The notes beneath the pieces are model-generated. The model was given only the letters and a program-made list of their open reading frames with translations. It searched no databases and was not told the origin of the DNA. Below are positions 1 to 64,000 of a stretch of 64,000 bases of DNA, one piece after another. The DNA comes from Caldifarciminota bacterium (GTDB lineage: Bacteria; Hydrothermota; Hydrothermia; UBA1063; CAJXJZ01), in assembly GCA_026986775.1 (NCBI GenBank), contig JALSNX010000003.1:62001-126000 (forward strand), written 5' to 3'. A program made the position numbers and the translations under genes. Numbering within the stretch: the first letter of the stretch is position 1; each line of letters begins with the position of its first letter.

Positions 1-692
1 TTATAAGAGAGGCGGAAAAAGAGGCAGATGTTATACTCTGGGATGGTGGAAATAATGACCTTCCTTTCTACAAGCCAGACCTTCATATTGTTGTGGTTGA
101 CCCCCACAGACCGTTCCATGAGATTACATACCATCCCGGTGAGGCCAACGTGAGACTTGCTGATGTGATAGTCATTAACAAGATAGACACAGCCTATCCT
201 GAAGATGTAGAAACTGTTAGAGAAAATGTCAGGTCAGCAAATCCCCGTGCAAAAATCGTGGAGGCTGCGTCTCCAATTTCTGTGGATGAACCTGAAAAGA
301 TATTTGGTAAGAGGGTCCTTGTTGTGGAAGATGGACCAACTCTCACACATGGTGAAATGTCCTATGGTGCTGGAGTTGTTGCTGCTGAGAAGTATGGTGC
401 AATTGAACTTGTTGACCCAAGAGAATATGCGGTGGGTTCTATAAAGGAAGTTTATGCCAAATATTCACACATTGGCACCCTTCTTCCGGCAATGGGGTAT
501 TCTGAAAAACAGCTGAAAGAACTTGAGGAAACAATAAATAACACTCCCGCTGACCTTGTGGTAGTGGCAACCCCCATTAATCTTGGTAGAATACTGACGC
601 TAAACAAGCCTTTTGTCAGGGTTTACTATGAACTTCAGGAGATAGGTAAACCCACGTTAAAAGATATTATAGAGGAATTTTTCAGGGGGTGA
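1..692 (+). CDS. COG2403-type GTPase (cyclic 2,3-diphosphoglycerate synthetase-like), 5'-truncated
   Basis: The reading frame is open from the left edge (first codon at base 3) to the stop at 692, so only the C-terminal ~230 residues are present and the real start lies outside the window. The visible part carries the pattern typical of COG2403 predicted GTPases: ILWDGGNND, then VVVDPHRPFHE, then the guanine-specificity motif NKID. Family members are often annotated as cyclic 2,3-diphosphoglycerate synthetase by similarity to the methanogen enzyme, but most bacterial ones have no proven function. The Walker A loop would be upstream and cannot be checked. The next gene starts 5 bases downstream and is probably co-transcribed. 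Confidence 0.8.
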   Translation, partial: IREAEKEADVILWDGGNNDLPFYKPDLHIVVVDPHRPFHEITYHPGEANVRLADVIVINKIDTAYPEDVETVRENVRSANPRAKIVEAASPISVDEPEKIFGKRVLVVEDGPTLTHGEMSYGAGVVAAEKYGAIELVDPREYAVGSIKEVYAKYSHIGTLLPAMGYSEKQLKELEETINNTPADLVVVATPINLGRILTLNKPFVRVYYELQEIGKPTLKDIIEEFFRG

Positions 693-697
693 TATAA

Positions 698-2434
698 ATG
701 GAAATGGAAGAGAAAGATAAACTGTATGAAGAAGTAAGGAGGATTATTGAAGAGTCTATCTCCTCCTACATAAGAAGTACCATAGATGAACTCACGAACA
801 GAATTGAAGAACTGAAAAACAGGATATCCGAGGATATTGAGACAAAGGAGAATGAGAAACTAAATGAGGTGCAGACTGTTATTGATGAGAAGGTAAAGAG
901 TGAAGAGATTGCGGAAAATGTAAGAAATCAGGCGGAACAAATAGCACAGAATAAACAGAACGAACTTGAAAATAACCTTGATGCGATTATTAAGGAGAAG
1001 GTATCACGTAAGGAGAAGGAATTTGAAGACATCATTGAAAAAACACTCAAGTCTAAAGATACACAGGAGAAAATCTCACAGGAGATAGTTAACTGGCTCT
1101 CTGAACATAAGGACTTTCTCACAAATGTTCTTGAAGACAAGGTAAAGGCTATTATTACTGAGAAAAAAGAAAAGGAGCTAACGAGGAACATAGATGATTT
1201 CTTAAAGAGTGGCGACTTCAAGGACATGATAAAACTCCAGTTCATGAACTATCTTGCAACCTCAAAGGATGCTTTTACCAATGCAGCAAAGGAAGCACTC
1301 CGTGAGCAGATAGAGCGTGAGGGTGAAAAGGTCCTGAAGGAAGCCATGAAGAACGTGGACTCCATGGTTAAAGAGGTAGTTGAGGGCAAAATAGAGGAAT
1401 CTTTAGGTGAAAAGATTGACAGTATCGTTGGTGAACTCAAAACCACCCTTGATGAACTTAAGAAAGAGATAGAAGAACTCAAGAACAGTGTGAAGGAAAA
1501 AGAAGTTTCAGGTTCTTCTGTGGCAGAGGAAAACATGCCACCTTCTTCACAGACAGCAACTCAGGAACCTGAACAGCCAGAACTTGAACTTGAGGAAAAT
1601 GTGGATGAACACATAGAGGGCCTCTCTTCAGAAGAAGGCGATGAGGTTGTGGAGGAGGAAAGTGCTTCTGAAAGTGTTGCTGTAGAGGAGCCGCCTGAGG
1701 AAGAAGCCGTTAGTGAGCCTGTTGCCAGAATCTCAACAGAGGAAAGGGGTATAAGGCTTACTGATATACTGAAAATTAAATATTATGGACATTCATCTTT
1801 TCTCGTTTCCAATAGCAATGTCAAGATAATCATGGATCCCTATAAGAAGGGGGCTCTTGATGGTGCAATAAACTACGAGCCTATAGATGATATTGCTGAT
1901 ATTGTTACTGTAAGTCATGGCCATATGGATCACGCAGGGTGGAAGGAGATTCCCGGCAGTCCCACACTCGTTGAAGCTGCTGGAGAAAAGGTAATTAATG
2001 GGATTAGATTTAAAGGTATATCCGCCTATCATGACAAGGCACATGGCGCTCTTCGTGGTAGCAATATGATTTTCGTGGTGGAGATTTCCGGTGCAAGACT
2101 CGTTCATCTTGGTGATTTAGGGCATATTCTCACAAATGATCAGGTGAGGGACATAGGACTGGTGGATATACTTATAATACCTGTTGGAGGATATTTTACC
2201 ATTGATGCTGAAGATGCATGGCAGGTAGTTGAACAGCTTGACCCTCTGGTTATAATTCCAGTACATTATAAAACGCAGTATGTGGACCTTCCTATTTCAG
2301 ATGTTACGCAGTTTACAGTCAGGGCAGAGGATTATGGATACAAGGTAGAGGAATTAGGAACCTCGGAAATTGAGATAGAAAGATTGCCCAAGAAGAAGAC
2401 AGTATGGATATTCGAGCCGGCGAACATCGCCTGA
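698..2434 (+). CDS. Coiled-coil protein fused to an UPF0173-like metallo-beta-lactamase-fold hydrolase
   Basis: This 578-residue protein has three parts. Residues about 1-275 are highly charged and predicted coiled coil, residues about 275-350 are an acidic Glu-rich linker, and residues about 355-578 are a metallo-beta-lactamase domain of the YtkL/UPF0173 type. The hydrolase part shows YYGHSSFLV, the metal-binding SHGHMDHAG (HxHxDH), HLGDLGH and a late PVHYKT, so the metal site looks intact. UPF0173 enzymes are normally free-standing at about 220 residues, so the long N-terminal coiled coil is unusual. It may oligomerise or tether the enzyme. The substrate is unknown. The start is supported by GGGGGTGAT just upstream. 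The 3' end overlaps rlmN by 31 bases. Confidence 0.8.
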   Translation: MEMEEKDKLYEEVRRIIEESISSYIRSTIDELTNRIEELKNRISEDIETKENEKLNEVQTVIDEKVKSEEIAENVRNQAEQIAQNKQNELENNLDAIIKEKVSRKEKEFEDIIEKTLKSKDTQEKISQEIVNWLSEHKDFLTNVLEDKVKAIITEKKEKELTRNIDDFLKSGDFKDMIKLQFMNYLATSKDAFTNAAKEALREQIEREGEKVLKEAMKNVDSMVKEVVEGKIEESLGEKIDSIVGELKTTLDELKKEIEELKNSVKEKEVSGSSVAEENMPPSSQTATQEPEQPELELEENVDEHIEGLSSEEGDEVVEEESASESVAVEEPPEEEAVSEPVARISTEERGIRLTDILKIKYYGHSSFLVSNSNVKIIMDPYKKGALDGAINYEPIDDIADIVTVSHGHMDHAGWKEIPGSPTLVEAAGEKVINGIRFKGISAYHDKAHGALRGSNMIFVVEISGARLVHLGDLGHILTNDQVRDIGLVDILIIPVGGYFTIDAEDAWQVVEQLDPLVIIPVHYKTQYVDLPISDVTQFTVRAEDYGYKVEELGTSEIEIERLPKKKTVWIFEPANIA

Positions 2435-3447
2435 ACCTGAAGGCACAGAGACGTGGTGAAATTGAAAAATACCTGAAGGAAATCGGAGAAAAGCCTTACA
2501 GGGCTACCCAGATTATAAGGTGGCTCTGGCAGAAGGGGGAGTCGGACATAATGAAGTTTTCCGACCTCCCCCTTTCTTTAAGAAAGAAACTTGCAGAGGA
2601 TTTTTTTGTACATTCTGTTGAGCCAGTATCCATAAAAAAATCCTCATCTGACGGTAGTATAAAATTTCTTCTCCGTCTTTTTGATGGTAAAGAGGTGGAA
2701 TCCGTTTTTATACCCGATGGTAAGAGAAGAACGGTGTGTGTATCTTCACAGGTAGGATGTCCGTTAAAATGTGCTTTCTGTGCCACGGGTATGCTTGGCT
2801 ACAAGAGAAACCTTGAATTCTGGGAAATACTTGAACAGGTAAGGTTCGTCAGGGATTATGTGGGGGAAAGAATTACAAATGTGGTGTTTATGGGTATGGG
2901 AGAGCCCATGCTTAATTTAGACAACGTTTTTTCAGCCATAGACCTTTTGCAGGAAAACGATGCCTTTAAAATAGGTGCAAGGAAGATTACTGTATCCACC
3001 GCTGGTATAGTGCCCGGCATATACCGCCTTTTAGAATATGGCAAGCAGGTTAAACTTGCTGTATCTTTGAACAGCGCCATCCAGGAAAAAAGGGAAAAAA
3101 TAATGCCCATAGCCAGAAGATACCCTCTTTCGGAACTTAAAAAGGCCATTCTGGATTATTACCGAATAAAAAGAAGATGGGTGACATTTGAATATATACA
3201 GCTTCCCGAAGTCAATGATTCTGAAGAGGATGTAAGAGCCCTTGAACGCTTTATAAAGGGTATTCCCTGTAAGATAAATCTTATTCCTTACAATAGTTTT
3301 GAGGGTTCTTTATTTAGAGAGCCCTCAGAAAGGGAAATAGAAAGGTTTTTAAGAAAACTTTACAGGTTAAAGGCAACAATAACCCTGAGAAAATCAAAGG
3401 GCAAAGATATAAAAGGTGCCTGTGGACAACTTGCCTATCTAAAATAG
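2404..3447 (+). CDS. rlmN: 23S rRNA (adenine-2503-C2)/tRNA methyltransferase RlmN
   Basis: This is a radical SAM enzyme that methylates C2 of A2503 in 23S rRNA and A37 of some tRNAs. At 347 residues it has normal family length. The radical SAM motif is CPLKCAFC near residue 118, followed by the family signature GMGEPMLN and the conserved C-terminal cysteine in IKGACGQLA that forms the methylated intermediate. The ATG used lies inside the end of the preceding gene (31-base overlap). No better downstream start is visible, and the N-terminal RNA-binding region (KPYRATQIIRWLW) is complete. Confidence 0.95.
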   Translation: MDIRAGEHRLNLKAQRRGEIEKYLKEIGEKPYRATQIIRWLWQKGESDIMKFSDLPLSLRKKLAEDFFVHSVEPVSIKKSSSDGSIKFLLRLFDGKEVESVFIPDGKRRTVCVSSQVGCPLKCAFCATGMLGYKRNLEFWEILEQVRFVRDYVGERITNVVFMGMGEPMLNLDNVFSAIDLLQENDAFKIGARKITVSTAGIVPGIYRLLEYGKQVKLAVSLNSAIQEKREKIMPIARRYPLSELKKAILDYYRIKRRWVTFEYIQLPEVNDSEEDVRALERFIKGIPCKINLIPYNSFEGSLFREPSEREIERFLRKLYRLKATITLRKSKGKDIKGACGQLAYLK

Positions 3448-3466
3448 AAAATTAGGGAGAAAAGAT

Positions 3467-4675
3467 ATGAGAACAACAAAAGAGTATATTGATATAGCGG
3501 AAAAATATGGAGCACATAACTATCATCCCCTTGATGTGGTTATAGAGAGGGGAGAGGGTGTGTGGGTCTGGGATGTGGAAGGGAAAAAGTATCTGGACAT
3601 GTTGAGTGCCTATTCAGCCCTCAATCAGGGACACAGACATCCGAAGATAATCAAAGCACTTATAGACCAGGCAAATAAACTTACCCTTACTTCTCGTGCC
3701 TTTCACAACAATGTTCTTGGTGATTTTCTGAAGAAATTGGCAGAACTTGCAGGCTACGATAAGGTTCTTCCTATGAATACAGGGGCTGAGGCTGTGGAAA
3801 CTGCATTGAAAGCAGCAAGAAAGTGGGGGTATCTCAAGAAAAAAGTGCCTGAGAATAAAGCAGAGATTATCGTCTGTGCAAACAATTTTCACGGAAGGAC
3901 CATAACAATCATCAGTTTTTCAACAGAAGAACAGTATAAATACGGTTTCGGTCCATTCACGCCTGGTTTTAAAGTTGTTCCCTATGACGATACAGAAGCA
4001 CTTGAAAAAGCTATTACAGAAAACACCGTTGCCTTTATGTTTGAACCCGTTCAGGGAGAAGGTGGTGTAATAGTTCCACATGAAGGCTATTATCGTAAGG
4101 TCAGGGAAATAACAAAAAAGCACAACGTTCTTCTTATTGCGGATGAAATACAGACAGGCTTTGGAAGAACCGGCAAAATGTTTGCCGTGTGGCATGAGGA
4201 TGTAAGACCGGACATTATTGTTGTGGGCAAGGCACTTGGTGGAGGCGTGTATCCTGTCTCCGGCATTATTGCTGATGATGAGATAATGGATGTTTTCACA
4301 CCGGGTGACCATGGCTCAACATTTGGTGGGAACCCGCTTGCTGCGGCTGTTGGGATGGCTGCTTTAGATGTGCTTGTGGAGGAAAAACTACCCGAGAGAG
4401 CGCAGGAACTTGGTGAATACTTTATGGAGAGATTAAGAAAGATTGAAAGCCCTTATGTTAAGGAAGTTAGAGGTAAGGGCTTACTCATTGGAGTTGAGAT
4501 AAAGAAAGAGCATGGTTCAGCCCGTCCCTACTGTGAAAAGCTCAGAGATCTTGGAATTCTTGCAAAAGAAACCCATGAGCAGGTTATAAGATTTGCACCG
4601 CCTCTTGTAATAACTAAAGAGGAGATAGACTGGGCCCTTGAAAGAATTGAAAAAGTGCTCACAGAGGGTGTGTAA
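3467..4675 (+). CDS. rocD: Ornithine aminotransferase (class III, PLP)
   Basis: A class III aminotransferase of 402 residues that closely follows the ornithine--oxo-acid transaminase pattern: N-terminal YGAHNYHPLDVVIERGEGVWVWD, then MNTGAEAVETALKAARKWGY, then FEPVQGEGGV. The pyridoxal-phosphate aspartate lies in IADEIQTGFGRTG and the Schiff-base lysine in VVGKALGGGVYPVSG. The enzyme interconverts ornithine and glutamate-5-semialdehyde. A GGGAG ribosome site precedes the ATG. It is the last gene of the plus-strand run and is followed by a strong hairpin terminator. Confidence 0.92.
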   Translation: MRTTKEYIDIAEKYGAHNYHPLDVVIERGEGVWVWDVEGKKYLDMLSAYSALNQGHRHPKIIKALIDQANKLTLTSRAFHNNVLGDFLKKLAELAGYDKVLPMNTGAEAVETALKAARKWGYLKKKVPENKAEIIVCANNFHGRTITIISFSTEEQYKYGFGPFTPGFKVVPYDDTEALEKAITENTVAFMFEPVQGEGGVIVPHEGYYRKVREITKKHNVLLIADEIQTGFGRTGKMFAVWHEDVRPDIIVVGKALGGGVYPVSGIIADDEIMDVFTPGDHGSTFGGNPLAAAVGMAALDVLVEEKLPERAQELGEYFMERLRKIESPYVKEVRGKGLLIGVEIKKEHGSARPYCEKLRDLGILAKETHEQVIRFAPPLVITKEEIDWALERIEKVLTEGV

Positions 4676-4704
4676 AACTCAACCATACAGAGAGAGTGTC
4701 TCAG

Positions 4705-4728
4705 GCGGGGCAAATGCCCCGCTTTTTT
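4705..4728 (+). terminator. Rho-independent terminator after rocD
   Basis: A perfect 7-bp GC stem (GCGGGGC / GCCCCGC) with an AAAT loop is followed by six T residues. It ends the plus-strand operon and overlaps the stop codon of the convergent queA. There is no T run on the minus-strand side. Confidence 0.9.
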
Positions 4729-5746
4729 AATCGTTCAATAAAAGCATGGCATCGCCATAAGAAAAGAATCTGTAACCTTTTTCCACAGCCTCTTTGTATG
4801 CCCTTTTCAAAAGGTCTATACCGCATAAAGCGGACACAAGCAGAAGTGGTGTTGACCTTGGCAGGTGAAAATTGGTGAGCAGGGAGTCTATTACCCTGTA
4901 TTTATAGCCAGGATATATAAAAAGCTCCGTATATCCTCTTAGTTTCTTATTGTCAAAAGCCCATGATTCAAGAGTCCTTGTGCTTGTGGTGCCAACGCTT
5001 ACAATGCTTTTTCCCTCTTTCCTTGCATTTTTAATCTTTTCTGCAACAAGTTCTGGTATCTCATAATACTCTGCATCCATCCTGTGCTCTTCCACCTTTT
5101 CAGTCTTTACTGGCTTAAATGTCCCGAGTCCAACATGGAGTGTTATCTCCAGTATTTCAACTCCTTTTTCCTTCAGTTTCTGGAGAATTTGTGGTGTAAA
5201 ATGAAGTCCTGCTGTGGGAGCAGCAATTGAACCAGCCTTTTTTGCAAATACCGTCTGGTAACGTGATTCATCTATTTTAGTTGCTGGCCTTCTTATATAG
5301 GGCGGAAGAGGCACAGCACCGTATTTTTCTATAAAATCCAGCACATTTTCATGAGATATAATCTTTAAAATCCTTTTACCGGGCGTATATTCTACGACTT
5401 CAAGGATACCATTCCCGCACAAAAAACGTACATTGGGCTTTGCCTTACGTGCCGGTTTTGCAAGTGCAACAAAGGTCTTATCATCAATAATACCTGTGAG
5501 CAGAAATTCAACCTTCCCACCCGTATCTTCTCGTTTACAGAATAATCTCGCTTTGATAACCTTTGTATTATTAATCACCAGTACATGTTGCTCATTGAGA
5601 TATTCAACAATGTCATGAAACATTCTGTGCTCAATTTCCCCGGTCTTAAAGTGTACTACCATAAGACGGGATTCGTCCCTTTTCTCTTTAGGAAACTGGG
5701 CAATTCTATCCTCTGGAAGTTCAAAATCAAACTCGGATATTAGCAT
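4727..5746 (-). CDS. queA: S-adenosylmethionine:tRNA ribosyltransferase-isomerase
   Basis: QueA transfers and isomerises the ribosyl part of SAM onto 7-aminomethyl-7-deazaguanine in tRNA to make epoxyqueuosine. The 339-residue protein has family hallmarks: N-terminal FDFELPEDRIAQFP, RDESRLMVV, internal AAPTAGLHFT, GLGTFKPV, and C-terminal LLTNFHLPRSTPLLLVSAL and FFSYGDAMLL. It is the last gene of the minus-strand operon that starts with the M6 protease, 3 bases after pcrA. Confidence 0.95.
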   Translation of the reverse strand: MLISEFDFELPEDRIAQFPKEKRDESRLMVVHFKTGEIEHRMFHDIVEYLNEQHVLVINNTKVIKARLFCKREDTGGKVEFLLTGIIDDKTFVALAKPARKAKPNVRFLCGNGILEVVEYTPGKRILKIISHENVLDFIEKYGAVPLPPYIRRPATKIDESRYQTVFAKKAGSIAAPTAGLHFTPQILQKLKEKGVEILEITLHVGLGTFKPVKTEKVEEHRMDAEYYEIPELVAEKIKNARKEGKSIVSVGTTSTRTLESWAFDNKKLRGYTELFIYPGYKYRVIDSLLTNFHLPRSTPLLLVSALCGIDLLKRAYKEAVEKGYRFFSYGDAMLLLND

Positions 5747-5749
5747 GAT

Positions 5750-7861
5750 TTAACGTGTTTTTACAAGATTTGCGAACTTAAGAGAAAGGGTTTTAATGCC
5801 ATCTGTAAAAAGGACTTTGACCTTATCGCCGTTCTTTACAAGAATCCTTCCCCTTCCAAACATGGGATGATACACATAATCACCTCTATGAAGTTCTGTC
5901 TGCTGTCTTTTTTCCTCGCTCTCTTTATCCTTCTGGCTATCTTTATACCTCTTTGTCACCGAATCAAAGATTATCACATCCTCAGGCAGTTCATCTAAAA
6001 ACCTTGAAGGAGATAAAAACTCACCAAATCTTATAGAACGCTCCTTTGCATATGTGATTATCACCCTCTTTTTTGCCCTCGTAATGGCCACGTGGAACAG
6101 CCTTCTTTCCTCTTCAAGTTCATAGGTTGTTGAAAGTGCCGATTTATGAGGGAACACCCCATCTTCCATGCCGGTAATAAATACATTTTCAAATTCAAGT
6201 CCTTTGGCATTGTGAACTGTCATAATGGTAATTCTGTCTTTCTGTTCTATATCCATATCATCCTGTTCTGTCTGAACAGATATGTGTTCCATGAAGTTTT
6301 CAAGTGTGGGGTCGTTCTGATTTATAACAAATTCCTGGGCCATACCTAAAAGGGCATTGACGTTTTCTATTCTTCCTTCTACCTTTTCCCTTGCCTCCTG
6401 TCCCATGTATGTCTTTTTAATATACTCCTCAAACTCAAGTGTATTTATGAGGTCATGAAGAATGGAAAATACGTCCTCTTTCTTTTCTTTCATTTTGATG
6501 TATCTGGCGATGAGGTCATAGAATCTCTTGAGTTTTATGTACTTTGTTCCTTTGTATTCAACGAAGCCCGGGATGGCCTCAAGAAGATGCAGACCTTCTT
6601 CTATGGCATAATCCGACAGGTGCTTCATGGTCTTTACCCCTATGCCCCTGTGAGGAGTATTCACAATTCTCAGAAATGATATATCGTCCTTAGGATTTAG
6701 TATGAGTTTTAAATAAGCAATCAGGTCTTTTATCTCTTTACGCTCAAAGAACTTAATAGCCCCGACTATGATATAGGGCAGGCCGCGCTTGTTAAAAACC
6801 TCTTCAAAGATACGGGACTGCGCGTTTGTTCGGTACAGAATGAGGTTTCTTGAGAAAGGTCTCCCTAATTCCTCTATCTTTCCCGCAACAAATTCCGCCT
6901 CTTCCCGCTCGTTGAATGACTCATGAACTATGAGTTTATCCCCTTCGGGTCCATCTGTCCAGAGTGTTTTCCCCTTTCGCATGGTGTTATTGGAAATGAG
7001 TACACTTGCAGCCTTGAGTATATTCTTTGTGGAACGGTAATTTCTTTCCAGCCTTATAATGGTTGCATTGGGAAAATCTCTTTCAAAATGGAGGATATTT
7101 CTAATATCAGCACCCCTGAAACTGTAAATGGACTGGTCATCATCTCCAACCACAAAAATATTACCGTGTTTTGATGAAAGGTGTCTTAAAAGTTCATACT
7201 GTATTCTGTTGGTGTCCTGATACTCATCAACATGTATGTACATAAATTTCTCGGCGTAGAAATCCTTTACTTCTCTGTGTTCCTCAAAGAGTTTCCGTGT
7301 ATTTATAAGAAGGTCATCAAAGTCCATTGCATTTAGTTCAAGGAGTTTCTGCTGATACTTTTTGTAAAACTCATAATGCCAGTCCGATTCGGGTTCATGG
7401 CCTGCTTTTATCTTCTGTATGTGATGAAGCAGTCTCTTGGGAGTCTCCCTGCTTTTTATCTCTTCAAGGAGTTTTTTTACAACCCTTAACTGGTCGTCTC
7501 TGTCAAAGATACTGAAATTTTTGTCATAGGGTAGATAATCTATATTCGCCCTTAAGATGCGCACGCATATGGAGTGAAATGTGCCTATGAAAAGTCCCCT
7601 GGTATTGATATTGAGTAGATTCTCAATCCTTGTGCGCATTTCATTGGCAGCTTTATTGGTAAAGGTAACAGCCAATATGTTTTCAGGGGGCACACCGAGA
7701 GCCTCTATAAGGTAAGCCACCCTGTAAGTGAGAACTCGCGTTTTTCCGGACCCTGCACCCGCTATAACGAGTACAGGTCCCGATACTGTGGTTACCGCCT
7801 TTCTCTGCTCTGGATTTAAATCACCGAGCAGAGGATGTTCAGTCAAAGAAGATTCTCGCAA
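5750..7861 (-). CDS. pcrA: ATP-dependent DNA helicase PcrA/UvrD (superfamily 1)
   Basis: A 703-residue SF1A 3'-5' helicase used in repair and replication restart. It shows the Q motif LNPEQRKAV, Walker A AGAGSGKT (residues ~33-40), TFTNKAANEM, the Walker B HVDEYQDTN, GDDDQSIYSFRGA, and the late motifs TVHNAKGLEFENVF and RRLFHVAITRAKK. The C-terminal ~45 residues (DYVYHPMFGRGRI onwards) match the small Tudor-like tail of PcrA, which binds RNA polymerase in family members. The start codon overlaps the upstream phosphofructokinase gene by 23 bases. Confidence 0.93.
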   Translation of the reverse strand: MRESSLTEHPLLGDLNPEQRKAVTTVSGPVLVIAGAGSGKTRVLTYRVAYLIEALGVPPENILAVTFTNKAANEMRTRIENLLNINTRGLFIGTFHSICVRILRANIDYLPYDKNFSIFDRDDQLRVVKKLLEEIKSRETPKRLLHHIQKIKAGHEPESDWHYEFYKKYQQKLLELNAMDFDDLLINTRKLFEEHREVKDFYAEKFMYIHVDEYQDTNRIQYELLRHLSSKHGNIFVVGDDDQSIYSFRGADIRNILHFERDFPNATIIRLERNYRSTKNILKAASVLISNNTMRKGKTLWTDGPEGDKLIVHESFNEREEAEFVAGKIEELGRPFSRNLILYRTNAQSRIFEEVFNKRGLPYIIVGAIKFFERKEIKDLIAYLKLILNPKDDISFLRIVNTPHRGIGVKTMKHLSDYAIEEGLHLLEAIPGFVEYKGTKYIKLKRFYDLIARYIKMKEKKEDVFSILHDLINTLEFEEYIKKTYMGQEAREKVEGRIENVNALLGMAQEFVINQNDPTLENFMEHISVQTEQDDMDIEQKDRITIMTVHNAKGLEFENVFITGMEDGVFPHKSALSTTYELEEERRLFHVAITRAKKRVIITYAKERSIRFGEFLSPSRFLDELPEDVIIFDSVTKRYKDSQKDKESEEKRQQTELHRGDYVYHPMFGRGRILVKNGDKVKVLFTDGIKTLSLKFANLVKTR

Positions 7862-8924
7862 ATTCGTAAAGGTCCTTTGGCACTAATTTTATTCCACCAG
7901 ATACCTTTTTGAGGTCAACTACTACCACTTTGCTGCCTTTCATTGCCACCATCTTTCCAAATTCTCCGTTCTCCACCAGTTCCACAGCCTTCACTCCAAG
8001 TAGCATTGGAGTGGTTCTGTCAATTGCCACAGGTGAACCACCTCTCTGAAGGTAGCCTAAAACAACATGCTTTGCAGTGTATCCTGTCCTCTCCTGAAGT
8101 ATTTTTGCAAGCTTCTCGGCAACACCACCAACTTTAACATGGCCGTATTCATCAACGATTTTTGCCTTCTTCTCATCCTCATCAGAGAGTTTCACACCTT
8201 CGGCAACTGCTATCACGGCAAACTGTTCACCCCGGCCATATTTTTCCTTAATAACCCTGACAATATCGTCTATATCGGGTTTTATTTCTGGAATTAGTAT
8301 GTAGTTTGCTCCACCTGCAAGACCGCCGTACAGTGCTATCCATCCTGAGTGTCTGCCCATTATTTCAACCACTATTATTCTTCTGTGAGATTTGGCAGTT
8401 GTGGCGAGTTTTTCTATAGAATCTGCCACGATTGAAACAGCAGTCTGAAATCCAATGGTGTATTCCGTTTCAAGCACATCGTGGTCTATGGTTTTAGGGA
8501 TACCAACTGCAGGAATACCTGCCTCATAAAGTTTTGCTGCAGCACCCAATGTATCCTCTCCACCTATGGCTATTACAGCATCAAATCCAAGTTCTTTGAA
8601 GTTTCGTATGGCTTTCTCTTTTGTCGCCTCATCCTTTACAGGATTTGTTCTTGAAGTGCCTATGATGGTGCCGCCCTGAGAATACGAATTTCTGACTGTC
8701 TCTTTCCGCAATTCTCTGAACTGTTCTTCTAAAAGCCCCTTCCATCCATCAATAAAACCAAATACCCTGTGGCCACCGTATTCGGCCCTATAAACAATGC
8801 CCTCTATTGCAGCATTTAATCCCTGAGCATCCCCACCGCCTGTAAGTACTGCTATTCTCAAACTCCTTCTTTTTTCCATCTTCTTTTTTCCTTTTTTTGG
8901 ATTTTTCGTGTTTTTAGCGGACAT
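7839..8924 (-). CDS. 6-phosphofructokinase with PPi-type active-site residues
   Basis: A phosphofructokinase-family enzyme. The phosphoryl-donor loop reads GGEDT, not the GGDGS of ATP enzymes, so Asp occupies the position of E. coli Gly104. The substrate loop reads PKTIDHD, with Lys at the position of Gly124. That Asp/Lys pair marks PPi-using or mixed-donor enzymes, so it may act reversibly with pyrophosphate. The glycine-rich start is GGGDAQGLN. The start is uncertain. I chose the ATG at 8924, one base after the aldolase stop. An ATG at 8879 with AAAGGA upstream gives a more standard N-terminus, and an in-frame ATG at 8948 also exists. The residues between these starts are lysine-rich. Confidence 0.88.
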   Translation of the reverse strand: MSAKNTKNPKKGKKKMEKRRSLRIAVLTGGGDAQGLNAAIEGIVYRAEYGGHRVFGFIDGWKGLLEEQFRELRKETVRNSYSQGGTIIGTSRTNPVKDEATKEKAIRNFKELGFDAVIAIGGEDTLGAAAKLYEAGIPAVGIPKTIDHDVLETEYTIGFQTAVSIVADSIEKLATTAKSHRRIIVVEIMGRHSGWIALYGGLAGGANYILIPEIKPDIDDIVRVIKEKYGRGEQFAVIAVAEGVKLSDEDEKKAKIVDEYGHVKVGGVAEKLAKILQERTGYTAKHVVLGYLQRGGSPVAIDRTTPMLLGVKAVELVENGEFGKMVAMKGSKVVVVDLKKVSGGIKLVPKDLYEFARIFFD

Positions 8925-8925
8925 T

Positions 8926-9843
8926 TTATGCCTTGCCTGATGAGCCAAATAACTGCATTTTGCTCTTCACGGTTTCTGTGACAACCTCCATACCTGCACC
9001 GAGATATTTTCTCGGGTCAAAGGTGGTCGGGTTCTCGGCCATATATTTTCTCACACCCAGAAGGAATGATAATCTCAGGTCCGTATCAATGTTAATCTTC
9101 CTTATTCCAGCCTCTATAGCCTTCTTAATTTCCTCATTGGGAACACCCTTTGCCTTGCCAAGGTCAACACCAAGTTCTTTAAGTCCTTCTATTATGTGCT
9201 GTGGAACTCCGGATGCTCCATGAAGGACAAGAGGGATACCAACCAGTTCCTTAATTTTCTTAATTCTTTCAATATCAAGTTTGGCCTCTCCTTTGAACTT
9301 ATATGCACCATGGGATGTTCCTACAGCCACTGCAAGAGCATCAACCCCTGTTTCCTCAACAAACCTTTTTGCATCATTGGGGTCTGTATAAATAGCCACA
9401 TCGCTTTCCACCTCGTCTTCCTTACCAAGAAGCCTTCCAAGTTCAGCCTCAACAGTAACACCCATGGCATGGGCTATCTTAACGATTTCTGAAGTGAGTT
9501 TAACGTTTTCCTCGTATGGCTTATCTGATGCATCAATCATTACTGATGTAAAACCATATCTTAAGGTCCTCATTATCTTATCAAAATGCTTTCCGTGGTC
9601 AAGATGAAGAGCCACAGGAATACCCGTATTATGTGCTGCGATTTTAACGATTTCCGAGAGGAACTCAACACCAGCATACTTCATTGCTCCCTCGGAAACG
9701 GCTATAATAAGTGGTGATTTTTCTTCTTCACCTGCCTTTATTATTGCCTTTAAAAATTCAAGGTTGTTTATGTTGAATGCACCAACACCATACCCTCTTT
9801 TATCAGCATCCTCAAGAATTTCTTTCATCGTAACAAGTGCCAT
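8926..9843 (-). CDS. fba: Class II fructose-1,6-bisphosphate aldolase
   Basis: A zinc-dependent class II aldolase that splits fructose-1,6-bisphosphate to dihydroxyacetone phosphate and glyceraldehyde-3-phosphate. The 305-residue protein has GVGAFNINNLE, the zinc and catalytic motif ALHLDHGKHFD, VEAELG, the zinc histidine in LVLHGASGVP, and the phosphate-binding INIDTDLR. A GGGAGG site precedes the ATG. It sits between two phosphofructokinases in one operon, which makes the upper glycolysis step a single transcription unit. Confidence 0.95.
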   Translation of the reverse strand: MALVTMKEILEDADKRGYGVGAFNINNLEFLKAIIKAGEEEKSPLIIAVSEGAMKYAGVEFLSEIVKIAAHNTGIPVALHLDHGKHFDKIMRTLRYGFTSVMIDASDKPYEENVKLTSEIVKIAHAMGVTVEAELGRLLGKEDEVESDVAIYTDPNDAKRFVEETGVDALAVAVGTSHGAYKFKGEAKLDIERIKKIKELVGIPLVLHGASGVPQHIIEGLKELGVDLGKAKGVPNEEIKKAIEAGIRKINIDTDLRLSFLLGVRKYMAENPTTFDPRKYLGAGMEVVTETVKSKMQLFGSSGKA

Positions 9844-9908
9844 AACATCCTCCCTTTTATTTATTATTTAAGTATAAGGGATTTCAAAAGTTCCTCAAAA
9901 TGAGAAGG

Positions 9909-10883
9909 TTAATCCTCCCATCTGAATGTATAAACAGAATTTATTAGAAATTCTGAGAGTTTTTTCCTTCTGGCAACTGCTTCTTTTAAAGGAGTAAATG
10001 TAATTTCTTTTCCCTTTACACCAACAAGAACGTTAAAATTACCGTCAAAAATCGCTTTTAAGGTGCCCATAGCAAGGCGAAAAGCAAGCAATCTATCGTG
10101 AAAAACAGGAATACCTCCCCGCTGAATATGACCCAAAACGGAAATGCGAATATCATAACCAATATCCTTTTCTTTAAGCATTTTTGCAATATCGTAAGCA
10201 GAGGCCTTACCTTCAGCAACAATTATTATGGAGTTTCTTCTCCCTTCCTCGTATCTTTTTCTGAGTCTCTTTGCAAGTTCATCCACGTCTGTTTCAACCT
10301 CCGGAATAAACACGCCCTCTGCACCTGTTGCGATTGCCGCAGTAACAGCGAGGTAGCCAGAGCGGTGTCCCATAACCTCTATGATGAATGCCCTGTCATG
10401 TGAGGATGCCGTATCCTTTATTTTATCAACAGCATCCTGAATTGTAGAAAGTGCTGTGTGCATACCAAGAGTTTCATCTGTGCCATACATGTCGTTGTCA
10501 ATGGATGCAGGTAGAACTATCGTATTGACCCCTATTTTTGAAAGGTCATAGGCACCCCTCATTGAACCATCTCCGCCAATGACCACAAGCACGGATATGC
10601 CTTCATTTTCAAGAACCTCTTTGGCCTTTAACCTCACAGATTCGTCTGTTTTAAACTCAGGAAATCTTGATGTGCCAAGTATGGTCCCACCCCTTTTTAA
10701 AAGTCCTGCTACATTGTCATATGTGAGCTTGTATTGCTCGTTATTTACCACACCTCTATAACCATTTTTAAAACCTACAACTTCGTAATTATTTTCAATG
10801 AGCGCCCTCGTAAGATACCTTATAAGGGGATTCATCCCCGGAGCATCACCACCGGAGGTTATTATTCCTATACTCTTCTTCAT
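9909..10883 (-). CDS. pfkA: ATP-type 6-phosphofructokinase
   Basis: A 324-residue phosphofructokinase of typical bacterial length. The donor loop is GGDGS, with Gly at the E. coli 104 position, and the substrate loop is PASIDND, with Ala where E. coli has Gly124 and no Lys. Both predict ATP as donor. Other family motifs are TSGGDAPGMNP, EVMGHRSGYLA and LGHIQRGGIP. The start overlaps the stop of the upstream M6 protease by 4 bases, so translation is probably coupled. It is followed after 65 bases by fba. Confidence 0.93.
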   Translation of the reverse strand: MKKSIGIITSGGDAPGMNPLIRYLTRALIENNYEVVGFKNGYRGVVNNEQYKLTYDNVAGLLKRGGTILGTSRFPEFKTDESVRLKAKEVLENEGISVLVVIGGDGSMRGAYDLSKIGVNTIVLPASIDNDMYGTDETLGMHTALSTIQDAVDKIKDTASSHDRAFIIEVMGHRSGYLAVTAAIATGAEGVFIPEVETDVDELAKRLRKRYEEGRRNSIIIVAEGKASAYDIAKMLKEKDIGYDIRISVLGHIQRGGIPVFHDRLLAFRLAMGTLKAIFDGNFNVLVGVKGKEITFTPLKEAVARRKKLSEFLINSVYTFRWED

Positions 10884-13800
10884 CTTCTTCCACCTTTTGA
10901 AATCACGAACATCTTTATTATTTTTTCTTCCCTCTGTCCTTCACCATTAAACTTAACATGAAGGTAGTAAAGGTCAGGCTCTACATCGGACAAATCAAGG
11001 TCAATTTCTTCAATAGTTTTTCCATTAAAATTAAAGTTCTGAGTTTTTACCACCCGTCCACTGTAGTTTACAAAGTCAATTCTTCCTGTACCACCAAATC
11101 CCACCTTGAACCTTAGTTTCGCCTTTCCTTCTTTCACAGGGTTTGGATACACATAAAGAAGCGATATACCTGAGTTCACCACCTCATTAATGGTGTTTTC
11201 AATGTCAACAAATATGTTGTGGGATGGAGTATTGAATATGTGTGGCATGGTGGCAGAGTTTATATCAAAGTCCTCTGCAAACAGATAGCCGTCCTCTGTG
11301 ATGTATGCAAGTTCAAGGCCATTGTCAGAATCAAGGTTTACAGCCATCAAACTTCTTACATTTTTAGATGCCTGAAGAGGAAAAGAGGAAGTCTCTTTGC
11401 CATGAACATTGTAGGCAAAAACATGTTCACCCACAGCCACGATTATTTCATCCTGCATATCACCGTCAAGGTCAGCCGTTATAATACCGTTGACAGAAGA
11501 ATCAGAAAGTAAAACCGGAAAACCGTCAAGCAGTGCACCGCTGGTATTTACAGCATAAATTTTATTATCAACAACAAAAACAAAAAACGTTCCCTCGTCA
11601 TAATGGCCTGTTGCCACATAAGGTGATACTGAACCGTTAAATATTCTCCTCCACAGTCTATCACCTTTGATACCCAGCGCTTCCACTTCCCCATTTCCCT
11701 TTACACTTAAAAAGCCAATTGATGTGTCAGGAAATCTCGTTGCTATTAAAGGTGAGTTGTATGGAGAGGGATAGGAAGTTCCGATATGCTGGATATTGCC
11801 CCTGTCGTCAATTATGGAAACTGTGCCATCAGTTGCTCCTGTAAAAAGAAGCATGTTATACGTTCCTGCACCGCATCTTACAGGTGCTGAAAGGCTGAAT
11901 GTGTGCTGTTCTACACCGTTTATATCAATAAGATGAAGTTTCTGGTCTTCAGCGCCTATGAAAACAAATAATGTATCCTTAAAATAACCCATGGATATAA
12001 AGCCACGTATTTCATTCCCGATATTCAAATTCCATACATTCTCTACAGAGTCTCCTTCGTATCTATAAAAATGAACAATGCCTTCCTGTGTGGGAAAGGC
12101 GATAGATACTCTCTCGTTTTCTTTGAATATAACAGGTTCGCTCACAGGCATCTGATTCCTTATTGTATCTGTGAAAAGAACGCTACCCGTTTTAGAGAGA
12201 ACAGAAAAAAGCATATAAGAATCCACCTCTGTGGTATCAAGGGTGATAAGGTCAAGAGAATCCCTCTCAATAAGCTGGACCACGGCAAAAACAGAATCAA
12301 ACTCCATAAAGGATTTTTGAGGCACATCGTAGATTTTATAGTTTATATTGCTGTCTATCAGAGCGTATCCAATCCTGAGAGGAAATCCCGAAATGCTCTT
12401 TTCTCTTTTTGCAATAACACGCATGTCCTCTTTTATTGTGTCTGGAATGTAAAACACAAGATTGGTTTTATTACCCTCGTTATCATCCGATGATGGGGTT
12501 GTCCACGGAGCAAGTTCTGTATTATTGCCTTTAAAATAGGTGTCATACGGGCATCCAAACCACGTATATGCATAGGGGCTCATGTCTGTCCATTTTTCAA
12601 AGTCCTGAACATGGTCTGCCTCAACAACGTCAACAGCCATAGGTCTTACCGCATTAACCTCATTGTAAGCGTAGTGTTCCCAGTATATTCTATCATCCAC
12701 GTGCCATACCAGGATACCATCTGCTGGTTCAAGGTAATCGTTTTCACCGAAGAAGTGAACAAGAACACCGTTTTTCCATTTTCCGAAAACCTTTGCAGAG
12801 TCTCCACATACAACGGTATCGTTGAAACTCAGGTTTGTTTGAAGGTTCTCAAAGAGGAAGTACTCATGAGAATTTACAGGCACCTTGAGAAATCTTATGC
12901 CCGTGTAGGGGTCTTCTGCAAAATATGGAACAGTATAATAGAGTTTACCATGTCTTCTTACAACAAAACTGTCAACTCCAACATCAACAGGCAAAAGGTG
13001 TGTCGTATCAGGCCTTTCATCGGGAGTAAGAATCTTAAGTATTCTGCTGTCAATAAAACCCTCTCCAAACATGTACTTTAATATCCAGTCTGTCCAGAGC
13101 CTGGTCCATGCATTGGGATATGGAGGAAGAACACCTGATGGTATGCCCTCTGCGGAAAGATACGGTCCTGTTGTCATAATCCCGAATGCACCCACTCCAG
13201 AGCCGTTGTATTTAGTATCGTAAAGGTCAGGATAGAAAAATAGGTTGTGTCCTGATTCATGGAAAAATGTGCCGTTTATTCTCACATCAATACCATCCTG
13301 ACTCATTGTTTCAGACATGATTTCAGCATCAAATACCGTATCCTGTCCTCCGTTCAACACAATGTAAGGAACACCTAAATAGTATTCAAGGGCACCTGCA
13401 GGCACGGTGACAGCGGGCATATCGTATGGAGAGTCCATATTTAAATCAGTCTGCCATGCAGAGCCAGGATGAAAAATAACGTATCTATCAAGTACACCCT
13501 CCTGATAATCCTTAATCCCGTTGTTGTCAAGGTCTTCAAAGTGAATGCTTGTATCCCTGTCTGCGGATATAAAAGCGTCTCTTAAAAAGGTAACAAGACC
13601 CAGTTCAGGGTCCTGGCCCCATGCGGCATAATATCCCATCCTGTGAGGCACTTTATAAGGTGGTAGCCCTGAATCAGGCTTCACAACCCATTCAATCCGC
13701 ACCTTCCCATAGGTTAAGGCCGCATAGTAATCGGAAAGCGCCTCTGAGAGGGCGTTAAAATACGTCCAGTCATGAGGTGGGTCATAATAAGGGTTATATA

Positions 13801-14176
13801 CAGGATTCCCCTCACAGTCAGTTCCAATTATCATGGGTTGGCCATTTGATGTCATTATAAAGGTGCCGTCCCCTGTAGATTTTGGGTCATCAGGCTGTTC
13901 TTTCTGAAACTCCACCCTCAATACAAGAATCCTTATAATTGAAGGTTGCTTGCTTTTTCTGTTTAATGCGTATTTTTTTACCCTCAAAAAAGGAGGATAG
14001 TTTTCATAGGTGTATTGCTGGTTAAGCCTTGCCATTCTTCTCTTTATTTCGCCGTATCTCTTTGTAATCAAATTGATCCTTTCTATCCTGTAATTCTCTC
14101 TAATTTTTTCAAAACCCGTGATTTTACCTTCACTCTGGGCCATTTGAAGAAACAAAAGCAATGCAGCAATCATCAT
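10880..14176 (-). CDS. Secreted M6-family (immune inhibitor A-like) metalloprotease with C-terminal sorting domain
   Basis: A 1098-residue exported protein. Residues 1-15 form a hydrophobic signal peptide (IAALLLFLQMAQS). The protease domain covers about residues 80-470 and has the zinc motif HESGHNLFF near residue 307, with a downstream PDLYD as in M6 peptidases. Residues about 650-980 contain short repeated blades with DLDGDMQDEIIVAVG-type FG-GAP motifs, suggesting a beta-propeller. The last ~90 residues begin YVYPNPVKEG and resemble the beta-sandwich sorting domain of type IX secretion cargo. Its start has a strong AAGGAGG site. It is the first gene of an operon that continues into glycolytic genes, an odd pairing. 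Confidence 0.85.
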   Translation of the reverse strand: MMIAALLLFLQMAQSEGKITGFEKIRENYRIERINLITKRYGEIKRRMARLNQQYTYENYPPFLRVKKYALNRKSKQPSIIRILVLRVEFQKEQPDDPKSTGDGTFIMTSNGQPMIIGTDCEGNPVYNPYYDPPHDWTYFNALSEALSDYYAALTYGKVRIEWVVKPDSGLPPYKVPHRMGYYAAWGQDPELGLVTFLRDAFISADRDTSIHFEDLDNNGIKDYQEGVLDRYVIFHPGSAWQTDLNMDSPYDMPAVTVPAGALEYYLGVPYIVLNGGQDTVFDAEIMSETMSQDGIDVRINGTFFHESGHNLFFYPDLYDTKYNGSGVGAFGIMTTGPYLSAEGIPSGVLPPYPNAWTRLWTDWILKYMFGEGFIDSRILKILTPDERPDTTHLLPVDVGVDSFVVRRHGKLYYTVPYFAEDPYTGIRFLKVPVNSHEYFLFENLQTNLSFNDTVVCGDSAKVFGKWKNGVLVHFFGENDYLEPADGILVWHVDDRIYWEHYAYNEVNAVRPMAVDVVEADHVQDFEKWTDMSPYAYTWFGCPYDTYFKGNNTELAPWTTPSSDDNEGNKTNLVFYIPDTIKEDMRVIAKREKSISGFPLRIGYALIDSNINYKIYDVPQKSFMEFDSVFAVVQLIERDSLDLITLDTTEVDSYMLFSVLSKTGSVLFTDTIRNQMPVSEPVIFKENERVSIAFPTQEGIVHFYRYEGDSVENVWNLNIGNEIRGFISMGYFKDTLFVFIGAEDQKLHLIDINGVEQHTFSLSAPVRCGAGTYNMLLFTGATDGTVSIIDDRGNIQHIGTSYPSPYNSPLIATRFPDTSIGFLSVKGNGEVEALGIKGDRLWRRIFNGSVSPYVATGHYDEGTFFVFVVDNKIYAVNTSGALLDGFPVLLSDSSVNGIITADLDGDMQDEIIVAVGEHVFAYNVHGKETSSFPLQASKNVRSLMAVNLDSDNGLELAYITEDGYLFAEDFDINSATMPHIFNTPSHNIFVDIENTINEVVNSGISLLYVYPNPVKEGKAKLRFKVGFGGTGRIDFVNYSGRVVKTQNFNFNGKTIEEIDLDLSDVEPDLYYLHVKFNGEGQREEKIIKMFVISKGGRR

Positions 14177-14205
14177 ATACCTCCTTACACTTGTACTTCA
14201 GGATA

Positions 14206-14234
14206 ATTTTAATCCATCGTGCGGGGAAGTAAAA
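14206..14234 (-). promoter_or_regulatory. Candidate promoter of the M6 protease-glycolysis operon
   Basis: On the minus strand a TAAAAT -10 box (14211-14206) lies 17 bases from a weak TTTTAC -35 (14234-14229). About 30 bases separate it from the protease start, leaving room for the visible ribosome-binding site. The -35 match is poor. Confidence 0.35.
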
Positions 14235-14283
14235 ACTTTGCCGTTTGCACAGGGCACATTTTCCCGATACCTGCATGTTCCCT

Positions 14284-14289
14284 TAAAAT
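14284..14289 (+). promoter_or_regulatory. -10 element of polA, leaderless-type spacing
   Basis: TAAAAT ends 9 bases before the polA ATG and there is no Shine-Dalgarno sequence. Transcription would begin at or within a few bases of the start codon. No good -35 is visible 17 bases upstream. Confidence 0.4.
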
Positions 14290-14298
14290 CAAAACACC

Positions 14299-16800
14299 AT
14301 GAAAAGAGTTTTACTTATTGATGCCACATCTCTGGCCTTTCGGGCCTATTACGCCTTTATAAGAAGGCCACTTGTGAATTCAAAAGGAATGAACACCTCA
14401 GGTCCCTTTGCCTTTATCAATTCCATTGAAAAACTCAAAAGAGAACTTGCACCTACCCATGTTCTTGCTGTATTTGATGCACCGCATAAAACCTTCAGGC
14501 ACAAACTTTTTGAGGAATATAAGGCTCAGAGGCCAAAACCACCGGATGAAATAAAACTTCAGATAGAGTACATAAAACACCTTCTTGATGCCTATGCAAT
14601 AAAATATGTGGAGATAGAAGGTGTTGAGGCTGACGATGTTATAGCATCGTTTGTAAGGAAATTCAAAGACGAGGATACTCAAATATACATCTCAACTCAG
14701 GACAAGGACCTTTTGCAACTCGTGCAGGATAGGGTTTTTGTGGTGCAGGGGCTTTCCAGCCAGCTAACGGTTTACGATATAAAAAGAGTAAAGGAAAAAT
14801 ACGGTGTTCCGCCAGAGAAAATCCCCGATTTTCTTGCTCTCGTGGGTGATGCCATTGACAATATACCCGGTGTGAAGGGTATTGGTGATAAAACGGCTGT
14901 GGAACTCCTTAAAAACTATAATAGCATTGAGGACATTTATGAGCACATTGATGAAATAGATTCAAAAATAAGAGAAAAACTCATAAAACACAAAAAGGAC
15001 TGTTTTTTCTCAAAGAAATTAGTTTTACTGAAAACTGATGTGAACATAGATATAGGTCTTAATGATATAAAACTCAGAGAGCCCGATAGAAAGAAACTTG
15101 CAAGAGTTCTCAAATTCTTTGAATTTGAGAAACTCTTAAAACAACTTGCAGACAGAGCGATTATTCCTGAATTTGAGGTAAAAAGAAGCCTGCCATTTAA
15201 TTCCATTAACGGACTTTCCCTTGATGTCCATGACAGTCTGGTTCATGCAATTGATTCTGATGGTGAAAAAGTCACAGTCAACATTGATGTGGCCAGAGAC
15301 CTTCTTGAAAACGGGAGGGTTCCAAAGTATGTTTTTGACTACAAGAGCCAGTTTAAAATGCTTTATGAAAGAAAAATAACCTTAAAAGGAGTTGAGTTTG
15401 ATTTTCCCCTTGCCGCATATCTTCTTGAGCCCGAGAGAGGAAATTACAGCATAGACAGGTTCTTAGCAGAGGAGTTTCTCTCCAAAGTTGCAGAAAATGA
15501 AATAGATATATCAAAGCAGAAAGCCTTTTTGGTGCACGAGTTAAAAGAAGACTACCTGAAATCTCTTGAAAACATGGGACTTATGGAGCTTTACAAAAAC
15601 ATAGAACTTCCACTTGCGAGGGTGCTTGCACTTATGGAACATCATGGCACTTTAATTGACATAAATTACCTTGCTGAACTGAAATTAGAGATAGACACAG
15701 ATTTAAACCGCATAATAAAAAAACTCCATGACATTGCAGGAGAGAAAATCAATTTAAACTCACCAAAGCAACTTGCAAAAATCCTCTTTGAGAAACTCAA
15801 ATTACCACCGATAAAGAAGACCAAAACAGGTTATTCCACAGACCAGGAAACACTTGAAAAGTTAAAGGATAAGCATGAGTTTGTAAAACTCTTGCTTGAT
15901 TATCGTGAACTTTACAAGATAAAGTCCACGTACATAGAACCCTTCTTCAGGTTAGTTGATGAAAATGGTCGGGTCCATCCCTATTTCAATCAGATGCATA
16001 CAGCAACAGGCAGGCTCTCCTGCTCAAATCCCAACCTCCAGAATCTTCCCATAAGGTCTGATATAGGAAGGAAGATAAGAAAGGCCATAATAGCACCTTC
16101 AGGATACATGATAGTTTCCTTTGATTATTCCCAGATAGAACTCAGAATAGCAGCCCATCTTTCAGGAGAAAAGGCAATGATAGAGGCATTTTCAAAGGAT
16201 AGAGACATACACAGAGAAACAGCAGGTCTTATTTTTCAGAAGTCCCCCGATGAAATAACACCACAGGAAAGAAGAGTGGCAAAGACGGTGAACTTTGGCA
16301 TAATTTACGGAATTTCACCCTATGGACTTTCAAAACAACTTGGCATATCTCAGGAAGAGGCGCAGGGCATAATATACAACTTCTTTGCCATCTACCCCGA
16401 ATTCCATGAATGGATTAACCGCATTTTAAAGGATACAGAGATAAAAGGCTACACGACCACCATTTTCGGAAGAATAAGAAAAATACCCGAACTCAAAAGC
16501 AGCAATAACAACATAAAGGAACTTGGAAAGAGACTTGCAATCAACACCCCCGTTCAGGGAAGTGCCGCAGATATTATAAAGAAGGCCATGATAGACGTTC
16601 AAAGATACATTGAACAGGAGAAAATAGACGCACACATGATTTTACAGGTGCACGACGAACTGGTTTTTGAAGTTAAAGAAGATGTAGTGGATACTTTTAC
16701 AGAAAAGGTAAAAAGCATTATGGAAAACGTTGTAAAACTCAAAGTCCCGTTAAAGGTTGATTACGGATACGGCAGAAACTGGCTCAGCGCTCACGGATAA
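14299..16800 (+). CDS. polA: DNA polymerase I with 5'-3' exonuclease and inactive proofreading domain
   Basis: This is an 833-residue family A polymerase for gap repair and Okazaki-fragment processing. Residues 1-~285 form the 5' nuclease (IDATSLAFRAYYAF, EADDVIAS, GDAIDNIPGVKGIG). Residues ~300-430 correspond to the 3'-5' exonuclease fold but are shortened and lack the first acidic motif (DxE), so proofreading is predicted absent. Residues ~430-833 form the polymerase, with ATGRLSCSNPNLQNLP, the catalytic SFDYSQIELR, the O helix RRVAKTVNFGIIYG, and the second catalytic Asp in LQVHDELVFE. The length is close to the Thermus enzyme, which shares this loss. The 3' end overlaps the convergent PadR gene by 17 bases. 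Confidence 0.95.
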   Translation: MKRVLLIDATSLAFRAYYAFIRRPLVNSKGMNTSGPFAFINSIEKLKRELAPTHVLAVFDAPHKTFRHKLFEEYKAQRPKPPDEIKLQIEYIKHLLDAYAIKYVEIEGVEADDVIASFVRKFKDEDTQIYISTQDKDLLQLVQDRVFVVQGLSSQLTVYDIKRVKEKYGVPPEKIPDFLALVGDAIDNIPGVKGIGDKTAVELLKNYNSIEDIYEHIDEIDSKIREKLIKHKKDCFFSKKLVLLKTDVNIDIGLNDIKLREPDRKKLARVLKFFEFEKLLKQLADRAIIPEFEVKRSLPFNSINGLSLDVHDSLVHAIDSDGEKVTVNIDVARDLLENGRVPKYVFDYKSQFKMLYERKITLKGVEFDFPLAAYLLEPERGNYSIDRFLAEEFLSKVAENEIDISKQKAFLVHELKEDYLKSLENMGLMELYKNIELPLARVLALMEHHGTLIDINYLAELKLEIDTDLNRIIKKLHDIAGEKINLNSPKQLAKILFEKLKLPPIKKTKTGYSTDQETLEKLKDKHEFVKLLLDYRELYKIKSTYIEPFFRLVDENGRVHPYFNQMHTATGRLSCSNPNLQNLPIRSDIGRKIRKAIIAPSGYMIVSFDYSQIELRIAAHLSGEKAMIEAFSKDRDIHRETAGLIFQKSPDEITPQERRVAKTVNFGIIYGISPYGLSKQLGISQEEAQGIIYNFFAIYPEFHEWINRILKDTEIKGYTTTIFGRIRKIPELKSSNNNIKELGKRLAINTPVQGSAADIIKKAMIDVQRYIEQEKIDAHMILQVHDELVFEVKEDVVDTFTEKVKSIMENVVKLKVPLKVDYGYGRNWLSAHG

Positions 16801-17152
16801 TGGACTCAATTCTATCCCTCAAAAGCATAAGTGAGTTTATTGCATTTTCAATATCGTCGTACCACCTTTTAAGAAACTCCAGACCGTCCTGAGTTATCGT
16901 ATAAACCCTTCTGGGCATCCCAGAATCGCCGCCTGTATCCCATCGGGACTTAACCAGCTCGTGTGCCTCAAGTTTCCTTAAAACCCTGTAGCCAATACCA
17001 TATTCAAGAATTTGAGGAGAAATACCGAATTCAGAGGACTTTTCCATGAGTTTGTAACCATAGGAAGGCTCCTCAGCAAGAAGCAGGAGGAAAACAACCT
17101 TTATAAACTCACTGCTTTTAAAGCCACACCTATGGAACCTGCATCTTTTCAG
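16784..17152 (-). CDS. PadR-family transcriptional regulator, probable non-ATG start
   Basis: The first in-frame ATG (17047) falls in the middle of the winged-helix domain. Reading upstream in frame gives RCRFHRCGF, then SSEFIKVVFLLLLAEEPSYGYKL, which is the expected PadR N-terminus, so the gene must begin earlier. No ATG, GTG or TTG is available before the previous stop. A CTG at 17152, eight bases after GGAG and just past the stop of the NifX-like gene, is the best candidate and gives about 122 residues. The C-terminal part matches PadR: YRVLRKLEAHELVKSRWD, PRRVYTITQDGLEFL. Two cysteines and histidines near the N-terminus could bind metal. It is probably co-transcribed with the NifX-like gene and may autoregulate it. 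Confidence 0.82.
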   Translation of the reverse strand: MKRCRFHRCGFKSSEFIKVVFLLLLAEEPSYGYKLMEKSSEFGISPQILEYGIGYRVLRKLEAHELVKSRWDTGGDSGMPRRVYTITQDGLEFLKRWYDDIENAINSLMLLRDRIESIIRER

Positions 17153-17154
17153 CG

Positions 17155-17646
17155 TTATTGCTCCATTTTCTCCTTAAGTTCCATAATAAGAGATTTAAGT
17201 TCAGCAACCTGTTTCCTCAAATCCTGAACCTCAAGTTTCAGCCTTCTTATATCCTCATTTTCTCCCTCGTGGTGTGGCCCATGGTGTTCATGAGAAGATG
17301 ACCGGGCCTCTTCGTAGTGATATTCACCCTCAAGTATTTCCTTTAAAACATCTTTCACCTTTCCATAAGCACCCACTAAAGGCTTTATCCCGTATTGTTT
17401 GAAAAACTCCTGCGCTCTCGGTCCCATGCCACCTGTAACAATCACATCAGCACCGAGGGTATGTATAAATTGAGGAAGTTCTCCCGGATTGTGTGCCTCT
17501 TTATACGGATTTTCAATAGACTGCACCTTTTTAATTACATTGCCATCAGTAATATCCACTATAACGAAGTAGGAGCAGTGGCCAAAGTGATAACTCACCA
17601 CACTTTCAAGGTCATTTGCATCATCAGCAGTAAATGCTATCTTCAT
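17155..17646 (-). CDS. NifX/NifB-type dinitrogenase cofactor-binding-like protein with His-rich linker
   Basis: This 163-residue protein has the NifX/VnfX-type domain at residues 1-~105 (MKIAFTADD start, SYHFGHCSYFVIVD, GADVIVTGGMGPRAQEFF). A histidine-rich linker (SSSHEHHGPHHEGEN) and a C-terminal coiled coil of about 40 residues follow. The NifX-like fold binds iron-sulfur or iron-molybdenum precursors in nitrogenase systems, but stand-alone copies in organisms without nitrogenase have unknown roles. The histidines suggest metal binding. GGAGG lies upstream of the ATG. It precedes the PadR gene by two bases. Confidence 0.85.
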   Translation of the reverse strand: MKIAFTADDANDLESVVSYHFGHCSYFVIVDITDGNVIKKVQSIENPYKEAHNPGELPQFIHTLGADVIVTGGMGPRAQEFFKQYGIKPLVGAYGKVKDVLKEILEGEYHYEEARSSSHEHHGPHHEGENEDIRRLKLEVQDLRKQVAELKSLIMELKEKMEQ

Positions 17647-17669
17647 AAAGATTACCTCCGTTTGTTTAA

Positions 17670-17698
17670 ATTATACTCCATTTTTCATGTATATGAAA
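17670..17698 (-). promoter_or_regulatory. Promoter of the NifX-like/PadR pair
   Basis: On the minus strand TATAAT (17675-17670) lies 17 bases from TTTCAT (17698-17693). The -10 matches consensus and the -35 is weak. The spacer and -35 are covered by the inverted repeat at 17681-17700. Confidence 0.55.
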
Positions 17699-17700
17699 AA
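17681..17700. promoter_or_regulatory. Perfect inverted repeat, candidate PadR operator
   Basis: TTTTTCAT-GTAT-ATGAAAAA is an 8-bp perfect inverted repeat. It sits exactly over the spacer and -35 of the promoter for the NifX-like gene and the PadR gene, where a bound repressor would block polymerase. PadR binding to it is inferred from position only. Confidence 0.55.
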
Positions 17701-17767
17701 TACATACATTGGCAGATTGAATACTATGTGAGATGGAATAGAAAAATTACATGGGTATATCCATTTG

Positions 17768-17796
17768 TTGCTTTACCGTCTGTATGGTGTTATAAT
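17768..17796 (+). promoter_or_regulatory. Promoter of rpsT-tRNA operon
   Basis: TTGCTT (17768-17773), a 17-base spacer, then a consensus TATAAT (17791-17796). It lies 24 bases before the rpsT ATG, followed by AGGAGG. No other promoter is seen before the two tRNAs, so they are likely co-transcribed with rpsT. Confidence 0.75.
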
Positions 17797-17820
17797 ACAT
17801 AACCAGCACAGGAGGTATAA

Positions 17821-18069
17821 ATGGCCAATATAAAGTCAGCAAAAAAGAGAATAAGGCAGAATGAGAAGAGGAGATTAAGAAACAAATCTTACAAGAGTTT
17901 TCTCAAAACCATAACAAAGAAGTATCTAAAAGAAAAGGACCCTGAGAAGAAAAAGGAACTCCTCAAAAAGGTCTATTCTGCCTACGATAAAGCGGTGTCA
18001 AAGGGAATTCTCCATAAAAACACCGTTGCAAGGAAAAAGAGCAAACTGACAGGACTTCTGGGCGGTTAG
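17821..18069 (+). CDS. rpsT: 30S ribosomal protein S20
   Basis: An 82-residue basic protein with the S20 signature [18 protein letters not shown] and the helical [24 protein letters not shown]20 binds 16S rRNA in the body of the small subunit. AGGAGG precedes the start. Its last two glycine codons and stop codon coincide with the first 10 bases of the tRNA-Val gene: the acceptor-stem strand GGGCGGT encodes the end of the protein, and the TAG stop is bases 8-10 of the tRNA. Confidence 0.96.
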
Positions 18070-18132
18070 CTCAGTGGTGAGAGCGCCTGCCTTACAAGCA
18101 GGAGGTCGGAGGTTCGAATCCTCCATCGCCCA
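18060..18132 (+). tRNA. tRNA-Val (anticodon TAC)
   Basis: A full cloverleaf can be drawn. The acceptor stem is GGGCGGT/ATCGCCC with one G-T pair. The D arm is GCTC/GAGC and the anticodon arm CCTGC-CTTACAA-GCAGG with anticodon TAC. The T arm is GGAGG-TTCGAAT-CCTCC and the discriminator is A. The CCA end is not encoded. The 5' end overlaps the rpsT coding sequence by 10 bases. Confidence 0.96.
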
Positions 18133-18141
18133 TTTAAAAAT

Positions 18142-18216
18142 CGGGGCGTAGCGCAGCTTGGTTAGCGCACCAGCATGGGGGGCTGGGGGTCGGTGGTTCG
18201 AGTCCACTCGCCCCGA
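18142..18216 (+). tRNA. tRNA-Pro (anticodon GGG)
   Basis: The acceptor stem is CGGGGCG/CGCCCCG and the anticodon arm CCAGC-ATGGGGG-GCTGG with anticodon GGG, decoding CCC/CCU. The T arm is GGTGG-TTCGAGT-CCACT with one mismatch, and the discriminator is A. No CCA is encoded. It starts 9 bases after tRNA-Val. A run of eight T residues follows and may help termination. Confidence 0.95.
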
Positions 18217-18242
18217 TTTTTTTTATTTACAGGAGTAAAACA

Positions 18243-18860
18243 ATGAGAAAAGCCCTTATTCTGTTGTTTTTTGCAGTGTTTTTGTACGGTAAAACGCCAC
18301 AATACATTTTTCAGGTCTGGAAGCCATACAAATTCTCTGCAAACGAGTATTATGAATATGAACTAAATAGTGTAAGCAAACAAAGTAAGCCCAGAACAGG
18401 CCACTACACAATAAGGATAGAAAAAGTCAAAAACGGCTACAGGGTCAGTTTAAAGGGAAAATACATGTTCAGTCAGGGCTCTTTTAGCGGTGTAGTCCCC
18501 TCTTTAGATTCAGTTGTTCCCTTTATAATGAAGAAAACCCTTTACTCAAGCACATTTACCCTGTTTTCAAGATTTGTAGTTAACGAAATGTTTAAGCCCG
18601 GTTCCATAACAGAAAAACTCAAATGGCAGAATGGAAGTTCAGTCAAATTTAGCAATGGTGGATTAAGGGAAGTAAAAGGAGACTGTGAATTTGGAGGATA
18701 TAAAGGGAAGTGGATTATAACCTACCGCAATAACACAGAGATTGACAGAGCCTGCATATCCCCTGATGTCCCCATGCCCATTTATGTGAAAGCATATAAC
18801 CCCATAAATCCCCAGAAAACCTATGCAGAGGTGAAACTCAAAAGATACAAAAAAGAGTAA
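18243..18860 (+). CDS. Secreted protein of unknown function
   Basis: I do not recognise the family. The 205-residue protein starts with a clear signal peptide (residues 1-16, KALILLFFAVFLYG) and then contains alternating beta-strand-like segments with many aromatic and basic residues. Two cysteines (in GDCEF and DRACIS) could pair. It resembles small periplasmic beta-rich proteins such as DUF3108 only in general character. AGGAG lies upstream of the start. It may be co-transcribed with the tRNAs and is followed by a weak hairpin. Confidence 0.75.
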   Translation: MRKALILLFFAVFLYGKTPQYIFQVWKPYKFSANEYYEYELNSVSKQSKPRTGHYTIRIEKVKNGYRVSLKGKYMFSQGSFSGVVPSLDSVVPFIMKKTLYSSTFTLFSRFVVNEMFKPGSITEKLKWQNGSSVKFSNGGLREVKGDCEFGGYKGKWIITYRNNTEIDRACISPDVPMPIYVKAYNPINPQKTYAEVKLKRYKKE

Positions 18861-18868
18861 AAACGGGC

Positions 18869-18892
18869 AATCTCTGAAGCACAGAGATTTTC
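18869..18892 (+). terminator. Weak terminator after the secreted protein gene
   Basis: The perfect 8-bp stem AATCTCTG / CAGAGATT has a five-base loop. It is AT-rich and is followed by only a short T run. Confidence 0.45.
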
Positions 18893-18968
18893 GCAAAAGC
18901 ATGAAACACTTTTAACTTCACATATCACACATGCCAGCATGGTGCACGTTCGTTGAATTTAAATTAAA

Positions 18969-18987
18969 TGTTCATGTATCATGAACA
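18969..18987. repeat. Perfect palindrome TGTTCATG-TAT-CATGAACA
   Basis: An 8-bp perfect inverted repeat around three bases in non-coding DNA. It has the size and symmetry of a dimeric repressor site. No intact gene lies directly downstream, so it may be the leftover operator of the decayed gene whose tail follows. Confidence 0.5.
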
Positions 18988-19046
18988 AAACGAAATGGTG
19001 AACAATAGGAGTGTTGTTGAAGGTGGGTAGGGTGAATTTGTGTTGA

Positions 19047-19205
19047 GGTTCATTTCCTGCTGGACATGATTTAAAAGAGTTGCGTTCAGGGGATATGGAA
19101 GAGGTCTTTGAGAAATATCTGGCAAAATGTTCTGAACTTAAACTGGATGAAAAAGAGACGATGCTTTTAGATTGTTTCAAAAGAGGGTTCAGTTATAGTG
19201 AATAG
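19047..19205 (+). pseudogene. Gene remnant, possibly C-terminus of an SbcD-like DNA repair exonuclease
   Basis: An open frame of about 52 codons without a start encodes HDLKELRSGDMEEVFEKYL, then KLDEKETMLLDCFKRGF, and ends at TAG. It is amphipathic and charged like real protein. The pattern (L-K-E-L-R-x-G-x-x-E-E-V-F-E-x-Y-L) recalls the C-terminal end of SbcD/MRE11-type exonucleases. Upstream the frame is closed by stops and nothing else of such a gene is seen. The identification is weak. Confidence 0.3.
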
Positions 19206-19245
19206 GTATTTTTGCATGGAAGCTTATAAAGTTAATCCATTTTAC

Positions 19246-19274
19246 TTGACAATACATGCTGTTAAGTGTATAAT
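19246..19274 (+). promoter_or_regulatory. Near-perfect sigma-70 promoter of the nucleotidyltransferase-nuclease pair
   Basis: TTGACA (19246-19251), 17 bases, TATAAT (19269-19274): both boxes match the consensus exactly, the strongest promoter in the window. It drives the two-gene accessory system and is covered by palindromic sequence. Confidence 0.85.
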
Positions 19275-19282
19275 ACACTTAA
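19262..19282. promoter_or_regulatory. Palindromic operator centred on the -10 box
   Basis: A 21-base perfect palindrome: TTAAGTGTAT, central A, ATACACTTAA. It contains the -10 box. A further inverted copy of the half site (ACACTTAAC, 19297-19305) lies between the transcription start and the ATG, facing GTTAAGTGT at 19261. This layout is typical of a tightly autorepressed promoter such as that of a toxin-antitoxin module. Confidence 0.75.
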
Positions 19283-19306
19283 AATTAGTGGGGAGAACAC
19301 TTAACA

Positions 19307-19899
19307 ATGCTTATAGTTGAGCAAATGGATGAAATTTTTGAGGCACTTGAACGCCAGATTCGGGAAGAAGAGGGAGAAAGAGTATCTCTGGTCATCATAG
19401 GAGGAACTGCACTGGCTGCACTGGGCGTTTTGTCAGGCGGTTTACCAAAGATGTGGATGTTCTGGGAGAGGTAATTGAACAACATGATAGAATGGTAATA
19501 CAAAAGATTGAACAGTTTCCTCTGTTTTTAGAAAGAGCAATTAAGAAAGTAGCAAGGGATTTTGCTCTTCCTGATAACTGGATGAATTTAGGTCCTGCAT
19601 CTCAATTGGATCTGGGACTTCCAGAGGGATTTTCCAATCGTTTGATTCGTAAGGAGTACGGTTCTCATCTCGTGCTTTACTTTGCAGGACGTAAAGATTT
19701 GATTCATTTTAAGTTATTTGCTGCAGTGGACAGGGATGATTATCATGTAAAAGACCTTTTTGCGCTGAAACCAACAAAAGAGGAGCTTTTAGAGGCAGCA
19801 AGATGGACATTGACGCAGGATGTTTCTCTGGAATTTCGCACATTACTTGAACAGTTTCTGCAGGAAAAAGGATACGAAGATGTTGCCGAACGACTTTAA
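19307..19899 (+). pseudogene. AbiEii/DUF6036-like nucleotidyltransferase, frameshifted
   Basis: The ATG at 19307 (GGGGAG upstream) opens a frame giving EQMDEIFEALERQIREEEG, then VIIGGTALAALGVL. The protein then continues in a second frame from about base 19433: RRFTKDVDVLGEVI through to the stop at 19899. Together they form about 197 residues with the nucleotidyltransferase pattern GG(T)AL...TKDVDVL and the downstream RKDLIHFKLFAAVDRDDYHVKDL seen in DUF6036/AbiEii-type proteins. One missing base, a sequencing error, or -1 ribosomal slippage around TTTTG would restore the frame. Family members are toxins of type IV-like systems or antitoxin modifiers. The 3' end overlaps the next gene by 20 bases. 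Confidence 0.75.
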
Positions 19900-21205
19900 C
19901 CAGCAATTTTCACAATTAATAGCATCTTTTTTATGGGACCAATGGAAAAAGTTAGGTATAGCAGTATGGGACAGTAAGAATAATGGCTTAAGCTGGTTAA
20001 TTGACCCTGAGGCTCTAATTCTTGCATCATCTTCATTGCAGGGTGAGGACCCTCATCTTTTTCATGTTATGCAGAAATGGATGGGAACTTATCATCGCCT
20101 TCTTCATACGGCGCGGATAAGGAGATTATGGAAGCAGTATTTAAGCCTCGCAAAAAAAATGAAAATTCCAGTATATGGATATATTGATGTGCAGAGCTGG
20201 ATATCTAAAAGGGATAGTTTCAGGGAGAAAGAAATACTTTCTGTTCCTCGCTGGGAAGACTCAAGCCTTCTCTGGTTAAAACTCCGCTCGCTTTTAGGAA
20301 GTGGTGTAAGGTCAGATACGCTGATTTATTTTTTATACCATGACATTGGCACAACTTTCTCCATTTCGCGGGAAATGTTTATTGACCAGAGAAGTGTTCA
20401 TGACATAATCCGTATATGGGAGTCTGTTGGATGGGTACGCCGATTTGGACAAAAAAGAGGATACGTTATTGCGCCCTCTTTTCGGGACAATCTTTTAAAA
20501 ATAGTTGAAATTGAGAAAGTTCCTGCATGGTTTAATGCTGGAAGGGTATTTACAGGGATGCTTCTTGTAAAGGGGGCCATAGAGAGGTTTGCTGAGCATC
20601 AGGATATGTACCTTTTATCTTCCCACTTCCGTGATATACTTCCATTACTAACTGAAATATGGGAGATAACAAAAGTTAAGTATCCCAATCCCATATCACA
20701 CCCGGGGAAAGAATACGTTTCAGTATTTTTACAATCAATTATGGAAGCGTGTGAGCAATTGGGTCGCTCATTGGAAACTTCTAAAACTACGAGGTCAAAG
20801 TTAGAGTCCGATACTACCGAATATAAAAATACGGTTGTTGAAAAGAACAGGTTTATTGAGTTTGATTTGCATAATGCAGCATACAGGGCGCTCAGGCGAC
20901 GTTACCCTGCAAGTGAAGGATGGAGTATTATTCCAGAGTTTGGAAGTGATAAATATCGTATTGATTTTGTGGTGGAAAAGAGAGATTCTTCAGGGAAAAT
21001 CCATCGCATTGTTGTAGAGGTTAAAGCAACATGCATAATAGAGCGGGAGGCTATATACCAGTTGGAGCATTATGCAGGGCATCTTGCTGACCCAAATGTG
21101 AAAATTGATGGTAAAATCCTTATAGTTCCTTACGGTGCCAGGTTAAGCGCTGCCCTTCCTGAGGATGTTAAAGTTATTTACTTAAGGAGTTTTAGATGTG
21201 GTTAA
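19880..21205 (+). CDS. HTH protein with C-terminal PD-(D/E)XK nuclease-like domain
   Basis: I do not recognise a named family for the whole protein (441 residues). Residues ~1-135 are helical and unassigned. Residues ~140-198 look like a winged helix (TFSISREMFIDQRSVHDIIRIW, then VGWVRRFGQKRGYVI). Residues ~323-441 carry a restriction-endonuclease fold pattern: IIPEFG (E353), YRIDFVVE (D362), RIVVEVKA (E380-x-K382) and YQLEHYAG (Q394). I chose the ATG at 19880, with AAGGA 7 bases upstream, over an in-frame ATG at 19820 deep inside the partner gene. CGN arginine codons are far more common here than in the surrounding AGA/AGG-rich genes, a sign of transfer. It could be the DNA-binding antitoxin and regulator of the nucleotidyltransferase, a nuclease effector, or both. 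Confidence 0.8.
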   Translation: MLPNDFNQQFSQLIASFLWDQWKKLGIAVWDSKNNGLSWLIDPEALILASSSLQGEDPHLFHVMQKWMGTYHRLLHTARIRRLWKQYLSLAKKMKIPVYGYIDVQSWISKRDSFREKEILSVPRWEDSSLLWLKLRSLLGSGVRSDTLIYFLYHDIGTTFSISREMFIDQRSVHDIIRIWESVGWVRRFGQKRGYVIAPSFRDNLLKIVEIEKVPAWFNAGRVFTGMLLVKGAIERFAEHQDMYLLSSHFRDILPLLTEIWEITKVKYPNPISHPGKEYVSVFLQSIMEACEQLGRSLETSKTTRSKLESDTTEYKNTVVEKNRFIEFDLHNAAYRALRRRYPASEGWSIIPEFGSDKYRIDFVVEKRDSSGKIHRIVVEVKATCIIEREAIYQLEHYAGHLADPNVKIDGKILIVPYGARLSAALPEDVKVIYLRSFRCG

Positions 21206-21253
21206 GGAAAATGTTTGGGGTTTGTGATCATAATTCCTCCCTGAGCCTCTAAC

Positions 21254-21282
21254 TTGACCTTCTAAATTATTTTAATTAAAAT
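21254..21282 (+). promoter_or_regulatory. Promoter of the ankyrin gene, leaderless-type
   Basis: TTGACC (21254-21259), 17 bases, TAAAAT (21277-21282). The ATG at 21291 is only 8 bases past the -10 box and has no Shine-Dalgarno, so the transcript would start at the start codon. Confidence 0.65.
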
Positions 21283-21290
21283 AGATTATT

Positions 21291-24053
21291 ATGAAGAAGC
21301 ACAGAAGGAAACTCATAGAAATAGAAGGTTATAATAAGGGCTATAAAAGCCCATTTTTTCGTGAAAAAGACCCATCAATAAAGGATAGAGAAAACGCACT
21401 TTTAAAAAGGGTAGCTGGCACATACATAAAAAAAGAGCACAGAAAGGCGGTAATAATCCCCTTCAGGGAAAAAAGATATACAAATAAGATAACAGAGGAT
21501 GGGAAAAGTGGGCTTTTAGACGCCTTCAATTTCAGGATTAAGAGCATAGTTTCTGTTTTAACCGGATTGTTATTAACCGTAACACCCCTTTTAGCACAGG
21601 GCAAGGCACATAACAAAAATGAGAAGAGCCAAAAGAAAAAGACGTGGGAGTTAAAGGTTGATGTGCCACTTTATTATTTTGAGAAGGCAAATACTTCAAT
21701 AGAGGAACTTGAATACTCTGTTCCTCCAATGGACACTGTTTATTTTGATCCAGATGAATATGAGTATTTCTTCGGTAAAAGAATAAAAGGGGTTGGCGCT
21801 TTTGAGAGAGGCGGGATGATTAAATATTTAGAAGAAAAATATGGAGTTAAATACACTGGCTTAAGGTTGGGACTAGCAGTTTCAAATGCGCTTGTCGACT
21901 ATTATAATTATCTAAAATCAATTGGTTATGATGTTGGAAGGATGAAGAAGGATATGAAGGATTTTAAATTAGCTGTTGATTACTTATCCGGTAAGTTTTC
22001 AGTAGATGAGGGAAAATTGAAAGGTCTTATGACGCCTAAGAAGATATTAGCAGCGGAAGATGATAACTATTGGTACTACTTTTGGCCAAGATCACCAGCA
22101 TTTGTTGTTGAGGAAGGCGAAGGAAAGAAGAAAAAAGAAGTCTTCGGCACTGTGGCCGGAGCCTTAGATTTCATAACAATCCCAAAAACCGACCCAGAAG
22201 CAAGAGAGATATTTTTGAATGGAGGATTAAAGGAGCTTGCTAAGTTGGTTGGAGATAAAAGAGTTATATTTAGACATTGGTATGAGGAGATGAACATAAG
22301 AACAATGATGGCAAGGTTTGGAGATGGCCTTGACTATGATGGTACAACTAGGGTAGGATTAGAATCGTTCCAATTTGAAGATAAATATGGCCATAAAATG
22401 GCATGTATCGTTGAAGTAGTAAATCACACATCCCCAAAAAAAGCAGGATTGATAATGATTCATCTAAATGGCATCTCATACGTCATGCAGCATGGTGATG
22501 TAGGTATATCTGATATAGGATTTTTCAGAGATACTCATGATCATAAATATGATCCAAATGTTATTGCTGCAGGTAACCAAATCGTTGCCTATGGTGTTGA
22601 ACCTCTTGTTGATAAAGACGGACACATGAAAGGTATTGTTGTTGGATGGAAATTGAATACTGGAAAGATGTATGGAGTTGCTTTTTGGCCCAAGAACCAA
22701 AAGATAACATCCATATCAGATATAATAGAATTGGTAGTTCCTCCCTTTACCCCTGCTGACTCTCTATCCTATGCTATCAAAGAGAATGACATAAAGCGGG
22801 CTCTGGAACTTATTGATAGAGGGGTTGATGTTAACAAAAAGGACCCTTATGGCAAGACACCTCTTATCTACGCTCTACAAAGGCATGATACAATGCTAAC
22901 ACGGGTTCTCATAGAGCATGGTGCGGATGTAAATGTTAAAGATGAATTTACCGGTAAGACACCGATTTTCTATACTGTTCTTGAGGAGGATACGGTCTCT
23001 GCCGCATATATTGTAAAGCACGGCGCAGGTGTTGACGAGGTTGATAAGGATGGCAATACGCCTCTTATATATGCTGTTTTAAACAATAAACCTCTTATGG
23101 TAAAGTTCCTTCTTGAACACGGTGCTTCTGTGAACAGGAAAGGTGAAAATGGCTTCATACCCCTTATTTTTTCTGTCAAAGAAGGTTATTCTGAAGTTGC
23201 ACGGCTACTTATTGAGCACGGTGCCGATGTGAATATAGCTGATAATGATAAATACACACCGTTATGCTACGCGGCAGAAAAAGGTCTTACTGATGTGGTA
23301 AAACTTCTTGTGCAACATAATGCAAGCATGGAAAGATGCGGAAAGGAGGATATGCGTCCTATTGACCTTGCTGCATTACGGGGATATCTTGACATAGTTA
23401 AATACCTTGTTAAACACGGTAATGACTTAAAAAACGAGTGCCGGGATGAGGAACATCCCTGTGTTTTACATTTTGCTGCCCGGGGAGGAAATCTTGATAT
23501 AGTTAAATACCTTGTGGAAAATGGTGTTGATATACATGCCATTTATAATGTGAATCTGATGGGGGATGGAACAACAATACTTCATGAAGCGGCATCTTCT
23601 GGCAACCTTGAACTTGTTAAATACATTGTTAACAACGGTGTTTCGGTGAACAAAAAGGACAGTAAAGGTAGAACACCGGTTTATTATGCTATTGAGCATG
23701 GACATCTGGATATTTTGAAATATCTTGTTCAACAGGGGGCAGAACTCAACGATAAACTTAGGTTTGAGGATAAAAAGACTGCATTGCACATCGCCGCTGA
23801 AATAGGGGACACTGATATAATAAATTATTTGATTTATAAAGGTTTTGACGTAAACAAAAAAGATAAAAAGGGATGGAGCCCTGTATTTTATGCTGTCAAG
23901 AATGGCAATCTTAATGCTCTTAAGTGCCTCGTAAAACACGGTGCACGTCTGGACATCAGGGATAAATCAAAAAAATCTCTTATTCAGGTTGCAAAAGAAT
24001 ATCATTGGGATAAGATTGTGGAATACTTAAAAGGCCTTGGCCTTAAAGATTAG
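21291..24053 (+). CDS. Membrane-anchored ankyrin-repeat protein with unknown N-terminal domain
   Basis: A 920-residue protein. Residues 1-80 are very basic and charged, residues 83-102 are one hydrophobic segment (KSIVSVLTGLLLTVTPLLAQG), residues ~110-480 form a domain I do not recognise, and residues ~485-918 hold about 13 ankyrin repeats (for example TPLIYAVLNNKPLMVKFLLEHG). The hydrophobic stretch resembles a signal sequence but comes unusually late, so a signal anchor with an 80-residue cytoplasmic tail is likely. No start codon exists just before it, and the promoter 8 bases upstream supports the ATG used. The repeats would face the periplasm or outside. Ankyrin repeats mediate protein binding, and the partner is unknown. 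It lies next to the nuclease-like accessory pair but has its own promoter. Confidence 0.82.
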   Translation: MKKHRRKLIEIEGYNKGYKSPFFREKDPSIKDRENALLKRVAGTYIKKEHRKAVIIPFREKRYTNKITEDGKSGLLDAFNFRIKSIVSVLTGLLLTVTPLLAQGKAHNKNEKSQKKKTWELKVDVPLYYFEKANTSIEELEYSVPPMDTVYFDPDEYEYFFGKRIKGVGAFERGGMIKYLEEKYGVKYTGLRLGLAVSNALVDYYNYLKSIGYDVGRMKKDMKDFKLAVDYLSGKFSVDEGKLKGLMTPKKILAAEDDNYWYYFWPRSPAFVVEEGEGKKKKEVFGTVAGALDFITIPKTDPEAREIFLNGGLKELAKLVGDKRVIFRHWYEEMNIRTMMARFGDGLDYDGTTRVGLESFQFEDKYGHKMACIVEVVNHTSPKKAGLIMIHLNGISYVMQHGDVGISDIGFFRDTHDHKYDPNVIAAGNQIVAYGVEPLVDKDGHMKGIVVGWKLNTGKMYGVAFWPKNQKITSISDIIELVVPPFTPADSLSYAIKENDIKRALELIDRGVDVNKKDPYGKTPLIYALQRHDTMLTRVLIEHGADVNVKDEFTGKTPIFYTVLEEDTVSAAYIVKHGAGVDEVDKDGNTPLIYAVLNNKPLMVKFLLEHGASVNRKGENGFIPLIFSVKEGYSEVARLLIEHGADVNIADNDKYTPLCYAAEKGLTDVVKLLVQHNASMERCGKEDMRPIDLAALRGYLDIVKYLVKHGNDLKNECRDEEHPCVLHFAARGGNLDIVKYLVENGVDIHAIYNVNLMGDGTTILHEAASSGNLELVKYIVNNGVSVNKKDSKGRTPVYYAIEHGHLDILKYLVQQGAELNDKLRFEDKKTALHIAAEIGDTDIINYLIYKGFDVNKKDKKGWSPVFYAVKNGNLNALKCLVKHGARLDIRDKSKKSLIQVAKEYHWDKIVEYLKGLGLKD

Positions 24054-24076
24054 CGTCTCTCTTTACTTTACAGTTT

Positions 24077-24105
24077 TTGCTTATCCCATCTGTGGGTTGT
24101 AAAAT
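24077..24105 (+). promoter_or_regulatory. Promoter of the HIT-rib-dnaE gene run, leaderless-type
   Basis: TTGCTT (24077-24082), 17-base spacer, TAAAAT (24100-24105). The HIT gene ATG is 9 bases further on, without a ribosome-binding site. It is the only clear promoter before a run of co-directional, mostly overlapping genes extending to 38844. Confidence 0.65.
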
Positions 24106-24114
24106 TTATATACT

Positions 24115-24594
24115 ATGAAAAAACTCTGGGCGCCGTGGAGAATGGAGTATATACTCAATGTGGACAAAGAGGCAGGGTGTCTTTTCTGCAATGCTCCGAA
24201 GGATGCTGACGATGAGAGGTTTATTCTAAAGAGAGGAAAACACTCTTTTGTTATACTCAACCTCTTTCCATACAATCCCGGACACTTAATGGTTGCACCC
24301 TACAGGCATGTGGCACACTTCTATGACCTTACACCCGATGAGATTACGGAAATTGGAGAGTTTGTTAAACTCTGTGAAAAGGCACTTTCAGAGGAGACGC
24401 ACCCTGATGGTTTTAACATCGGTATTAACATTGGTAGGGTGGCAGGTGCGGGGTTTGACGGCCATATCCATGTCCACATTGTGCCGAGATGGAACGGTGA
24501 TACGAATTTTATGCCCATTTTAGGCAATACAAAGGTTATACCTGAGGGTATAAGGGCAACGTATGAGAAGCTTAAAAGGTATTTTGAGGATTAG
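24115..24594 (+). CDS. HIT-family nucleotide hydrolase/transferase
   Basis: A 159-residue histidine-triad protein. The triad GHIHVHIVPRW lies near residue 117, preceded by FNIGINIGRVAGAG and the N-terminal LFCNAP and FVILNLFPYNPGHLMV. Close relatives act on diadenosine polyphosphates or AMP conjugates (Ap4A phosphorylase-like), but the exact substrate cannot be read from sequence. It opens the long plus-strand run and ends 3 bases before ribBA. Confidence 0.88.
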   Translation: MKKLWAPWRMEYILNVDKEAGCLFCNAPKDADDERFILKRGKHSFVILNLFPYNPGHLMVAPYRHVAHFYDLTPDEITEIGEFVKLCEKALSEETHPDGFNIGINIGRVAGAGFDGHIHVHIVPRWNGDTNFMPILGNTKVIPEGIRATYEKLKRYFED

Positions 24595-24597
24595 AAG

Positions 24598-25833
24598 ATG
24601 AATGATAATGTTTTTTCTTCCATAGAAGAGGCACTTTTGGATATTAAAAAGGGTAAGTTTGTCATTGTTGTTGATGACGAGGACAGGGAAAACGAAGGGG
24701 ATTTTATTGTCGCTGCTGAAAAGGTTACACCAGAGCATATAAACTTCATGGCAAAAGAGGGAAGAGGGCTTATCTGCCTTGCACTCAATGAAAATAGATT
24801 CGGCGAACTTGAACTTGAACTTCCCATGCACAATACATCAAAGCACGGCACAAATTTCGGTATTCCCATTGATGCAAAGGAGGGAACAACAACGGGTATT
24901 TCTGCCTTTGACAGGGCTTTGACCATAAGGCTTGCTGTAAGAAGGGACATAAAGGCAGAGGATTTTGCAAAGCCCGGTCATGTTCATACGCTTAAGGCAT
25001 TAAAAGGCGGTGTGTTGAGAAGGGCAGGGCATACCGAGGCTGCTGTTGACCTTGCGGAACTTGCAGGGCTCTATCCTGCAGGTGTGCTTGTTGAGATTAT
25101 GGATGAGGATGGCAGTATGGCAAGGCTTCCGCGGCTTATTGAGATTGCAAAAAAGCACGGTATCAAAATCATCACCATAAAGGACCTTATATCCTATAAA
25201 CTTAAAAGGGAGAAACTCGTTGAAAGGGTTGCTGATGCAGACCTTCCCACGAAATACGGGCATTTCAGGGTTATAGGATACAAGGAGAAACTGACAGGTA
25301 TTGTTCATGTTGCACTTGTTAAGGGAGATGTGAGGGGTAAGGAGAATGTGCTTGTGAGGGTGCATTCTGAATGTCTTACGGGCGATGTCTTTGGATCTTT
25401 GAGGTGTGACTGCGGGGACCAGTTGCACACTGCAATGCAGATGATTGAAAAGGAGGGGCTTGGTGTTGTGCTTTACATGAGACAGGAGGGAAGGGGCATA
25501 GGACTTGAAAATAAGTTAAAGGCTTACAAACTTCAGGACCTTGGTTATGATACTGTTGAGGCCAATGAAAAACTCGGTTTTCCCGCTGATTTGAGGGACT
25601 ATGGCATTGGTGCCCAGATTTTAGTTGACCTTGGGCTTTCTACTATAAGGCTTTTGACCAATAACCCGAAAAAGATTATCGGGCTTGAGGGCTATGGGCT
25701 GAAGGTTACAGAGAGGGTGCCCATAATGATTAAGCCCAATGAGGTGAATTATAAGTATCTAAAAGTGAAAAGGGACAAGCTGGGGCATCTTCTTGGTGAG
25801 GTTATTGATGAAAGTAAAAACTCAAAGGAGTGA
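24598..25833 (+). CDS. ribBA: Bifunctional 3,4-dihydroxy-2-butanone-4-phosphate synthase / GTP cyclohydrolase II
   Basis: A 411-residue riboflavin-pathway enzyme. The RibB half (~1-200) has the acidic metal motif [11 protein letters not shown] and [11 protein letters not shown]. The RibA half (~205-411) has the zinc cysteines in [20 protein letters not shown] and the catalytic [10 protein letters not shown]. It makes both precursors of riboflavin from ribulose-5-phosphate and GTP. ribH follows directly. ribD and ribE are not in the window. Confidence 0.96.
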
Positions 25834-25838
25834 TTTTT

Positions 25839-26297
25839 ATGGAGATTAAGACCTATAAGGGTAAGATTGATGGAAAGGGGGTAAAACTCGGTATTCTTGT
25901 TTCAAGGTTTAACTCCCTTATAACGAAGAACCTTCTTGATGGTGCACTTGATGCCTGTGAGCAGTTCGGGGTGGATAAGGTTGATGTTTTTTATGTTCCG
26001 GGCTCTTTTGAAATCCCTGTGGTTCTTAAAAACCTGATGGAAAAGAACCTGTATGATGGTTTTGTTGTTCTCTCTGCTGTTATAAGGGGAGAGACCCCGC
26101 ACTTTGACTTTGTTGCAGGTGAGTTGACACGAGGTATCGGAAGGCTCATGACAGAATACGGAAAGCCTGTTGCCTTTGGCACTGTCACAACAGAGACACT
26201 GGAGCAGGCACTTGACAGGGCCGGTGCAAAGATGGGCAACAAGGGCAGGGATGCTGTAATGACTGTCCTTGAAACCTTAAGTGTGATAAAGAGTTGA
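25839..26297 (+). CDS. ribH: 6,7-dimethyl-8-ribityllumazine synthase
   Basis: Lumazine synthase of 152 residues condensing the products of RibBA and RibD. Family signatures are VSRFNSLITKNLLDGAL, VPGSFEIPVVLK, SAVIRGETPHFDFVAGE and the substrate-binding PVAFGTVTTETLEQALDRAG. I chose the ATG at 25839, eight bases after AAAGGAG, instead of a GTG three codons earlier that overlaps ribBA. Confidence 0.95.
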   Translation: MEIKTYKGKIDGKGVKLGILVSRFNSLITKNLLDGALDACEQFGVDKVDVFYVPGSFEIPVVLKNLMEKNLYDGFVVLSAVIRGETPHFDFVAGELTRGIGRLMTEYGKPVAFGTVTTETLEQALDRAGAKMGNKGRDAVMTVLETLSVIKS

Positions 26298-27085
26298 TTA
26301 AGGAAGGGGATTTTATTTTCCTCTACGGAGGGAAAAAGGCGCAGTTCCTTATAAAGTATTCTAAAGAAAAGCCCTATTTTGAATGCCATCTCGGAAAGGT
26401 GGAATTTCCCGATGGTTTTGACTTTGGTGATGTGCTGTACACCAATAAAAATAAACCCCTTTTTGTTTTAAGGCCCACAACCTCTGACCTTGTTTTTCGT
26501 GTTAAAAGGCTCACAACCATTATGTATCCCAAGGACATGGGCTATGTTGTTTTGAACCTTGGTATAAAAAGCGGTGACAGGGTTTTGGAGGTTGGCTCTG
26601 GCTCTGGTGCAATGACCATTGTTCTTGCAGGACTTGTTGGTGATAATGGAATGGTGTATTCCTTTGAAAGAAGAGAGGAGTTTTTAAAGAACGCATCCTA
26701 TAATGTTAAGAGGGCAGGGCTTTCTGGCAGGGTCAAGTTCTTTTTAAGGGATGTTGAAAAGGAGGGGTTCGGCGTATTTGATGTGGATGCGGCTGTTGTT
26801 GATGTTCCTGAACCGTGGAGCCTTGTAAGGCATGTAAAGGAATCTTTAAAAGGTGGTGCTCCTGTGTTTTTTCTGTCTCCCAATATTGAGCAGGTTCAGA
26901 AGACCTATGAATCTTTAAAAGAACACGGTTTTGTGAGGATGAAAACAGTTGAGATTCTTGAGCGTGAGATAAAAGTTAGAGAGGGAAAAACAAGACCTAT
27001 GGAGAGGATGATTTCACACACTGGTTACCTTACCTTTGCCCATAAGGTCAATGATGGTAAAGAGGAAAAAACTTATGAAGATTAG
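26294..27085 (+). CDS. trmI: tRNA (adenine-N1)-methyltransferase TrmI (m1A58)
   Basis: A 263-residue SAM-dependent methyltransferase. The N-terminal small beta domain carries DFIFLYGGKKAQFL. The Rossmann domain has LEVGSGSGAMTIVLAGLVG and YSFERREEFLKNA, and the catalytic-region motif is DVPEPWSLV. Preceding TTIMYPKDMGYVV is typical of the TrmI/Gcd14 family. In thermophiles m1A58 is needed for growth at high temperature. The start is a TTG that overlaps the ribH stop by 4 bases. Confidence 0.9.
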   Translation: MIKEGDFIFLYGGKKAQFLIKYSKEKPYFECHLGKVEFPDGFDFGDVLYTNKNKPLFVLRPTTSDLVFRVKRLTTIMYPKDMGYVVLNLGIKSGDRVLEVGSGSGAMTIVLAGLVGDNGMVYSFERREEFLKNASYNVKRAGLSGRVKFFLRDVEKEGFGVFDVDAAVVDVPEPWSLVRHVKESLKGGAPVFFLSPNIEQVQKTYESLKEHGFVRMKTVEILEREIKVREGKTRPMERMISHTGYLTFAHKVNDGKEEKTYED

Positions 27086-28007
27086 CGGTTTTACCTTTGT
27101 AAGAAACGGTGTAAAACTGGATTATCCTTTTATTGAATCCATAAGGTCCATTATGCCCATTGTAAATGAGTTTATTGTTGTTGTTGTGGAATCTGAAGAT
27201 GATACCCTTGAAAGGGTAAAATCCATAAAGAGCAAGAAGATAAAGGTTATTGAGGAAAAGTGGAGGGAGGATTTGAGGGGCGGAGGCAGGCTCCTTGAGT
27301 ATTACACGGATGTGGCGAAAAATGCATGCTCGGGGGACTGGTGCTTTTACCTTCAGGCGGATGAGGTTGTTCATGAGAAGTATCTTGATTACATAAAATG
27401 TGCCCTTTTTATGTATAAAGACGATGGGAAGGTTGACGGTTTTGCCCTTAAATTCAAACACTTTTACGGCAGTTATGACCTTTACCACGAAGGTGAGGGC
27501 TGGGTGAGAAACGAGGTGCGAATTGTGAGGAATGACCCGAAAATTAAATCTTTCAGGGCGGCCTCCGGATTTAGGTGGGAGGACGGCAGAAAACTGAATG
27601 TCATAATGCTTGATGCCTATGTTTACCACTACGGCTGGGCAAGAAAGAAGAGTGTTATGAAGAAAAAGATACTTGAGCATTCTTCATGGCACCACAAAGA
27701 TGAGAAGGTTTTGAAGGATATTGAAGAAAAAGAACTCAAAAAGTTGTATAAGCATGCCCATTCCCTTCATCTTTTCACCGAAACCCATCCCATGGTTATG
27801 GAAGAGAGATTGAAGGACAGGGAGGACTACCTCAATGTTGAGCCGAAACTCCTTAAAATTAAAACGAAGTATAAGGTAAGGGACTTTTTTGCAAACATTT
27901 CCGAGTTTTTGTTTGGCCGTCGTATAGGGGAGTATGAAAACTTTAAGAGGATAGGGTATTACATGCCCTATTCAAAATTTACAGAATGCAAAAAGGAGGG
28001 TTTATGA
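27075..28007 (+). CDS. Glycosyltransferase family 2-like protein
   Basis: About 310 residues with a GT-A fold pattern: N-terminal KISGFTFVRNG, a beta strand EFIVVVVESEDDTLE, and YLQADEVVHEKY, where QADE takes the place of the metal-binding DxD motif. It probably transfers a sugar from a nucleotide sugar in the cytoplasm. The acceptor is unknown and no other polysaccharide genes are nearby. I chose the ATG at 27075 (GAGG upstream, KISGF... typical start) over the ATG at 27036. It overlaps trmI by 11 bases. Confidence 0.78.
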   Translation: MKISGFTFVRNGVKLDYPFIESIRSIMPIVNEFIVVVVESEDDTLERVKSIKSKKIKVIEEKWREDLRGGGRLLEYYTDVAKNACSGDWCFYLQADEVVHEKYLDYIKCALFMYKDDGKVDGFALKFKHFYGSYDLYHEGEGWVRNEVRIVRNDPKIKSFRAASGFRWEDGRKLNVIMLDAYVYHYGWARKKSVMKKKILEHSSWHHKDEKVLKDIEEKELKKLYKHAHSLHLFTETHPMVMEERLKDREDYLNVEPKLLKIKTKYKVRDFFANISEFLFGRRIGEYENFKRIGYYMPYSKFTECKKEGL

Positions 28008-29692
28008 AGGTAAAATCTGTGGTCATCTTTGCGCTTTTCGTGGGTCTATATCAGAAAGTGCTGGCTTTCAATCCCGTAATGCCGGATAATCTCGTGGACA
28101 ATGTGTATTCCTTCAGGGCGCTATCTTCATCTTTTATGTTTTACGACTACATTGATTATGCCCAGAACCCGCTTTTATTGCCCCAAGCAGAAAAAAATGC
28201 TATTTTTACGGGACTTTCAAATCTGAGTGCTTCTGAATTTCTATTTGCCAATGCCTCGGATAACGATGTGAAGTTTGGTGGTATCTATCAGAGTGGAATT
28301 GGCAGTGAGGGGCTTATCTTTACCTTGCGGAATCTCAAGGTAATGGATGCAAATCCCCTCGGAGGGGTGGGTGAGACCACCATTGACTCTGTCGTTTATG
28401 AGGATACTGACCTTGATGGGTATCCTGATATAAGAAGGAATAAGTATCTTTATTCAAATGCCTGGCACGGCAATGTGAATGTGAATTTCTCCCTGAGTTT
28501 TTATCTTGATAGAGACGATTATGGCCTTGGTTTCTTTTTTGCCCATTCTCAGAATACAGAGAAAGGTGTAAATGGCGGTGATACATTGAACCCTTTTGGA
28601 GAGTTTGTTTACAGGGAGCAGATTATAAACAATATGACGGGTAATCTTATAAGCACCGTTGATGGAGCAGGGTCTGGAAACGAAAGTAATAATGTTAATG
28701 TCTCCCTTGGTGCCATTGGTGCCAATTTTGCTCTCGGTGAAAAACCCGTAAGGGCATTACTTATATACAGAGACGAAAGCAGGGACTATGGACAAAATTA
28801 TTCTGCCGTGATTATGAGGGACAATGCACCCTTGGAACCTGACAATGTCCATTTTGTTCAGAAGGTGTATGATAGGTCTTACAATGATAATGAGACTCAA
28901 AAGAGGTTGAGTCTGAACTTTGTTACCACAGACAGTGAGTTTGATGTAACCTATGCAATGGATTTCGGGGTTATTATGCATGCCGGTAAAATCGGGACAT
29001 TGATTGATATGAGCCAGATAAGACAGGAAGACCAGTTGTCTGATAGCATACGGGTTAATCTGAATAGAACAACAGGTGTTGTTTCTCTCTATGAGCCTGA
29101 GGGTACGGGTTTTGACGGATATTTTACTCTCTTTAAAGGCCTTTCCCTGAGTGATAGAGGAGAAATGAGGTTTGGTATTTCTTTTTATGCGCTTAAAGAT
29201 GAGATTAAAAGGCATATTTTAAGGAGTGATACCACCTACACACTTTTTGCTGATGGCGATACTGTTCACAATGACCCTGATGATTTTGAGGATATACTTT
29301 ACTCCAAGGTGGAATACGATTCTACCTATGAACACGTGAATTTTACTGTGAGTATTCCCTGTGGCTTTTATATCCATCCCGTAAAGCATGTTGAACTCAG
29401 GTTTGGCGCTTTAGAGCAGATTATCTGGGATAAATATCAGAATTATCTCGTTTACACAGGTGTTACTCCCCTTACCCATGAGGTTATAAGGGGTGATGGA
29501 ACGCATACCATTACAAAGGCAGGATTTTCCTATGAAAACACCAGTAATGCGAGCAAAGAGATTACACCACTTACAACATTTTTCTATGGAGTGGGCTTTA
29601 AGGTTCTTTATAACCTTTCCATTGATATAATGAACTACGCAAATCTTACAAATCTTAACAACTGGCAACTGTCAGTTGTCTTTAAGTTTTAG
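28004..29692 (+). CDS. Predicted outer-membrane beta-barrel protein
   Basis: About 562 residues with a signal peptide ending near VLAFN, followed by many alternating strands rich in aromatic and Asp/Asn residues and a final strand ending in VVFKF, the aromatic C-terminus common in outer-membrane barrels. I do not recognise a specific family. The start at 28004 has AGGAGGG upstream and overlaps the previous stop (ATGA). The Ig-like lipoprotein follows 10 bases downstream and is likely its functional partner. Confidence 0.75.
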   Translation: MKVKSVVIFALFVGLYQKVLAFNPVMPDNLVDNVYSFRALSSSFMFYDYIDYAQNPLLLPQAEKNAIFTGLSNLSASEFLFANASDNDVKFGGIYQSGIGSEGLIFTLRNLKVMDANPLGGVGETTIDSVVYEDTDLDGYPDIRRNKYLYSNAWHGNVNVNFSLSFYLDRDDYGLGFFFAHSQNTEKGVNGGDTLNPFGEFVYREQIINNMTGNLISTVDGAGSGNESNNVNVSLGAIGANFALGEKPVRALLIYRDESRDYGQNYSAVIMRDNAPLEPDNVHFVQKVYDRSYNDNETQKRLSLNFVTTDSEFDVTYAMDFGVIMHAGKIGTLIDMSQIRQEDQLSDSIRVNLNRTTGVVSLYEPEGTGFDGYFTLFKGLSLSDRGEMRFGISFYALKDEIKRHILRSDTTYTLFADGDTVHNDPDDFEDILYSKVEYDSTYEHVNFTVSIPCGFYIHPVKHVELRFGALEQIIWDKYQNYLVYTGVTPLTHEVIRGDGTHTITKAGFSYENTSNASKEITPLTTFFYGVGFKVLYNLSIDIMNYANLTNLNNWQLSVVFKF

Positions 29693-29702
29693 GAGGTGAG
29701 TT

Positions 29703-30920
29703 ATGAAGAAACTATGGATACTTATTGTGCCTTTGTTTGTTTATATCCTTGGCTCCTGTGCTTTAAAAGAACCTGACCTTAAATCTGATATAGGTGTTTC
29801 TTATCCTCTAACTTCAAATCCTCTTGTGGTGGTATCAGCCTACACACTTTCCTATAAACTCGGGTATTCAAGTCCACAGAACAGATTTGCAGATATAGAT
29901 CCTGATTCTACAGGGATCCAGGATGAGGTCATAATTAACTTCAATGCACCTTTCAGTGTCAGGGAAGGTGGTATTGTTGTGCGGGCTGTGAGCGGAAAAG
30001 ACAGTGGGAATGTTAATGTAACATACGTTGTGGATAACTACGAAAAACAACTACGCATTTTGTTTGATGGTATTCAGGACTCAACAACTTATGAAATTAA
30101 ACTCCTTGCATCTTATGTGAAGGACCTTTCAGGAAACGCTCTTGATGGTAATTTTAACGGCAGGCCTGATTCTGTTTATGATGACTTTGTGTTCTATGTT
30201 AGAGGACCGAGACCCAATGCTGATATACCCGATAACACCCCGATGACAATCTGGTGGTGGTATCTATCTGATTATGTTGATGGGAACGGTATAAGCAATG
30301 ACACAATTTTTGTTGTGTTTAACCGCGATGTTGATATGTCCACCGTTGATGGCAACTTTGCTCTTTATTCGTATCCTGATGGCATAGATTACACGCAGAA
30401 TATAACGCACTGGGATTCAGCGACTTCTATGACTCTGTACTTTACTTACAGCGGACTTCCAACAGGGAAAGCCTATGTCTTTGTGTTGAAAGATGGACTT
30501 AAGGATACTGAGGGAAGAGGGTTTGATGGAAATGGCAATGGTATCCTTGAACTTCATGATACGGCCACCTTATACTTTAAGGTTGCCGTAGGAGACAGTA
30601 TGGCGGTGACGTATCCAGAAATAAGCAACCTGTCAGGAGAAAATAGTAGACTGATACTTGAGTTTACAAAGCCAATGGATATTCAGAGCATAAATGATTC
30701 TACAGTGATAGTTTACGATGCCAGTGGTAACAGGGTAAAGGCCAGATTGAACCTTTATCCTGACAGAGAGCATCTTTCAATAGAGCCTCTCTTACCCCTT
30801 TCTGATGGCAGTATCTTCCTTTCAAGAAATCTCAGGGACACCATGGGCCTTGAATTTGATGGCAATGGAAATGGATTCGGTGGTGAGCCGGATGTGGACG
30901 ACAGGGTGCTGAATTTTTAA
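29703..30920 (+). CDS. Lipoprotein with SbsA/Big_5-type Ig-like domains
   Basis: A 405-residue protein with a lipoprotein signal peptide and lipobox LGSC (Cys19). Two or three Ig-like repeats follow, each ending in Ca-binding-like loops such as DGNFNGRPDS, DGNGNGILE and DGNGNGFGGE. Such domains occur in surface adhesins and S-layer proteins. AGGAGGTGAG precedes the ATG. Probably located in the outer membrane with the preceding barrel. Confidence 0.82.
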   Translation: MKKLWILIVPLFVYILGSCALKEPDLKSDIGVSYPLTSNPLVVVSAYTLSYKLGYSSPQNRFADIDPDSTGIQDEVIINFNAPFSVREGGIVVRAVSGKDSGNVNVTYVVDNYEKQLRILFDGIQDSTTYEIKLLASYVKDLSGNALDGNFNGRPDSVYDDFVFYVRGPRPNADIPDNTPMTIWWWYLSDYVDGNGISNDTIFVVFNRDVDMSTVDGNFALYSYPDGIDYTQNITHWDSATSMTLYFTYSGLPTGKAYVFVLKDGLKDTEGRGFDGNGNGILELHDTATLYFKVAVGDSMAVTYPEISNLSGENSRLILEFTKPMDIQSINDSTVIVYDASGNRVKARLNLYPDREHLSIEPLLPLSDGSIFLSRNLRDTMGLEFDGNGNGFGGEPDVDDRVLNF

Positions 30921-31594
30921 TGAAGATGCCTGGCAGACTCTATGTGGTGGCCACGCCTTTAGGTAATTTAAGGGATATAACCTACAGGGCCGTTGATATA
31001 TTAAAGGGGGTTAATGTCATACTCTCTGAGGATACAAGGGTTACCATGCGTCTCCTTCATGCTTATGATATACACGGTAAGAGGCTCATATCCTTCCATG
31101 AGCATAACGAGGAGAAAAAGATTGAAGAGGTAAAAGAGATTCTGGATAGGGGAGAGGACGTTGCCCTGGTGTCTGATGCGGGAACGCCACTTATACAGGA
31201 CCCCGGTTTCAGGCTTGTCAGCCATTTAAGAGAGAGAGGATATGAGGTTCTCCCTGTGCCGGGTCCATCGGCTGTGATTTCAGCGCTGTCTGTTTCAGGG
31301 CTTCCAACGGACTCTTTTGTGTTTCTTGGATTCCTCCCCCACAGGAAGAAAAGAAGAGAAAAACTTTATGATAAGGTAAAAGACCTTGATATGACATTTG
31401 TAATCTATGAGTCCGTTCACAGAATAGAGGCACTGCTTTCAGAACTGTGTGAACTCTTTTCAGAAAGAGATGTTTTTATTGCAAGGGAAATGACAAAGAT
31501 GCATGAGGAATACTATTTTGGTAAGCCCTGTGAATTGAAGGAGAAAATCAGGAAGAAGGGTGAGTTTGTTGTGATTGTGGGGAAAAGAAAATGA
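30920..31594 (+). CDS. rsmI: 16S rRNA (cytidine-1402-2'-O)-methyltransferase
   Basis: A 224-residue tetrapyrrole-methylase-fold enzyme. Signatures are LYVVATPLGNLRDITYRA, SEDTRVTMRLL, LVSDAGTPLIQDPG, the SAM loop PVPGPSAVISALSVSGLPTD, and FLGFLPHR. It modifies C1402 of 16S rRNA at the P site. The start overlaps the previous stop (TAATG). Confidence 0.96.
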   Translation: MKMPGRLYVVATPLGNLRDITYRAVDILKGVNVILSEDTRVTMRLLHAYDIHGKRLISFHEHNEEKKIEEVKEILDRGEDVALVSDAGTPLIQDPGFRLVSHLRERGYEVLPVPGPSAVISALSVSGLPTDSFVFLGFLPHRKKRREKLYDKVKDLDMTFVIYESVHRIEALLSELCELFSERDVFIAREMTKMHEEYYFGKPCELKEKIRKKGEFVVIVGKRK

Positions 31595-32163
31595 AGGATA
31601 GGGCAAGAAGGTTATTAAGGCCGCTGGTTCGTTTGCTGGTAAGATTAGGAATAAGCCCCAATATGCTTACCTTCACCGGGTTCCTTGTTACCACTCTTGC
31701 GGGCTATTTTTATGCAATGGGTAGATTCACACTTGCTGCCTTTGTGCTTCTCTTTGCCGGTCTTTTTGATGTTTTTGACGGAGATGTGGCAAGGCTTTCA
31801 AATAAGGTTACGAGATACGGTGCATTCCTTGATTCCACTCTTGACAGGTTTACCGAATTCTTTGTGTTTTCCGGATTTATTTATTATTTTCAAAAAGATT
31901 TTTTGATGGTTTTCCTGCTGGTTACAGCATTGTTTTTGTCGCTTATGGTGAGCTATACAAGGGCGCGGGGGGAGGGACTGGGTTATAGCAGTAGAAAGGG
32001 GCCCATGGACAGGGCAGCAAGGTATTTCTATGTAATCGGTATTTCTTTTCTTCCGAAAGCGCATTTTGAACTTTACATCATTGTGTTTATAATACTAACA
32101 TTTATAACCGTGGTAAGGAGGATTGTGGACCTTACCAGATTGAATGAAATCAAGGAGGTTTAA
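31591..32163 (+). CDS. CDP-alcohol phosphatidyltransferase, likely inositol-phosphate transferring
   Basis: A 190-residue integral membrane enzyme with four or more hydrophobic helices. The family motif [25 protein letters not shown] (DG-x2-AR-x8-G-x3-D-x3-D) is intact. The later [11 protein letters not shown] resembles archaeal and bacterial phosphatidylinositol-phosphate synthases. The gene immediately downstream makes inositol-3-phosphate, so the product is likely phosphatidylinositol phosphate. Di-myo-inositol phosphate synthesis, a thermophile solute pathway, is the main alternative. The 4-base overlap with rsmI suggests coupling. Confidence 0.85.
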
Positions 32164-32165
32164 TT

Positions 32166-33257
32166 ATGGGAGAAATCAGGGTTGCTATAATCGGTGTGGG
32201 AAATTGTGCCTCCAGTCTTGTGCAGGGTGTTCACTACTACAGAAATGCAAAGGAAGGAGATTTTATCCCCGGTATAATGCATGTAAATCTTGGGGGATAT
32301 CATATAAGCGACATAAAATTCTGCTGTGCATTTGATATCAATATAACAAAGGTAGGGAAAGACCTCTCTGAAGCGATTTTTGCTGACCCCAATAATACTT
32401 ATAAGTTTACGGATGTACCAAATCTTGGGGCAAAGGTATATAGAGGTATGACCCATGATGGCATTGGTAAATACCTTGAGGGTGTGATAAAGAAGGCTCC
32501 CGGTCCCACAGATGATGTTCAGAAGATTTTGAAAGACGAAGGTGTTGATGTGGTAGTGAATTTCCTTCCAGTGGGTTCAGAGGAGGCAACAAAGTGGTAT
32601 GTTGAACAGACCATAGCAGCAGGTGCTGCATTTGTAAACGGTATCCCTGTGTTTATAGCCACTTCGGAGTACTGGGGAAAGAGATTTAAAGATGCAGGAC
32701 TTCCTGTGCTTGGAGATGATATAAAATCACAGGTTGGTGCTACAATAGTGCACAGAACACTGGTGCAACTCTTCCTTGATAGAGGAGTGAAGCTTGAGAG
32801 AACTTCGCAGTTAAACGTTGGAGGAAATACAGATTTCCTCAATATGCTTGAAAGGGAGAGACTCCATTCAAAGAAGATTTCAAAGACGCAGGCAGTGACA
32901 TCACTTCTTCCCTATGATATAGGTGAAGACAATGTATACATAGGTCCATCTGACTATGTGGCATGGCTTAAGGACAGAAAATGGGCATACATGAGGCTTG
33001 AAGGTAAAACATTTGGAGATGTTCCTTTAAACCTTGAATTGAAACTTGAGGTGTGGGATTCTCCAAATTCTGCCGGCGTTATGATAGATGCCATAAGGAC
33101 AGCTAAGATAGCGAAAGATGCAGGGCTTAGAGGTCCAATAATTGAACCTTCATCATACTTCTTTAAGTCACCGCCAAAGCAGTTCCCTGACTGGAAGGCA
33201 AAAGAACTGCTTGAGGAGTGGATAGCAAGAAACACCAAAAAAGAGGAAAAAGCATAA
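32166..33257 (+). CDS. ino1: Inositol-3-phosphate synthase
   Basis: A 363-residue NAD-dependent enzyme converting glucose-6-phosphate to 1L-myo-inositol-3-phosphate. Motifs match the bacterial/archaeal family: [62 protein letters not shown], and [17 protein letters not shown]. An AGGAGG site lies at the end of the preceding gene. Pairing with the CDP-alcohol phosphotransferase points to inositol lipid or inositol solute synthesis. Confidence 0.93.
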
Positions 33258-33261
33258 TAAG

Positions 33262-33906
33262 TTGGGAAGATTTGGTTTCTTCGTAACAATTGAGGGCATA
33301 GAGGGGAGTGGTAAATCCACTCTCCTCTATGGACTTAAGAAATACGTTGAATCACTGGGCCTTGAAGTGGTTATTACAAGAGAGCCGGGGGGGACAATTT
33401 TTGCAGAAGGCATAAGAGACCTCGTGCTTCACAGGGACGAGGAAATTGACCCGTGGACAGAGGTTTTTTTGCTTCTTGCTGCAAGACGTGAGAATGTGAC
33501 AAAGGTTATTCTTCCCGCCCTGAGGGACGGTAAGGTGGTTATAAGTGACAGGTACACGGATTCCACAATAGCGTATCAGGGGTATGGGAGAGGTCTTCCC
33601 CTGAAGAAACTTTCCCTTTTGAATAAAATGGCTACATCAAAGATTTTCCCCCGTCTTACTTTTTTGATAGACCTCCCTGTTGAACATGGTTTTGGCCGTA
33701 AAAGGGGGGAACTTGACAGGATTGAAAGGGAGAAAATGGAGTTTCATGAGCGGGTAAGAGCAGGTTATCTTACCCTTGCAAAGAAGGCAAAAAAGAGAAT
33801 AAAGGTGCTTGATGGCACAAAAAAGCCCGAAGTACTGTTAAATGAGGCAAGAGAAATTCTAAAGAGGGCTTTAATAGAAAAGAAAAAAATGAGAGGTGTG
33901 GTATGA
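33262..33906 (+). CDS. tmk: Thymidylate kinase
   Basis: A 214-residue kinase phosphorylating dTMP to dTDP. It shows the P-loop EGIEGSGKSTL, the TREPGGT motif, SDRYTDSTIAYQGYGRG, and a lid region with basic residues (FGRKRGELDRIE). The start is a TTG four bases after the ino1 stop. No other start is available before the first strand. Confidence 0.93.
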   Translation: MGRFGFFVTIEGIEGSGKSTLLYGLKKYVESLGLEVVITREPGGTIFAEGIRDLVLHRDEEIDPWTEVFLLLAARRENVTKVILPALRDGKVVISDRYTDSTIAYQGYGRGLPLKKLSLLNKMATSKIFPRLTFLIDLPVEHGFGRKRGELDRIEREKMEFHERVRAGYLTLAKKAKKRIKVLDGTKKPEVLLNEAREILKRALIEKKKMRGVV

Positions 33907-35468
33907 AGGCTAAAAAGGAACTTGTAATACTGTTTCTGGTTGTTTTTACAACCGGATTATTCAGTGGTGCATTGATTGCAGGCCAGAATTCCAGAAAGTA
34001 TGATACAAGAAAGATGTATGAACTCTATTTCAAAACACTGGATAGGATTACCAACTACTACGTGGATTCCGTACAGGAAGGACAACTCATTGAGAAATCA
34101 CTTGAAACCCTTGTTAATTCCCTTGACCCCTTTTCAGAGTTTATGACGCCTGATGAATCAAAGGATTTTCAGATTCACACCAGCGGGGCGTTCGGTGGAA
34201 TTGGTATTCAGATTGGACTCAGGGACAACTGGTTAACAGTAATCGCACCCATTGATGGAACTCCGGCAAAAAAGGTTGGACTTATGGCAGGTGATAGAAT
34301 AATAGAGATTAATGGAAAGTCAACAAAGGGCTGGAAACTCTCAAAAGCCGTTAAGGTTTTGCGTGGAGACCCGGGAACTAAAGTAAAAATAAAGGTTCTC
34401 AGGAAAGGAGTGGATAAACCACTTGAGTTTGAAATTACGAGAGCCATTATTAAGATAAAAAGTGTCCCATTTTATACGGTGTTGAAGGATGGGATTGGAT
34501 ACGTCAGGTTCACAGAATTTATGAATAATTCAAGTATTCAACTAAAAGATGCCCTTTTAGACCTGAAGGCGAAAGGTGCAAAGAAATTTATCATTGATTT
34601 GAGAACAAATCCGGGTGGGCTTCTGAGAGAGGCTGTAAAAACCGCATCTCTTTTCCTTGAACCGGGAAAATTGGTGGTAAGTACAAGAGGAAGGATACCG
34701 AGCTCCGTTGAGGTGGATACGAGCGTAAATATGGGAGGGGATTTTACAGACTCGCCTGTTCTTGTGCTGGTGGACAGGGGGTCAGCAAGCGCCTCTGAGA
34801 TTGTTTCAGGAGCATTGCAGGACTGGGACAGGGGAATAATTATGGGAGATACCACGTTTGGTAAGGGGTCTGTTCAGAGGCTGTTTCCTCTTGATTATGG
34901 ATATATCCTGAAGATAACCATTGCCAAATACTATACACCATCAGGAAGATGTATCCACAGAAGCAGGTGGCAGGGTTTTCTTGAGGAGGATATGGATACT
35001 ACGAAAAACAAAAAGATATTTCATACTCTGATACTTAAAAGACCTGTGTATTCTGGAGGTGGTATATCGCCGGATATATATGTGGCACCTGATACAATGG
35101 GTGGTGTTATCGCCAGACTGCTTTCAAAGTCTGCGTTCTTCAATTTTGCTGTGGAATACAAGGTCAAACACGGCAGTATTCCTGAGAATTTTGAGGTGGA
35201 CAGCAAGATGCTTGCAGAGTTCAAGGCTTTTCTTAAAAAGAACAAAATAAAGATTAAGGATTATGAATTCAGGGAAAACCTTGACCTCATTAAGAGGGCG
35301 CTGGGAACCAATATAGCCGAGGTTTACTTCGGAGAGAAAGGCAGATACAGTTATCTTGTATCACATGACCCCATGGTGAAAAAAGCAATAAGAGTTCTAT
35401 CGGGGATTAATAGCGTAAGAGATTTGAGGAGTTTTTTGAAGTCTCATACAGAGGATAATGAAAAGTAA
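33903..35468 (+). CDS. ctp: C-terminal processing protease (S41 family)
   Basis: A 521-residue exported serine protease. It has an N-terminal signal or anchor (residues ~7-27), a PDZ domain (~85-170, GGIGIQIGLRDNWLTV), and the catalytic domain with Ser in GSASASEIVSGAL (~296) and Lys in TTFGKGSVQRLF (~321). It trims proteins in the periplasm. It overlaps tmk by 4 bases and dnaE by 11 bases. Confidence 0.93.
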   Translation: MKAKKELVILFLVVFTTGLFSGALIAGQNSRKYDTRKMYELYFKTLDRITNYYVDSVQEGQLIEKSLETLVNSLDPFSEFMTPDESKDFQIHTSGAFGGIGIQIGLRDNWLTVIAPIDGTPAKKVGLMAGDRIIEINGKSTKGWKLSKAVKVLRGDPGTKVKIKVLRKGVDKPLEFEITRAIIKIKSVPFYTVLKDGIGYVRFTEFMNNSSIQLKDALLDLKAKGAKKFIIDLRTNPGGLLREAVKTASLFLEPGKLVVSTRGRIPSSVEVDTSVNMGGDFTDSPVLVLVDRGSASASEIVSGALQDWDRGIIMGDTTFGKGSVQRLFPLDYGYILKITIAKYYTPSGRCIHRSRWQGFLEEDMDTTKNKKIFHTLILKRPVYSGGGISPDIYVAPDTMGGVIARLLSKSAFFNFAVEYKVKHGSIPENFEVDSKMLAEFKAFLKKNKIKIKDYEFRENLDLIKRALGTNIAEVYFGEKGRYSYLVSHDPMVKKAIRVLSGINSVRDLRSFLKSHTEDNEK

Positions 35469-38400
35469 GAATTTCGTTCATCTGCACGTTCATTCTGAAT
35501 ACTCTCTATTAGATGGTGTAATCCATGTTAAGGACCTTGTAAAGCGTGCTAAAGAACTGGGATTTCCTGCTGTTGCACTTACCGACCACGGTAACATGTT
35601 TGGTTTTGTTGAGTTCTATAAGTATGCAAAGGATGCTGGCATTAAGCCCATCATAGGAATGGAATCTTACATAGCGGCAAAATCAAGATTGGAAAAGAAA
35701 TCTGAGGATAATCCAACCTATCATCTTACACTGTTGGCAATAAATAACACGGGTCTTAAAAATCTCATGTATCTCAGTTCCAAGGCCTTTACCGAGGGAT
35801 TCTTTCAAAGGCCACGAATTGATAAGGAACTTTTATCTGGAAGAACAGAAGGACTTGTTGCACTTTCAGGCTGCATTCAGGGAGAAATTCCTCAGCATGT
35901 GTTAAAGGGGGATATGGATGGTGCTAAAAAAGCGCTTTCTGATTATATAGACCTTTTTGGAAAGGATAATTTCTTTCTTGAGATTCAGAACGTTGGCATA
36001 CCTGAAAATATTGAAGCCAATAAAGGGCTTATTGAACTTGCTGCAAAATACGATGTTGGTCTTGTTGCCACAAACGATGTTCATTTTCTGAAAAAGGAAG
36101 ATAGAATCCTTCAGGACATAGTGATATGCATTCAGACAGGAAGGTTGCTGGAGGATGAGACAAGAACATTAAAAGCAGAAACAGAGAATATATACTTAAG
36201 AAGCGCAGAGGAAATGTGGGAACTTTTTGGTGAGATTCCTGAAGCATTGAATAATACACTTGAAATTGCAGAGAGAGCTGAAATCAACCTGACACTTGAT
36301 GCTTCAAAGGTTCATCTTCCGGATTTTGAGTTGCCCGAGGGCTATACTGATTCTTTCCACTATCTTAAAGACCTTGCAGAGCGAGGGCTTTATGAGCGAT
36401 TTTCCGGTAGCCCACCACGTGAATATAAAGAGAGATTAAAGAGCGAACTTGAAATCATTGACAGAATGGGTTATGCCGGATATTTCCTTATTATCTGGGA
36501 CCTTGTTAGTGCAGCAAAGAAAATGGGAATACCTGTAGGCCCGGGAAGGGGCTCTGCTGTAGGCTCACTTGTTTTATACAGTCTGGGTATTACAGAGGTT
36601 GACCCGATAAAATACAAACTCATTTTTGAAAGATTTCTGAATCCCGAGAGGGTGTCTCCACCGGATGTTGATATAGACATTTCGGATATTCTGAGGGAAA
36701 AACTCATTCAGTATGTGCGCAATAAGTATGGAAATGAGAGTGTTTCCCAGATAATAACATTCGGTCGTGCTCTTGCAAGGGCCATTATCAAGGATGTGGC
36801 AAGGGTAATGGGATACCCCTATAAAGAGGGAGATAAAATTTCAAAACTTATCCCACAGGGTATGAGTATAAAAGAGGCTCTTGAGACATCCGATGAACTT
36901 CGTGCCATATATGAAAGTGATGAAAAACATAAAAAACTGTTTGAGTATGCCATAAGGCTTGAAGGTCAAATAAGGAATACCTCTGTGCATGCAGCAGGAG
37001 TGGTTGTCGCACCGGGAAAACTCTACGAGCATGTGCCACTGTACAGAACCAAAGATGGAGATACCTCAACACAGGTTGATATGAAATCCCTTGAACTTCT
37101 GGGGCTTATGAAGGTTGACCTTCTGGGACTTCGGACACTTTCCATAATAAAAGAAACTGAGAGGCTTGTAAGAGAAAGGCATGACCCTGATTTCTCAATA
37201 GAGAAAATCCCTCTTGATGATAAAAAGACTTTTGAACTTTTGCAGAGAGGTGATACACTTGGTGTCTTTCAGTTAGAATCACGTGGATTCAGGGATATTT
37301 TACGCAGACTGAAACCTGACAGGTTTGAAGACCTTATAGCAATTGTGGCTCTTTATAGACCTGGGCCCATTCAGTCCGGTATGCTTGAAAGTTATGTTAG
37401 AAGGAAGAGGGGAGAGGAAGAAATAGACTATTTCAGCCCCCAGCTGGAAGATATACTTAAAGAGACCTATGGGGTTATTGCCTATCAGGAACAGGTCATG
37501 CAGATTGCCTCAAAACTTGCAGGTTACTCCATGGGTGAGGCAGACCTTTTACGCCGTGCAATGGGTAAGAAGAAAGCAGAACTCATGCAGGAGCAGAGGG
37601 TTAAATTTATTGAAAAAGCCCGGAAGGTGGGAACTTCTCCTGACCTTGCAGCAGAGATATTTGACAAAATTGCTCCCTTTGCTGGATATGCTTTTAATAA
37701 ATCGCATTCTGCAGGTTATGCTCTTATATCTTACAGAACAGCCTATCTTAAAGCCCATTATCCTCTTGAATTCTTCGCAGCAAATATGACATTTGAAATG
37801 CACTCGCAGGATTCTCAGGCCAAGATACAGAATTTTATCAAGGAAGCTAAAAAGAAGAATGTTAAAGTTCTTTCTCCTGATATTAACAAAAGTCATTACG
37901 AATTTGTGGTTGAAGGGGATGGTATAAGGTTTGGCCTTGGAGGCATAAAAAATATAGGAAGGGCTGCTGTTGAAGTTATTCTCAAAGAGAGAGAAAAAGG
38001 TGAGTATAAGAACTTTATTGACTTTCTTGAGAGACTGTCAGAGAGTAAAAAGGTAAATAAAAAGACAGTTGAATCCCTTGTAAAAGCCGGTGCATTTGAC
38101 AGGTTTGATGAAAACAGGGCAAAACTGCTCAGAATATATGAAGAATTTCAGAAAAGACCCAGGAAAAAGGAAATGCCTTCGCTCTTTGGTGAAATACAGA
38201 AGACGTCTTCAGCAGAATATGAGGTTGAAGATGTCCCGTTTTTAGATGACCAGAAACTGTCTTATGAAAAGGAGGTGCTTGGCTTTTTCTTCTCTCAGAG
38301 TCCTCTTGACAGGTACTCGTTTGTGGAGTTTCTGCCACACATAGAAGATATAAAAATGTCGGAACGCTTGAAGGTGCTTGGGTTCATACTTTCCAAAAAA

Positions 38401-38844
38401 CAGAAAAAAAAGAGGAACAAAGAGTCTTCATACGGAATTATCAGGGTATATGTAAACGGTGGAGAAATAGAGGTGCTTGCCTTTAACGACACATGGGCAG
38501 AGTATAAGGATAGGATACAGGAGGATAGACTGTATATCATAGAGGGTGATGTGAGAGTGGAGAGCGAAGGGGTTAAGATGTTTTTGAGAAATGCTCAACC
38601 CGTTGGTGAAAAGGTAGAAAAGTTTGTAAAAGGGGTTCTTGTTAGAATAGACCATGTTAAAATAGATGATGAGACTATAAAAATCCTTAAAAACAGAGTT
38701 GAAAGAGAAAGGGGCTATCCCCTGTATGTGAATGTTAATGGAGGAATGTTTGTTGCTGATGGATTCTATGTGCCCCTTTCTTCGGATGTGTTCAGGGATA
38801 TTGAGAGTGCTCCCGGTGTGGAAAGGGTGATGATACTATTTTAG
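35458..38844 (+). CDS. dnaE: DNA polymerase III alpha subunit
   Basis: The replicative polymerase, 1128 residues. The N-terminal PHP domain (VHLHVHSEYSLLDGVI, LTDHGNMFG) keeps its metal ligands. The palm carries GPGRGSAVGSLVLY and the catalytic PDVDIDISD (~residue 402). Later motifs are TSVHAAGVVVAP and AFNKSHSAGYALISYRTAYLKAHYP, and the C-terminal region has an OB fold. It ends the long plus-strand run and overlaps the convergent mfd by 4 bases. Confidence 0.96.
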   Translation: MKSKNFVHLHVHSEYSLLDGVIHVKDLVKRAKELGFPAVALTDHGNMFGFVEFYKYAKDAGIKPIIGMESYIAAKSRLEKKSEDNPTYHLTLLAINNTGLKNLMYLSSKAFTEGFFQRPRIDKELLSGRTEGLVALSGCIQGEIPQHVLKGDMDGAKKALSDYIDLFGKDNFFLEIQNVGIPENIEANKGLIELAAKYDVGLVATNDVHFLKKEDRILQDIVICIQTGRLLEDETRTLKAETENIYLRSAEEMWELFGEIPEALNNTLEIAERAEINLTLDASKVHLPDFELPEGYTDSFHYLKDLAERGLYERFSGSPPREYKERLKSELEIIDRMGYAGYFLIIWDLVSAAKKMGIPVGPGRGSAVGSLVLYSLGITEVDPIKYKLIFERFLNPERVSPPDVDIDISDILREKLIQYVRNKYGNESVSQIITFGRALARAIIKDVARVMGYPYKEGDKISKLIPQGMSIKEALETSDELRAIYESDEKHKKLFEYAIRLEGQIRNTSVHAAGVVVAPGKLYEHVPLYRTKDGDTSTQVDMKSLELLGLMKVDLLGLRTLSIIKETERLVRERHDPDFSIEKIPLDDKKTFELLQRGDTLGVFQLESRGFRDILRRLKPDRFEDLIAIVALYRPGPIQSGMLESYVRRKRGEEEIDYFSPQLEDILKETYGVIAYQEQVMQIASKLAGYSMGEADLLRRAMGKKKAELMQEQRVKFIEKARKVGTSPDLAAEIFDKIAPFAGYAFNKSHSAGYALISYRTAYLKAHYPLEFFAANMTFEMHSQDSQAKIQNFIKEAKKKNVKVLSPDINKSHYEFVVEGDGIRFGLGGIKNIGRAAVEVILKEREKGEYKNFIDFLERLSESKKVNKKTVESLVKAGAFDRFDENRAKLLRIYEEFQKRPRKKEMPSLFGEIQKTSSAEYEVEDVPFLDDQKLSYEKEVLGFFFSQSPLDRYSFVEFLPHIEDIKMSERLKVLGFILSKKQKKKRNKESSYGIIRVYVNGGEIEVLAFNDTWAEYKDRIQEDRLYIIEGDVRVESEGVKMFLRNAQPVGEKVEKFVKGVLVRIDHVKIDDETIKILKNRVERERGYPLYVNVNGGMFVADGFYVPLSSDVFRDIESAPGVERVMILF

Positions 38845-41606
38845 GTGTTATTCTGACTTTCAACTATTTCAAGGTAGAGGTTTAAGAGTTTTTCAGGTGT
38901 CAGTTTTGAAAGTGTGAGAGTACCTTGTCGTGGTGATTTAAGCGTAACGTTATTTTTTGATACGTTTATAAAAATCACATCTGTGTGCTCTCTGAAAAGG
39001 ATTTTTAGACTCATGCCGTAGAGGAATTCTTGAAGTTCGTCCGGTAATGGTCCAAATCTATCTTTTAGCTCCATGGATATTTTTTCAAGGTCTTTTAAGC
39101 TCTTTGCCTCGGATAATTGAGTGTAAAAGCCAATTCTCGTTGTATCATCTTCTATGTAGGATTCAGGTATATAGGCCTTCTCTGAAAACATAAGGTCTAT
39201 TTCCCTGTGCTTTTTCCCTTCAAGCTCAGAGATTGCCATCTCAAGCAATTTGAAAAACATTGATGGTCCAACGGTTTCAATAAATCCATGTTGTTCTTTT
39301 CCCAGCAGGTTGCCCGCTCCCCTTATTTCCATATCCTTAAGAGCTATCTGAAACCCGGCACCAAGATGATGGTATCTTTTTATTGTGTCAAGTCTTTTCA
39401 GTGCATTTTTTGATATTTTTCTGGGTACCAGGAAGTATGCGTATCCTTCTGTATCTCCACGTCCCACACGTCCTCTTAATTGATGGAGGTCAGCAAGTCC
39501 AAAAAGATGAGCATTTTCTATTATAATCGTGTTCGCACGGGGAAAGTCAACACCTGTTTCCATGATTGCAGTTGAGAGAAGCACGTCTGTATCTCCTGTA
39601 TAAAAATCCATGAGTATTTTTTCAAGTTTTAGAGGCGAGAGCCTTCCGTGTGCCACCTGAATTTTAATTTCCGGGAGCAGTTTTTTTAATCTCTCCTCCA
39701 CGCGGTGTATGTCATGAATTCTGTTATGGATGTAAAAGACCTTTCCACCTCTATTAAGTTCAAACAATATTGCCTCTTTAATGATTTTTTCGTCCACAGG
39801 ACCAACGTAGGTTTTAACAGCCTCCCTTCCCAGAGGTGGAGTTTCTATTATGGAAAGGTCGTATATTTTACCCAGACTCATATTGAGGGTTCTGGGTATG
39901 GGGGTTGCAGTTAACCTGAGGGTGTCAATGGCAGGGTATTTTTTTCTAAGTATCTCTTTGTCCTTCACCCCGAACTTGTGTTCCTCGTCTATTATCAAAA
40001 GTCCAAGATTCTTAAATTCAATTTCACGTCTCAACACGTAATGGGTAGATATTAAAATGTCGCATTTACCCTCTTTCACTTCTCTGGCAATCCTTTCAAG
40101 TTCCTTGCGTGATGCAAATCTTGATGCCATTCTCACAGAAATACCGTATTTTTCAAGCCTTTTTTTAAAGAGATTGTAGTGCTGAAGGGCAAGTGGAGTT
40201 GTAGGAACAAGCAAAAGGACCTGCCTTGAGTTTGCCACAACCCGTGCACATGCTCTTATGGCCACTTCAGTTTTACCAAACCCTACATCACCAGCAATAA
40301 GTCTATCCATTAAATTTGGACTTTCAAGGTCACGGAGTACGTCCTCTATTGCCCGTTTCTGGTCTTCTGTTTCAATATAGGGAAAATCAAGAGCAATGCG
40401 TTCTTCTATTTCTGAAACCGGTGGATACGGCTTTTTGGTAAGTTTTTTCCTCTGGGCATGTATTTTGAGTATATCCCTTGCAAGTTTGTATGCCTTTATT
40501 TCTATGCGCAGTCTTCTCTTTTTCCATGTCTCTCTGGAAAGATAGGAAAGATGCACGTTTTCCCTGTCTATATTGAATCGTTCTATGAGGTGAAAATTAT
40601 GCGTTGGAACATCAAGGTATCCGTCTCTGAAAATGAGTCTTGCACAATCATATTCTTTGCCAAATGCCCTGCATCTTATAAGGCCATCAAATCTGGCAAT
40701 CCCATAATCAAGATGCACCACGTATTCACCTTTTTGAAAGGTTCTTTTGATCTCTGTCCTTGTGTGGCGCACTTTCCTTCTTTTTCTGTAAAGAGGAAAT
40801 AGCATGAGCTCGGTGAATACAGCTATTTTCTGTTCCTCATCAACAAAGCCCTCTTCTATGAGCCCTATATGTATTTCTGCTGGAAGTATTTCACTGTATC
40901 TTTTCCCTCTCTCCCGTTCAATGGTATAGAAAAGAACACGATAACCTTTTGTAATATAATGATTCATGGCAGAGATTAACTCTTTAAAGTCCGCGTACCT
41001 CAGGGGTAGTGGCTTTACATAAGAGACGGTTTTCTCTTCTGGGATAAATTCTACTATCTGGGGTTTTGATGTATTGCCCGGTATGTAAAGACTATTGATT
41101 TTTCTTATTGTTTTCTGTGTGTCCTCTCTGAAGATTCTTATGCCCTCAACCCTGTCTCCAAAAAATTCCAGTCTTACAGGATGAGGCTCTGTATAAGGAA
41201 AAATATCCAGTATTCCTCCACGTTTTGAAAACTCTCCCGCTTTTTCAACATAGTCAACATGCGTATAATCAAGGTCAACTAACATTTTCAGAAGATGCTC
41301 CATTTTGAAAGTAGAACCTGTCTTTATGATTTCATACGATAGTCCCTGTATTTCCTTATGTGTGTAGTTGTCCAGAACAATAAGAACTCTGTTGTCGGGT
41401 GTTTTAATGGGAAGCCGAATCTGGTTTTTACAGGTGAATACAGAAAAGTTGTCAAAGTAGGTGAGCGATTCTACGACAGAAGAAGATAAAGAGCCTTTTT
41501 TGATAAAACCCAGTTCTTTTATGTTATTTACTATTCTCAGTATCAGGTACCCCGCAGGTACCAGAAGGGGTAAAGTTATACGTTGAAATTCAGAATCACT
41601 CTCCAA
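38841..41606 (-). CDS. mfd: Transcription-repair coupling factor Mfd, short form
   Basis: A 921-residue translocase that removes stalled RNA polymerase and recruits UvrA. It keeps the GGILDIFPY region, the RNA-polymerase-interaction domain (GEYVVHLDYGIARFDGL), the SF2 helicase (AGDVGFGKTEVAIRA, IDEEHKFGVKDKE, TATPIPRTL, RVGRGDTEGYAYFLV) and a C-terminal TRCF domain. It is about 230 residues shorter than the E. coli protein, mostly through a reduced UvrB-like N-terminal part, as in some thermophile homologues. It overlaps the HEAT-protein gene by 11 bases. Confidence 0.93.
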   Translation of the reverse strand: MESDSEFQRITLPLLVPAGYLILRIVNNIKELGFIKKGSLSSSVVESLTYFDNFSVFTCKNQIRLPIKTPDNRVLIVLDNYTHKEIQGLSYEIIKTGSTFKMEHLLKMLVDLDYTHVDYVEKAGEFSKRGGILDIFPYTEPHPVRLEFFGDRVEGIRIFREDTQKTIRKINSLYIPGNTSKPQIVEFIPEEKTVSYVKPLPLRYADFKELISAMNHYITKGYRVLFYTIERERGKRYSEILPAEIHIGLIEEGFVDEEQKIAVFTELMLFPLYRKRRKVRHTRTEIKRTFQKGEYVVHLDYGIARFDGLIRCRAFGKEYDCARLIFRDGYLDVPTHNFHLIERFNIDRENVHLSYLSRETWKKRRLRIEIKAYKLARDILKIHAQRKKLTKKPYPPVSEIEERIALDFPYIETEDQKRAIEDVLRDLESPNLMDRLIAGDVGFGKTEVAIRACARVVANSRQVLLLVPTTPLALQHYNLFKKRLEKYGISVRMASRFASRKELERIAREVKEGKCDILISTHYVLRREIEFKNLGLLIIDEEHKFGVKDKEILRKKYPAIDTLRLTATPIPRTLNMSLGKIYDLSIIETPPLGREAVKTYVGPVDEKIIKEAILFELNRGGKVFYIHNRIHDIHRVEERLKKLLPEIKIQVAHGRLSPLKLEKILMDFYTGDTDVLLSTAIMETGVDFPRANTIIIENAHLFGLADLHQLRGRVGRGDTEGYAYFLVPRKISKNALKRLDTIKRYHHLGAGFQIALKDMEIRGAGNLLGKEQHGFIETVGPSMFFKLLEMAISELEGKKHREIDLMFSEKAYIPESYIEDDTTRIGFYTQLSEAKSLKDLEKISMELKDRFGPLPDELQEFLYGMSLKILFREHTDVIFINVSKNNVTLKSPRQGTLTLSKLTPEKLLNLYLEIVESQNNT

Positions 41607-42090
41607 CTTTTAAAATCACATCCAGAAGGTCAAACTCTTTAAATTCTTTAAGGTTGTTTTCTAAGAGAACGAGGTCGTCCTGAGTTAATTTTTCACGCAA
41701 TGAAGGATATTTTTTTATAAGTTTTACCACGGCAACACTTGCTTCCTGTCTTACTGTTCTGTTTTTTGAGTTAATGTAATGTCTAATTTTGTCAAAATCT
41801 TCTGCTTCTCCCACTTCACCGATAATGTAGATGGCAGCTGACCGTACATACCAGAATCTTTCTTCAAGTAGCGGTCTTATATCAGGTAGAATTTCCTTTC
41901 CAAAGGCACACAATGCCCGTTTTACTTTATCTCTGAGATGCCAGCTTTCAGAATGGATAAGTTCTAAAAGTTTATCTTTGTTTTTTTCTTTTAAAAGAAT
42001 GTCAACAGCATCCAGTCTGTCAAGTATATTCCTGGAATTTAAAAGTTTGCTTACAAGGTCTTCTCCATGGGGTTTTTGAGCTTTAGCCAT
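41596..42090 (-). CDS. HEAT-repeat protein of unknown function
   Basis: A 164-residue all-helical protein with three or four HEAT-like repeats (for example PLLEERFWYVRSAAIYIIGEVGE and NSKNRTVRQEASVAVVKLI). It has no signal peptide or catalytic motif, so a protein-binding scaffold is likely. It starts 40 bases inside obg and runs into mfd, so it is translated together with both. Confidence 0.78.
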   Translation of the reverse strand: MAKAQKPHGEDLVSKLLNSRNILDRLDAVDILLKEKNKDKLLELIHSESWHLRDKVKRALCAFGKEILPDIRPLLEERFWYVRSAAIYIIGEVGEAEDFDKIRHYINSKNRTVRQEASVAVVKLIKKYPSLREKLTQDDLVLLENNLKEFKEFDLLDVILKVGE

Positions 42091-43064
42091 TTGTTTATCA
42101 CCTCCGTGATTTTTTCAATATTTTCTCCCTTAAGGGCAGAAATATGATAGACCCTTTCTCCTGGAATTACAAGATGGCTTTTGTCTTTTACAAGGTCTAT
42201 TTTATTGAATACAACAATTCTGTCTTTCTCAAGGAGTGCGGGATTATAGTTCTTTAATTCATTTAAGAGTTTATAAAAATCATCAACTGGATGCTCTCTT
42301 GAGGCGTCAATAACAAAAATAAGGTGTCTGGTCCTTTCTATATGCCTTAAGAATGTAAGGCCAAGTCCCCTTCCGCTGGAAGCACCCTCAATAATTCCAG
42401 GAAGGTCGCAGAGTATAATCTTTTCGGCCTTTTCGTTTCTAAATACACCAAGATTTGGGGTAAGTGTGGTGAAAGGGTAACTGGCGCTTTTTACCCTGTT
42501 TCCTGTAATAGCCCTCAAAAGCGTGGATTTGCCACTGTTTGGAAAGCCAACAAGACCGATGTCTGCCAGATATTTTAGTTCAAGCCTTAACCTTCGTTTT
42601 TCTCCGGGTTTGCCCAATTCTCTTTTCCTTGGGGTTCTCTGTGTTGGAGTGGCAAATCTTGCATTGCCCCTTCCCCCTTTTCCTCCCCTGGCCAGTAAAA
42701 GTTTCTGTCCATGCTCAACTATTTCACCTATAACTTCCCCTGTTTCCCTGTCATAGAAAACAGTACCAAGAGGAACCTGTATAATGATATCTTTCCCCTT
42801 TCTCCCTCTGGCCTTTCTCTTACCCCCCGGAAGGCCGTCTTCAGCTTTATAATAACTTTTGTAGGTAAAATCCAGAAGTGTCTTTAAATGCTCATTACCA
42901 ACTGCATACACGTTTCCTCCACTGCCACCATCTCCACCATCAGGACCACCTTTTGGAACGTATTTTTCTCTTCTGAAGTGAATAACACCGTCTCCTCCTT
43001 TACCACCTTCCACAGTTATATCCACCACATCAACGAAGAATGAAGTTCTCTTTTTTTCTCCCAT
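42051..43064 (-). CDS. obg: Obg-family GTPase (CgtA)
   Basis: A 337-residue GTPase in ribosome assembly. The glycine-rich Obg domain covers ~1-165 (VEGGKGGDGVIHFRREKYVP, GGPDGGDGGSGG). The G domain has GFPNSGKSTLL, the switch TTLTPNLG, DLPGIIEGA, and NKIDL. The optional OCT C-terminal domain of some family members is absent. The ATG has no clear ribosome site. The downstream HEAT gene begins 40 bases before its end. Confidence 0.95.
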   Translation of the reverse strand: MGEKKRTSFFVDVVDITVEGGKGGDGVIHFRREKYVPKGGPDGGDGGSGGNVYAVGNEHLKTLLDFTYKSYYKAEDGLPGGKRKARGRKGKDIIIQVPLGTVFYDRETGEVIGEIVEHGQKLLLARGGKGGRGNARFATPTQRTPRKRELGKPGEKRRLRLELKYLADIGLVGFPNSGKSTLLRAITGNRVKSASYPFTTLTPNLGVFRNEKAEKIILCDLPGIIEGASSGRGLGLTFLRHIERTRHLIFVIDASREHPVDDFYKLLNELKNYNPALLEKDRIVVFNKIDLVKDKSHLVIPGERVYHISALKGENIEKITEVINKWLKLKNPMEKTL

Positions 43065-43084
43065 ACTATTTCTGCATACTGTTT

Positions 43085-43117
43085 AATAAAAACCCCAGAG
43101 AGCTGTGCTCTCTGGGG
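43085..43117 (-). terminator. Terminator of the ferredoxin gene
   Basis: The perfect 10-bp stem CCCCAGAGAG / CTCTCTGGGG has a five-base loop. On the minus strand it is followed by TTTTTATT. It lies between the ferredoxin and obg, both on the minus strand. Confidence 0.88.
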
Positions 43118-43158
43118 CAGGAGGGGGTGGTTGGATGGGGATAATGGTTAAAATCGAA

Positions 43159-43368
43159 TTAACATTCGTCGGAATCTTCAATCAAAATTGCCCCACCCGG
43201 GCACTGTTCAGCTGCTTCCTGAACATCGTCTCTATCGCCTGTACATTCCATTCCCTCTTTAACATGGGCAAGTCCATCGTCTCTCATCTCAAACACATCA
43301 GGTGCAATGTCAACGCATATTGCATCTCCCACGCAGAGTTCAGGGTCAATCATAACCTTCTTTCCCAT
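43159..43368 (-). CDS. Single-cluster [4Fe-4S] ferredoxin with Asp ligand
   Basis: A 69-residue electron carrier. Cluster ligands are Cys12-x2-Asp15-x2-Cys18 (ELCVGDAICVD) and Cys56 (EQCPGGAI). Without the initiator Met this gives C11, D14, C17, the exact arrangement of Pyrococcus furiosus ferredoxin, where Asp replaces the usual cysteine. APDVFEMRDDG after the motif also matches that type. Cys42 and the terminal Cys69 are extra, and the position of the Pyrococcus disulfide Cys21 is Ala here. AAAGGAGG precedes the ATG. It is a monocistronic unit with its own promoter and terminator. Confidence 0.92.
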   Translation of the reverse strand: MGKKVMIDPELCVGDAICVDIAPDVFEMRDDGLAHVKEGMECTGDRDDVQEAAEQCPGGAILIEDSDEC

Positions 43369-43397
43369 TATAATCCTCCTTTTGTTTGAGTACTAAA

Positions 43398-43426
43398 ATT
43401 ATACAACGAGGTGCGTGTTTTTTCAA
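43398..43426 (-). promoter_or_regulatory. Promoter of the ferredoxin gene
   Basis: On the minus strand TTGAAA (43426-43421), 17 bases, TATAAT (43403-43398). Both boxes are good. It lies about 30 bases upstream of the ATG, leaving space for the strong ribosome site. Confidence 0.78.
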
Positions 43427-43440
43427 TATTTCACACCTCT

Positions 43441-43454
43441 TTCAGTTAACTGAA
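43441..43454. promoter_or_regulatory. 14-base palindrome upstream of the ferredoxin promoter
   Basis: TTCAGTTAACTGAA is a perfect palindrome 15 bases upstream of the -35 box, an activator-like position. The rest of 43455-43548 up to the lipB stop shows nothing else. No regulator is assigned. Confidence 0.4.
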
Positions 43455-43548
43455 TCTCATATAAACTGTGAAGCAGTCGCTTCTATGTTTTTTTTGTAAA
43501 TAAGAACAAAACTTTCAGGATGCTCTTTTAAAAGGACAGATTCGTGCT

Positions 43549-44241
43549 TTAATTTAAAGTGTATTCTGAGGGATGTTGCAATGAGTTATACTCTACCTTA
43601 TCATAACCGAATACTTTTGCAAAGTCCGAAGCAAAGTATTTTTTTACTTCTTCAATGGGTATACTTTTTCCTGTTAACTTTTTAAGACTTGTTACACCTT
43701 TGTCTTCAAGTCCGCATGGAATGATTAAATCAAAATATGAAAGGTCAGTGTTAACATTAAAGGCAAATCCGTGGTATGAGACCCATCTTTTGAAGGCCAC
43801 GCCAATAGCCACTATTTTTTCATCTTTATGCCATACACCAACGTATTTATCAGTTGTGTATGTTTTGATGCCGTATCTTTCTATGGTGCTCATCAGGGCA
43901 TTTTCCAGCATGTGTATAAACTTTCTCAGTCCTGCTATTGCGGAATTTATTTTTATTATGGGATATCCAACAATCTGGCCAGGACCGTGATATGTTATAT
44001 CACCCCCACGCTCTATCTTGTAAAGGTCAATACCCATCTTTAAAAGTTCCTCCGATGAAAGTTTAAGGTTTCTGAAATCTGCATGTTTTCCCGTTGTTAT
44101 AACGTGCTTGTGCTCAAGCAACAAAAGATGATCAGGTATATTATCCTTAATTCTTTCTTCAACAAGTTTCTTCTGAAATTCCCATATTTCTCTGTAATCC
44201 TGCAAAGTTGTAAAATCAAGTACCTTAAGAACTCTTTCCAT
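43549..44241 (-). CDS. lipB: Octanoyl-[ACP]:protein N-octanoyltransferase LipB
   Basis: This enzyme moves octanoate from acyl carrier protein to lipoyl domains, the first step of lipoate synthesis. Motifs are RGGDITYHGPGQIVGYPI, the catalytic lysine region VAFKRWVSYHGFAFNVNTDL, and the catalytic cysteine in IIPCGLEDKGVTSL. I chose the ATG at 44241 (230 residues, GGGGTGA upstream, typical MERVLKVLDF start). An in-frame ATG at 44286 adds 15 atypical residues. LipA is not in the window. Confidence 0.94.
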   Translation of the reverse strand: MERVLKVLDFTTLQDYREIWEFQKKLVEERIKDNIPDHLLLLEHKHVITTGKHADFRNLKLSSEELLKMGIDLYKIERGGDITYHGPGQIVGYPIIKINSAIAGLRKFIHMLENALMSTIERYGIKTYTTDKYVGVWHKDEKIVAIGVAFKRWVSYHGFAFNVNTDLSYFDLIIPCGLEDKGVTSLKKLTGKSIPIEEVKKYFASDFAKVFGYDKVEYNSLQHPSEYTLN

Positions 44242-45136
44242 CTTTTTCTTCACCCCTTCTATAGTATCTGATTGTTGGGTAAGCAAGTTCTATGTCCTCT
44301 TCTTTTTCCACCATATCAAGTATGTCCTCCCAGATTTTGCTCTCTGTGCCCCTTCGCTTCCTTGGAGAGCACAGGTATCTTATGGTAAGAAGTATTCCGC
44401 TGTCTTCAACGCTTGTATACACTATTGGAGTGAATTTAGTGTAGATTATCATATATTTTTTTGCCGCTTCTTTCAGTCGCCTTTCTGCTTCCTCTGAAAG
44501 GTGTTCGGCGTGCTTTCTTGCAATGTCAAGAAGGAGTTTTTTTGCTTTTTTGTAGTTGCTTTCAAAGGTGATAAGCACAGGTATTTCGTTCCAGATAAAT
44601 TCAAAACTCTGTGTGTAATTTGCCACCATCTCTGTAAATACCCGGCTGTTTGGTATATGTATTACTCTTCCCGTGCTCTGCTCAGCCTTTACCCAGTTCT
44701 CTATTTCAAGAAGTGTAAATTGAAATGCTCTTATGTCTATTACATCCCCTTTGTGTGGGCCTATTTGAATTCTGTCTCCCACTGTAAATGGCTTTCTCCA
44801 TAGGATAAACATCCATCCTGCAAGGTTCATTAAGGGGTCTTTTAATGCCACAGCGACGCCTGCTGATAGAAGTCCTAAAAATGTTCCCAAGGATCCGATG
44901 TCAAGTACCCATAGACGAAAGATAAAGAATGCAGCTATTGTGAATAGTATGTAGTCTATTCTCTTTCTTGCAAAATATTTTGCTCTCAGGTCTTTTATGT
45001 ATCTGTTAATTACCCTGTGAGATATAGTTTTGAAAATATAAAAAAGAAGTACAAATAGGCCTGAAAGTAGAACCTTATAACCCAGAATGGGGTCAATATG
45101 ACCCCATTTCAAAAGGTTTTCAATAAATCTATTCAC
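44225..45136 (-). CDS. MscS-family mechanosensitive channel
   Basis: A 303-residue membrane protein with two or three N-terminal helices. The pore helix GSLGTFLGLLSAGVAVALKDPLMNLAGWMFI is followed by the beta domain starting KPFTVGDRIQIG and IHIPNSRVFTEMVANYTQ. It releases solutes on osmotic downshock. The C-terminal ~100 residues are charged and cytoplasmic. It overlaps osmC by 8 bases and lipB by 17 bases. Confidence 0.92.
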   Translation of the reverse strand: MNRFIENLLKWGHIDPILGYKVLLSGLFVLLFYIFKTISHRVINRYIKDLRAKYFARKRIDYILFTIAAFFIFRLWVLDIGSLGTFLGLLSAGVAVALKDPLMNLAGWMFILWRKPFTVGDRIQIGPHKGDVIDIRAFQFTLLEIENWVKAEQSTGRVIHIPNSRVFTEMVANYTQSFEFIWNEIPVLITFESNYKKAKKLLLDIARKHAEHLSEEAERRLKEAAKKYMIIYTKFTPIVYTSVEDSGILLTIRYLCSPRKRRGTESKIWEDILDMVEKEEDIELAYPTIRYYRRGEEKDGKSS

Positions 45137-45551
45137 TTTCCTTTATTTCAAAATCGTAAGTCAATTCACCTGCCGCTCTTATGGTGGCAGAAGCTCCACA
45201 GTACTTATGCTGTGAGAGTTCTATTGCCTCTTTTACCTTGTTTTCTGGTATGTTTTTGCCGTAAAATACATATTTTACATGGACTTTTTTGTACACCTTG
45301 GGGTGTTTGTCTGCCCTTTCAGCGTCTATGTACAGTTCAAATCCATCAACCTTTACGCGCATTTTTCTCAAAATGTAGATAACATCCATTCCAGTGCATC
45401 CTGCAAGACCTATAAGGAGAAATTCCATTGGCCTTGCTGCAGAATCTTTGCCGCCCTTTGATGTATCCGTGTCCATTACAACGGCATGACCTGAGTCTGG
45501 TATTGCCCAGAATCTCATACCTTCAAGCCACTTTACCTCAACATGTGCCAT
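45129..45551 (-). CDS. OsmC-family thiol peroxidase-like protein
   Basis: A 140-residue OsmC/Ohr-fold protein. The two active-site cysteines are present in LAGCTGMDV and QHKYCGASATI, and a conserved Glu lies in RPMEFLL. The family reduces organic hydroperoxides through a Cys pair. The substrate of this subgroup is not known. It starts 2 bases after the end of the tRNA thiolase gene. Confidence 0.9.
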   Translation of the reverse strand: MAHVEVKWLEGMRFWAIPDSGHAVVMDTDTSKGGKDSAARPMEFLLIGLAGCTGMDVIYILRKMRVKVDGFELYIDAERADKHPKVYKKVHVKYVFYGKNIPENKVKEAIELSQHKYCGASATIRAAGELTYDFEIKESE

Positions 45552-45552
45552 T

Positions 45553-46467
45553 TTATCCTCTCCTTTTTTGTACTTCGTTTTTTATACTACAATACTGACA
45601 GACTTTTCTTGTCGTTGGGTATCCACATACCTCACAGGGCTTTAATTGTTCCTCCCTTTCCTGTAAAGAACTTTCAAAAAATTTTTTTCCCCGTCTTATA
45701 AAATCAAGATAAAATCTCAGTTTCGTGGAGGGTTGCTTTGTTTCTATCTGATTCAGTATGCTTTTGTAAAATATGGATGTTGCTCCCTGTGCATTGGGAC
45801 ATTCCTCGTGTATATAATCAATTCCATTTAAAATGGCGTATGCTGCACTCTCTCTTTCTGAAATAAGAGCAAGGGGTTTTACCTTTTTAACGAGTTTTTC
45901 CTGTTTTTGAGGTAAAAGAATATCCTGTCTTGCAAGGTATCCTTCCTGCCATGATAGAACGTTTGAGAATAGTGTGGCAGTTTCATCATCAAGGTTGTGC
46001 CCTGTGGCAAGAACAGTAAAGCCATTTTCATGGGCAAATTTATTGAGTATGTATCTTTTTATTACACCACACACAGAGCACGGCTTTCTTCTAAGCAATC
46101 GGGCTATTTCTGTTATACCCATTCCGAAATCTTTTTTTACCTCGTAAATGTGAATGCTCATGCCGAATTTTTCTGAAAAGTTTATAGCCTTTTCTTTTGA
46201 ATGCTCTGAGTAAGTGCCTATGCCGAGGTCAATGTACAGTCCCTCTGTTTTATATCCAAGTTTGTTAAGTATATAAACCGTATTTAAACTGTCTTTTCCC
46301 CCAGATACACCAACAAGAATGCGGTCATTCTTTTTGAAGAGTTTATATTTTTTTATGGTCTTTTCAACCCTTTTCTCTATAAACTCAACAAAATGCTCAT
46401 GGCACAGTTTGAGATTATATGCCCTCAGTTTTATAACAGCCTGTTTATCACAGAATTTGCACTTCAT
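45553..46467 (-). CDS. ttuA: TtcA/TtuA-family tRNA 2-thiolation enzyme, TtuA type
   Basis: A 304-residue PP-loop ATPase. It has an N-terminal zinc finger (KCKFCDKQAV and LCHEH), the PP-loop GVSGGKDSL, an internal CSVCGV and a third cysteine in HEECPNAQG that form the Fe-S site, and a C-terminal zinc finger (CEVCGYPTTRKVCQYC). The two flanking zinc fingers favour TtuA, which makes 2-thio-ribothymidine at T54 of tRNA in thermophiles, over TtcA (C32). It overlaps der by 4 bases. Confidence 0.85.
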   Translation of the reverse strand: MKCKFCDKQAVIKLRAYNLKLCHEHFVEFIEKRVEKTIKKYKLFKKNDRILVGVSGGKDSLNTVYILNKLGYKTEGLYIDLGIGTYSEHSKEKAINFSEKFGMSIHIYEVKKDFGMGITEIARLLRRKPCSVCGVIKRYILNKFAHENGFTVLATGHNLDDETATLFSNVLSWQEGYLARQDILLPQKQEKLVKKVKPLALISERESAAYAILNGIDYIHEECPNAQGATSIFYKSILNQIETKQPSTKLRFYLDFIRRGKKFFESSLQEREEQLKPCEVCGYPTTRKVCQYCSIKNEVQKRRG

Positions 46468-47720
46468 TTTCTCAGTTTAATGTCAAATTTTATAGGAGCG
46501 CCCATAAAGCCAAATTCCTCTCTTATTCGCTTCTCTAAATATTTGAGATAATCCTGGCGGGGTTTTCCTTTTGTTATCATAACAAAAGTGGGTGGTTCGG
46601 CTCTTGACTGAAAAAATCTGATAATCTCAAAGGGTGGATTTACCCTTGCAACCTCACGCATAATAAAATCTTCTGCCATTTTATCTCCGATTCTCTTTTT
46701 GACTTCCTGTCTCACTTTAAAGACAAGTTCTTTGAGGAAAGGCACCCTTTCACCGGTTTTTGCCGATATGAGAACCTTTGGAATATAATAGGCCGTTGGC
46801 ATTTCGCGTTCAAAGAGATATATGACACTTTTCCGTTCCTCTTTTGAAAGAAGGTCTATTTTATTAAAGGCGATGACGATACCTTTTCCCTCCTCTTCTG
46901 CAAGTTGAATAATTCTCTTATCAATATGTGTAATAGGCGAGGAAGCATCAATAACAACGATACAAACCTCTGAATATGAAATGCTTCTTTTACTTCTTAA
47001 ATGAGCAAAGTATTCAATCTCGTCCTTAAATTTCTTTTTTATTCCCGCTGTATCTATGAAGATAAATCTGTCTGTTACTATATCCAGTGAGTCCCTTGTT
47101 GTTCCCGGTATATCAGAGACCACTGCATAGTCTTTCCCCAGAATAGCATTTAATAGTGATGATTTTCCCACATTGGGTTTACCTATTATTGCACATCTTA
47201 TGCGGTCTTTATTTTTTCTTTTACGGGTTTGAGGGAGGTTTTCTGTTATTCTGTCCAGAAGTTCTGTTATCCCTGTATTGTGTTCAGCAGATATAACAAG
47301 CGGGTCTCCAAACCCCAATTCGTAAAAATCATAAATAAGTGGTGTTTTGACATCCCCTTTGTTCCCCACCAAAATTACTTTTTTATTGAGTTTTCTCAAC
47401 CATTCTGCTATATCTCTGTCCTGGGGAACAGGACCGGTTTTAAGGTCAACGAGGAATACAACAAGGTCAGCCTCTTTAACCGTTTCTTCTATTTTCTCCC
47501 TGACCTTTTCCCATATTTCATCTTCTTCCGGTGGATAAAGGCCACCTGAATCAATAATAATAAACCTTCTATCGTTCCATTCTATCTCTTTTCTTATACT
47601 GTCCCTTGTAAGACCGGGCCTATCTGCCACTATGGCAAGTGGTTTTTTGATAATACGATTAAATAACGTTGACTTTCCTGTATTTACCCTGCCAACTATA
47701 ACAACTTCAGGTAATTTCAC
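46464..47720 (-). CDS. der: Ribosome biogenesis GTPase Der (EngA)
   Basis: A 418-residue protein with two tandem GTPase domains. The first has GRVNTGKSTLFN, RPGLTRD and VGNKGD. The second has GKPNVGKSSLLN, DIPGTTRDSLD and AFNKIDLL. A C-terminal KH-like domain ends in GAPIKFDIKLRK. It acts in assembly of the 50S subunit. It overlaps the flavoprotein gene by 14 bases. Confidence 0.96.
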   Translation of the reverse strand: MKLPEVVIVGRVNTGKSTLFNRIIKKPLAIVADRPGLTRDSIRKEIEWNDRRFIIIDSGGLYPPEEDEIWEKVREKIEETVKEADLVVFLVDLKTGPVPQDRDIAEWLRKLNKKVILVGNKGDVKTPLIYDFYELGFGDPLVISAEHNTGITELLDRITENLPQTRKRKNKDRIRCAIIGKPNVGKSSLLNAILGKDYAVVSDIPGTTRDSLDIVTDRFIFIDTAGIKKKFKDEIEYFAHLRSKRSISYSEVCIVVIDASSPITHIDKRIIQLAEEEGKGIVIAFNKIDLLSKEERKSVIYLFEREMPTAYYIPKVLISAKTGERVPFLKELVFKVRQEVKKRIGDKMAEDFIMREVARVNPPFEIIRFFQSRAEPPTFVMITKGKPRQDYLKYLEKRIREEFGFMGAPIKFDIKLRK

Positions 47721-48231
47721 TTAATATCTCCTTTTTTAAAGCCTCTGGTGAGTAAAAAACCCTGAAAAGTTCCATTTTGCTCAACTTTTCAATGTTTTTT
47801 CTGTCTATGTCTCTTCTTTTTAGTTCCACTCTTCTTCCACTCTTTGTTGTAAAAATCATGTTGTCATGCACATCTGTAGGAAGAACCCATACCTCGGTTC
47901 CGGTCTTCTGGGCCTGTGCTACGAGATTGGTGCAGAGTGAATCAGCAATCCCATAAACCAGTTTTGCTATTGTGTTGGATGTGCACGGTGCAACAACTAC
48001 TTTTTTTATATTGCCAGTTAATACGCTTAAAAGTTCGAGACCTGATGATGTCAGCTCTTCAATATAAGGCATATTAATAAGACTTTTATATTCAAAAAAA
48101 TCTATTACCTCCAGACCTGCCCGAGAAATAAATAACTTAATACGGGAGGGTCCCAGAGTTTTTACAAACTCCAGGACCTCCTTTAAAAAGTATTCTCCAC
48201 CTGATATGCACCAGGCGATTTTCTTATTCAA
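47707..48231 (-). CDS. HFCD/Flavodoxin-fold flavoprotein
   Basis: A 174-residue protein of the flavoprotein superfamily that includes Dfp/UbiX and the archaeal MJ0208/DmrB-type proteins. Family features are WCISGGEYFLKEVLEF at the N-terminus, VVVAPCTSNTIAKLVYGIADSL for flavin binding, and VLPTDVH near the end. It probably binds FMN and acts as a reductase or decarboxylase. The substrate is not clear. It overlaps both neighbours by 8-14 bases. Confidence 0.8.
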   Translation of the reverse strand: MNKKIAWCISGGEYFLKEVLEFVKTLGPSRIKLFISRAGLEVIDFFEYKSLINMPYIEELTSSGLELLSVLTGNIKKVVVAPCTSNTIAKLVYGIADSLCTNLVAQAQKTGTEVWVLPTDVHDNMIFTTKSGRRVELKRRDIDRKNIEKLSKMELFRVFYSPEALKKEILSEIT

Positions 48232-49411
48232 GATTATCTGATATGTATTTTAGGCCTTCTCTCACACGGAGATATAAATGGCTTGTGTGCATTGCATTAA
48301 ATTCATCCGCAGGATATCCGGGATAGTCGGAGAAAATTTCTGCTTTATGTGGAATTCCCAATTGTTTGAGAGTGCCATCCAGTACCATAAGATGATAGTT
48401 CAGTTTCAGTTCGTCCTGAGCGCCACAGTCCATATAGTATTTTGTTCCCGCTGAAAGTATATTCTGGTAGTTGTTTATGAAGATATTCTTCACATTCTGT
48501 GCCTCCCACTGTGACCATGTCAGGGAATCAAGATGCCAGTAACCCTTAACAATACCATTTATTGTGTCAAGAGAATCAATCACAAATGGCAACTGCACAC
48601 CCATAAGAAGCGATGGGTTGCCGTAGTATGGTGATAGTCCGAATTTGTTTTCAAGAGGGTTGAAGAATGATGAATCCCGCACCCTTGGAGAAAATGCGGC
48701 AGCCATGGCAAACATCATGCTGGTCAATGGATGTTCAGCATTTAAGTTCAAAGGAGAGATATATCCACCGTTTTCAGCAATTACCATATCAACCATGCTC
48801 ATGTGTGTGGTTGAATCCTCCACAAGGAAGAGGTCAAAGTCGTAAACCCCAGAAAATCCTGCAACTGCCCTGAATAGTTCAGGATACTTTGCTCCAAGTT
48901 TCATTGCTCCATATCCACCCATGGATATTCCGGCAATGGCTCTCTTTGTTGTATCAGTGGAGTAGGCACTATCTATAAATGTTATTACCTCGTTTATTAT
49001 ATAGTTTTCAAACTGTCCAAAAGCAGGGTAAAGTGAGTCAACAGAATTTGTATAAAACGAGCCGGCAAAATCGTTGTAGCCATTGGGCATTACCACAATC
49101 ATGGGTTCTATTTCACCCATTGTAATCATGTAATCAAGAATGTCCTTTATATCCTCAATAGACTGCCAGAATCTATAATCAGAGCCAAAACCGTGAAGGA
49201 GATAGAGTACAGGATACGAATTTGCAGCGTCATAATCCGGTGGAAGATATATATATGCTCCGTTGTAGTTCTGTGTTTCAATGTACGGGTCAGCAGAATG
49301 TATCACTGTCTCTGTGAGGGTTCCCTTTTTTAGTTCAGGTGTGGTGGGTTCTTTCATACATCCAGAAAGAACGAATAATGAGATTGTCAGAATTCCTATT
49401 ATCTTTTTCAT
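48224..49411 (-). CDS. Lipoprotein esterase of the esterase D/FrmB alpha-beta hydrolase family
   Basis: A 395-residue predicted lipoprotein (signal peptide, lipobox LSGC at Cys18). The hydrolase fold shows the oxyanion region YLLHGFGSDYRFW and the nucleophile elbow GISMGGYGAMK. Related enzymes cleave acyl esters of sugars or S-formylglutathione. Being attached to the membrane, this one probably acts on periplasmic or external esters. It is followed by the flavoprotein with an 8-base overlap. Confidence 0.86.
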   Translation of the reverse strand: MKKIIGILTISLFVLSGCMKEPTTPELKKGTLTETVIHSADPYIETQNYNGAYIYLPPDYDAANSYPVLYLLHGFGSDYRFWQSIEDIKDILDYMITMGEIEPMIVVMPNGYNDFAGSFYTNSVDSLYPAFGQFENYIINEVITFIDSAYSTDTTKRAIAGISMGGYGAMKLGAKYPELFRAVAGFSGVYDFDLFLVEDSTTHMSMVDMVIAENGGYISPLNLNAEHPLTSMMFAMAAAFSPRVRDSSFFNPLENKFGLSPYYGNPSLLMGVQLPFVIDSLDTINGIVKGYWHLDSLTWSQWEAQNVKNIFINNYQNILSAGTKYYMDCGAQDELKLNYHLMVLDGTLKQLGIPHKAEIFSDYPGYPADEFNAMHTSHLYLRVREGLKYISDNLE

Positions 49412-49423
49412 TTTTCTCCCTCC

Positions 49424-50827
49424 TTAAAATGAGTAAACAATGCTTATGTTTCCTGCCATTACGTTGAGTTTATATGTGCCGGGCATGTTATCACTTTCGT
49501 AGGAGTAATCTGAATGTCTTTCTACGTTTCTTTCACCTGTATAAACGTACTCACCACCAGCCAGTATCTTGAGGTTATCAGAAATCTTCCTTCCAATACC
49601 AAAGTTTATGCCTATTTTGTTGTTTATATCTGGGATGAGTGGCGTGAATGTCTCGTCCGGTGCAGGGGTCTGGTCGTAGTAGAATCCAATTCTTGCATCC
49701 ATTAAAGGTGTAAAGGCGTATTCAATTCCAAGGGCAAATTTGTAAGCGTCTTTAAAGTTTTCCTTTATAGTGTCCTCTGTAATGGGGTTTCCAAGTATAT
49801 TCACACTATCAAAGGACGCTGCAATATTATCAAACTTTGACCATTTGATGTATGTAAAAGATGTATAAATCCCAAGTTTTGCTTTTTTATAGCCAAGCCC
49901 AATCACCATTTCATAGGGAAGATTGAAGGGAGCTTCAACCGTACCCTGTGATTCCATTACCTGGCCGCTCATAAGATATTGACTTGCTGAGTCAAGTCTC
50001 TGGGCTATGGCATCGTTTTTGGGCAGATAAAGTGAAACTGCAGCATCTCCACTGAAGTCAAGAGTAGAGTAGTATCTGAATACCAGGCCTGCAGAAAGAC
50101 ATTTTGTTATATTATATGCAAGACCAAGATTTGCGCCATATCCCATTGCACTTGCATCTATATCCATGGTTACCGGAAGCAGTCTGTACTGAATGGGAAG
50201 GGCTTCTGCCGCACTATCAAAGGTGGCAGGGTCCACAAAAGTTACCTTGCTCAGTTTCACAGACCCTAAAAGAGGTCCTCCTGAAATCCCTATTTTGAGT
50301 TTTTCGGTTATTCTGTATGCAAAAGATGCATACAGGGCATAGGTTTTGAGGTCACTCTGCCAGTTGTCCTCAGGAAATTCCGGAACCTCAAAGGTTGTAT
50401 CCTGTGTATTGTAGTACCCCATGGGAAATTTGTAAAGATTCCACTTGCCACCGAGACCGAATGGTGTAAACTCCATAAATCCCAGTTTGAGTCCCTCACC
50501 CATATCTCTTACAAGGCCAAATCCCGGTACTGGCAGAATGTTTCTCTTGGAAATAACTGTATCCTGAAGCCTGTAACCTCCATCGTAACCGAGCAGTCCG
50601 GTGTTCATTACATACATTCCCTGGAGTCCTATGGTATTGAGGGATAGTCCTATCTGATTTCCATCACTATTTGCCATAAGTGCCGGGTTCCAGAATGGTG
50701 CCGTCCACATGGAGGTATTCACAATATCGCTACCTCCTAACTGTAGTTCTCTGGCTCCGGTTCCAGAAAGTTGAAATCCAGAGGCCAGGAGTGTTCCTGC
50801 ATACATGAGTACGATTATCTTCCTCAT
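49424..50827 (-). CDS. OmpP1/FadL/TodX-family outer-membrane protein
   Basis: I chose the ATG at 50827 because AAGGAGTGG precedes it and a normal signal peptide follows (KIIVLMYAGTLLASG), giving 467 residues. An in-frame ATG at 50977 would add 50 atypical residues. The start of the mature protein has the family traits GTGARELQLGGSDIV and PFWNPALMA (long-chain fatty-acid porin type). Many alternating strands follow, and the end is NISIVYSF with a terminal Phe. It likely lets hydrophobic compounds through the outer membrane. It is the first gene of the minus-strand run down to lipB. Confidence 0.87.
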   Translation of the reverse strand: MRKIIVLMYAGTLLASGFQLSGTGARELQLGGSDIVNTSMWTAPFWNPALMANSDGNQIGLSLNTIGLQGMYVMNTGLLGYDGGYRLQDTVISKRNILPVPGFGLVRDMGEGLKLGFMEFTPFGLGGKWNLYKFPMGYYNTQDTTFEVPEFPEDNWQSDLKTYALYASFAYRITEKLKIGISGGPLLGSVKLSKVTFVDPATFDSAAEALPIQYRLLPVTMDIDASAMGYGANLGLAYNITKCLSAGLVFRYYSTLDFSGDAAVSLYLPKNDAIAQRLDSASQYLMSGQVMESQGTVEAPFNLPYEMVIGLGYKKAKLGIYTSFTYIKWSKFDNIAASFDSVNILGNPITEDTIKENFKDAYKFALGIEYAFTPLMDARIGFYYDQTPAPDETFTPLIPDINNKIGINFGIGRKISDNLKILAGGEYVYTGERNVERHSDYSYESDNMPGTYKLNVMAGNISIVYSF

Positions 50828-50980
50828 ATCCACTCCTTTTTTGCCCTTTAATTTTAATGCCAATCCTTTGAAAATAAAATCATAAGCCCTTTTAATGTAA
50901 GGAGTTTGAAAAATATTTATTATCTTGCTCTTTTGAAAGATTTCATGGAACTTTTTTATTGATTTATAATCTACCACAGC

Positions 50981-51790
50981 ATGTTTGCAATAGTTTTAAT
51001 TTACCTTCTGGGAATACCAAATCCTCCTTACAGGATACTTATGACTGATACTCTCCCTGGCTGGGACCGTGCGGCCACATATTTACCCCTTACTGTTTTT
51101 ACTGCAGTGGGCATTACAATGATGTTCCCCGCTGGAAGAGAAAAGTTCAAAACACGATGGGAGGTTTTCACAAGCCCCAATCATGCAAACCCACTGAATC
51201 AGGGGCCATTTCATTACAGTACATGGGCTAAAGAGAAGAAACAGGGTACACAGTGTGATAAAGGCGTTCACTTTATGACAGCCTATCTCATGTACAGGCC
51301 ACTGTCCATATTCTTTCAGTATACCATAAACGGTCTTTCAAGAATAATACCGTGGTTGGAGCCTTCACCTGTGCTTACTCCCCCTGCAAAATTTATGGGA
51401 TTTGCAGGTGATTTTTTCTTTGGATGGATGGAGGAGTACGTTGATGGCTTTGAAAAAGACGAGGGTTTCAGTCCTTATGATATGATTGCCAATGTATCTG
51501 GCCTTGCTTTTGCTTTATTGAAGGAAAAGGGATATTTTGAGAATCTCTACTTTTTTGCCACGATACACAGACCTCCTCCCAACTGGAAGTATCATTTCTG
51601 GCTGAGCATGGGGTCGTGGGAATTCACACTTTATTATGACATGTCCGGTTTGCTTGATAAGGGTGCTATCAAAAACAGAAAGATAGTAAGATGGTATGAA
51701 CGCCATTTTGCTTACAATCCTTTTTTGAAAAAGTTGAGGTTTAATGGGGAGTACGAGGTATCCGTATCATGGCAAAGGCATACGAGGTAA
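50981..51790 (+). CDS. DUF2279/YfiM-like membrane protein
   Basis: A 269-residue protein with hydrophobic N-terminal segments. The conserved pattern CDKGVHFMTAY, GFAGDFFFGWMEEYVDGF and GFSPYDMIANVSG matches the D-K-x-x-H-F, K/E-E-x-x-D and S-x-x-D-x-x-x-N-x-x-G signature of DUF2279 (YfiM). The function is unknown. A TATAAT box at 50965-50970 ends 10 bases before the ATG and there is no ribosome-binding site, another leaderless-type start. It is divergent from the OmpP1 gene. Confidence 0.72.
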   Translation: MFAIVLIYLLGIPNPPYRILMTDTLPGWDRAATYLPLTVFTAVGITMMFPAGREKFKTRWEVFTSPNHANPLNQGPFHYSTWAKEKKQGTQCDKGVHFMTAYLMYRPLSIFFQYTINGLSRIIPWLEPSPVLTPPAKFMGFAGDFFFGWMEEYVDGFEKDEGFSPYDMIANVSGLAFALLKEKGYFENLYFFATIHRPPPNWKYHFWLSMGSWEFTLYYDMSGLLDKGAIKNRKIVRWYERHFAYNPFLKKLRFNGEYEVSVSWQRHTR

Positions 51791-51800
51791 GGCTTACAAT

Positions 51801-51829
51801 TTGTTAATCCGTTAACTTACCCTTAAAAT
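51801..51829 (+). promoter_or_regulatory. Promoter of the NifX-like/MinD operon
   Basis: TTGTTA (51801-51806), 17 bases, TAAAAT (51824-51829). An inverted repeat GTTAA-TCCG-TTAAC (51803-51816) overlaps the -35 and could bind a regulator. A 59-base AT-rich leader then runs to AAGGAGG and the ATG at 51889. Confidence 0.6.
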
Positions 51830-51888
51830 ATTAAATAAAATATTAAAATAAAAATCATTTTCAAAAAGAGAAAACAAGGAGGTTTGAC

Positions 51889-52401
51889 ATGAAGGTAGTA
51901 GTTACATCACAGGGGCCTTCTCTTGATTCTCCCGTTGATACACGTTTTGGGAGATGTGCATATTTCATTGTTGTGGATACAGATACCCTGGAATATCAGG
52001 CGTATCCCAATCCGGGACAGAATGCTACAGGTGGTGCAGGCATTCAGGCGGCCCAGTTTGTGGCAGGACTTGGCGTAAGTGCCATTATTACAGGCAGTTT
52101 CGGGCCAAATGCTCAGGCAGCTCTTGCATCAACAGGTCTTTCAGGTTATGCGGTTTCAGGGGGAACAGTGAGGGAGGCAATTACTCTATTTAAAGAAGGC
52201 AAACTACCTCCTATAAACACTGCTCAGACTGGTGGAATGCCTCCTCAGGGTGGCGGTTTTGGAGGCGGATTTGGTCGTGGTGGAGGTTTTGGCCGTGGAG
52301 GTTTTGGTAGAGGCGGTGGTTTTGGCAAGGGTGGTGGCAGAGGCATGGGTAGAGGTAGCGGTTTTGGAAGAGGTGGAGGCATGGGCAGAGGAGGATGGTA
52401 G
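51889..52401 (+). CDS. NifX-like protein with RGG/GF-rich C-terminal tail
   Basis: A 170-residue protein. Residues 1-~108 form the NifX/NifB-C domain (KVVVTSQGPSLDSPVDTRFGRCAYFIVVD, SAIITGSFGPNAQAAL). Residues ~115-170 are low-complexity Gly-Arg-Phe repeats (GGGFGRGG type), about 60 percent Gly. Such NifX proteins beside MinD-ferredoxin ATPases are common in anaerobes and probably carry or sense an iron-sulfur cluster. A nitrogenase role is unlikely because no nif genes are present. The following ATPase starts directly after the stop. Confidence 0.85.
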   Translation: MKVVVTSQGPSLDSPVDTRFGRCAYFIVVDTDTLEYQAYPNPGQNATGGAGIQAAQFVAGLGVSAIITGSFGPNAQAALASTGLSGYAVSGGTVREAITLFKEGKLPPINTAQTGGMPPQGGGFGGGFGRGGGFGRGGFGRGGGFGKGGGRGMGRGSGFGRGGGMGRGGW

Positions 52402-53265
52402 ATGGTTATTACTGTCGCTTCCGGAAAAGGGGGAACGGGAAAGACCACTGTATCCACCTCGCTTACAGTAGCAATATCCAGGCAGAAAACAGTGAGTCAT
52501 GTTGACCTTGATGTGGAAGAGCCTGATTCAAATATATTTCTGAAGGTTCCCATTAAACGGGAAGAAATGATATGGCTACCTTTACCCGTGATAGACTATG
52601 AGAAATGTACGTTTTGTGGCGTGTGCCAGAGGGTCTGTGAATACAATGCTATATTCGTTTTTAAGAATACTAAAGAAGTAAAGGTTTTTGACCAGCTGTG
52701 CCGGGGTTGTGGGGCATGTAAAGAGATGTGCCCATATGATGCAATATACGAGGTTCAGAGGTATATAGGGATTTTTAGTTATGGTGAAAAGGGAAATATA
52801 CGTTTTTACGAAGGCAGGCTCAATGTTGGCGAATATGTTACGACTGATGCTATAAGATGGGTAAAAAGAAGACTGAAAAAGATAAATGATTCAGAGATTA
52901 CTGTTATTGATGCACCACCTGGCACCTCATGTCCTGTCATACATTCCATGAAAGACGCTGATTTTGTTTTGCTTGTCACAGAGGATACTCCATTCGGGTT
53001 GTTTGATATGAAACTTGCTTATGGTGTGGCAAAAAAGATGAATAAGAAAATGGGTATAATTATCAACAAGGCCCTTCCTGGATTTACAGAAACACGTGAA
53101 TTTGCAAAAAAGGAAAATGTTCCGGTGCTCATGGAGATACCTTTTGACAGAAAATTTGCTAAAGCATACGCAGAGGGCATAACGCTCAGTGAGTATTCAG
53201 ATGAGTTCAGAGAGAGATTTGAAGAAGTGTTCTCCTACATAGAAAAGGAGGTGGAGAATGCTTGA
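52402..53265 (+). CDS. MinD/Mrp-family ATPase with inserted 2x[4Fe-4S] ferredoxin domain (first copy)
   Basis: A 287-residue P-loop ATPase with the deviant Walker A GKGGTGKTT (residues 8-16). A ferredoxin insert sits at ~60-110 (CTFCGVCQRVC, CRGCGACKEMCPYDAIYE). Then come DAPPGTSCPV (Walker B region) and NKALPG. It is the same architecture as the next gene. These ATPases probably load or transfer Fe-S clusters in an ATP-driven way with the NifX-like protein. The evidence is family and neighbourhood only. Confidence 0.9.
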   Translation: MVITVASGKGGTGKTTVSTSLTVAISRQKTVSHVDLDVEEPDSNIFLKVPIKREEMIWLPLPVIDYEKCTFCGVCQRVCEYNAIFVFKNTKEVKVFDQLCRGCGACKEMCPYDAIYEVQRYIGIFSYGEKGNIRFYEGRLNVGEYVTTDAIRWVKRRLKKINDSEITVIDAPPGTSCPVIHSMKDADFVLLVTEDTPFGLFDMKLAYGVAKKMNKKMGIIINKALPGFTETREFAKKENVPVLMEIPFDRKFAKAYAEGITLSEYSDEFRERFEEVFSYIEKEVENA

Positions 53266-54139
53266 GCTGGCTGTGGTCTCTGGAAAAGGTGGTACCGGAA
53301 AAACGACCCTTACGGCATCTTTAGCAGTTTTAATTGAGCATAAGGTGCTGGCTGATGCTGATGTGGATGCACCCGACCTTCACCTTCTTTTAAAACCTGT
53401 TAAGGAGTCTGAAAATCCATTTTATGGGATGAAAAAGGCCAGAATTATACAGGAAAAATGCTCTTCGTGCGATATATGTAGACAGGTATGCCGTTTTGAT
53501 GCAATAGAGGTTATAAATGGTAAGTATGTTGTGGATGAGGTTGCATGCGATGGCTGTAAACTCTGTTTCAGGAAATGTCCTGACAAGGCTATTGTAATGG
53601 AGGATAGTCTCTCTGGACACTGGTATGTTTCAAGAACGCCATACGGAACAATGGTTCACGGGCTTTTAGAAGTTGGGGAGGAAAATTCAGGAAAACTTGT
53701 AACAATTATTCGTAAGCAGGCCATGTTTCTTGCACAGAAAGAGGGCGTTCCCTATGTTCTTATGGACGGGCCGCCGGGTATTGGTTGTCCCGTTAACTCC
53801 ACCTTAACCGGTCTCAAGTATGCAATTGTTATAACCGAGCCAACCCAGTCAGGACTTATGGACCTTGAGAGGCTTCTTGACCTGATGGAACATTTTGGTG
53901 TATTTCCATTTGTTGTGATAAATAAATACGACCTTGCTGAATCCAAGTCAGAGGAAATCAGAGAATATGTGGTAAAAAGAGGGGGAAAGGTGGCAGGTAT
54001 GCTGCCATTTGAAAAAATAGTAGTTGAAGCCCTATCCAGAGGAGAGCCCATAGTACAGTATGCACCCTCTTCCCGTGTCACGGTTGAGATAAAGAGAATA
54101 TGGGACTATATTGAGAATGAGATAAAGAGGGGTGCGTAA
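53258..54139 (+). CDS. MinD/Mrp-family ATPase with inserted 2x[4Fe-4S] ferredoxin domain (second copy)
   Basis: A 293-residue paralogue of the upstream gene, overlapping it by 8 bases. It has GKGGTGKTT near the N-terminus, ADVDAPDLHLLL (switch), a ferredoxin insert (CSSCDICRQVCRFDA and CDGCKLCFRKCPDKA), DGPPGIGCPV, and NKYDLA. The two copies probably form a heterodimer, as MinD-type proteins dimerise on ATP. The stop codon sits in the loop of the downstream terminator. Confidence 0.9.
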   Translation: MLELAVVSGKGGTGKTTLTASLAVLIEHKVLADADVDAPDLHLLLKPVKESENPFYGMKKARIIQEKCSSCDICRQVCRFDAIEVINGKYVVDEVACDGCKLCFRKCPDKAIVMEDSLSGHWYVSRTPYGTMVHGLLEVGEENSGKLVTIIRKQAMFLAQKEGVPYVLMDGPPGIGCPVNSTLTGLKYAIVITEPTQSGLMDLERLLDLMEHFGVFPFVVINKYDLAESKSEEIREYVVKRGGKVAGMLPFEKIVVEALSRGEPIVQYAPSSRVTVEIKRIWDYIENEIKRGA

Positions 54140-54153
54140 TCGCACCTCTCTTT
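54127..54153 (+). terminator. Terminator of the NifX-like/MinD operon
   Basis: A 10-bp stem with one G-T pair (GAGGGGTGCG / CGCACCTCTC) around TAAT, followed by a short T run. The stop codon of the second ATPase lies in the loop. Confidence 0.65.
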
Positions 54154-54161
54154 GCTAACAC

Positions 54162-54190
54162 TTGCATAAAATTGCTAAATACATTATAAT
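54162..54190 (+). promoter_or_regulatory. Promoter of the TPR/GGDEF-like gene, leaderless-type
   Basis: TTGCAT (54162-54167), 17 bases, consensus TATAAT (54185-54190). The ATG at 54199 is 8 bases beyond, with no ribosome-binding site, so the transcript should start at or next to the initiation codon. Confidence 0.75.
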
Positions 54191-54198
54191 TTTAACCG

Positions 54199-55095
54199 AT
54201 GCTACTGGATTCAAGGGAACTTGCTCAGAAAAAGAGAGAAGTACTTAAGTTATTCTATGCCCGGAACTTTGTAAGAGCCCTTCAACTATATGAAGAAATA
54301 CTTGTTTACATTGAGGCTGACCCTGAGATGAGGAAGGTAGGTGGCGACCTTTACCTTGCCACAGGCAATATATCCCTTGCTCTTGGTGAATACAGAAAAG
54401 CACTGGAACTCTGGATGGACCAGGCAAATTATGAGCGTGCGAGGGTTATAGCTCAGAAAATAGGCAGTCTTGCTCCTGATGACCTGGATATTCATGCCAC
54501 TTTGGCAGAGATATTTATCAAAAAAGGAGAAATGGAGCGGGCAGGACAGGAGATGTCAAAGTATGTGGATAAAGCCCTTGCCCAGGGAAAAAAGGACCTT
54601 GCCAAGTTCATGCTTGAAAGGATAAAAAAGCGTGGTCTTGTTGATTATCTTCCCGAGAGACATAAGCAACTTCTGGGTATAAATAAAAACGTGGAGAATT
54701 ATTTTCAGAAAGTAAAACAGGAAACAGAATTTGAACAGTTTAACGTTTTTTTGAAGAAAGAGATAGCACGTGGTAACAGGTATAATAGAAATTTCAGTTT
54801 GATTCTTATATACAGAAACAGAGAAAAAAACTTTAATGCACTTGAAAAAAGTTCCATAGAGGACCTTCTTTCTGAAGCATTAAGAGAAGCAGATATATTT
54901 ATAGTTGGAGAAAGGTGGGTATTTATATTACTACCAGAGACAAATAAGTATGGAAGCATGCGTGTTCTTGAACGATTGAAAGAGGTCTTCAATCAACAGT
55001 TTCTTGATTTAAGATTTTTCCTCTCTAATTTCCCTGATGATGGTCTTTCTGAGAATGAACTTATAAAAAAGGCTCTGGCTTATCAGGAGATTTAG
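54199..55095 (+). CDS. TPR protein with degenerate GGDEF-like C-terminal domain
   Basis: A 298-residue cytoplasmic protein. Residues ~5-150 are tetratricopeptide-like helices (ALQLYEEILVYI, ALGEYRKALELWMDQANYERA). Residues ~175-298 match the layout of a diguanylate-cyclase domain (FNVFLKKEIARGNRYNRNFSLILI, READIFIVGERWVFILLPET), but the catalytic GG(D/E)EF is replaced by VGERWV. Catalysis is therefore not expected. It could be a sensor or scaffold domain. The stop overlaps the convergent pit gene by 4 bases. Confidence 0.75.
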   Translation: MLLDSRELAQKKREVLKLFYARNFVRALQLYEEILVYIEADPEMRKVGGDLYLATGNISLALGEYRKALELWMDQANYERARVIAQKIGSLAPDDLDIHATLAEIFIKKGEMERAGQEMSKYVDKALAQGKKDLAKFMLERIKKRGLVDYLPERHKQLLGINKNVENYFQKVKQETEFEQFNVFLKKEIARGNRYNRNFSLILIYRNREKNFNALEKSSIEDLLSEALREADIFIVGERWVFILLPETNKYGSMRVLERLKEVFNQQFLDLRFFLSNFPDDGLSENELIKKALAYQEI

Positions 55096-56612
55096 AGCAC
55101 TTTAACTAAGAAGTCCTTTACACTGTCGTAGGGCACTTTAAATGTAGTGAATAATTTGTCGTACCTCTTCTTTAACGCACGATTGTAGAGGCGATTTTGG
55201 GGTGTATCTGGCCTGAATTTCCATTCATTTGAAATTGCAGACAGGGTATCAACAAGTTGCCATTTGTGGATAAAGACGCTACCATTGAGTTTCTTTAGAG
55301 CCAGTATTCTATTTTTCCCGAACCATTTTTCGTCAAGCTCTGTAATTTTTGTGGAATCAATTTTTAAAGGATATATCTCTGCATAGTTAACAATTTTATT
55401 TACAAGTTTTTTGTTGATCTTTAATTTTAGAATGAGGGTGTATTTAAAGTCCCTTGCATTATCAAAAATGGTATCCTTTACTGATTTTAACTGTGGTTGC
55501 CAGAGATTCAGTGCCTTGAGTTTTGACGCACATGGTCTGGTGATTGCATATCTTACAGGTACATAAACCCTCTGTTGAAATACATTTTGCATGAAAAACA
55601 GGGCAAAGAAACTCATAATACCTGCTGAAATTGGTGTAAGAACCCACCCCCATACAATCTTTGCTAATGTACCAAAGTTTATAGCTCTTCCACCGCCTTT
55701 TGCTATGCCTATACCTATTACACCCCCTACCACGGCCTGAGAACTTGAAACTGGCACAAGTGGAATGGGTGGAAGATGAAGAGATATAAGAAGTTTCATG
55801 AGACTTTCGGACGCAAAGATGAAGAGGACAAGTGATTCTGCAAGTACTACAATAAGGGCACTTATTGGTGAAAGTTTGAATATGGATTTACCTACGGTTT
55901 TCATCACTTTATAAGAGTATGTGAAGATACCTACTGCAATAGCAACTCCACCGATGAAAAACAGAATCTGAGTTCCTGAAAGGTGTAATATATCAAACAA
56001 ATTTAAGTCTTTGAAGGGATTTGCTGTAACAAATACGCCCATAACATTTGCTATATTGTTGGCACCGAGGGAGTAAGCTCCAAAAGCACCAATAAGTATA
56101 AGCCCTATCCTTGTGTACATGTCAAGCTCAAGAAGATGAACTTTCACATGTTTTAATAAAAACATGCTGGCTTTGTATAGAACAAAGGCGAAAAAGCCTG
56201 TAAGGATTGGATTGAGAACCCATGTGGATACGATTTTGGTAAGAGCCCCCGTGTCTATAAGTGCTCCTGAAAAAAGGTCCCACCCTACGATTGCACCTAC
56301 TATCGCCTGAGTTGTGGACACAGGAAGACCTAATTTTGTCATCCAGGCCACCGTAATTGCTGCTGCAAGTGCAACGGTAAATGAACCTCCAAGTGCATTA
56401 ACTGCACCCAATTTTCCAAGTGTATGGGCTGCGCCCGCACCACTAATGACAGCTCCTATAATAACAAACAGTGATGCTATGATTGCTGCAGTTCTGAACT
56501 TAACCATTTTTGTGGCCACAGCAGTGCCAAATACATTTGCCGCATCGTTGGCACCGAGTGACCATCCAAGGAATATACCGCTTAACAGATAAAACCAGAC
56601 CATGTTATGCAA
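55092..56612 (-). CDS. pit: PiT-family inorganic phosphate transporter
   Basis: A 506-residue membrane protein with ten or more hydrophobic helices. The duplicated PiT signatures are both present: LGWSLGANDAANVFGTAVA and GAYSLGANNIANVMGVFV, plus LPVSTTQAIVGAIVG and VPVSSSQAVVGGVIG. The C-terminal ~130 residues are a soluble domain not found in the shortest members. It imports phosphate with H+ or Na+. It is translated with the upstream DUF47 gene (8-base overlap), the usual pairing. Confidence 0.94.
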   Translation of the reverse strand: MHNMVWFYLLSGIFLGWSLGANDAANVFGTAVATKMVKFRTAAIIASLFVIIGAVISGAGAAHTLGKLGAVNALGGSFTVALAAAITVAWMTKLGLPVSTTQAIVGAIVGWDLFSGALIDTGALTKIVSTWVLNPILTGFFAFVLYKASMFLLKHVKVHLLELDMYTRIGLILIGAFGAYSLGANNIANVMGVFVTANPFKDLNLFDILHLSGTQILFFIGGVAIAVGIFTYSYKVMKTVGKSIFKLSPISALIVVLAESLVLFIFASESLMKLLISLHLPPIPLVPVSSSQAVVGGVIGIGIAKGGGRAINFGTLAKIVWGWVLTPISAGIMSFFALFFMQNVFQQRVYVPVRYAITRPCASKLKALNLWQPQLKSVKDTIFDNARDFKYTLILKLKINKKLVNKIVNYAEIYPLKIDSTKITELDEKWFGKNRILALKKLNGSVFIHKWQLVDTLSAISNEWKFRPDTPQNRLYNRALKKRYDKLFTTFKVPYDSVKDFLVKVL

Positions 56613-57252
56613 GTCTCTTCATTACGTAAATAGAAATCCTGTCACCAACATCCTCTGCTTTGTCTGCAATGAGGAGAAGTTTTTCTACAAATGTGGAAAC
56701 ATGAATTTTATGCGCAAGGTCCATATCCTTACTTTTAAATATGTCCATTTTTATGCGGTTACCCACCCTGTCGGATTCCTTTTCGTGAAACATGATTTTT
56801 GTTATATGGTCTCTAACGGCTGTTATGTTTTTGAAGTAAGACCTGACAGTGGTCACCATTTCCTCCACAGACGCCGTGCTTTCTATAACAAGGTCATAGA
56901 GATATCTGTCCACAAAATCCGGTATCTGTGGCATTTCCATCTTAAAACCCATGATTGTGTCGGCAATAATATTGAGGACATCGTCTGAATTTTCTAAAAG
57001 TGCAAGAACGTCGCCGCGTGCCTCAGGCAGGAGCATCTCAGAGTAAAGTTTGTTCTCAATCTCTCTTCTTAATGTGTCCGCTTTACCTTCAAGTTTATCC
57101 ACAAGTTCGGCCCTCTTTGAAAATTCTTCAAAGTTTTCCTCAAGGTAGTATTTGAGACCCTGTCTGAATTCAAGTGAGGCTTCCATAATGACATCAAGGA
57201 ATTCATCTATTTTTGCCTCAAGTTCCTTTGTTTTCTTGAATACCGGTAACAT
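56605..57252 (-). CDS. DUF47/PhoU-like phosphate transport regulator
   Basis: A 215-residue all-helical protein of the DUF47 family (PhoU fold). The start MLPVFKKTKELEAKIDEF and the metal-binding-like HEKESDRVGNRIK and DKAEDVGDRI segments are typical. Members accompany pit and are thought to control it. AAGGAGTG lies upstream of the ATG. Confidence 0.92.
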   Translation of the reverse strand: MLPVFKKTKELEAKIDEFLDVIMEASLEFRQGLKYYLEENFEEFSKRAELVDKLEGKADTLRREIENKLYSEMLLPEARGDVLALLENSDDVLNIIADTIMGFKMEMPQIPDFVDRYLYDLVIESTASVEEMVTTVRSYFKNITAVRDHITKIMFHEKESDRVGNRIKMDIFKSKDMDLAHKIHVSTFVEKLLLIADKAEDVGDRISIYVMKRLA

Positions 57253-57277
57253 GGTACACTCCTTTTGTAAGGGATTT

Positions 57278-57305
57278 AGTATAGCATAAATTAGATGTTT
57301 TGCAA
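57278..57305 (-). promoter_or_regulatory. Promoter of the DUF47-pit operon
   Basis: On the minus strand TTGCAA (57305-57300), 16 bases, TATACT (57283-57278). It sits about 25 bases before the DUF47 start and just past the stop of the NUDIX gene. No PHO-box-like repeat is evident. Confidence 0.65.
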
Positions 57306-57316
57306 AATCAAAAGTT

Positions 57317-57823
57317 CTATCTCATGAAGTAAATCGCTCGTTTTATAATTTCTCTATGGGAAGAAAAAGGGATATAAGGGATGCTGTTTAAATCAAAAAA
57401 TTTGGCATCACTTGCATCATCACCCGGTATTATGGTTCCCTCAATGCGGGGTATGATAAAGCCAAGTACAACAACAGAGCCGTACCGCCTTGATTTCTGA
57501 GTAACAGCGCAGCATAGGATAGGATTTTCTCCCCTCAGCCCTGTTTCCTCTTTTAATTCTCTCAATGCACCTTCTTCAGGTTGCTCGTTAAGTTCAAGGA
57601 AGCCTGCCGGTAGATTCCAGTCCCCTATATTGGGTAGATTTTTTCTTTTTGCCAGTAAAATTCGGTTTTTCCTTATTACTACTGCAGCCACCACTGGGAC
57701 GGGATTCATGTACAGAATTTTACCACATTTTGCACACACGAGCCGCCTCTGATCGTCTATATATTTTACTGTTAGAGAACCACCACAGTATGGGCATTTT
57801 GTAATATGATTTTCCAATGTCAT
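57317..57823 (-). CDS. NUDIX hydrolase with N-terminal zinc ribbon
   Basis: A 168-residue protein. The zinc ribbon comes first (CPYCGG and CAKCGKI, with MNPVPVVAAVV after it). The NUDIX box GFLELNEQPEEGALRELKEETGL fits G-x5-E-x7-REUxEExGU fully. The layout resembles the C-terminal half of NudC-type or NAD-related pyrophosphohydrolases, but the substrate is not decidable from sequence. It overlaps the preceding lipoprotein gene by 4 bases. Confidence 0.9.
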   Translation of the reverse strand: MTLENHITKCPYCGGSLTVKYIDDQRRLVCAKCGKILYMNPVPVVAAVVIRKNRILLAKRKNLPNIGDWNLPAGFLELNEQPEEGALRELKEETGLRGENPILCCAVTQKSRRYGSVVVLGFIIPRIEGTIIPGDDASDAKFFDLNSIPYIPFSSHREIIKRAIYFMR

Positions 57824-58404
57824 TTTAAAAGCACTCCTTCAAATGAGAATCCCTGAAAACTACCCCGTGCTGTGAACAATTCCCCCTTTTTGTCGTAGAA
57901 TAAAAGAATGTTGTCATGTCTATTCTTTATAAGAATTACCCGATTGTTTTTAATTGCAACTTTTACCGTATCTAACTTTCTCACAAAAAATAGCAGGTTC
58001 TCAGGGTCTGTACCAGCAAAAGTAAAGGACTTTAGGGGATTTTTGCCGAAAAGGTATAAGGTAGCAAAGTCTAAAAGTGCAAATCCGCTGTTACCTATGC
58101 TTATCCTTAGAGTCTTTTCTCCTGTGAAAAAGTTATGGGTGCTTATAAGTAGCATGGAGTCTTTTTTTCGTAAACGGGCTTTCCCAGAAAAGGCAAGTCC
58201 TTTCCCGTATATTCTGTATTTTATAATAACGCTATCCTGAATAAACTGGTGATCACTTAAGATAGAATTTAATTCCTTTACTGAATAGGATTTAGGGGTA
58301 TGCCTTATAATGGCACACCCCGAAAAAATTATAGATATGATAAAGATATATTTACTTAAGGTTCCAGATTTCCTCAATGTGCCAGAGTAGTTCCTTAAGT
58401 TCAT
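57820..58404 (-). CDS. Small lipoprotein, DUF4292/LolB-like
   Basis: A protein of up to 194 residues with a hydrophobic segment and lipobox FSGC (Cys30). Antiparallel beta-strand-like sequence follows (KGLAFSGKARLRKKDSMLLI, LLDFATLYLFG). It has the general features of outer-membrane lipoproteins such as DUF4292 or LolB. The start is uncertain. The ATG at 58404 lies 53 bases inside the upstream gene without a ribosome site. A TTG at 58377 downstream of AAGGA would leave a more usual signal-peptide length. Confidence 0.68.
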   Translation of the reverse strand: MNLRNYSGTLRKSGTLSKYIFIISIIFSGCAIIRHTPKSYSVKELNSILSDHQFIQDSVIIKYRIYGKGLAFSGKARLRKKDSMLLISTHNFFTGEKTLRISIGNSGFALLDFATLYLFGKNPLKSFTFAGTDPENLLFFVRKLDTVKVAIKNNRVILIKNRHDNILLFYDKKGELFTARGSFQGFSFEGVLLK

Positions 58405-59425
58405 ATATGGTCACGTCACCCATATGTCCTATTCTAAAGGTATGTTCTTTAAGTTTCCCGTAACCGTTAGAAATGGCATAACCTCTTTTTGCCAGTTCTT
58501 TATTTAAGTCCTTTACACTGAGCCCTCTGGTGTTCTTTATGGTGCTTACAGTTGGAGATTCATACCCTTTTTCGGGAAACATTTCAAACCCATGTTCAAG
58601 TGCCCATTTTCTCGTATATTCCGCCATTTCAGCGTGTCTTCTGTATCTTGCTTCCACTCCCTCCTTGAGTATTCTGTCCATCTGATAGTCCATAGCGTAT
58701 AAGAGTGATACTGCTGGTGTAGCAGGTGTCTGATGCTTTTCTTCGTACTTTTTGAGCATACCCAGAAAGTCAAAATAGTAACCTCTATTCTTCACCTTTT
58801 TCGCTTTTTCTATGGCCTTTTCACTTACAACAGTAACAGTAAGTCCTGGGGGAAGTGCAAAGGCCTTCTGAACACTGGCAAAGACAACATCTATGCCCCA
58901 TTCCTCGGGTTTAATCGGAGCACCCATCATTGCACTTACAGCATCAACGAGCAATAGAACATCCGGATAGCTTTTCATCATTTCCCCGATTTCTTTAAGA
59001 GGGTTCATAACACCCGTGGATGTTTCATTGTATGTCACTAAAACTGCCTCATATTTGCCTGTCCTGAGTTTTTCTTCAATCATTTCGGGCTTAATAGCTT
59101 TACCCCATTCCACCTCTATAAAATCCCCTTCTTTTCCATTCGCGAGTCCTATTTTGTACCATCTTTCACTGAATGCTCCACAAATTGTGGAGAGAAATTT
59201 GCTTTCTACAACATTTCTTAAAGTTCCTTCCATTACACCCGTTGCAGATGATGTAAATATAAGTACGTGATTTTTCGTTCCAAGAGCCTTTTTGACTTTC
59301 TCGGTTACACTGTGGAATAGTTCTGAAAAATCGTTCATTCTGTGGCCTATCATCCATCTGGCCTGTGCATCAAGTACTTCCCTTCTAACCTCAGTTGGTC
59401 CGGGTATGAAAAGTTTTTTATGCAT
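58352..59425 (-). CDS. Class V aminotransferase (serine-glyoxylate/alanine-glyoxylate type)
   Basis: A 357-residue PLP enzyme. Family features are the start KLFIPGPTEVRREV, SSATGVMEGTLRN, TYNETSTGVMNPLKEIG, LLVDAVSAMMG and the Schiff-base lysine in ASVQKAFALPPGLTV. Relatives transaminate alanine or serine with glyoxylate. The physiological pair here is not fixed by sequence. AGGAGGAATTT precedes the ATG. It begins a three-gene unit with the lipoprotein and NUDIX genes. Confidence 0.9.
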   Translation of the reverse strand: MHKKLFIPGPTEVRREVLDAQARWMIGHRMNDFSELFHSVTEKVKKALGTKNHVLIFTSSATGVMEGTLRNVVESKFLSTICGAFSERWYKIGLANGKEGDFIEVEWGKAIKPEMIEEKLRTGKYEAVLVTYNETSTGVMNPLKEIGEMMKSYPDVLLLVDAVSAMMGAPIKPEEWGIDVVFASVQKAFALPPGLTVTVVSEKAIEKAKKVKNRGYYFDFLGMLKKYEEKHQTPATPAVSLLYAMDYQMDRILKEGVEARYRRHAEMAEYTRKWALEHGFEMFPEKGYESPTVSTIKNTRGLSVKDLNKELAKRGYAISNGYGKLKEHTFRIGHMGDVTIYELKELLWHIEEIWNLK

Positions 59426-59461
59426 TAAATTCCTCCTGTTTTGTCAGGTTTGTATAAAGAT

Positions 59462-59490
59462 ATTTTAGAGATTTATGATGGGACAGGCAA
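59462..59490 (-). promoter_or_regulatory. Promoter of the aminotransferase unit
   Basis: On the minus strand TTGCCT (59490-59485), 17 bases, TAAAAT (59467-59462), about 36 bases before the ATG. It separates this unit from the folE2 cluster upstream. Confidence 0.6.
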
Positions 59491-59515
59491 GGAATATGCA
59501 TAGATTTAAAATTTT

Positions 59516-60307
59516 TTATAATCTCCTTCTACCCTTGTTCTCCTTGTCTTTTCTGACACATGCGAATGCGTTGTGATTATGGATAGATTCAAAGCTCGTC
59601 ACCTGAATAAAATACCAGATGATATTTTCGTTGTTATCAAGCCTGTGAGCCACTTCTCTCGCTACATCCTCAACAAATCTTGGATTGTCGTAAGCGTGTT
59701 CTGTTACATATTTCTCATCCGGTCTTTTTAAAAGAGCGTATAAGGGGGAAGAAGCGCTCTCCTCACCATATTTTATCAGGTCTTCCAGCCATACCATTTT
59801 TTTCATCCGAACACTTATAAGAATCTCAGCCCTCTGGTTGTGTGCACCTCTGTCACTTATCTCTTTACTGCACGGGCATAGAGTATTTACAGGTACTGTT
59901 ATTTCTGTTATAAAATCAAATTTATCTCCCAATTCAGCAACAAATCTCGCTTCATAGTTCATGAAACTTTCTGCACCTGTTATGGGTGCTCTTTTCTTGA
60001 GAAAGTATATGAAATTAATATCCACATGGGCTTTTTCAGCCTGTAATCTCGTTCGGATGTCTGAGAGAAGTTCCCTTATATTATTGGGTGTTATGTTATC
60101 AAGATGGGCATTTAGTACTTCTATAAACCTTGACATATGAGTTCCTCTGTAGTTGTGGGGAAGATTGCAGTAAAGGTTAATTCGCGCGATGGTCTTTTGC
60201 ATACCATTTTCCCTGTCCAGGACCTTTATGGGGTATATTATGTCCCGTACACCAACACGGTCAAGAGGTATCTCGTGATTGGCGGGTTCAGATTGTACGT
60301 CCCTCAT
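59516..60307 (-). CDS. folE2: GTP cyclohydrolase I, type IB (FolE2)
   Basis: A 263-residue FolE2 enzyme making 7,8-dihydroneopterin triphosphate from GTP. It shows VGVRDIIYPIKV at the start, the metal/catalytic cysteine in VPVNTLCPCSKEISDRGAHNQR, and YDNPRFVEDVAREVA near the end. This metal-flexible form replaces the zinc enzyme FolE. It directly follows the PTPS-like gene with a 4-base overlap, so the two act on the same pterin. Confidence 0.94.
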   Translation of the reverse strand: MRDVQSEPANHEIPLDRVGVRDIIYPIKVLDRENGMQKTIARINLYCNLPHNYRGTHMSRFIEVLNAHLDNITPNNIRELLSDIRTRLQAEKAHVDINFIYFLKKRAPITGAESFMNYEARFVAELGDKFDFITEITVPVNTLCPCSKEISDRGAHNQRAEILISVRMKKMVWLEDLIKYGEESASSPLYALLKRPDEKYVTEHAYDNPRFVEDVAREVAHRLDNNENIIWYFIQVTSFESIHNHNAFACVRKDKENKGRRRL

Positions 60308-60669
60308 TTTCCTCTCTTTTGTATATAAACACAGCTATTTTCACTTTCACAAACCATGACCTCTATAAGGTCAAGTGCCCTATTAAAATTTTCTGCTCTT
60401 GACCATATAAAATCGGCAATATTTTCTGTGGTGGGATTTTCCAGAGTTCGGTTCAGGTCGCATCTATCAAGACTGCTTAGAATTTCTCGCTGGATGAATC
60501 TGTCAAGCTCATTGAAATCAACGATTATTCCATCCTGTTTTTTGTTGCCTTTATAGGTAATGGATGCCAGAAATGTGTGACCATGGGTATTTTCAAAAGA
60601 ACCATTTATCTTTATGGAATGAGAAGCGTTGAATTTGAAGGACTTTCTGATGTAGTATTCCCTACACAT
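60304..60669 (-). CDS. 6-pyruvoyltetrahydropterin synthase paralogue, PTPS-III type
   Basis: A 121-residue member of the PTPS/QueD family. Zinc ligands are the His in FNASHSI and the two in THGHTF. The catalytic cysteine four residues before HGH in QueD is Phe here, and the next residue is Glu (SFENTHGH), giving E-x-x-HGH. That motif marks PTPS-III enzymes, which cleave dihydroneopterin triphosphate to 6-hydroxymethyl-dihydropterin and so replace FolB in folate synthesis. Its partnership with folE2 supports this. QueD function is less likely without the Cys. Confidence 0.85.
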   Translation of the reverse strand: MCREYYIRKSFKFNASHSIKINGSFENTHGHTFLASITYKGNKKQDGIIVDFNELDRFIQREILSSLDRCDLNRTLENPTTENIADFIWSRAENFNRALDLIEVMVCESENSCVYIQKRGK

Positions 60670-61072
60670 CCATTACTACCTCTGTTTGGTACATGCTTCC
60701 TTTTTTATCTATATGAAGATTGTGGTATGTTATTGCCTTGATCTCTTTCTTAACCTCTTTTTCAAAATCAAGATTTTCGTAACTATACTCAAAGTGAACG
60801 CTATTTTCATTGAGTTTTACCTGAAAATTACATATTTTTCTTTTCAAGACAAGAGTTATATATAATATTTCATCAAGAAAGTCATGAAACAGAATATCAA
60901 TATCCTCTGAAGTAATATTGAAAGAGTCTTTCTTAGGACCATTACAGGAGGGTGTTTTGCCGAATATTATGCTGAAAAGTGCGATGACCCCTTCGTAAAA
61001 GAGAGCCTCTGGAGTCTCGGCATATACCTTTATGCGTATATCGGCGGTGTGTGGCAATTCTTCGTATGGCAT
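60662..61072 (-). CDS. Archease
   Basis: A 136-residue archease-fold protein. Family features are the N-terminal YEELPHTADIRIKVYA, the acidic residues in the middle (LFHDFLDEILYI) and KEIKAITYHNLHI. Archease activates the RNA ligase RtcB in tRNA splicing and repair. RtcB is not in the window. A TAAAAT box (61084-61079) ends 6 bases before the ATG and there is no ribosome-binding site, so the transcript looks leaderless. The stop overlaps the PTPS-like gene by 8 bases. Confidence 0.9.
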   Translation of the reverse strand: MPYEELPHTADIRIKVYAETPEALFYEGVIALFSIIFGKTPSCNGPKKDSFNITSEDIDILFHDFLDEILYITLVLKRKICNFQVKLNENSVHFEYSYENLDFEKEVKKEIKAITYHNLHIDKKGSMYQTEVVMDV

Positions 61073-61120
61073 ATTAAAATTTTATGGGGATATTCAGGGA
61101 CGATAAAATAAAAGAAGTTC

Positions 61121-61149
61121 TTGACTTTTTGCATCCATAGGTATATATT
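61121..61149 (+). promoter_or_regulatory. Promoter of the lipoprotein-LysM gene pair
   Basis: TTGACT (61121-61126), 17 bases, TATATT (61144-61149). It is followed by a leader and a strong AAGGAGGTG site before the ATG at 61187. Confidence 0.78.
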
Positions 61150-61186
61150 TTAAACACTAACGAACCTTGAAAAGAAGGAGGTGTAT

Positions 61187-61450
61187 ATGAAAAAATTAAG
61201 CCTCTTGGCAGGCGTGGGTATACTCGCAGTTATACTTGCGGGGTGTGGCCCCAAAAAAGCAACAAAAGAAACCCTCTCCCAGATAGAGGAGTGTCGTAAA
61301 GCAGAACAGGCTGCAAGCCAGAAGATAGAAGAGCTGAATGCGCAGATTAATCAGCTTAAGTCCGAAAACCTTGATAGTAAGATAGAAGCGCTCCAGCAGG
61401 AAAGGGATTCTCTGAAAAATTATCTTCAACTACTTGAGCAGGGATACTAA
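61187..61450 (+). CDS. Small coiled-coil lipoprotein
   Basis: An 87-residue protein with a lipoprotein signal and lipobox LAGC. About 60 residues of coiled coil follow (TLSQIEECRKAEQAASQKIE, then INQLKSEN). It resembles murein-lipoprotein-like or OmpA-linker proteins in layout. I chose the ATG at 61187, seven bases after AAGGAGG, over a GTG two codons earlier. It is co-transcribed with the LysM protein 11 bases downstream, which also carries a coiled coil. Confidence 0.85.
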   Translation: MKKLSLLAGVGILAVILAGCGPKKATKETLSQIEECRKAEQAASQKIEELNAQINQLKSENLDSKIEALQQERDSLKNYLQLLEQGY

Positions 61451-61461
61451 GGAGGTGTGAT

Positions 61462-62064
61462 ATGAAACGGATGGCATTGTTGATCATTGCGGTTTTTGCA
61501 TTTACAGGAAATATTTATGCGCAGGAAAACAAGAAACTTACCGAGGAAGAAGCACTCAAAATGCTTGAAGATTGTAAGGCGAGAGTTACAGATTTGAACG
61601 CACAGATAGATAAATTGACAGCAAAGCTGGATAAAATAAAGGCAGATAAGGCGAGGAAAGAAGCCAAGATTAACGAACTTAAAAAAGAAATAAATGACCT
61701 TAAGGCAGAGATTGCCAAATATCCAAGCGAGTATACAGTAGTGAAAGGTGACTATCTGGCTAAGATAGCTGCCATGAGATATATCTACAACAATGCAAAG
61801 GCGTGGCCGAGAATATATAGAGCCAATAGAGACCTCATAAAGGATCCCAACCTCATTTACCCTGGGTGGACACTTAAGATACCTCATGGTCTCGTTAAAA
61901 ACTTTGAGGTTATACCGGGTGATTATCTCTGGAAAATAGCAGGATTCTCATGGATATACAATAATCCGAAGATGTGGACAAAGATATACGAAGCTAACAA
62001 AGACCAGATAAAAGACCCTGACCTTATATATCCTGGTCAGGAACTTGTGATACCAAGAGACTAA
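61462..62064 (+). CDS. Exported coiled-coil protein with two LysM-like domains
   Basis: A 200-residue protein with a signal peptide (residues 1-20, ending NIYAQ). A coiled coil follows at ~25-85 (LTAKLDKIKADKARKEAKIN), then two related LysM-type modules: YTVVKGDYLAKIAAMRYIY to YPGWTLKIP and FEVIPGDYLWKIAGFSWIY to YPGQELVIP. LysM binds peptidoglycan. The pair probably links the envelope layers. A terminator follows. Confidence 0.9.
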   Translation: MKRMALLIIAVFAFTGNIYAQENKKLTEEEALKMLEDCKARVTDLNAQIDKLTAKLDKIKADKARKEAKINELKKEINDLKAEIAKYPSEYTVVKGDYLAKIAAMRYIYNNAKAWPRIYRANRDLIKDPNLIYPGWTLKIPHGLVKNFEVIPGDYLWKIAGFSWIYNNPKMWTKIYEANKDQIKDPDLIYPGQELVIPRD

Positions 62065-62082
62065 TTATTATTGGATGCTCTA

Positions 62083-62124
62083 AATTCCCCCGTATGTTTT
62101 AACCAGCATGCGGGGGAATTTTTG
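62083..62124 (+). terminator. Strong terminator after the LysM gene
   Basis: The 14-bp stem AATTCCCCCGTATG / CATGCGGGGGAATT has one non-standard pair and a 10-base loop, and ends in a T run. phoH starts 16 bases later. Confidence 0.88.
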
Positions 62125-62139
62125 TAATCTATAAAGAGT

Positions 62140-63111
62140 ATGGATAACGAGAAAGCTTCAAGGGTAAAAATCCCTCTTGATGACGTTGATACAAAAAAGT
62201 TTCTGGGAGTGAATGATAGAACTCTCAGATTTATTAAGGATAAAACAGGAGCAAGGGTCTGGCTGGAGGGTGATGACCTTTTTGCCGAGGGCAGTGAAAA
62301 ACAGGTAGAGCTGGTAAGAAAACTTGTGGGTGTATTAAAAAGCATTCTTGTCCAACGCGGTTTTATCTCAGAAGATGATATCAGAGACATTTCAGAACTC
62401 AATGAAGAAGAGGTATCAGAGCATACAAAGGAAGATATTTTTATTGATACCCCACGTAGAAGAGTGTATCCAAGGACTCCAAATCAGATAGAGTACATTA
62501 AGGCTATTAGAATGTACGATATCGTTGTTGGGATAGGACCTGCCGGTACCGGTAAAACTTATCTTGCAGTTGCACTGGCACTTGAGTTTCTGAAGCGTGG
62601 CAAGGTTGAAAAGATTATTCTCACACGTCCGGCAGTGGAAGCAGGGGAATCCCTTGGTTTTCTTCCCGGAGACCTTGAAGAAAAGATCAATCCGTATCTT
62701 ACACCGCTATACGATGCTCTATACAGTATGATGGGCTATGAGAGGGTAAGGGCGCTTGTACAGAGGAGGATTCTTGAAATTGCACCTCTTGCTTATATGA
62801 GGGGTAGGACCTTTCATGATTCCTTTGTTATTCTTGACGAAGCACAGAATACGAAGGCGGTTCAGATGAAAATGTTTCTCACAAGGCTTGGTTTGAGGTC
62901 AAAACTTGTGCTTACTGGTGATATTACCCAGATAGACCTTCCAGATGAAGGGCATTCAGGGCTTGTAGAGATACAGAGAGTGCTCAGGGGGATAAAGGGC
63001 ATAAGGTTCGTCTATTTTGGAAAGGAAGATGTTATAAGACATAGACTTGTGAAGGATATTGTGGAGGCTTATGAAAAATTTCAATCTGAGAAGAACAAAA
63101 AAGTGGAATAG
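62140..63111 (+). CDS. phoH: PhoH-family ATPase
   Basis: A 323-residue PhoH-like P-loop protein. Residues ~1-85 hold a KH-like N-terminal region (VNDRTLRFIKDKTGARVWLEG). The ATPase has GPAGTGKTYLAVALAL, LTRPAVEAGESLGFLPGD, FVILDEAQNTK and LTGDITQIDLP. Members are implicated in RNA metabolism and ribosome maturation and sit next to the 7TM-HD gene and ybeY in many bacteria. That order is kept here: the next gene starts 41 bases before its end. Confidence 0.93.
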   Translation: MDNEKASRVKIPLDDVDTKKFLGVNDRTLRFIKDKTGARVWLEGDDLFAEGSEKQVELVRKLVGVLKSILVQRGFISEDDIRDISELNEEEVSEHTKEDIFIDTPRRRVYPRTPNQIEYIKAIRMYDIVVGIGPAGTGKTYLAVALALEFLKRGKVEKIILTRPAVEAGESLGFLPGDLEEKINPYLTPLYDALYSMMGYERVRALVQRRILEIAPLAYMRGRTFHDSFVILDEAQNTKAVQMKMFLTRLGLRSKLVLTGDITQIDLPDEGHSGLVEIQRVLRGIKGIRFVYFGKEDVIRHRLVKDIVEAYEKFQSEKNKKVE

Positions 63112-64000
63112 ATTACTCATAGTTTTACTGCATATAGTGCTACTTGTATTTTTTGCAGAGTACTTCTATCCTTACCGTAGTGAATACAAAATAAAGAGTC
63201 TGAAGGTGGGTGATGTCTCAAATACAGATATTATTGCTCCCTTTTCTTACTCAGTGAAAAAGAACAAAGAAGAGCTTGAAAGGGAAAGAAGACTTGCCAT
63301 GGCTCAGGTTTATCCCTATTACTCGTACGTGCCTGATATACTGGATACGCTCCTTATGGCTGTTGATTCAGCACAGAATACACCCATGGATATTAAAGAT
63401 GCAGCAAAGAGCTTTATCAAAAAGTATTACAGAAAATACAGGATTATCCCAACAAAGCGTGGCATTACCACTGATAGCGTAATACTAATATACAATCAAA
63501 AAGAAAGGCCTTATGCGGTCAGCAGGTTGAAAGACCTTGAAGAGGTACAGGATAATCTGAGTCAGGAGTCTTACTATTATTTTCCTACCGATGAGAGAAA
63601 GAGGAGGTATTTTTTAGATTTTGTGGGATCCCTCCTCAGGGAAAACTGTATTCCGCTCACGGAACTCACTGACAAAAAGAGAAAAGAGGCGGCCTCACAG
63701 GTATCCGAAACGAAACTACTTGTGGAAAGGGGAGATGTTATTGTAAGAAGGGGAGATACAATTACTCCTGAGAAGTACAACATCATTCAGGCAATGTATG
63801 AAACCGGCAGATTCAATTTTCAGGGGATGCTCTGGAAAAGACAGATAATTCGTATATTAATATTCACAGTGCTGGTTTTGAATCTTCTCTTCACACTTCT
63901 GGTATTCATTCCCGAGACGGTGTTTGAGCCTGATAAATTTGTTCCTCTTTATGTTGTATATCTCCTTGTACTTTTCACATATTCAGTTGTTATAAAGAGC
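63071..64000 (+). CDS. 7TM-HD (PgpH/YqfF-type) cyclic-di-AMP phosphodiesterase, 3'-truncated
   Basis: The frame opens at the ATG at 63071 (GGAGG upstream) and runs off the window end, giving ~310 residues. It starts with a transmembrane helix (LLIVLLHIVLLVFFAEYFY). The extracytoplasmic 7TMR-HDED domain follows with the typical VERGDVIVRRGDTITPEKYNII, and then the first helices of the membrane bundle (IIRILIFTVLVLNLLFTLLV). The HD catalytic domain would lie beyond the edge. Family members degrade cyclic di-AMP. The position after phoH is the classic one. Confidence 0.88.
   Translation, partial: MKNFNLRRTKKWNRLLIVLLHIVLLVFFAEYFYPYRSEYKIKSLKVGDVSNTDIIAPFSYSVKKNKEELERERRLAMAQVYPYYSYVPDILDTLLMAVDSAQNTPMDIKDAAKSFIKKYYRKYRIIPTKRGITTDSVILIYNQKERPYAVSRLKDLEEVQDNLSQESYYYFPTDERKRRYFLDFVGSLLRENCIPLTELTDKKRKEAASQVSETKLLVERGDVIVRRGDTITPEKYNIIQAMYETGRFNFQGMLWKRQIIRILIFTVLVLNLLFTLLVFIPETVFEPDKFVPLYVVYLLVLFTYSVVIKS

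Follow-up and report, generated by a model that had tools for sequence, protein, structure and literature searches.

Bacterial mRNA-tRNA operons were reportedly described by Mohanty and Kushner in 2008, with secG-leuU of E. coli as an example. The rpsT locus of the Caldifarciminota bacterium resembles this operon in that a tRNA lies downstream of a protein gene on what would be one transcript and would be freed by RNase P, however, the secG coding sequence ends before its tRNA, and rpsT has its stop codon within the tRNA. In animal mitochondria, tRNA punctuation is described as a process in which RNase P excision sets the 3' end of the mRNA and incompletely encoded stop codons can yield non-stop mRNAs (PMC9674279). 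Judged by position, an RNase P cut would likewise remove the stop codon of rpsT or split that of a second gene, acyP (UA/G), and acyP is the nearer mitochondrial parallel. Unlike in mitochondria, where polyadenylation completes the stop codon, all three stop bases of rpsT would leave with the tRNA; an added A cannot make a stop codon from the remaining ...CTT-CT end, which would be possible for acyP alone. An ORF overlapping a tRNA gene has been mentioned, as annotation only, for a gut bacterial species (PMC8967034), and an endosymbiont was annotated with a Prokka modified to permit ORF/tRNA overlap (PMC7969357). Both cases are alike in that a bacterial ORF overlaps a tRNA gene, and they differ in that the relevant passages of the two sources describe no mechanism, conservation or stop codon inside the tRNA. 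Integrated elements are reported to overlap archaeal tRNA genes (PMC3218864). A search of the open-access literature by title and start of abstract returned no bacterial protein gene with its stop codon in a tRNA, a weak result since subscription journals are largely outside this literature.

The end of rpsT within tRNA-Val(UAC)

Coordinates without a prefix are positions in the window, which is the whole 64,000-nt stretch of DNA that was analysed. The source genome is G000 and its congeners are G001-G003. The features of the locus are as follows.

17768..17796, plus strand: rpsT promoter, TTGCTT (17768-17773), 17-nt spacer and TATAAT (17791-17796) with a TG extension, assigned by motif and conservation
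17810..17815, plus strand: AGGAGG, which from its familiar motif we take to be the Shine-Dalgarno sequence of rpsT
17821..18069, plus strand: rpsT, 30S ribosomal protein S20, 82 aa, TAG stop at 18067-18069, with Pfam and NCBIfam matches
18060..18069, plus strand: overlap of rpsT and tRNA-Val, 10 nt, read from the sequence
18060..18132, plus strand: tRNA-Val(UAC), the sole copy found in G000, nucleotides 8-10 of which are the rpsT stop, located by Rfam and ARAGORN
18142..18216, plus strand: tRNA-Pro(GGG), the third gene of the proposed unit, located by Rfam and ARAGORN, own promoter not detected in the promoter scan
18217..18224, plus strand: run of 8 T immediately 3' of tRNA-Pro, a possible terminator, from the sequence and a predicted fold

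Family profile searches identify the rpsT product as S20 (Pfam PF01649, 99 bits; TIGR00029, 99.1 bits). The final codons of rpsT are CTG (Leu, 18058-18060), GGC (18061-18063), GGT (18064-18066) and TAG, and they place the third base of the Leu codon at nucleotide 1 of the tRNA and the stop codon at U8-A9-G10. The original prediction that the S20 coding sequence ends inside tRNA-Val is borne out, with the last Leu base, two Gly codons and TAG forming tRNA nucleotides 1-10. The Rfam match to tRNA-Val (18060-18132) scores 78.2 bits, the top score among the 45 tRNAs of G000. ARAGORN starts the tRNA one base before Rfam, at 18059, apparently because U(-1) is able to pair with A73. In the congener G002, position -1 is a C and ARAGORN starts at the canonical base, therefore 18060 is the better start. 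CCA is not encoded in the tRNA-Val gene. Among the 45 tRNAs found in G000 (98.4% complete), tRNA-Val(UAC) has a single gene, though a second may have escaped the 30-contig draft assembly.

The predicted fold indicates that the T run at 18217-18224 and upstream A residues would extend the tRNA-Pro acceptor stem to 13 pairs, which makes the run a possible terminator. Given T runs directly 3' of tRNAs in the window (18137-18224) and at other tRNA loci, the tRNA itself may act as the terminator stem. TTTT occurs within 9 nt after the tRNA in 20/45 cases in G000 (background 7%), 23/45 in the relative G005, 14/46 in G046, a distant member of the phylum, and 12/49 in the outgroup Anaerolinea thermolimosa (G060). 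Elsewhere in the window, a 461-aa ORF (19820-21205) features a C-terminal stretch that by eye resembles the PD-(D/E)XK nuclease core.

Linkage and promoters among relatives

The source's class was sampled with 40 genomes, 37 of which contain rpsT. The gene that follows rpsT on the same strand is tRNA-Val(UAC) in 20 of the 37, tRNA-Val(GAC) in three and tRNA-Ala in one, and no tRNA follows in 13. The 20 genomes with tRNA-Val(UAC) close behind rpsT span seven families, and the gap from stop codon to tRNA ranges from -10 to +34 nt. This comparison of spacing, which the original prediction had called for, reveals a gap of -10 nt in six of the 20, comprising all four species of the genus (G000-G003), G008 and G018, and a stop codon 5-34 nt ahead of the tRNA in the remaining 14. 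All six overlapping genomes, from three genera of three families, use the same frame and stop at U8-A9-G10. The rpsT codons immediately before the overlap vary in number and sequence across the four congeners and the overlap is constant. Because G004-G007 and G013, which belong to the same families as G008 and G018, respectively, lack the overlap, the distribution suggests that it arose at least twice. Outside the class, none of the 16 scored phylum-level loci (of 17) has a same-strand tRNA within 400-600 nt downstream of rpsT. Among the best 80 rpsT relatives from named genomes, the only one with a tRNA on the same strand less than about 200 nt away belongs to WOR-3; on this count, linkage as a trait of all bacteria was rejected. 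The nearest named relative fetched is DCDE01000030.1, from a candidate division WOR-3 bacterium.

Most tRNAs of G000 are preceded by a TTGACA-N17-TATAAT-like site, the -10 box of which lies 14-24 nt ahead of them. A promoter was called at a score of at least 9.4 between positions -26 and -10 before the tRNA, with the score, cut-off and interval set after a first inspection of the data. With CDS defined as ORFs of 80 aa or more, a promoter is present at 21/21 tRNAs of G000 without a CDS within 60 nt, at 8/8 preceded by a CDS that stops 21-60 nt away, at 1/11 inside tRNA clusters, and at 0/5 whose upstream CDS ends 20 nt or less away or inside the tRNA, tRNA-Val included. The comparison of CDS-attached with free-standing tRNAs (0/5 vs 29/29) gives a Fisher p of 3.6e-6, which is optimistic because the threshold is post hoc. 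The direction is the same, and less clean, in G005 (1/6 vs 24/30) and G046 (0/4 vs 26/37).

At the rpsT gene itself, a promoter is recognised in 19 of the 20 rpsT-tRNA-Val(UAC) genomes, the exception being G011 (score 7.7). The site reads TTG...-17-TATAAT in 4/4 congeners and TTGACA-17-TATAAT in G008; a scan demanding 4/6 matches per hexamer did not list the rpsT promoter. A sigma-70-like promoter precedes the tRNA at none of the 20 rpsT-linked tRNA-Val(UAC) genes and at 3/3 of the rpsT-linked tRNA-Val(GAC) genes. Given these three counts, the most likely reading is that tRNA-Val(UAC) relies on transcription from the rpsT promoter. The close same-strand linkage in 20/37 class genomes and the lack of a separate sigma-70-like promoter are features of an embedded-tRNA operon.

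Other protein genes that end inside tRNAs

A survey of all 45 tRNAs of G000 found three ORFs of at least 70 aa that end inside a tRNA, namely rpsT, a 320-aa ORF and an acylphosphatase gene. The 320-aa ORF (L063:1017-1979; G000:C12:15016-15978) runs 23 nt into tRNA-Ser(CGA) before it stops, and 4/4 genus members, G000 included, share this 23-nt overlap. Its product has no Pfam or NCBIfam match, and relatives of it occur in 9/9 genomes searched, G000 included. As in same-strand overlapping genes, both rpsT/tRNA-Val and the 320-aa ORF/tRNA-Ser share bases, and the sharing is conserved in 4/4 congeners. The acylphosphatase gene acyP (L052:354-629, minus strand; L200; L201) matches PF00708 with 80.5 bits. 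Its TAG shares the G with nucleotide 1 of tRNA-Arg(CCT) in G000 and G003, a 1-nt overlap that splits the stop codon as TA/G. In G001 the acyP frame runs 23 nt into tRNA-Arg(CCT), and the G002 copy, at a contig edge, was left out. After an RNase P cut, an added A would restore UAA in acyP, as in mitochondria.

Baselines were taken from other genomes. No credible ORF ends inside any of the 45 tRNAs of G005, and one does so among the 46 tRNAs of G046, where the gene for a cNMP-binding protein (L242:1486-2001; PF00027, 83.6 bits) stops 22 nt into tRNA-Glu(TTC). In Anaerolinea thermolimosa, none is believed among the 49 tRNAs examined (51 found), where two ORFs of at least 70 aa that end in tRNAs were dismissed as spurious on visual inspection with no family search, and the nearest other ORF stop lies 19 nt upstream of a tRNA. 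Also dropped as spurious by eye were one overlapping ORF in G005 (tRNA-Leu) and one in G046 (tRNA-Ser).

Proposed fate of a probable shared transcript

The reading that we favour, with a probability of about 0.72, is a compact operon of rpsT and its tRNAs: an old embedded-tRNA operon has become compacted, the resulting overlap is tolerated and is no evolved switch, and the RNase P cut makes the rpsT mRNA non-stop. The rpsT promoter would drive a single transcription unit composed of rpsT, tRNA-Val(UAC) and tRNA-Pro(GGG). The rpsT frame would have lost its own stop codon and would now terminate at U8-A9-G10 of the tRNA. T8-A9-G10 is common in tRNAs, and loss of the stop codon near a tRNA with capture by this common triplet is sufficient to account for the overlap. 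S20 would be completed by ribosomes on the uncut precursor, and a terminating ribosome would cover the 5' acceptor strand and the D arm of the tRNA, delaying its folding and cutting, so the tRNA would fold and be cut only when the ribosome is absent. A cut before G18060 would release the tRNA and leave an rpsT message that ends in an incomplete codon, ...CTT-CT; the loss of the stop codon is what the original prediction had proposed. In Aquifex, RNase P is reported to be absent or replaced; the same was rejected for G000, whose RNase P RNA is of type A (257 bits). The genome also encodes tmRNA (171.5 bits) and SmpB (202 bits). Ribosomes at non-stop mRNA ends are rescued by trans-translation, which is reported in >97% of bacterial genomes (PMC11633108). 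With tmRNA and SmpB both encoded, rescue of the ribosomes that remain on a cut rpsT message would fall to tmRNA-SmpB, followed by decay of the message; this supports the predicted need for ribosome rescue.

Because the sole tRNA-Val(UAC) gene found has no recognisable promoter of its own, each tRNA-Val molecule made would cost one rpsT message. The original prediction described S20 translation and tRNA maturation as mutually exclusive, which does not hold as worded, since many rounds of translation would be possible before the irreversible cut and only the order of the two would be forced. If tRNA-Val is very stable, few cuts could be needed and little non-stop message would be made. The proposed coupling of S20 output to tRNA processing stands as a mechanical consequence of this arrangement and is not supported as regulation. 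The 14 of 20 operon genomes that keep the stop codon 5-34 nt before the tRNA indicate that its loss is unnecessary for operon function.

The same 14 genomes make it unlikely that selection keeps the overlap for regulation, with RNase P activity or the demand for tRNA-Val setting the time during which rpsT mRNA is translated. Such regulation would fit the retention of the overlap in 4/4 species of the genus while the adjacent upstream codons change, and its recurrence in three genera of three families, however, the two other genes that end in tRNAs have no obvious link to ribosome production. Folding of the leader argues in the same direction. The 3' end of rpsT pairs with the tRNA D arm in the predicted fold of G000, and G003 and G001 give similar shapes. 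Compared with 300 synonymous recodings per species in five species, the hairpin is no stronger than the nulls in four (fractions of 0.877, 0.387, 0.203 and 0.723) and borderline in G000 (0.053), and a leader-tRNA switch hairpin was dropped because the real sequences are unexceptional against the recodings.

A separate promoter inside rpsT that makes most of the tRNA, leaving rpsT mRNA rarely cut, is about as improbable as regulation. Some relatives do have partial matches ~75-85 nt ahead of the tRNA, and the scoring took in sigma-70-like motifs only, so it would overlook an rpsT-internal promoter that belongs to another sigma class. Within that scope, the scan found no plus-strand site inside rpsT, over the final 110 nt the top-scoring site does no better than shuffles (0.92), and none of the 20 linked tRNA-Val(UAC) genes has a site at the lineage's usual position; the dedicated promoter that was named as able to overturn the prediction is thus unsupported, also by the 0/5 CDS-attached tRNAs of G000. 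Least probable by far is an artefact in which an assembly or sequencing error masks a normal spacer or the real S20 stop lies elsewhere. G000 is a multi-contig draft, but the same in-frame layout is present in G000-G003, G008 and G018, which rules out a sequencing error hiding a spacer, and both the top-scoring tRNA-Val and the S20 family matches speak against an artefact.

The compact operon would place two core jobs, the making of a ribosomal protein and of an essential tRNA, in direct conflict on one RNA, in an arrangement that has lasted through the genus. It offers a natural test of RNase P against terminating ribosomes and of the share of trans-translation that is spent on normal, undamaged messages. 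Additionally, gene finders that bar CDS/tRNA overlap can truncate or miss real genes. It is possible, though we hold it tentatively, that in this genus the single-copy tRNAs Val-UAC, Ser-CGA and Arg-CCU arise only from messages whose stop codons they carry, which would make non-stop mRNAs obligatory. If this is true, trans-translation would be a routine part of making tRNA and would set the yield of S20 per transcript.

Follow-up and report, generated by a model that had tools for sequence, protein, structure and literature searches.

Two overlapping genes behind a consensus promoter in the genome of an uncultured WOR-3 bacterium raise the question of what kind of system they form, and which of the two partners would need to be held in check. 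The original prediction, made from one 64,000-nucleotide stretch of DNA (referred to here, at its full length, as the window), described a nucleotidyltransferase (NTase) gene followed by a gene, here called B, whose product combines a winged helix with a restriction-endonuclease-like domain. A defense or toxin–antitoxin role was proposed, with AbiE as the point of comparison and the attached nuclease as the feature that no standard AbiE antitoxin is known to have.

The pair lies in the 2.18-Mb, 98% complete genome G000, within a 5.9-kb island that starts directly behind the genes for tRNA-Val and tRNA-Pro:

18223..24075, no strand assigned: genomic island, between tRNA-Pro (18141-18217) and a HIT-family gene (24115).

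The same-genus genome G001 represents an empty site, in which the same flanks lie ~54 nt apart and the island is absent. In G003, also of the same genus, the interval between the NifX-like and HIT-family genes is filled by a Type I restriction-modification (RM) operon in the order hsdM, NTase, B, KAP NTPase, an unknown gene, hsdS, hsdR and a YgjP-like peptidase. Content between window positions 17155 and 24594 (the NifX-like/rpsT-tRNA/HIT interval) differed in all three genus members examined: G001 has two additional genes to the left of rpsT, and G003 has an RM island that lacks tRNAs; because of this variability, the interval looks like an insertion hotspot. CGN accounts for 0.48-0.55 of the arginine codons in the window pair but only 0.04-0.27 in ten other window genes; in G003 the corresponding values are 0.42-0.54 for the pair and 0.16-0.21 for hsdM and hsdR. 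Since arginine codon use in both genomes is unlike that of the surrounding genes, the pair gives the impression of a cassette that has had a separate history. Recent transfer, originally suggested from CGN-rich codons, gains the empty site in G001 as a second line of evidence, and together these observations support horizontal acquisition of the pair.

As described earlier, the pair is located between a gap and an ankyrin gene. Nothing identifiable was found at 18861-19245, and a 920-aa ankyrin-repeat protein is encoded downstream of the pair at 21291-24053, inside the island. The island also encodes a 205-aa protein (18243-18860) that appears to carry a signal peptide and matches no Pfam family. 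Neither protein has a counterpart in the fetched parts of the interval in G001 or G003. No remnants of hsdM or other RM genes were found beside the window pair, and a search of genome G000 for HsdS gave no Methylase_S match.

The first gene of the pair is split between two reading frames:

19307..19474, + strand: N-terminal part of the NTase, 55 aa including motif I (IGGTAL), ended by a frameshift.
19429..19899, + strand: C-terminal part of the NTase in the other frame, from motif II (TKDVDVL) to the end.

The frame opened by the ATG at 19307 comprises 55 codons and stops at 19472-19474. The stretch containing the frameshift measures 17 nt in the window versus 18 nt in four relatives from four families, in all of which the NTase is one continuous 197-aa ORF. 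The description of two overlapping genes therefore holds in that the ORFs overlap and B is intact, but the first gene is not a single ORF. Programmed frameshifting was considered and rejected, as the site showed no classical slippery heptamer on inspection and the relatives are read in one frame. The frameshift may be erroneous, or it may reflect genuine decay. An assembly or sequencing error in a gene that is intact in nature is a realistic, if less favored, explanation, and one compatible with a toxin–antitoxin reading: the difference amounts to one base in a short stretch, and the remainder of the window NTase keeps all conserved residues. Independent NTase losses in other genomes, by frameshift in G026 and by deletion in G126, argue against it by showing that real loss is common.

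Alignment of the intact relatives shows the NTase motifs GG-x15-DVD, with an R four residues ahead of the first D, together with a K-L-x-A block and a conserved late D, a set corresponding to motifs I-IV of toxic AbiEii (PMC3985639). The AbiE signature hG[G/S]-x15-DhD, with Arg in motif II, is present in these intact relatives; in the window its motifs fall in different frames. Pfam searches matched DUF6036 in 13/14 members of the NTase family and AbiEii, weakly, in 10/14. The intact G003 NTase scored 40.7 bits for DUF6036 (cut-off 23.6) and 21.3 bits for AbiEii (PF08843; cut-off 22.5), so that the earlier designation as AbiEii/DUF6036-like stands for DUF6036, whereas AbiEii remains below threshold. 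The best fold match of the NTase is MenT1 (8an4), with a probability of 0.99 but only moderate similarity (TM about 0.45, E 0.013). Sequence searches with the NTase found nothing useful among solved structures and no relatives in plasmids or viral contigs, and the literature searched yielded no paper that names the DUF6036 NTase family.

Gene B and its two recognizable domains are located as follows:

19880..21205, + strand: gene B, an intact 441-aa ORF, antitoxin/autorepressor-like with a C-terminal nuclease domain.
20261..20470, + strand: winged helix-turn-helix of B, MarR/TrmB-like, residues about 128-197, by fold prediction.
20852..21202, + strand: PD-(D/E)XK domain of B, EndoMS/NucS-like, residues 325-441, by fold and conserved residues.

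The start of B overlaps the end of the NTase by 20 nt, and the AlphaFold2 model of its product has a mean pLDDT of 88. The winged-helix segment noted earlier is well supported at about residues 128-197, where the model matches MarR-type regulators structurally with a probability of 1.0; additionally, TrmB was matched by 12 of the 27 B members. B and its relatives span about 280-441 aa, with the winged helix in a central position. Similarity to characterized antitoxins was not detectable, a sequence search of solved structures with full-length B gave nothing useful, and no relatives were found in plasmids, phages or viral contigs. Scans of genome contigs returned no match with a single-protein query and only WOR-3 records with an alignment query, and the named close homologs are metagenome-assembled genomes of candidate division WOR-3. 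Other phyla may also have winged-helix partners of a similar kind.

The C-terminal 115 residues of B have EndoMS as their best fold match (probability 1.0, E 0.003), and the domain core shows the helix-strands-helix-strand order and D...(D/E)xK signature that define the PD-(D/E)XK superfamily. Structure prediction thus agrees with the fold originally proposed. Invariant residues are E327, D362, E380-V-K382, Q394 and Y398, a set consistent with a catalytically active PD-(D/E)XK nuclease of QxxxY type. Within the catalytic pattern proposed earlier, D362, E380, K382 and Q394 are conserved, but E353 is not, being Q in three relatives. Several PD-(D/E)XK Pfam models match the domain below their cut-offs, NCBIfam NF003270 (EndoMS/NucS) matches weakly in one of eight domain sequences (E 9e-5), and a search of solved structures with the domain sequence found nothing useful. 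Cas4 was rejected, the Pfam Cas_Cas4 scores of 19.2-22.3 bits lying below the cut-off of 22.7.

A central role for this nuclease does not hold up. Among the genomes searched, only four B proteins carry it, those of the window, G003, G037 and G013, all from one WOR-3 clade, and most B relatives lack it yet are paired with an NTase. Judged by this distribution, the nuclease is an optional addition and not the core of the system. Free-standing relatives of the domain, about 114-160 aa long, occur in family f9 genomes and in G032 (L027-L034, L062). Most of the aligned free-standing versions have another residue in place of the catalytic lysine (EVK to EVV/EVI), and L062 of G032 keeps both EVK and QxxxY.

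Upstream of the pair, a promoter and two dyad-symmetric sites are closely packed:

19246..19274, + strand: sigma-70-type consensus promoter, with -35 TTGACA at 19246-19251, a spacer of 17 and -10 TATAAT at 19269-19274.
19263..19281, no strand assigned: candidate operator O1, TAAGTGTATAATACACTTA, enclosing the -10 box; centre of a 21-bp palindrome at 19262-19282.
19285..19303, no strand assigned: candidate operator O2, TTAGTGGGGAGAACACTTA, offset from O1 by exactly 22 nt in the downstream direction, covering the likely ribosome-binding site and lying at the start codon.

The claim that this is the only perfect-consensus promoter in the window was confirmed: TTGACA-N17-TATAAT at 19246 is the sole match to TTGACA-N(15-19)-TATAAT, and shuffling gives a chance expectation of 0.085 for such a promoter in the window (spacers 16-18). 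The 21-bp palindrome over the -10 box, TTAAGTGTATAATACACTTAA, is identical in G003 and G037, though the surrounding sequence has diverged, and a search of the window's genome allowing up to three mismatches gave a single occurrence. The operator consensus consists of two 19-bp dyads, TWAGK-N9-MCTWA, with 3 bp between them, and their period is exactly 22 nt in 8/8 loci having both sites. An exact dyad is present in 10/14 NTase upstream regions against a shuffle expectation of 0.4% per region, a figure that is somewhat flattering because the consensus was defined by eye on the same loci; the fixed 22-nt period and the absence of the tandem arrangement elsewhere are stronger evidence for an operator. 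Across 320 ORF upstream regions, the dyad matched only seven, all belonging to NTases of this family, and within the sequence fetched, about 747 kb with some redundancy, tandem dyads occurred at pair-related loci only. These loci include the NTase-deleted G077 and G126, where B comes next, as well as a relic in G033. Conservation marks the tandem dyads as an operator. Its retention at loci that have lost the NTase makes B the more likely of the two proteins to bind there.

Among 147 genomes of the WOR-3 phylum, B was matched in 31 (in some only in the nuclease-like domain) and the NTase in 22 (some matches being weak). Full-length NTases of the family were found at 12 loci, two of them in G124, and all overlap an intact B when the count is confined to NTases whose contig continues; in G011 the contig ends inside B. 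The NTase precedes B in every paired locus, so the expected pairing of B homologs with nucleotidyltransferases was indeed observed. B genes without any trace of an NTase occur in G086 and G061, and B may therefore have another role. In G012 (contig 24; L035, 7979-8501), both genes are decayed.

In at least three relatives (G003, G011, G092), the pair is embedded in a Type I RM operon, and in G037 hsdS/hsdR adjoin it. Because many pairs have no RM neighbor, this association, though common within the window's class, does not hold throughout. In G033 (L094, 1434-3778; L037, contig 232), a relic lies between hsdM and a metallo-beta-lactamase/hsdS segment; it retains the operator and the first 16 codons of the NTase, with the rest of the NTase and B gone. 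The RM context of the relatives accords with the defense role originally proposed; the toxin–antitoxin part of that role we infer. The frameshift, the tandem operator and the RM context had not been part of the original prediction. The pair might instead act as an accessory or regulator of Type I RM, in the manner of RptR, which runs a Type I RM island with an embedded toxin–antitoxin system through palindromes over a -10 box (PMC12255303). We regard this as unlikely despite the embedding in several genomes, given that the promoter-operator sits ahead of the NTase and not of hsdM, that many genomes carry the pair without RM genes, and that the arginine codon use of the G003 pair is unlike that of the flanking hsd genes.

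The pattern of gene loss bears on the polarity of the pair. At six loci B is intact but the NTase is not: it carries a frameshift in the window and in G026, only its first 28 and last 20 codons remain in G126, and it has been excised from G077, G125 and G121; operators or near-matches are kept ahead of B at the loci of NTase loss. Against these six NTase losses with B kept, no locus with an intact NTase and a broken B was found. A sign test on six versus none gives a two-sided p of about 0.03, but the losses are few and three of them (G121, G125 and G126) come from one genus, which makes them less than fully independent. When toxin–antitoxin systems decay, it is usually the toxin that is lost and the antitoxin that survives. 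Since the NTase is lost while B and the operator stay, the pattern is suggestive of the NTase as toxin and B as antitoxin/autorepressor. The reverse polarity, with nuclease-bearing B as a toxic effector and the NTase as an antitoxin modifying it, as MntA does in HEPN/MNT, is very improbable: the nuclease signature of B looks intact and MNT-type NTases can be antitoxins (PMC7641770), but most B relatives lack a nuclease and are still paired with an NTase, the NTase is lost while B stays, opposite to the expectation for a toxic B, and no HEPN domain was found in B.

Our preferred reading, held with moderate confidence, is that the locus is a horizontally acquired, autoregulated toxin–antitoxin-like cassette with the NTase as toxin and B as antitoxin and repressor. 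The NTase, with its AbiEii/MenT-like fold and motifs, would probably block growth, and by analogy with known families of this fold it may add nucleotides to tRNA or another target. B would probably serve as both antitoxin and repressor, its central winged helix binding both dyads and thereby burying the -10 box and the ribosome-binding site. Pairs within Type I RM operons may function as a back-up or guard. One clade appears to have gained a NucS-like PD-(D/E)XK domain on B, and since its catalytic signature is complete, the repressor may also cut DNA. That B is fully bifunctional, a toxin-operon repressor and a NucS-like DNA-cutting effector in Type I RM islands forming a two-warhead guard, seems doubtful to us; no description of such a system, combining repressor and DNA-cutting effector, was found in the literature searched. 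In the window, with the NTase frameshifted and no RM specificity gene found in the genome, only B is probably functional, and this copy is probably a half-decayed cassette unless the frameshift is an assembly error.

Comparison with characterized systems places the pair near AbiE but outside it. Similarities include an NTase with the AbiEii motif spacing GG-x15-DhD, a winged-helix partner, and an operon promoter under two inverted repeats that are 3 bp apart in both cases. AbiEi recognizes two inverted repeats of 23 bp with 3 bp between them (PMC7319586), whereas the dyads here are 19-bp palindromes. Further differences are the reversed gene order (antitoxin first in AbiE, NTase first here), a DUF6036 toxin in place of AbiEii (PF08843 being below cut-off), a central winged helix in B (128-197) versus an N-terminal one in AbiEi, and the nuclease domain in one clade; furthermore, no AbiEi families were found among the matches of the 27 B members. 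The proposed AbiE-type pairing thus stands as an NTase with a winged-helix partner, but we consider the pair functionally AbiE/MenAT-like and not a member of AbiE, as NTase family, antitoxin family and gene order all differ.

MenAT1 of Mycobacterium tuberculosis provides the best structural match of the NTase, the tRNA nucleotidyltransferase toxin MenT1, with a similar size of about 195 aa. MenA1, however, has 68 aa and no apparent DNA-binding domain (PMC10435456), in contrast to B and its relatives with a winged helix and about 280-441 aa, and both partner and gene order differ. EndoMS/NucS provides the best fold and the D...ExK...QxxxY layout for the C-terminal domain of B, but here only the nuclease-like domain is present, fused to a winged-helix protein, and the sequence match to NucS is weak and confined to one member. 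The DarTG system under RptR is a toxin–antitoxin system within a Type I RM operon (PMC12255303), and this EPEC island resembles the present loci in that arrangement, in the palindromes over the -10 box and in its metallopeptidase gene. RptR differs in being small, all-helical and a repressor of the whole island, whereas the palindromes here lie ahead of the NTase-B pair, and an NTase takes the place of DarT. The operator, the pairing and the nuclease fusion set the pair apart from these known systems.

These results define a conserved NTase and winged-helix protein pair in WOR-3, marked by a diagnostic tandem operator and located in or beside some Type I RM operons. The operator offers a concrete binding prediction that is testable at once, and the NTase losses yield a testable prediction of which partner is toxic. 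If true, the fusion of a repressor/antitoxin to a PD-(D/E)XK domain would link toxin–antitoxin control to DNA cleavage.
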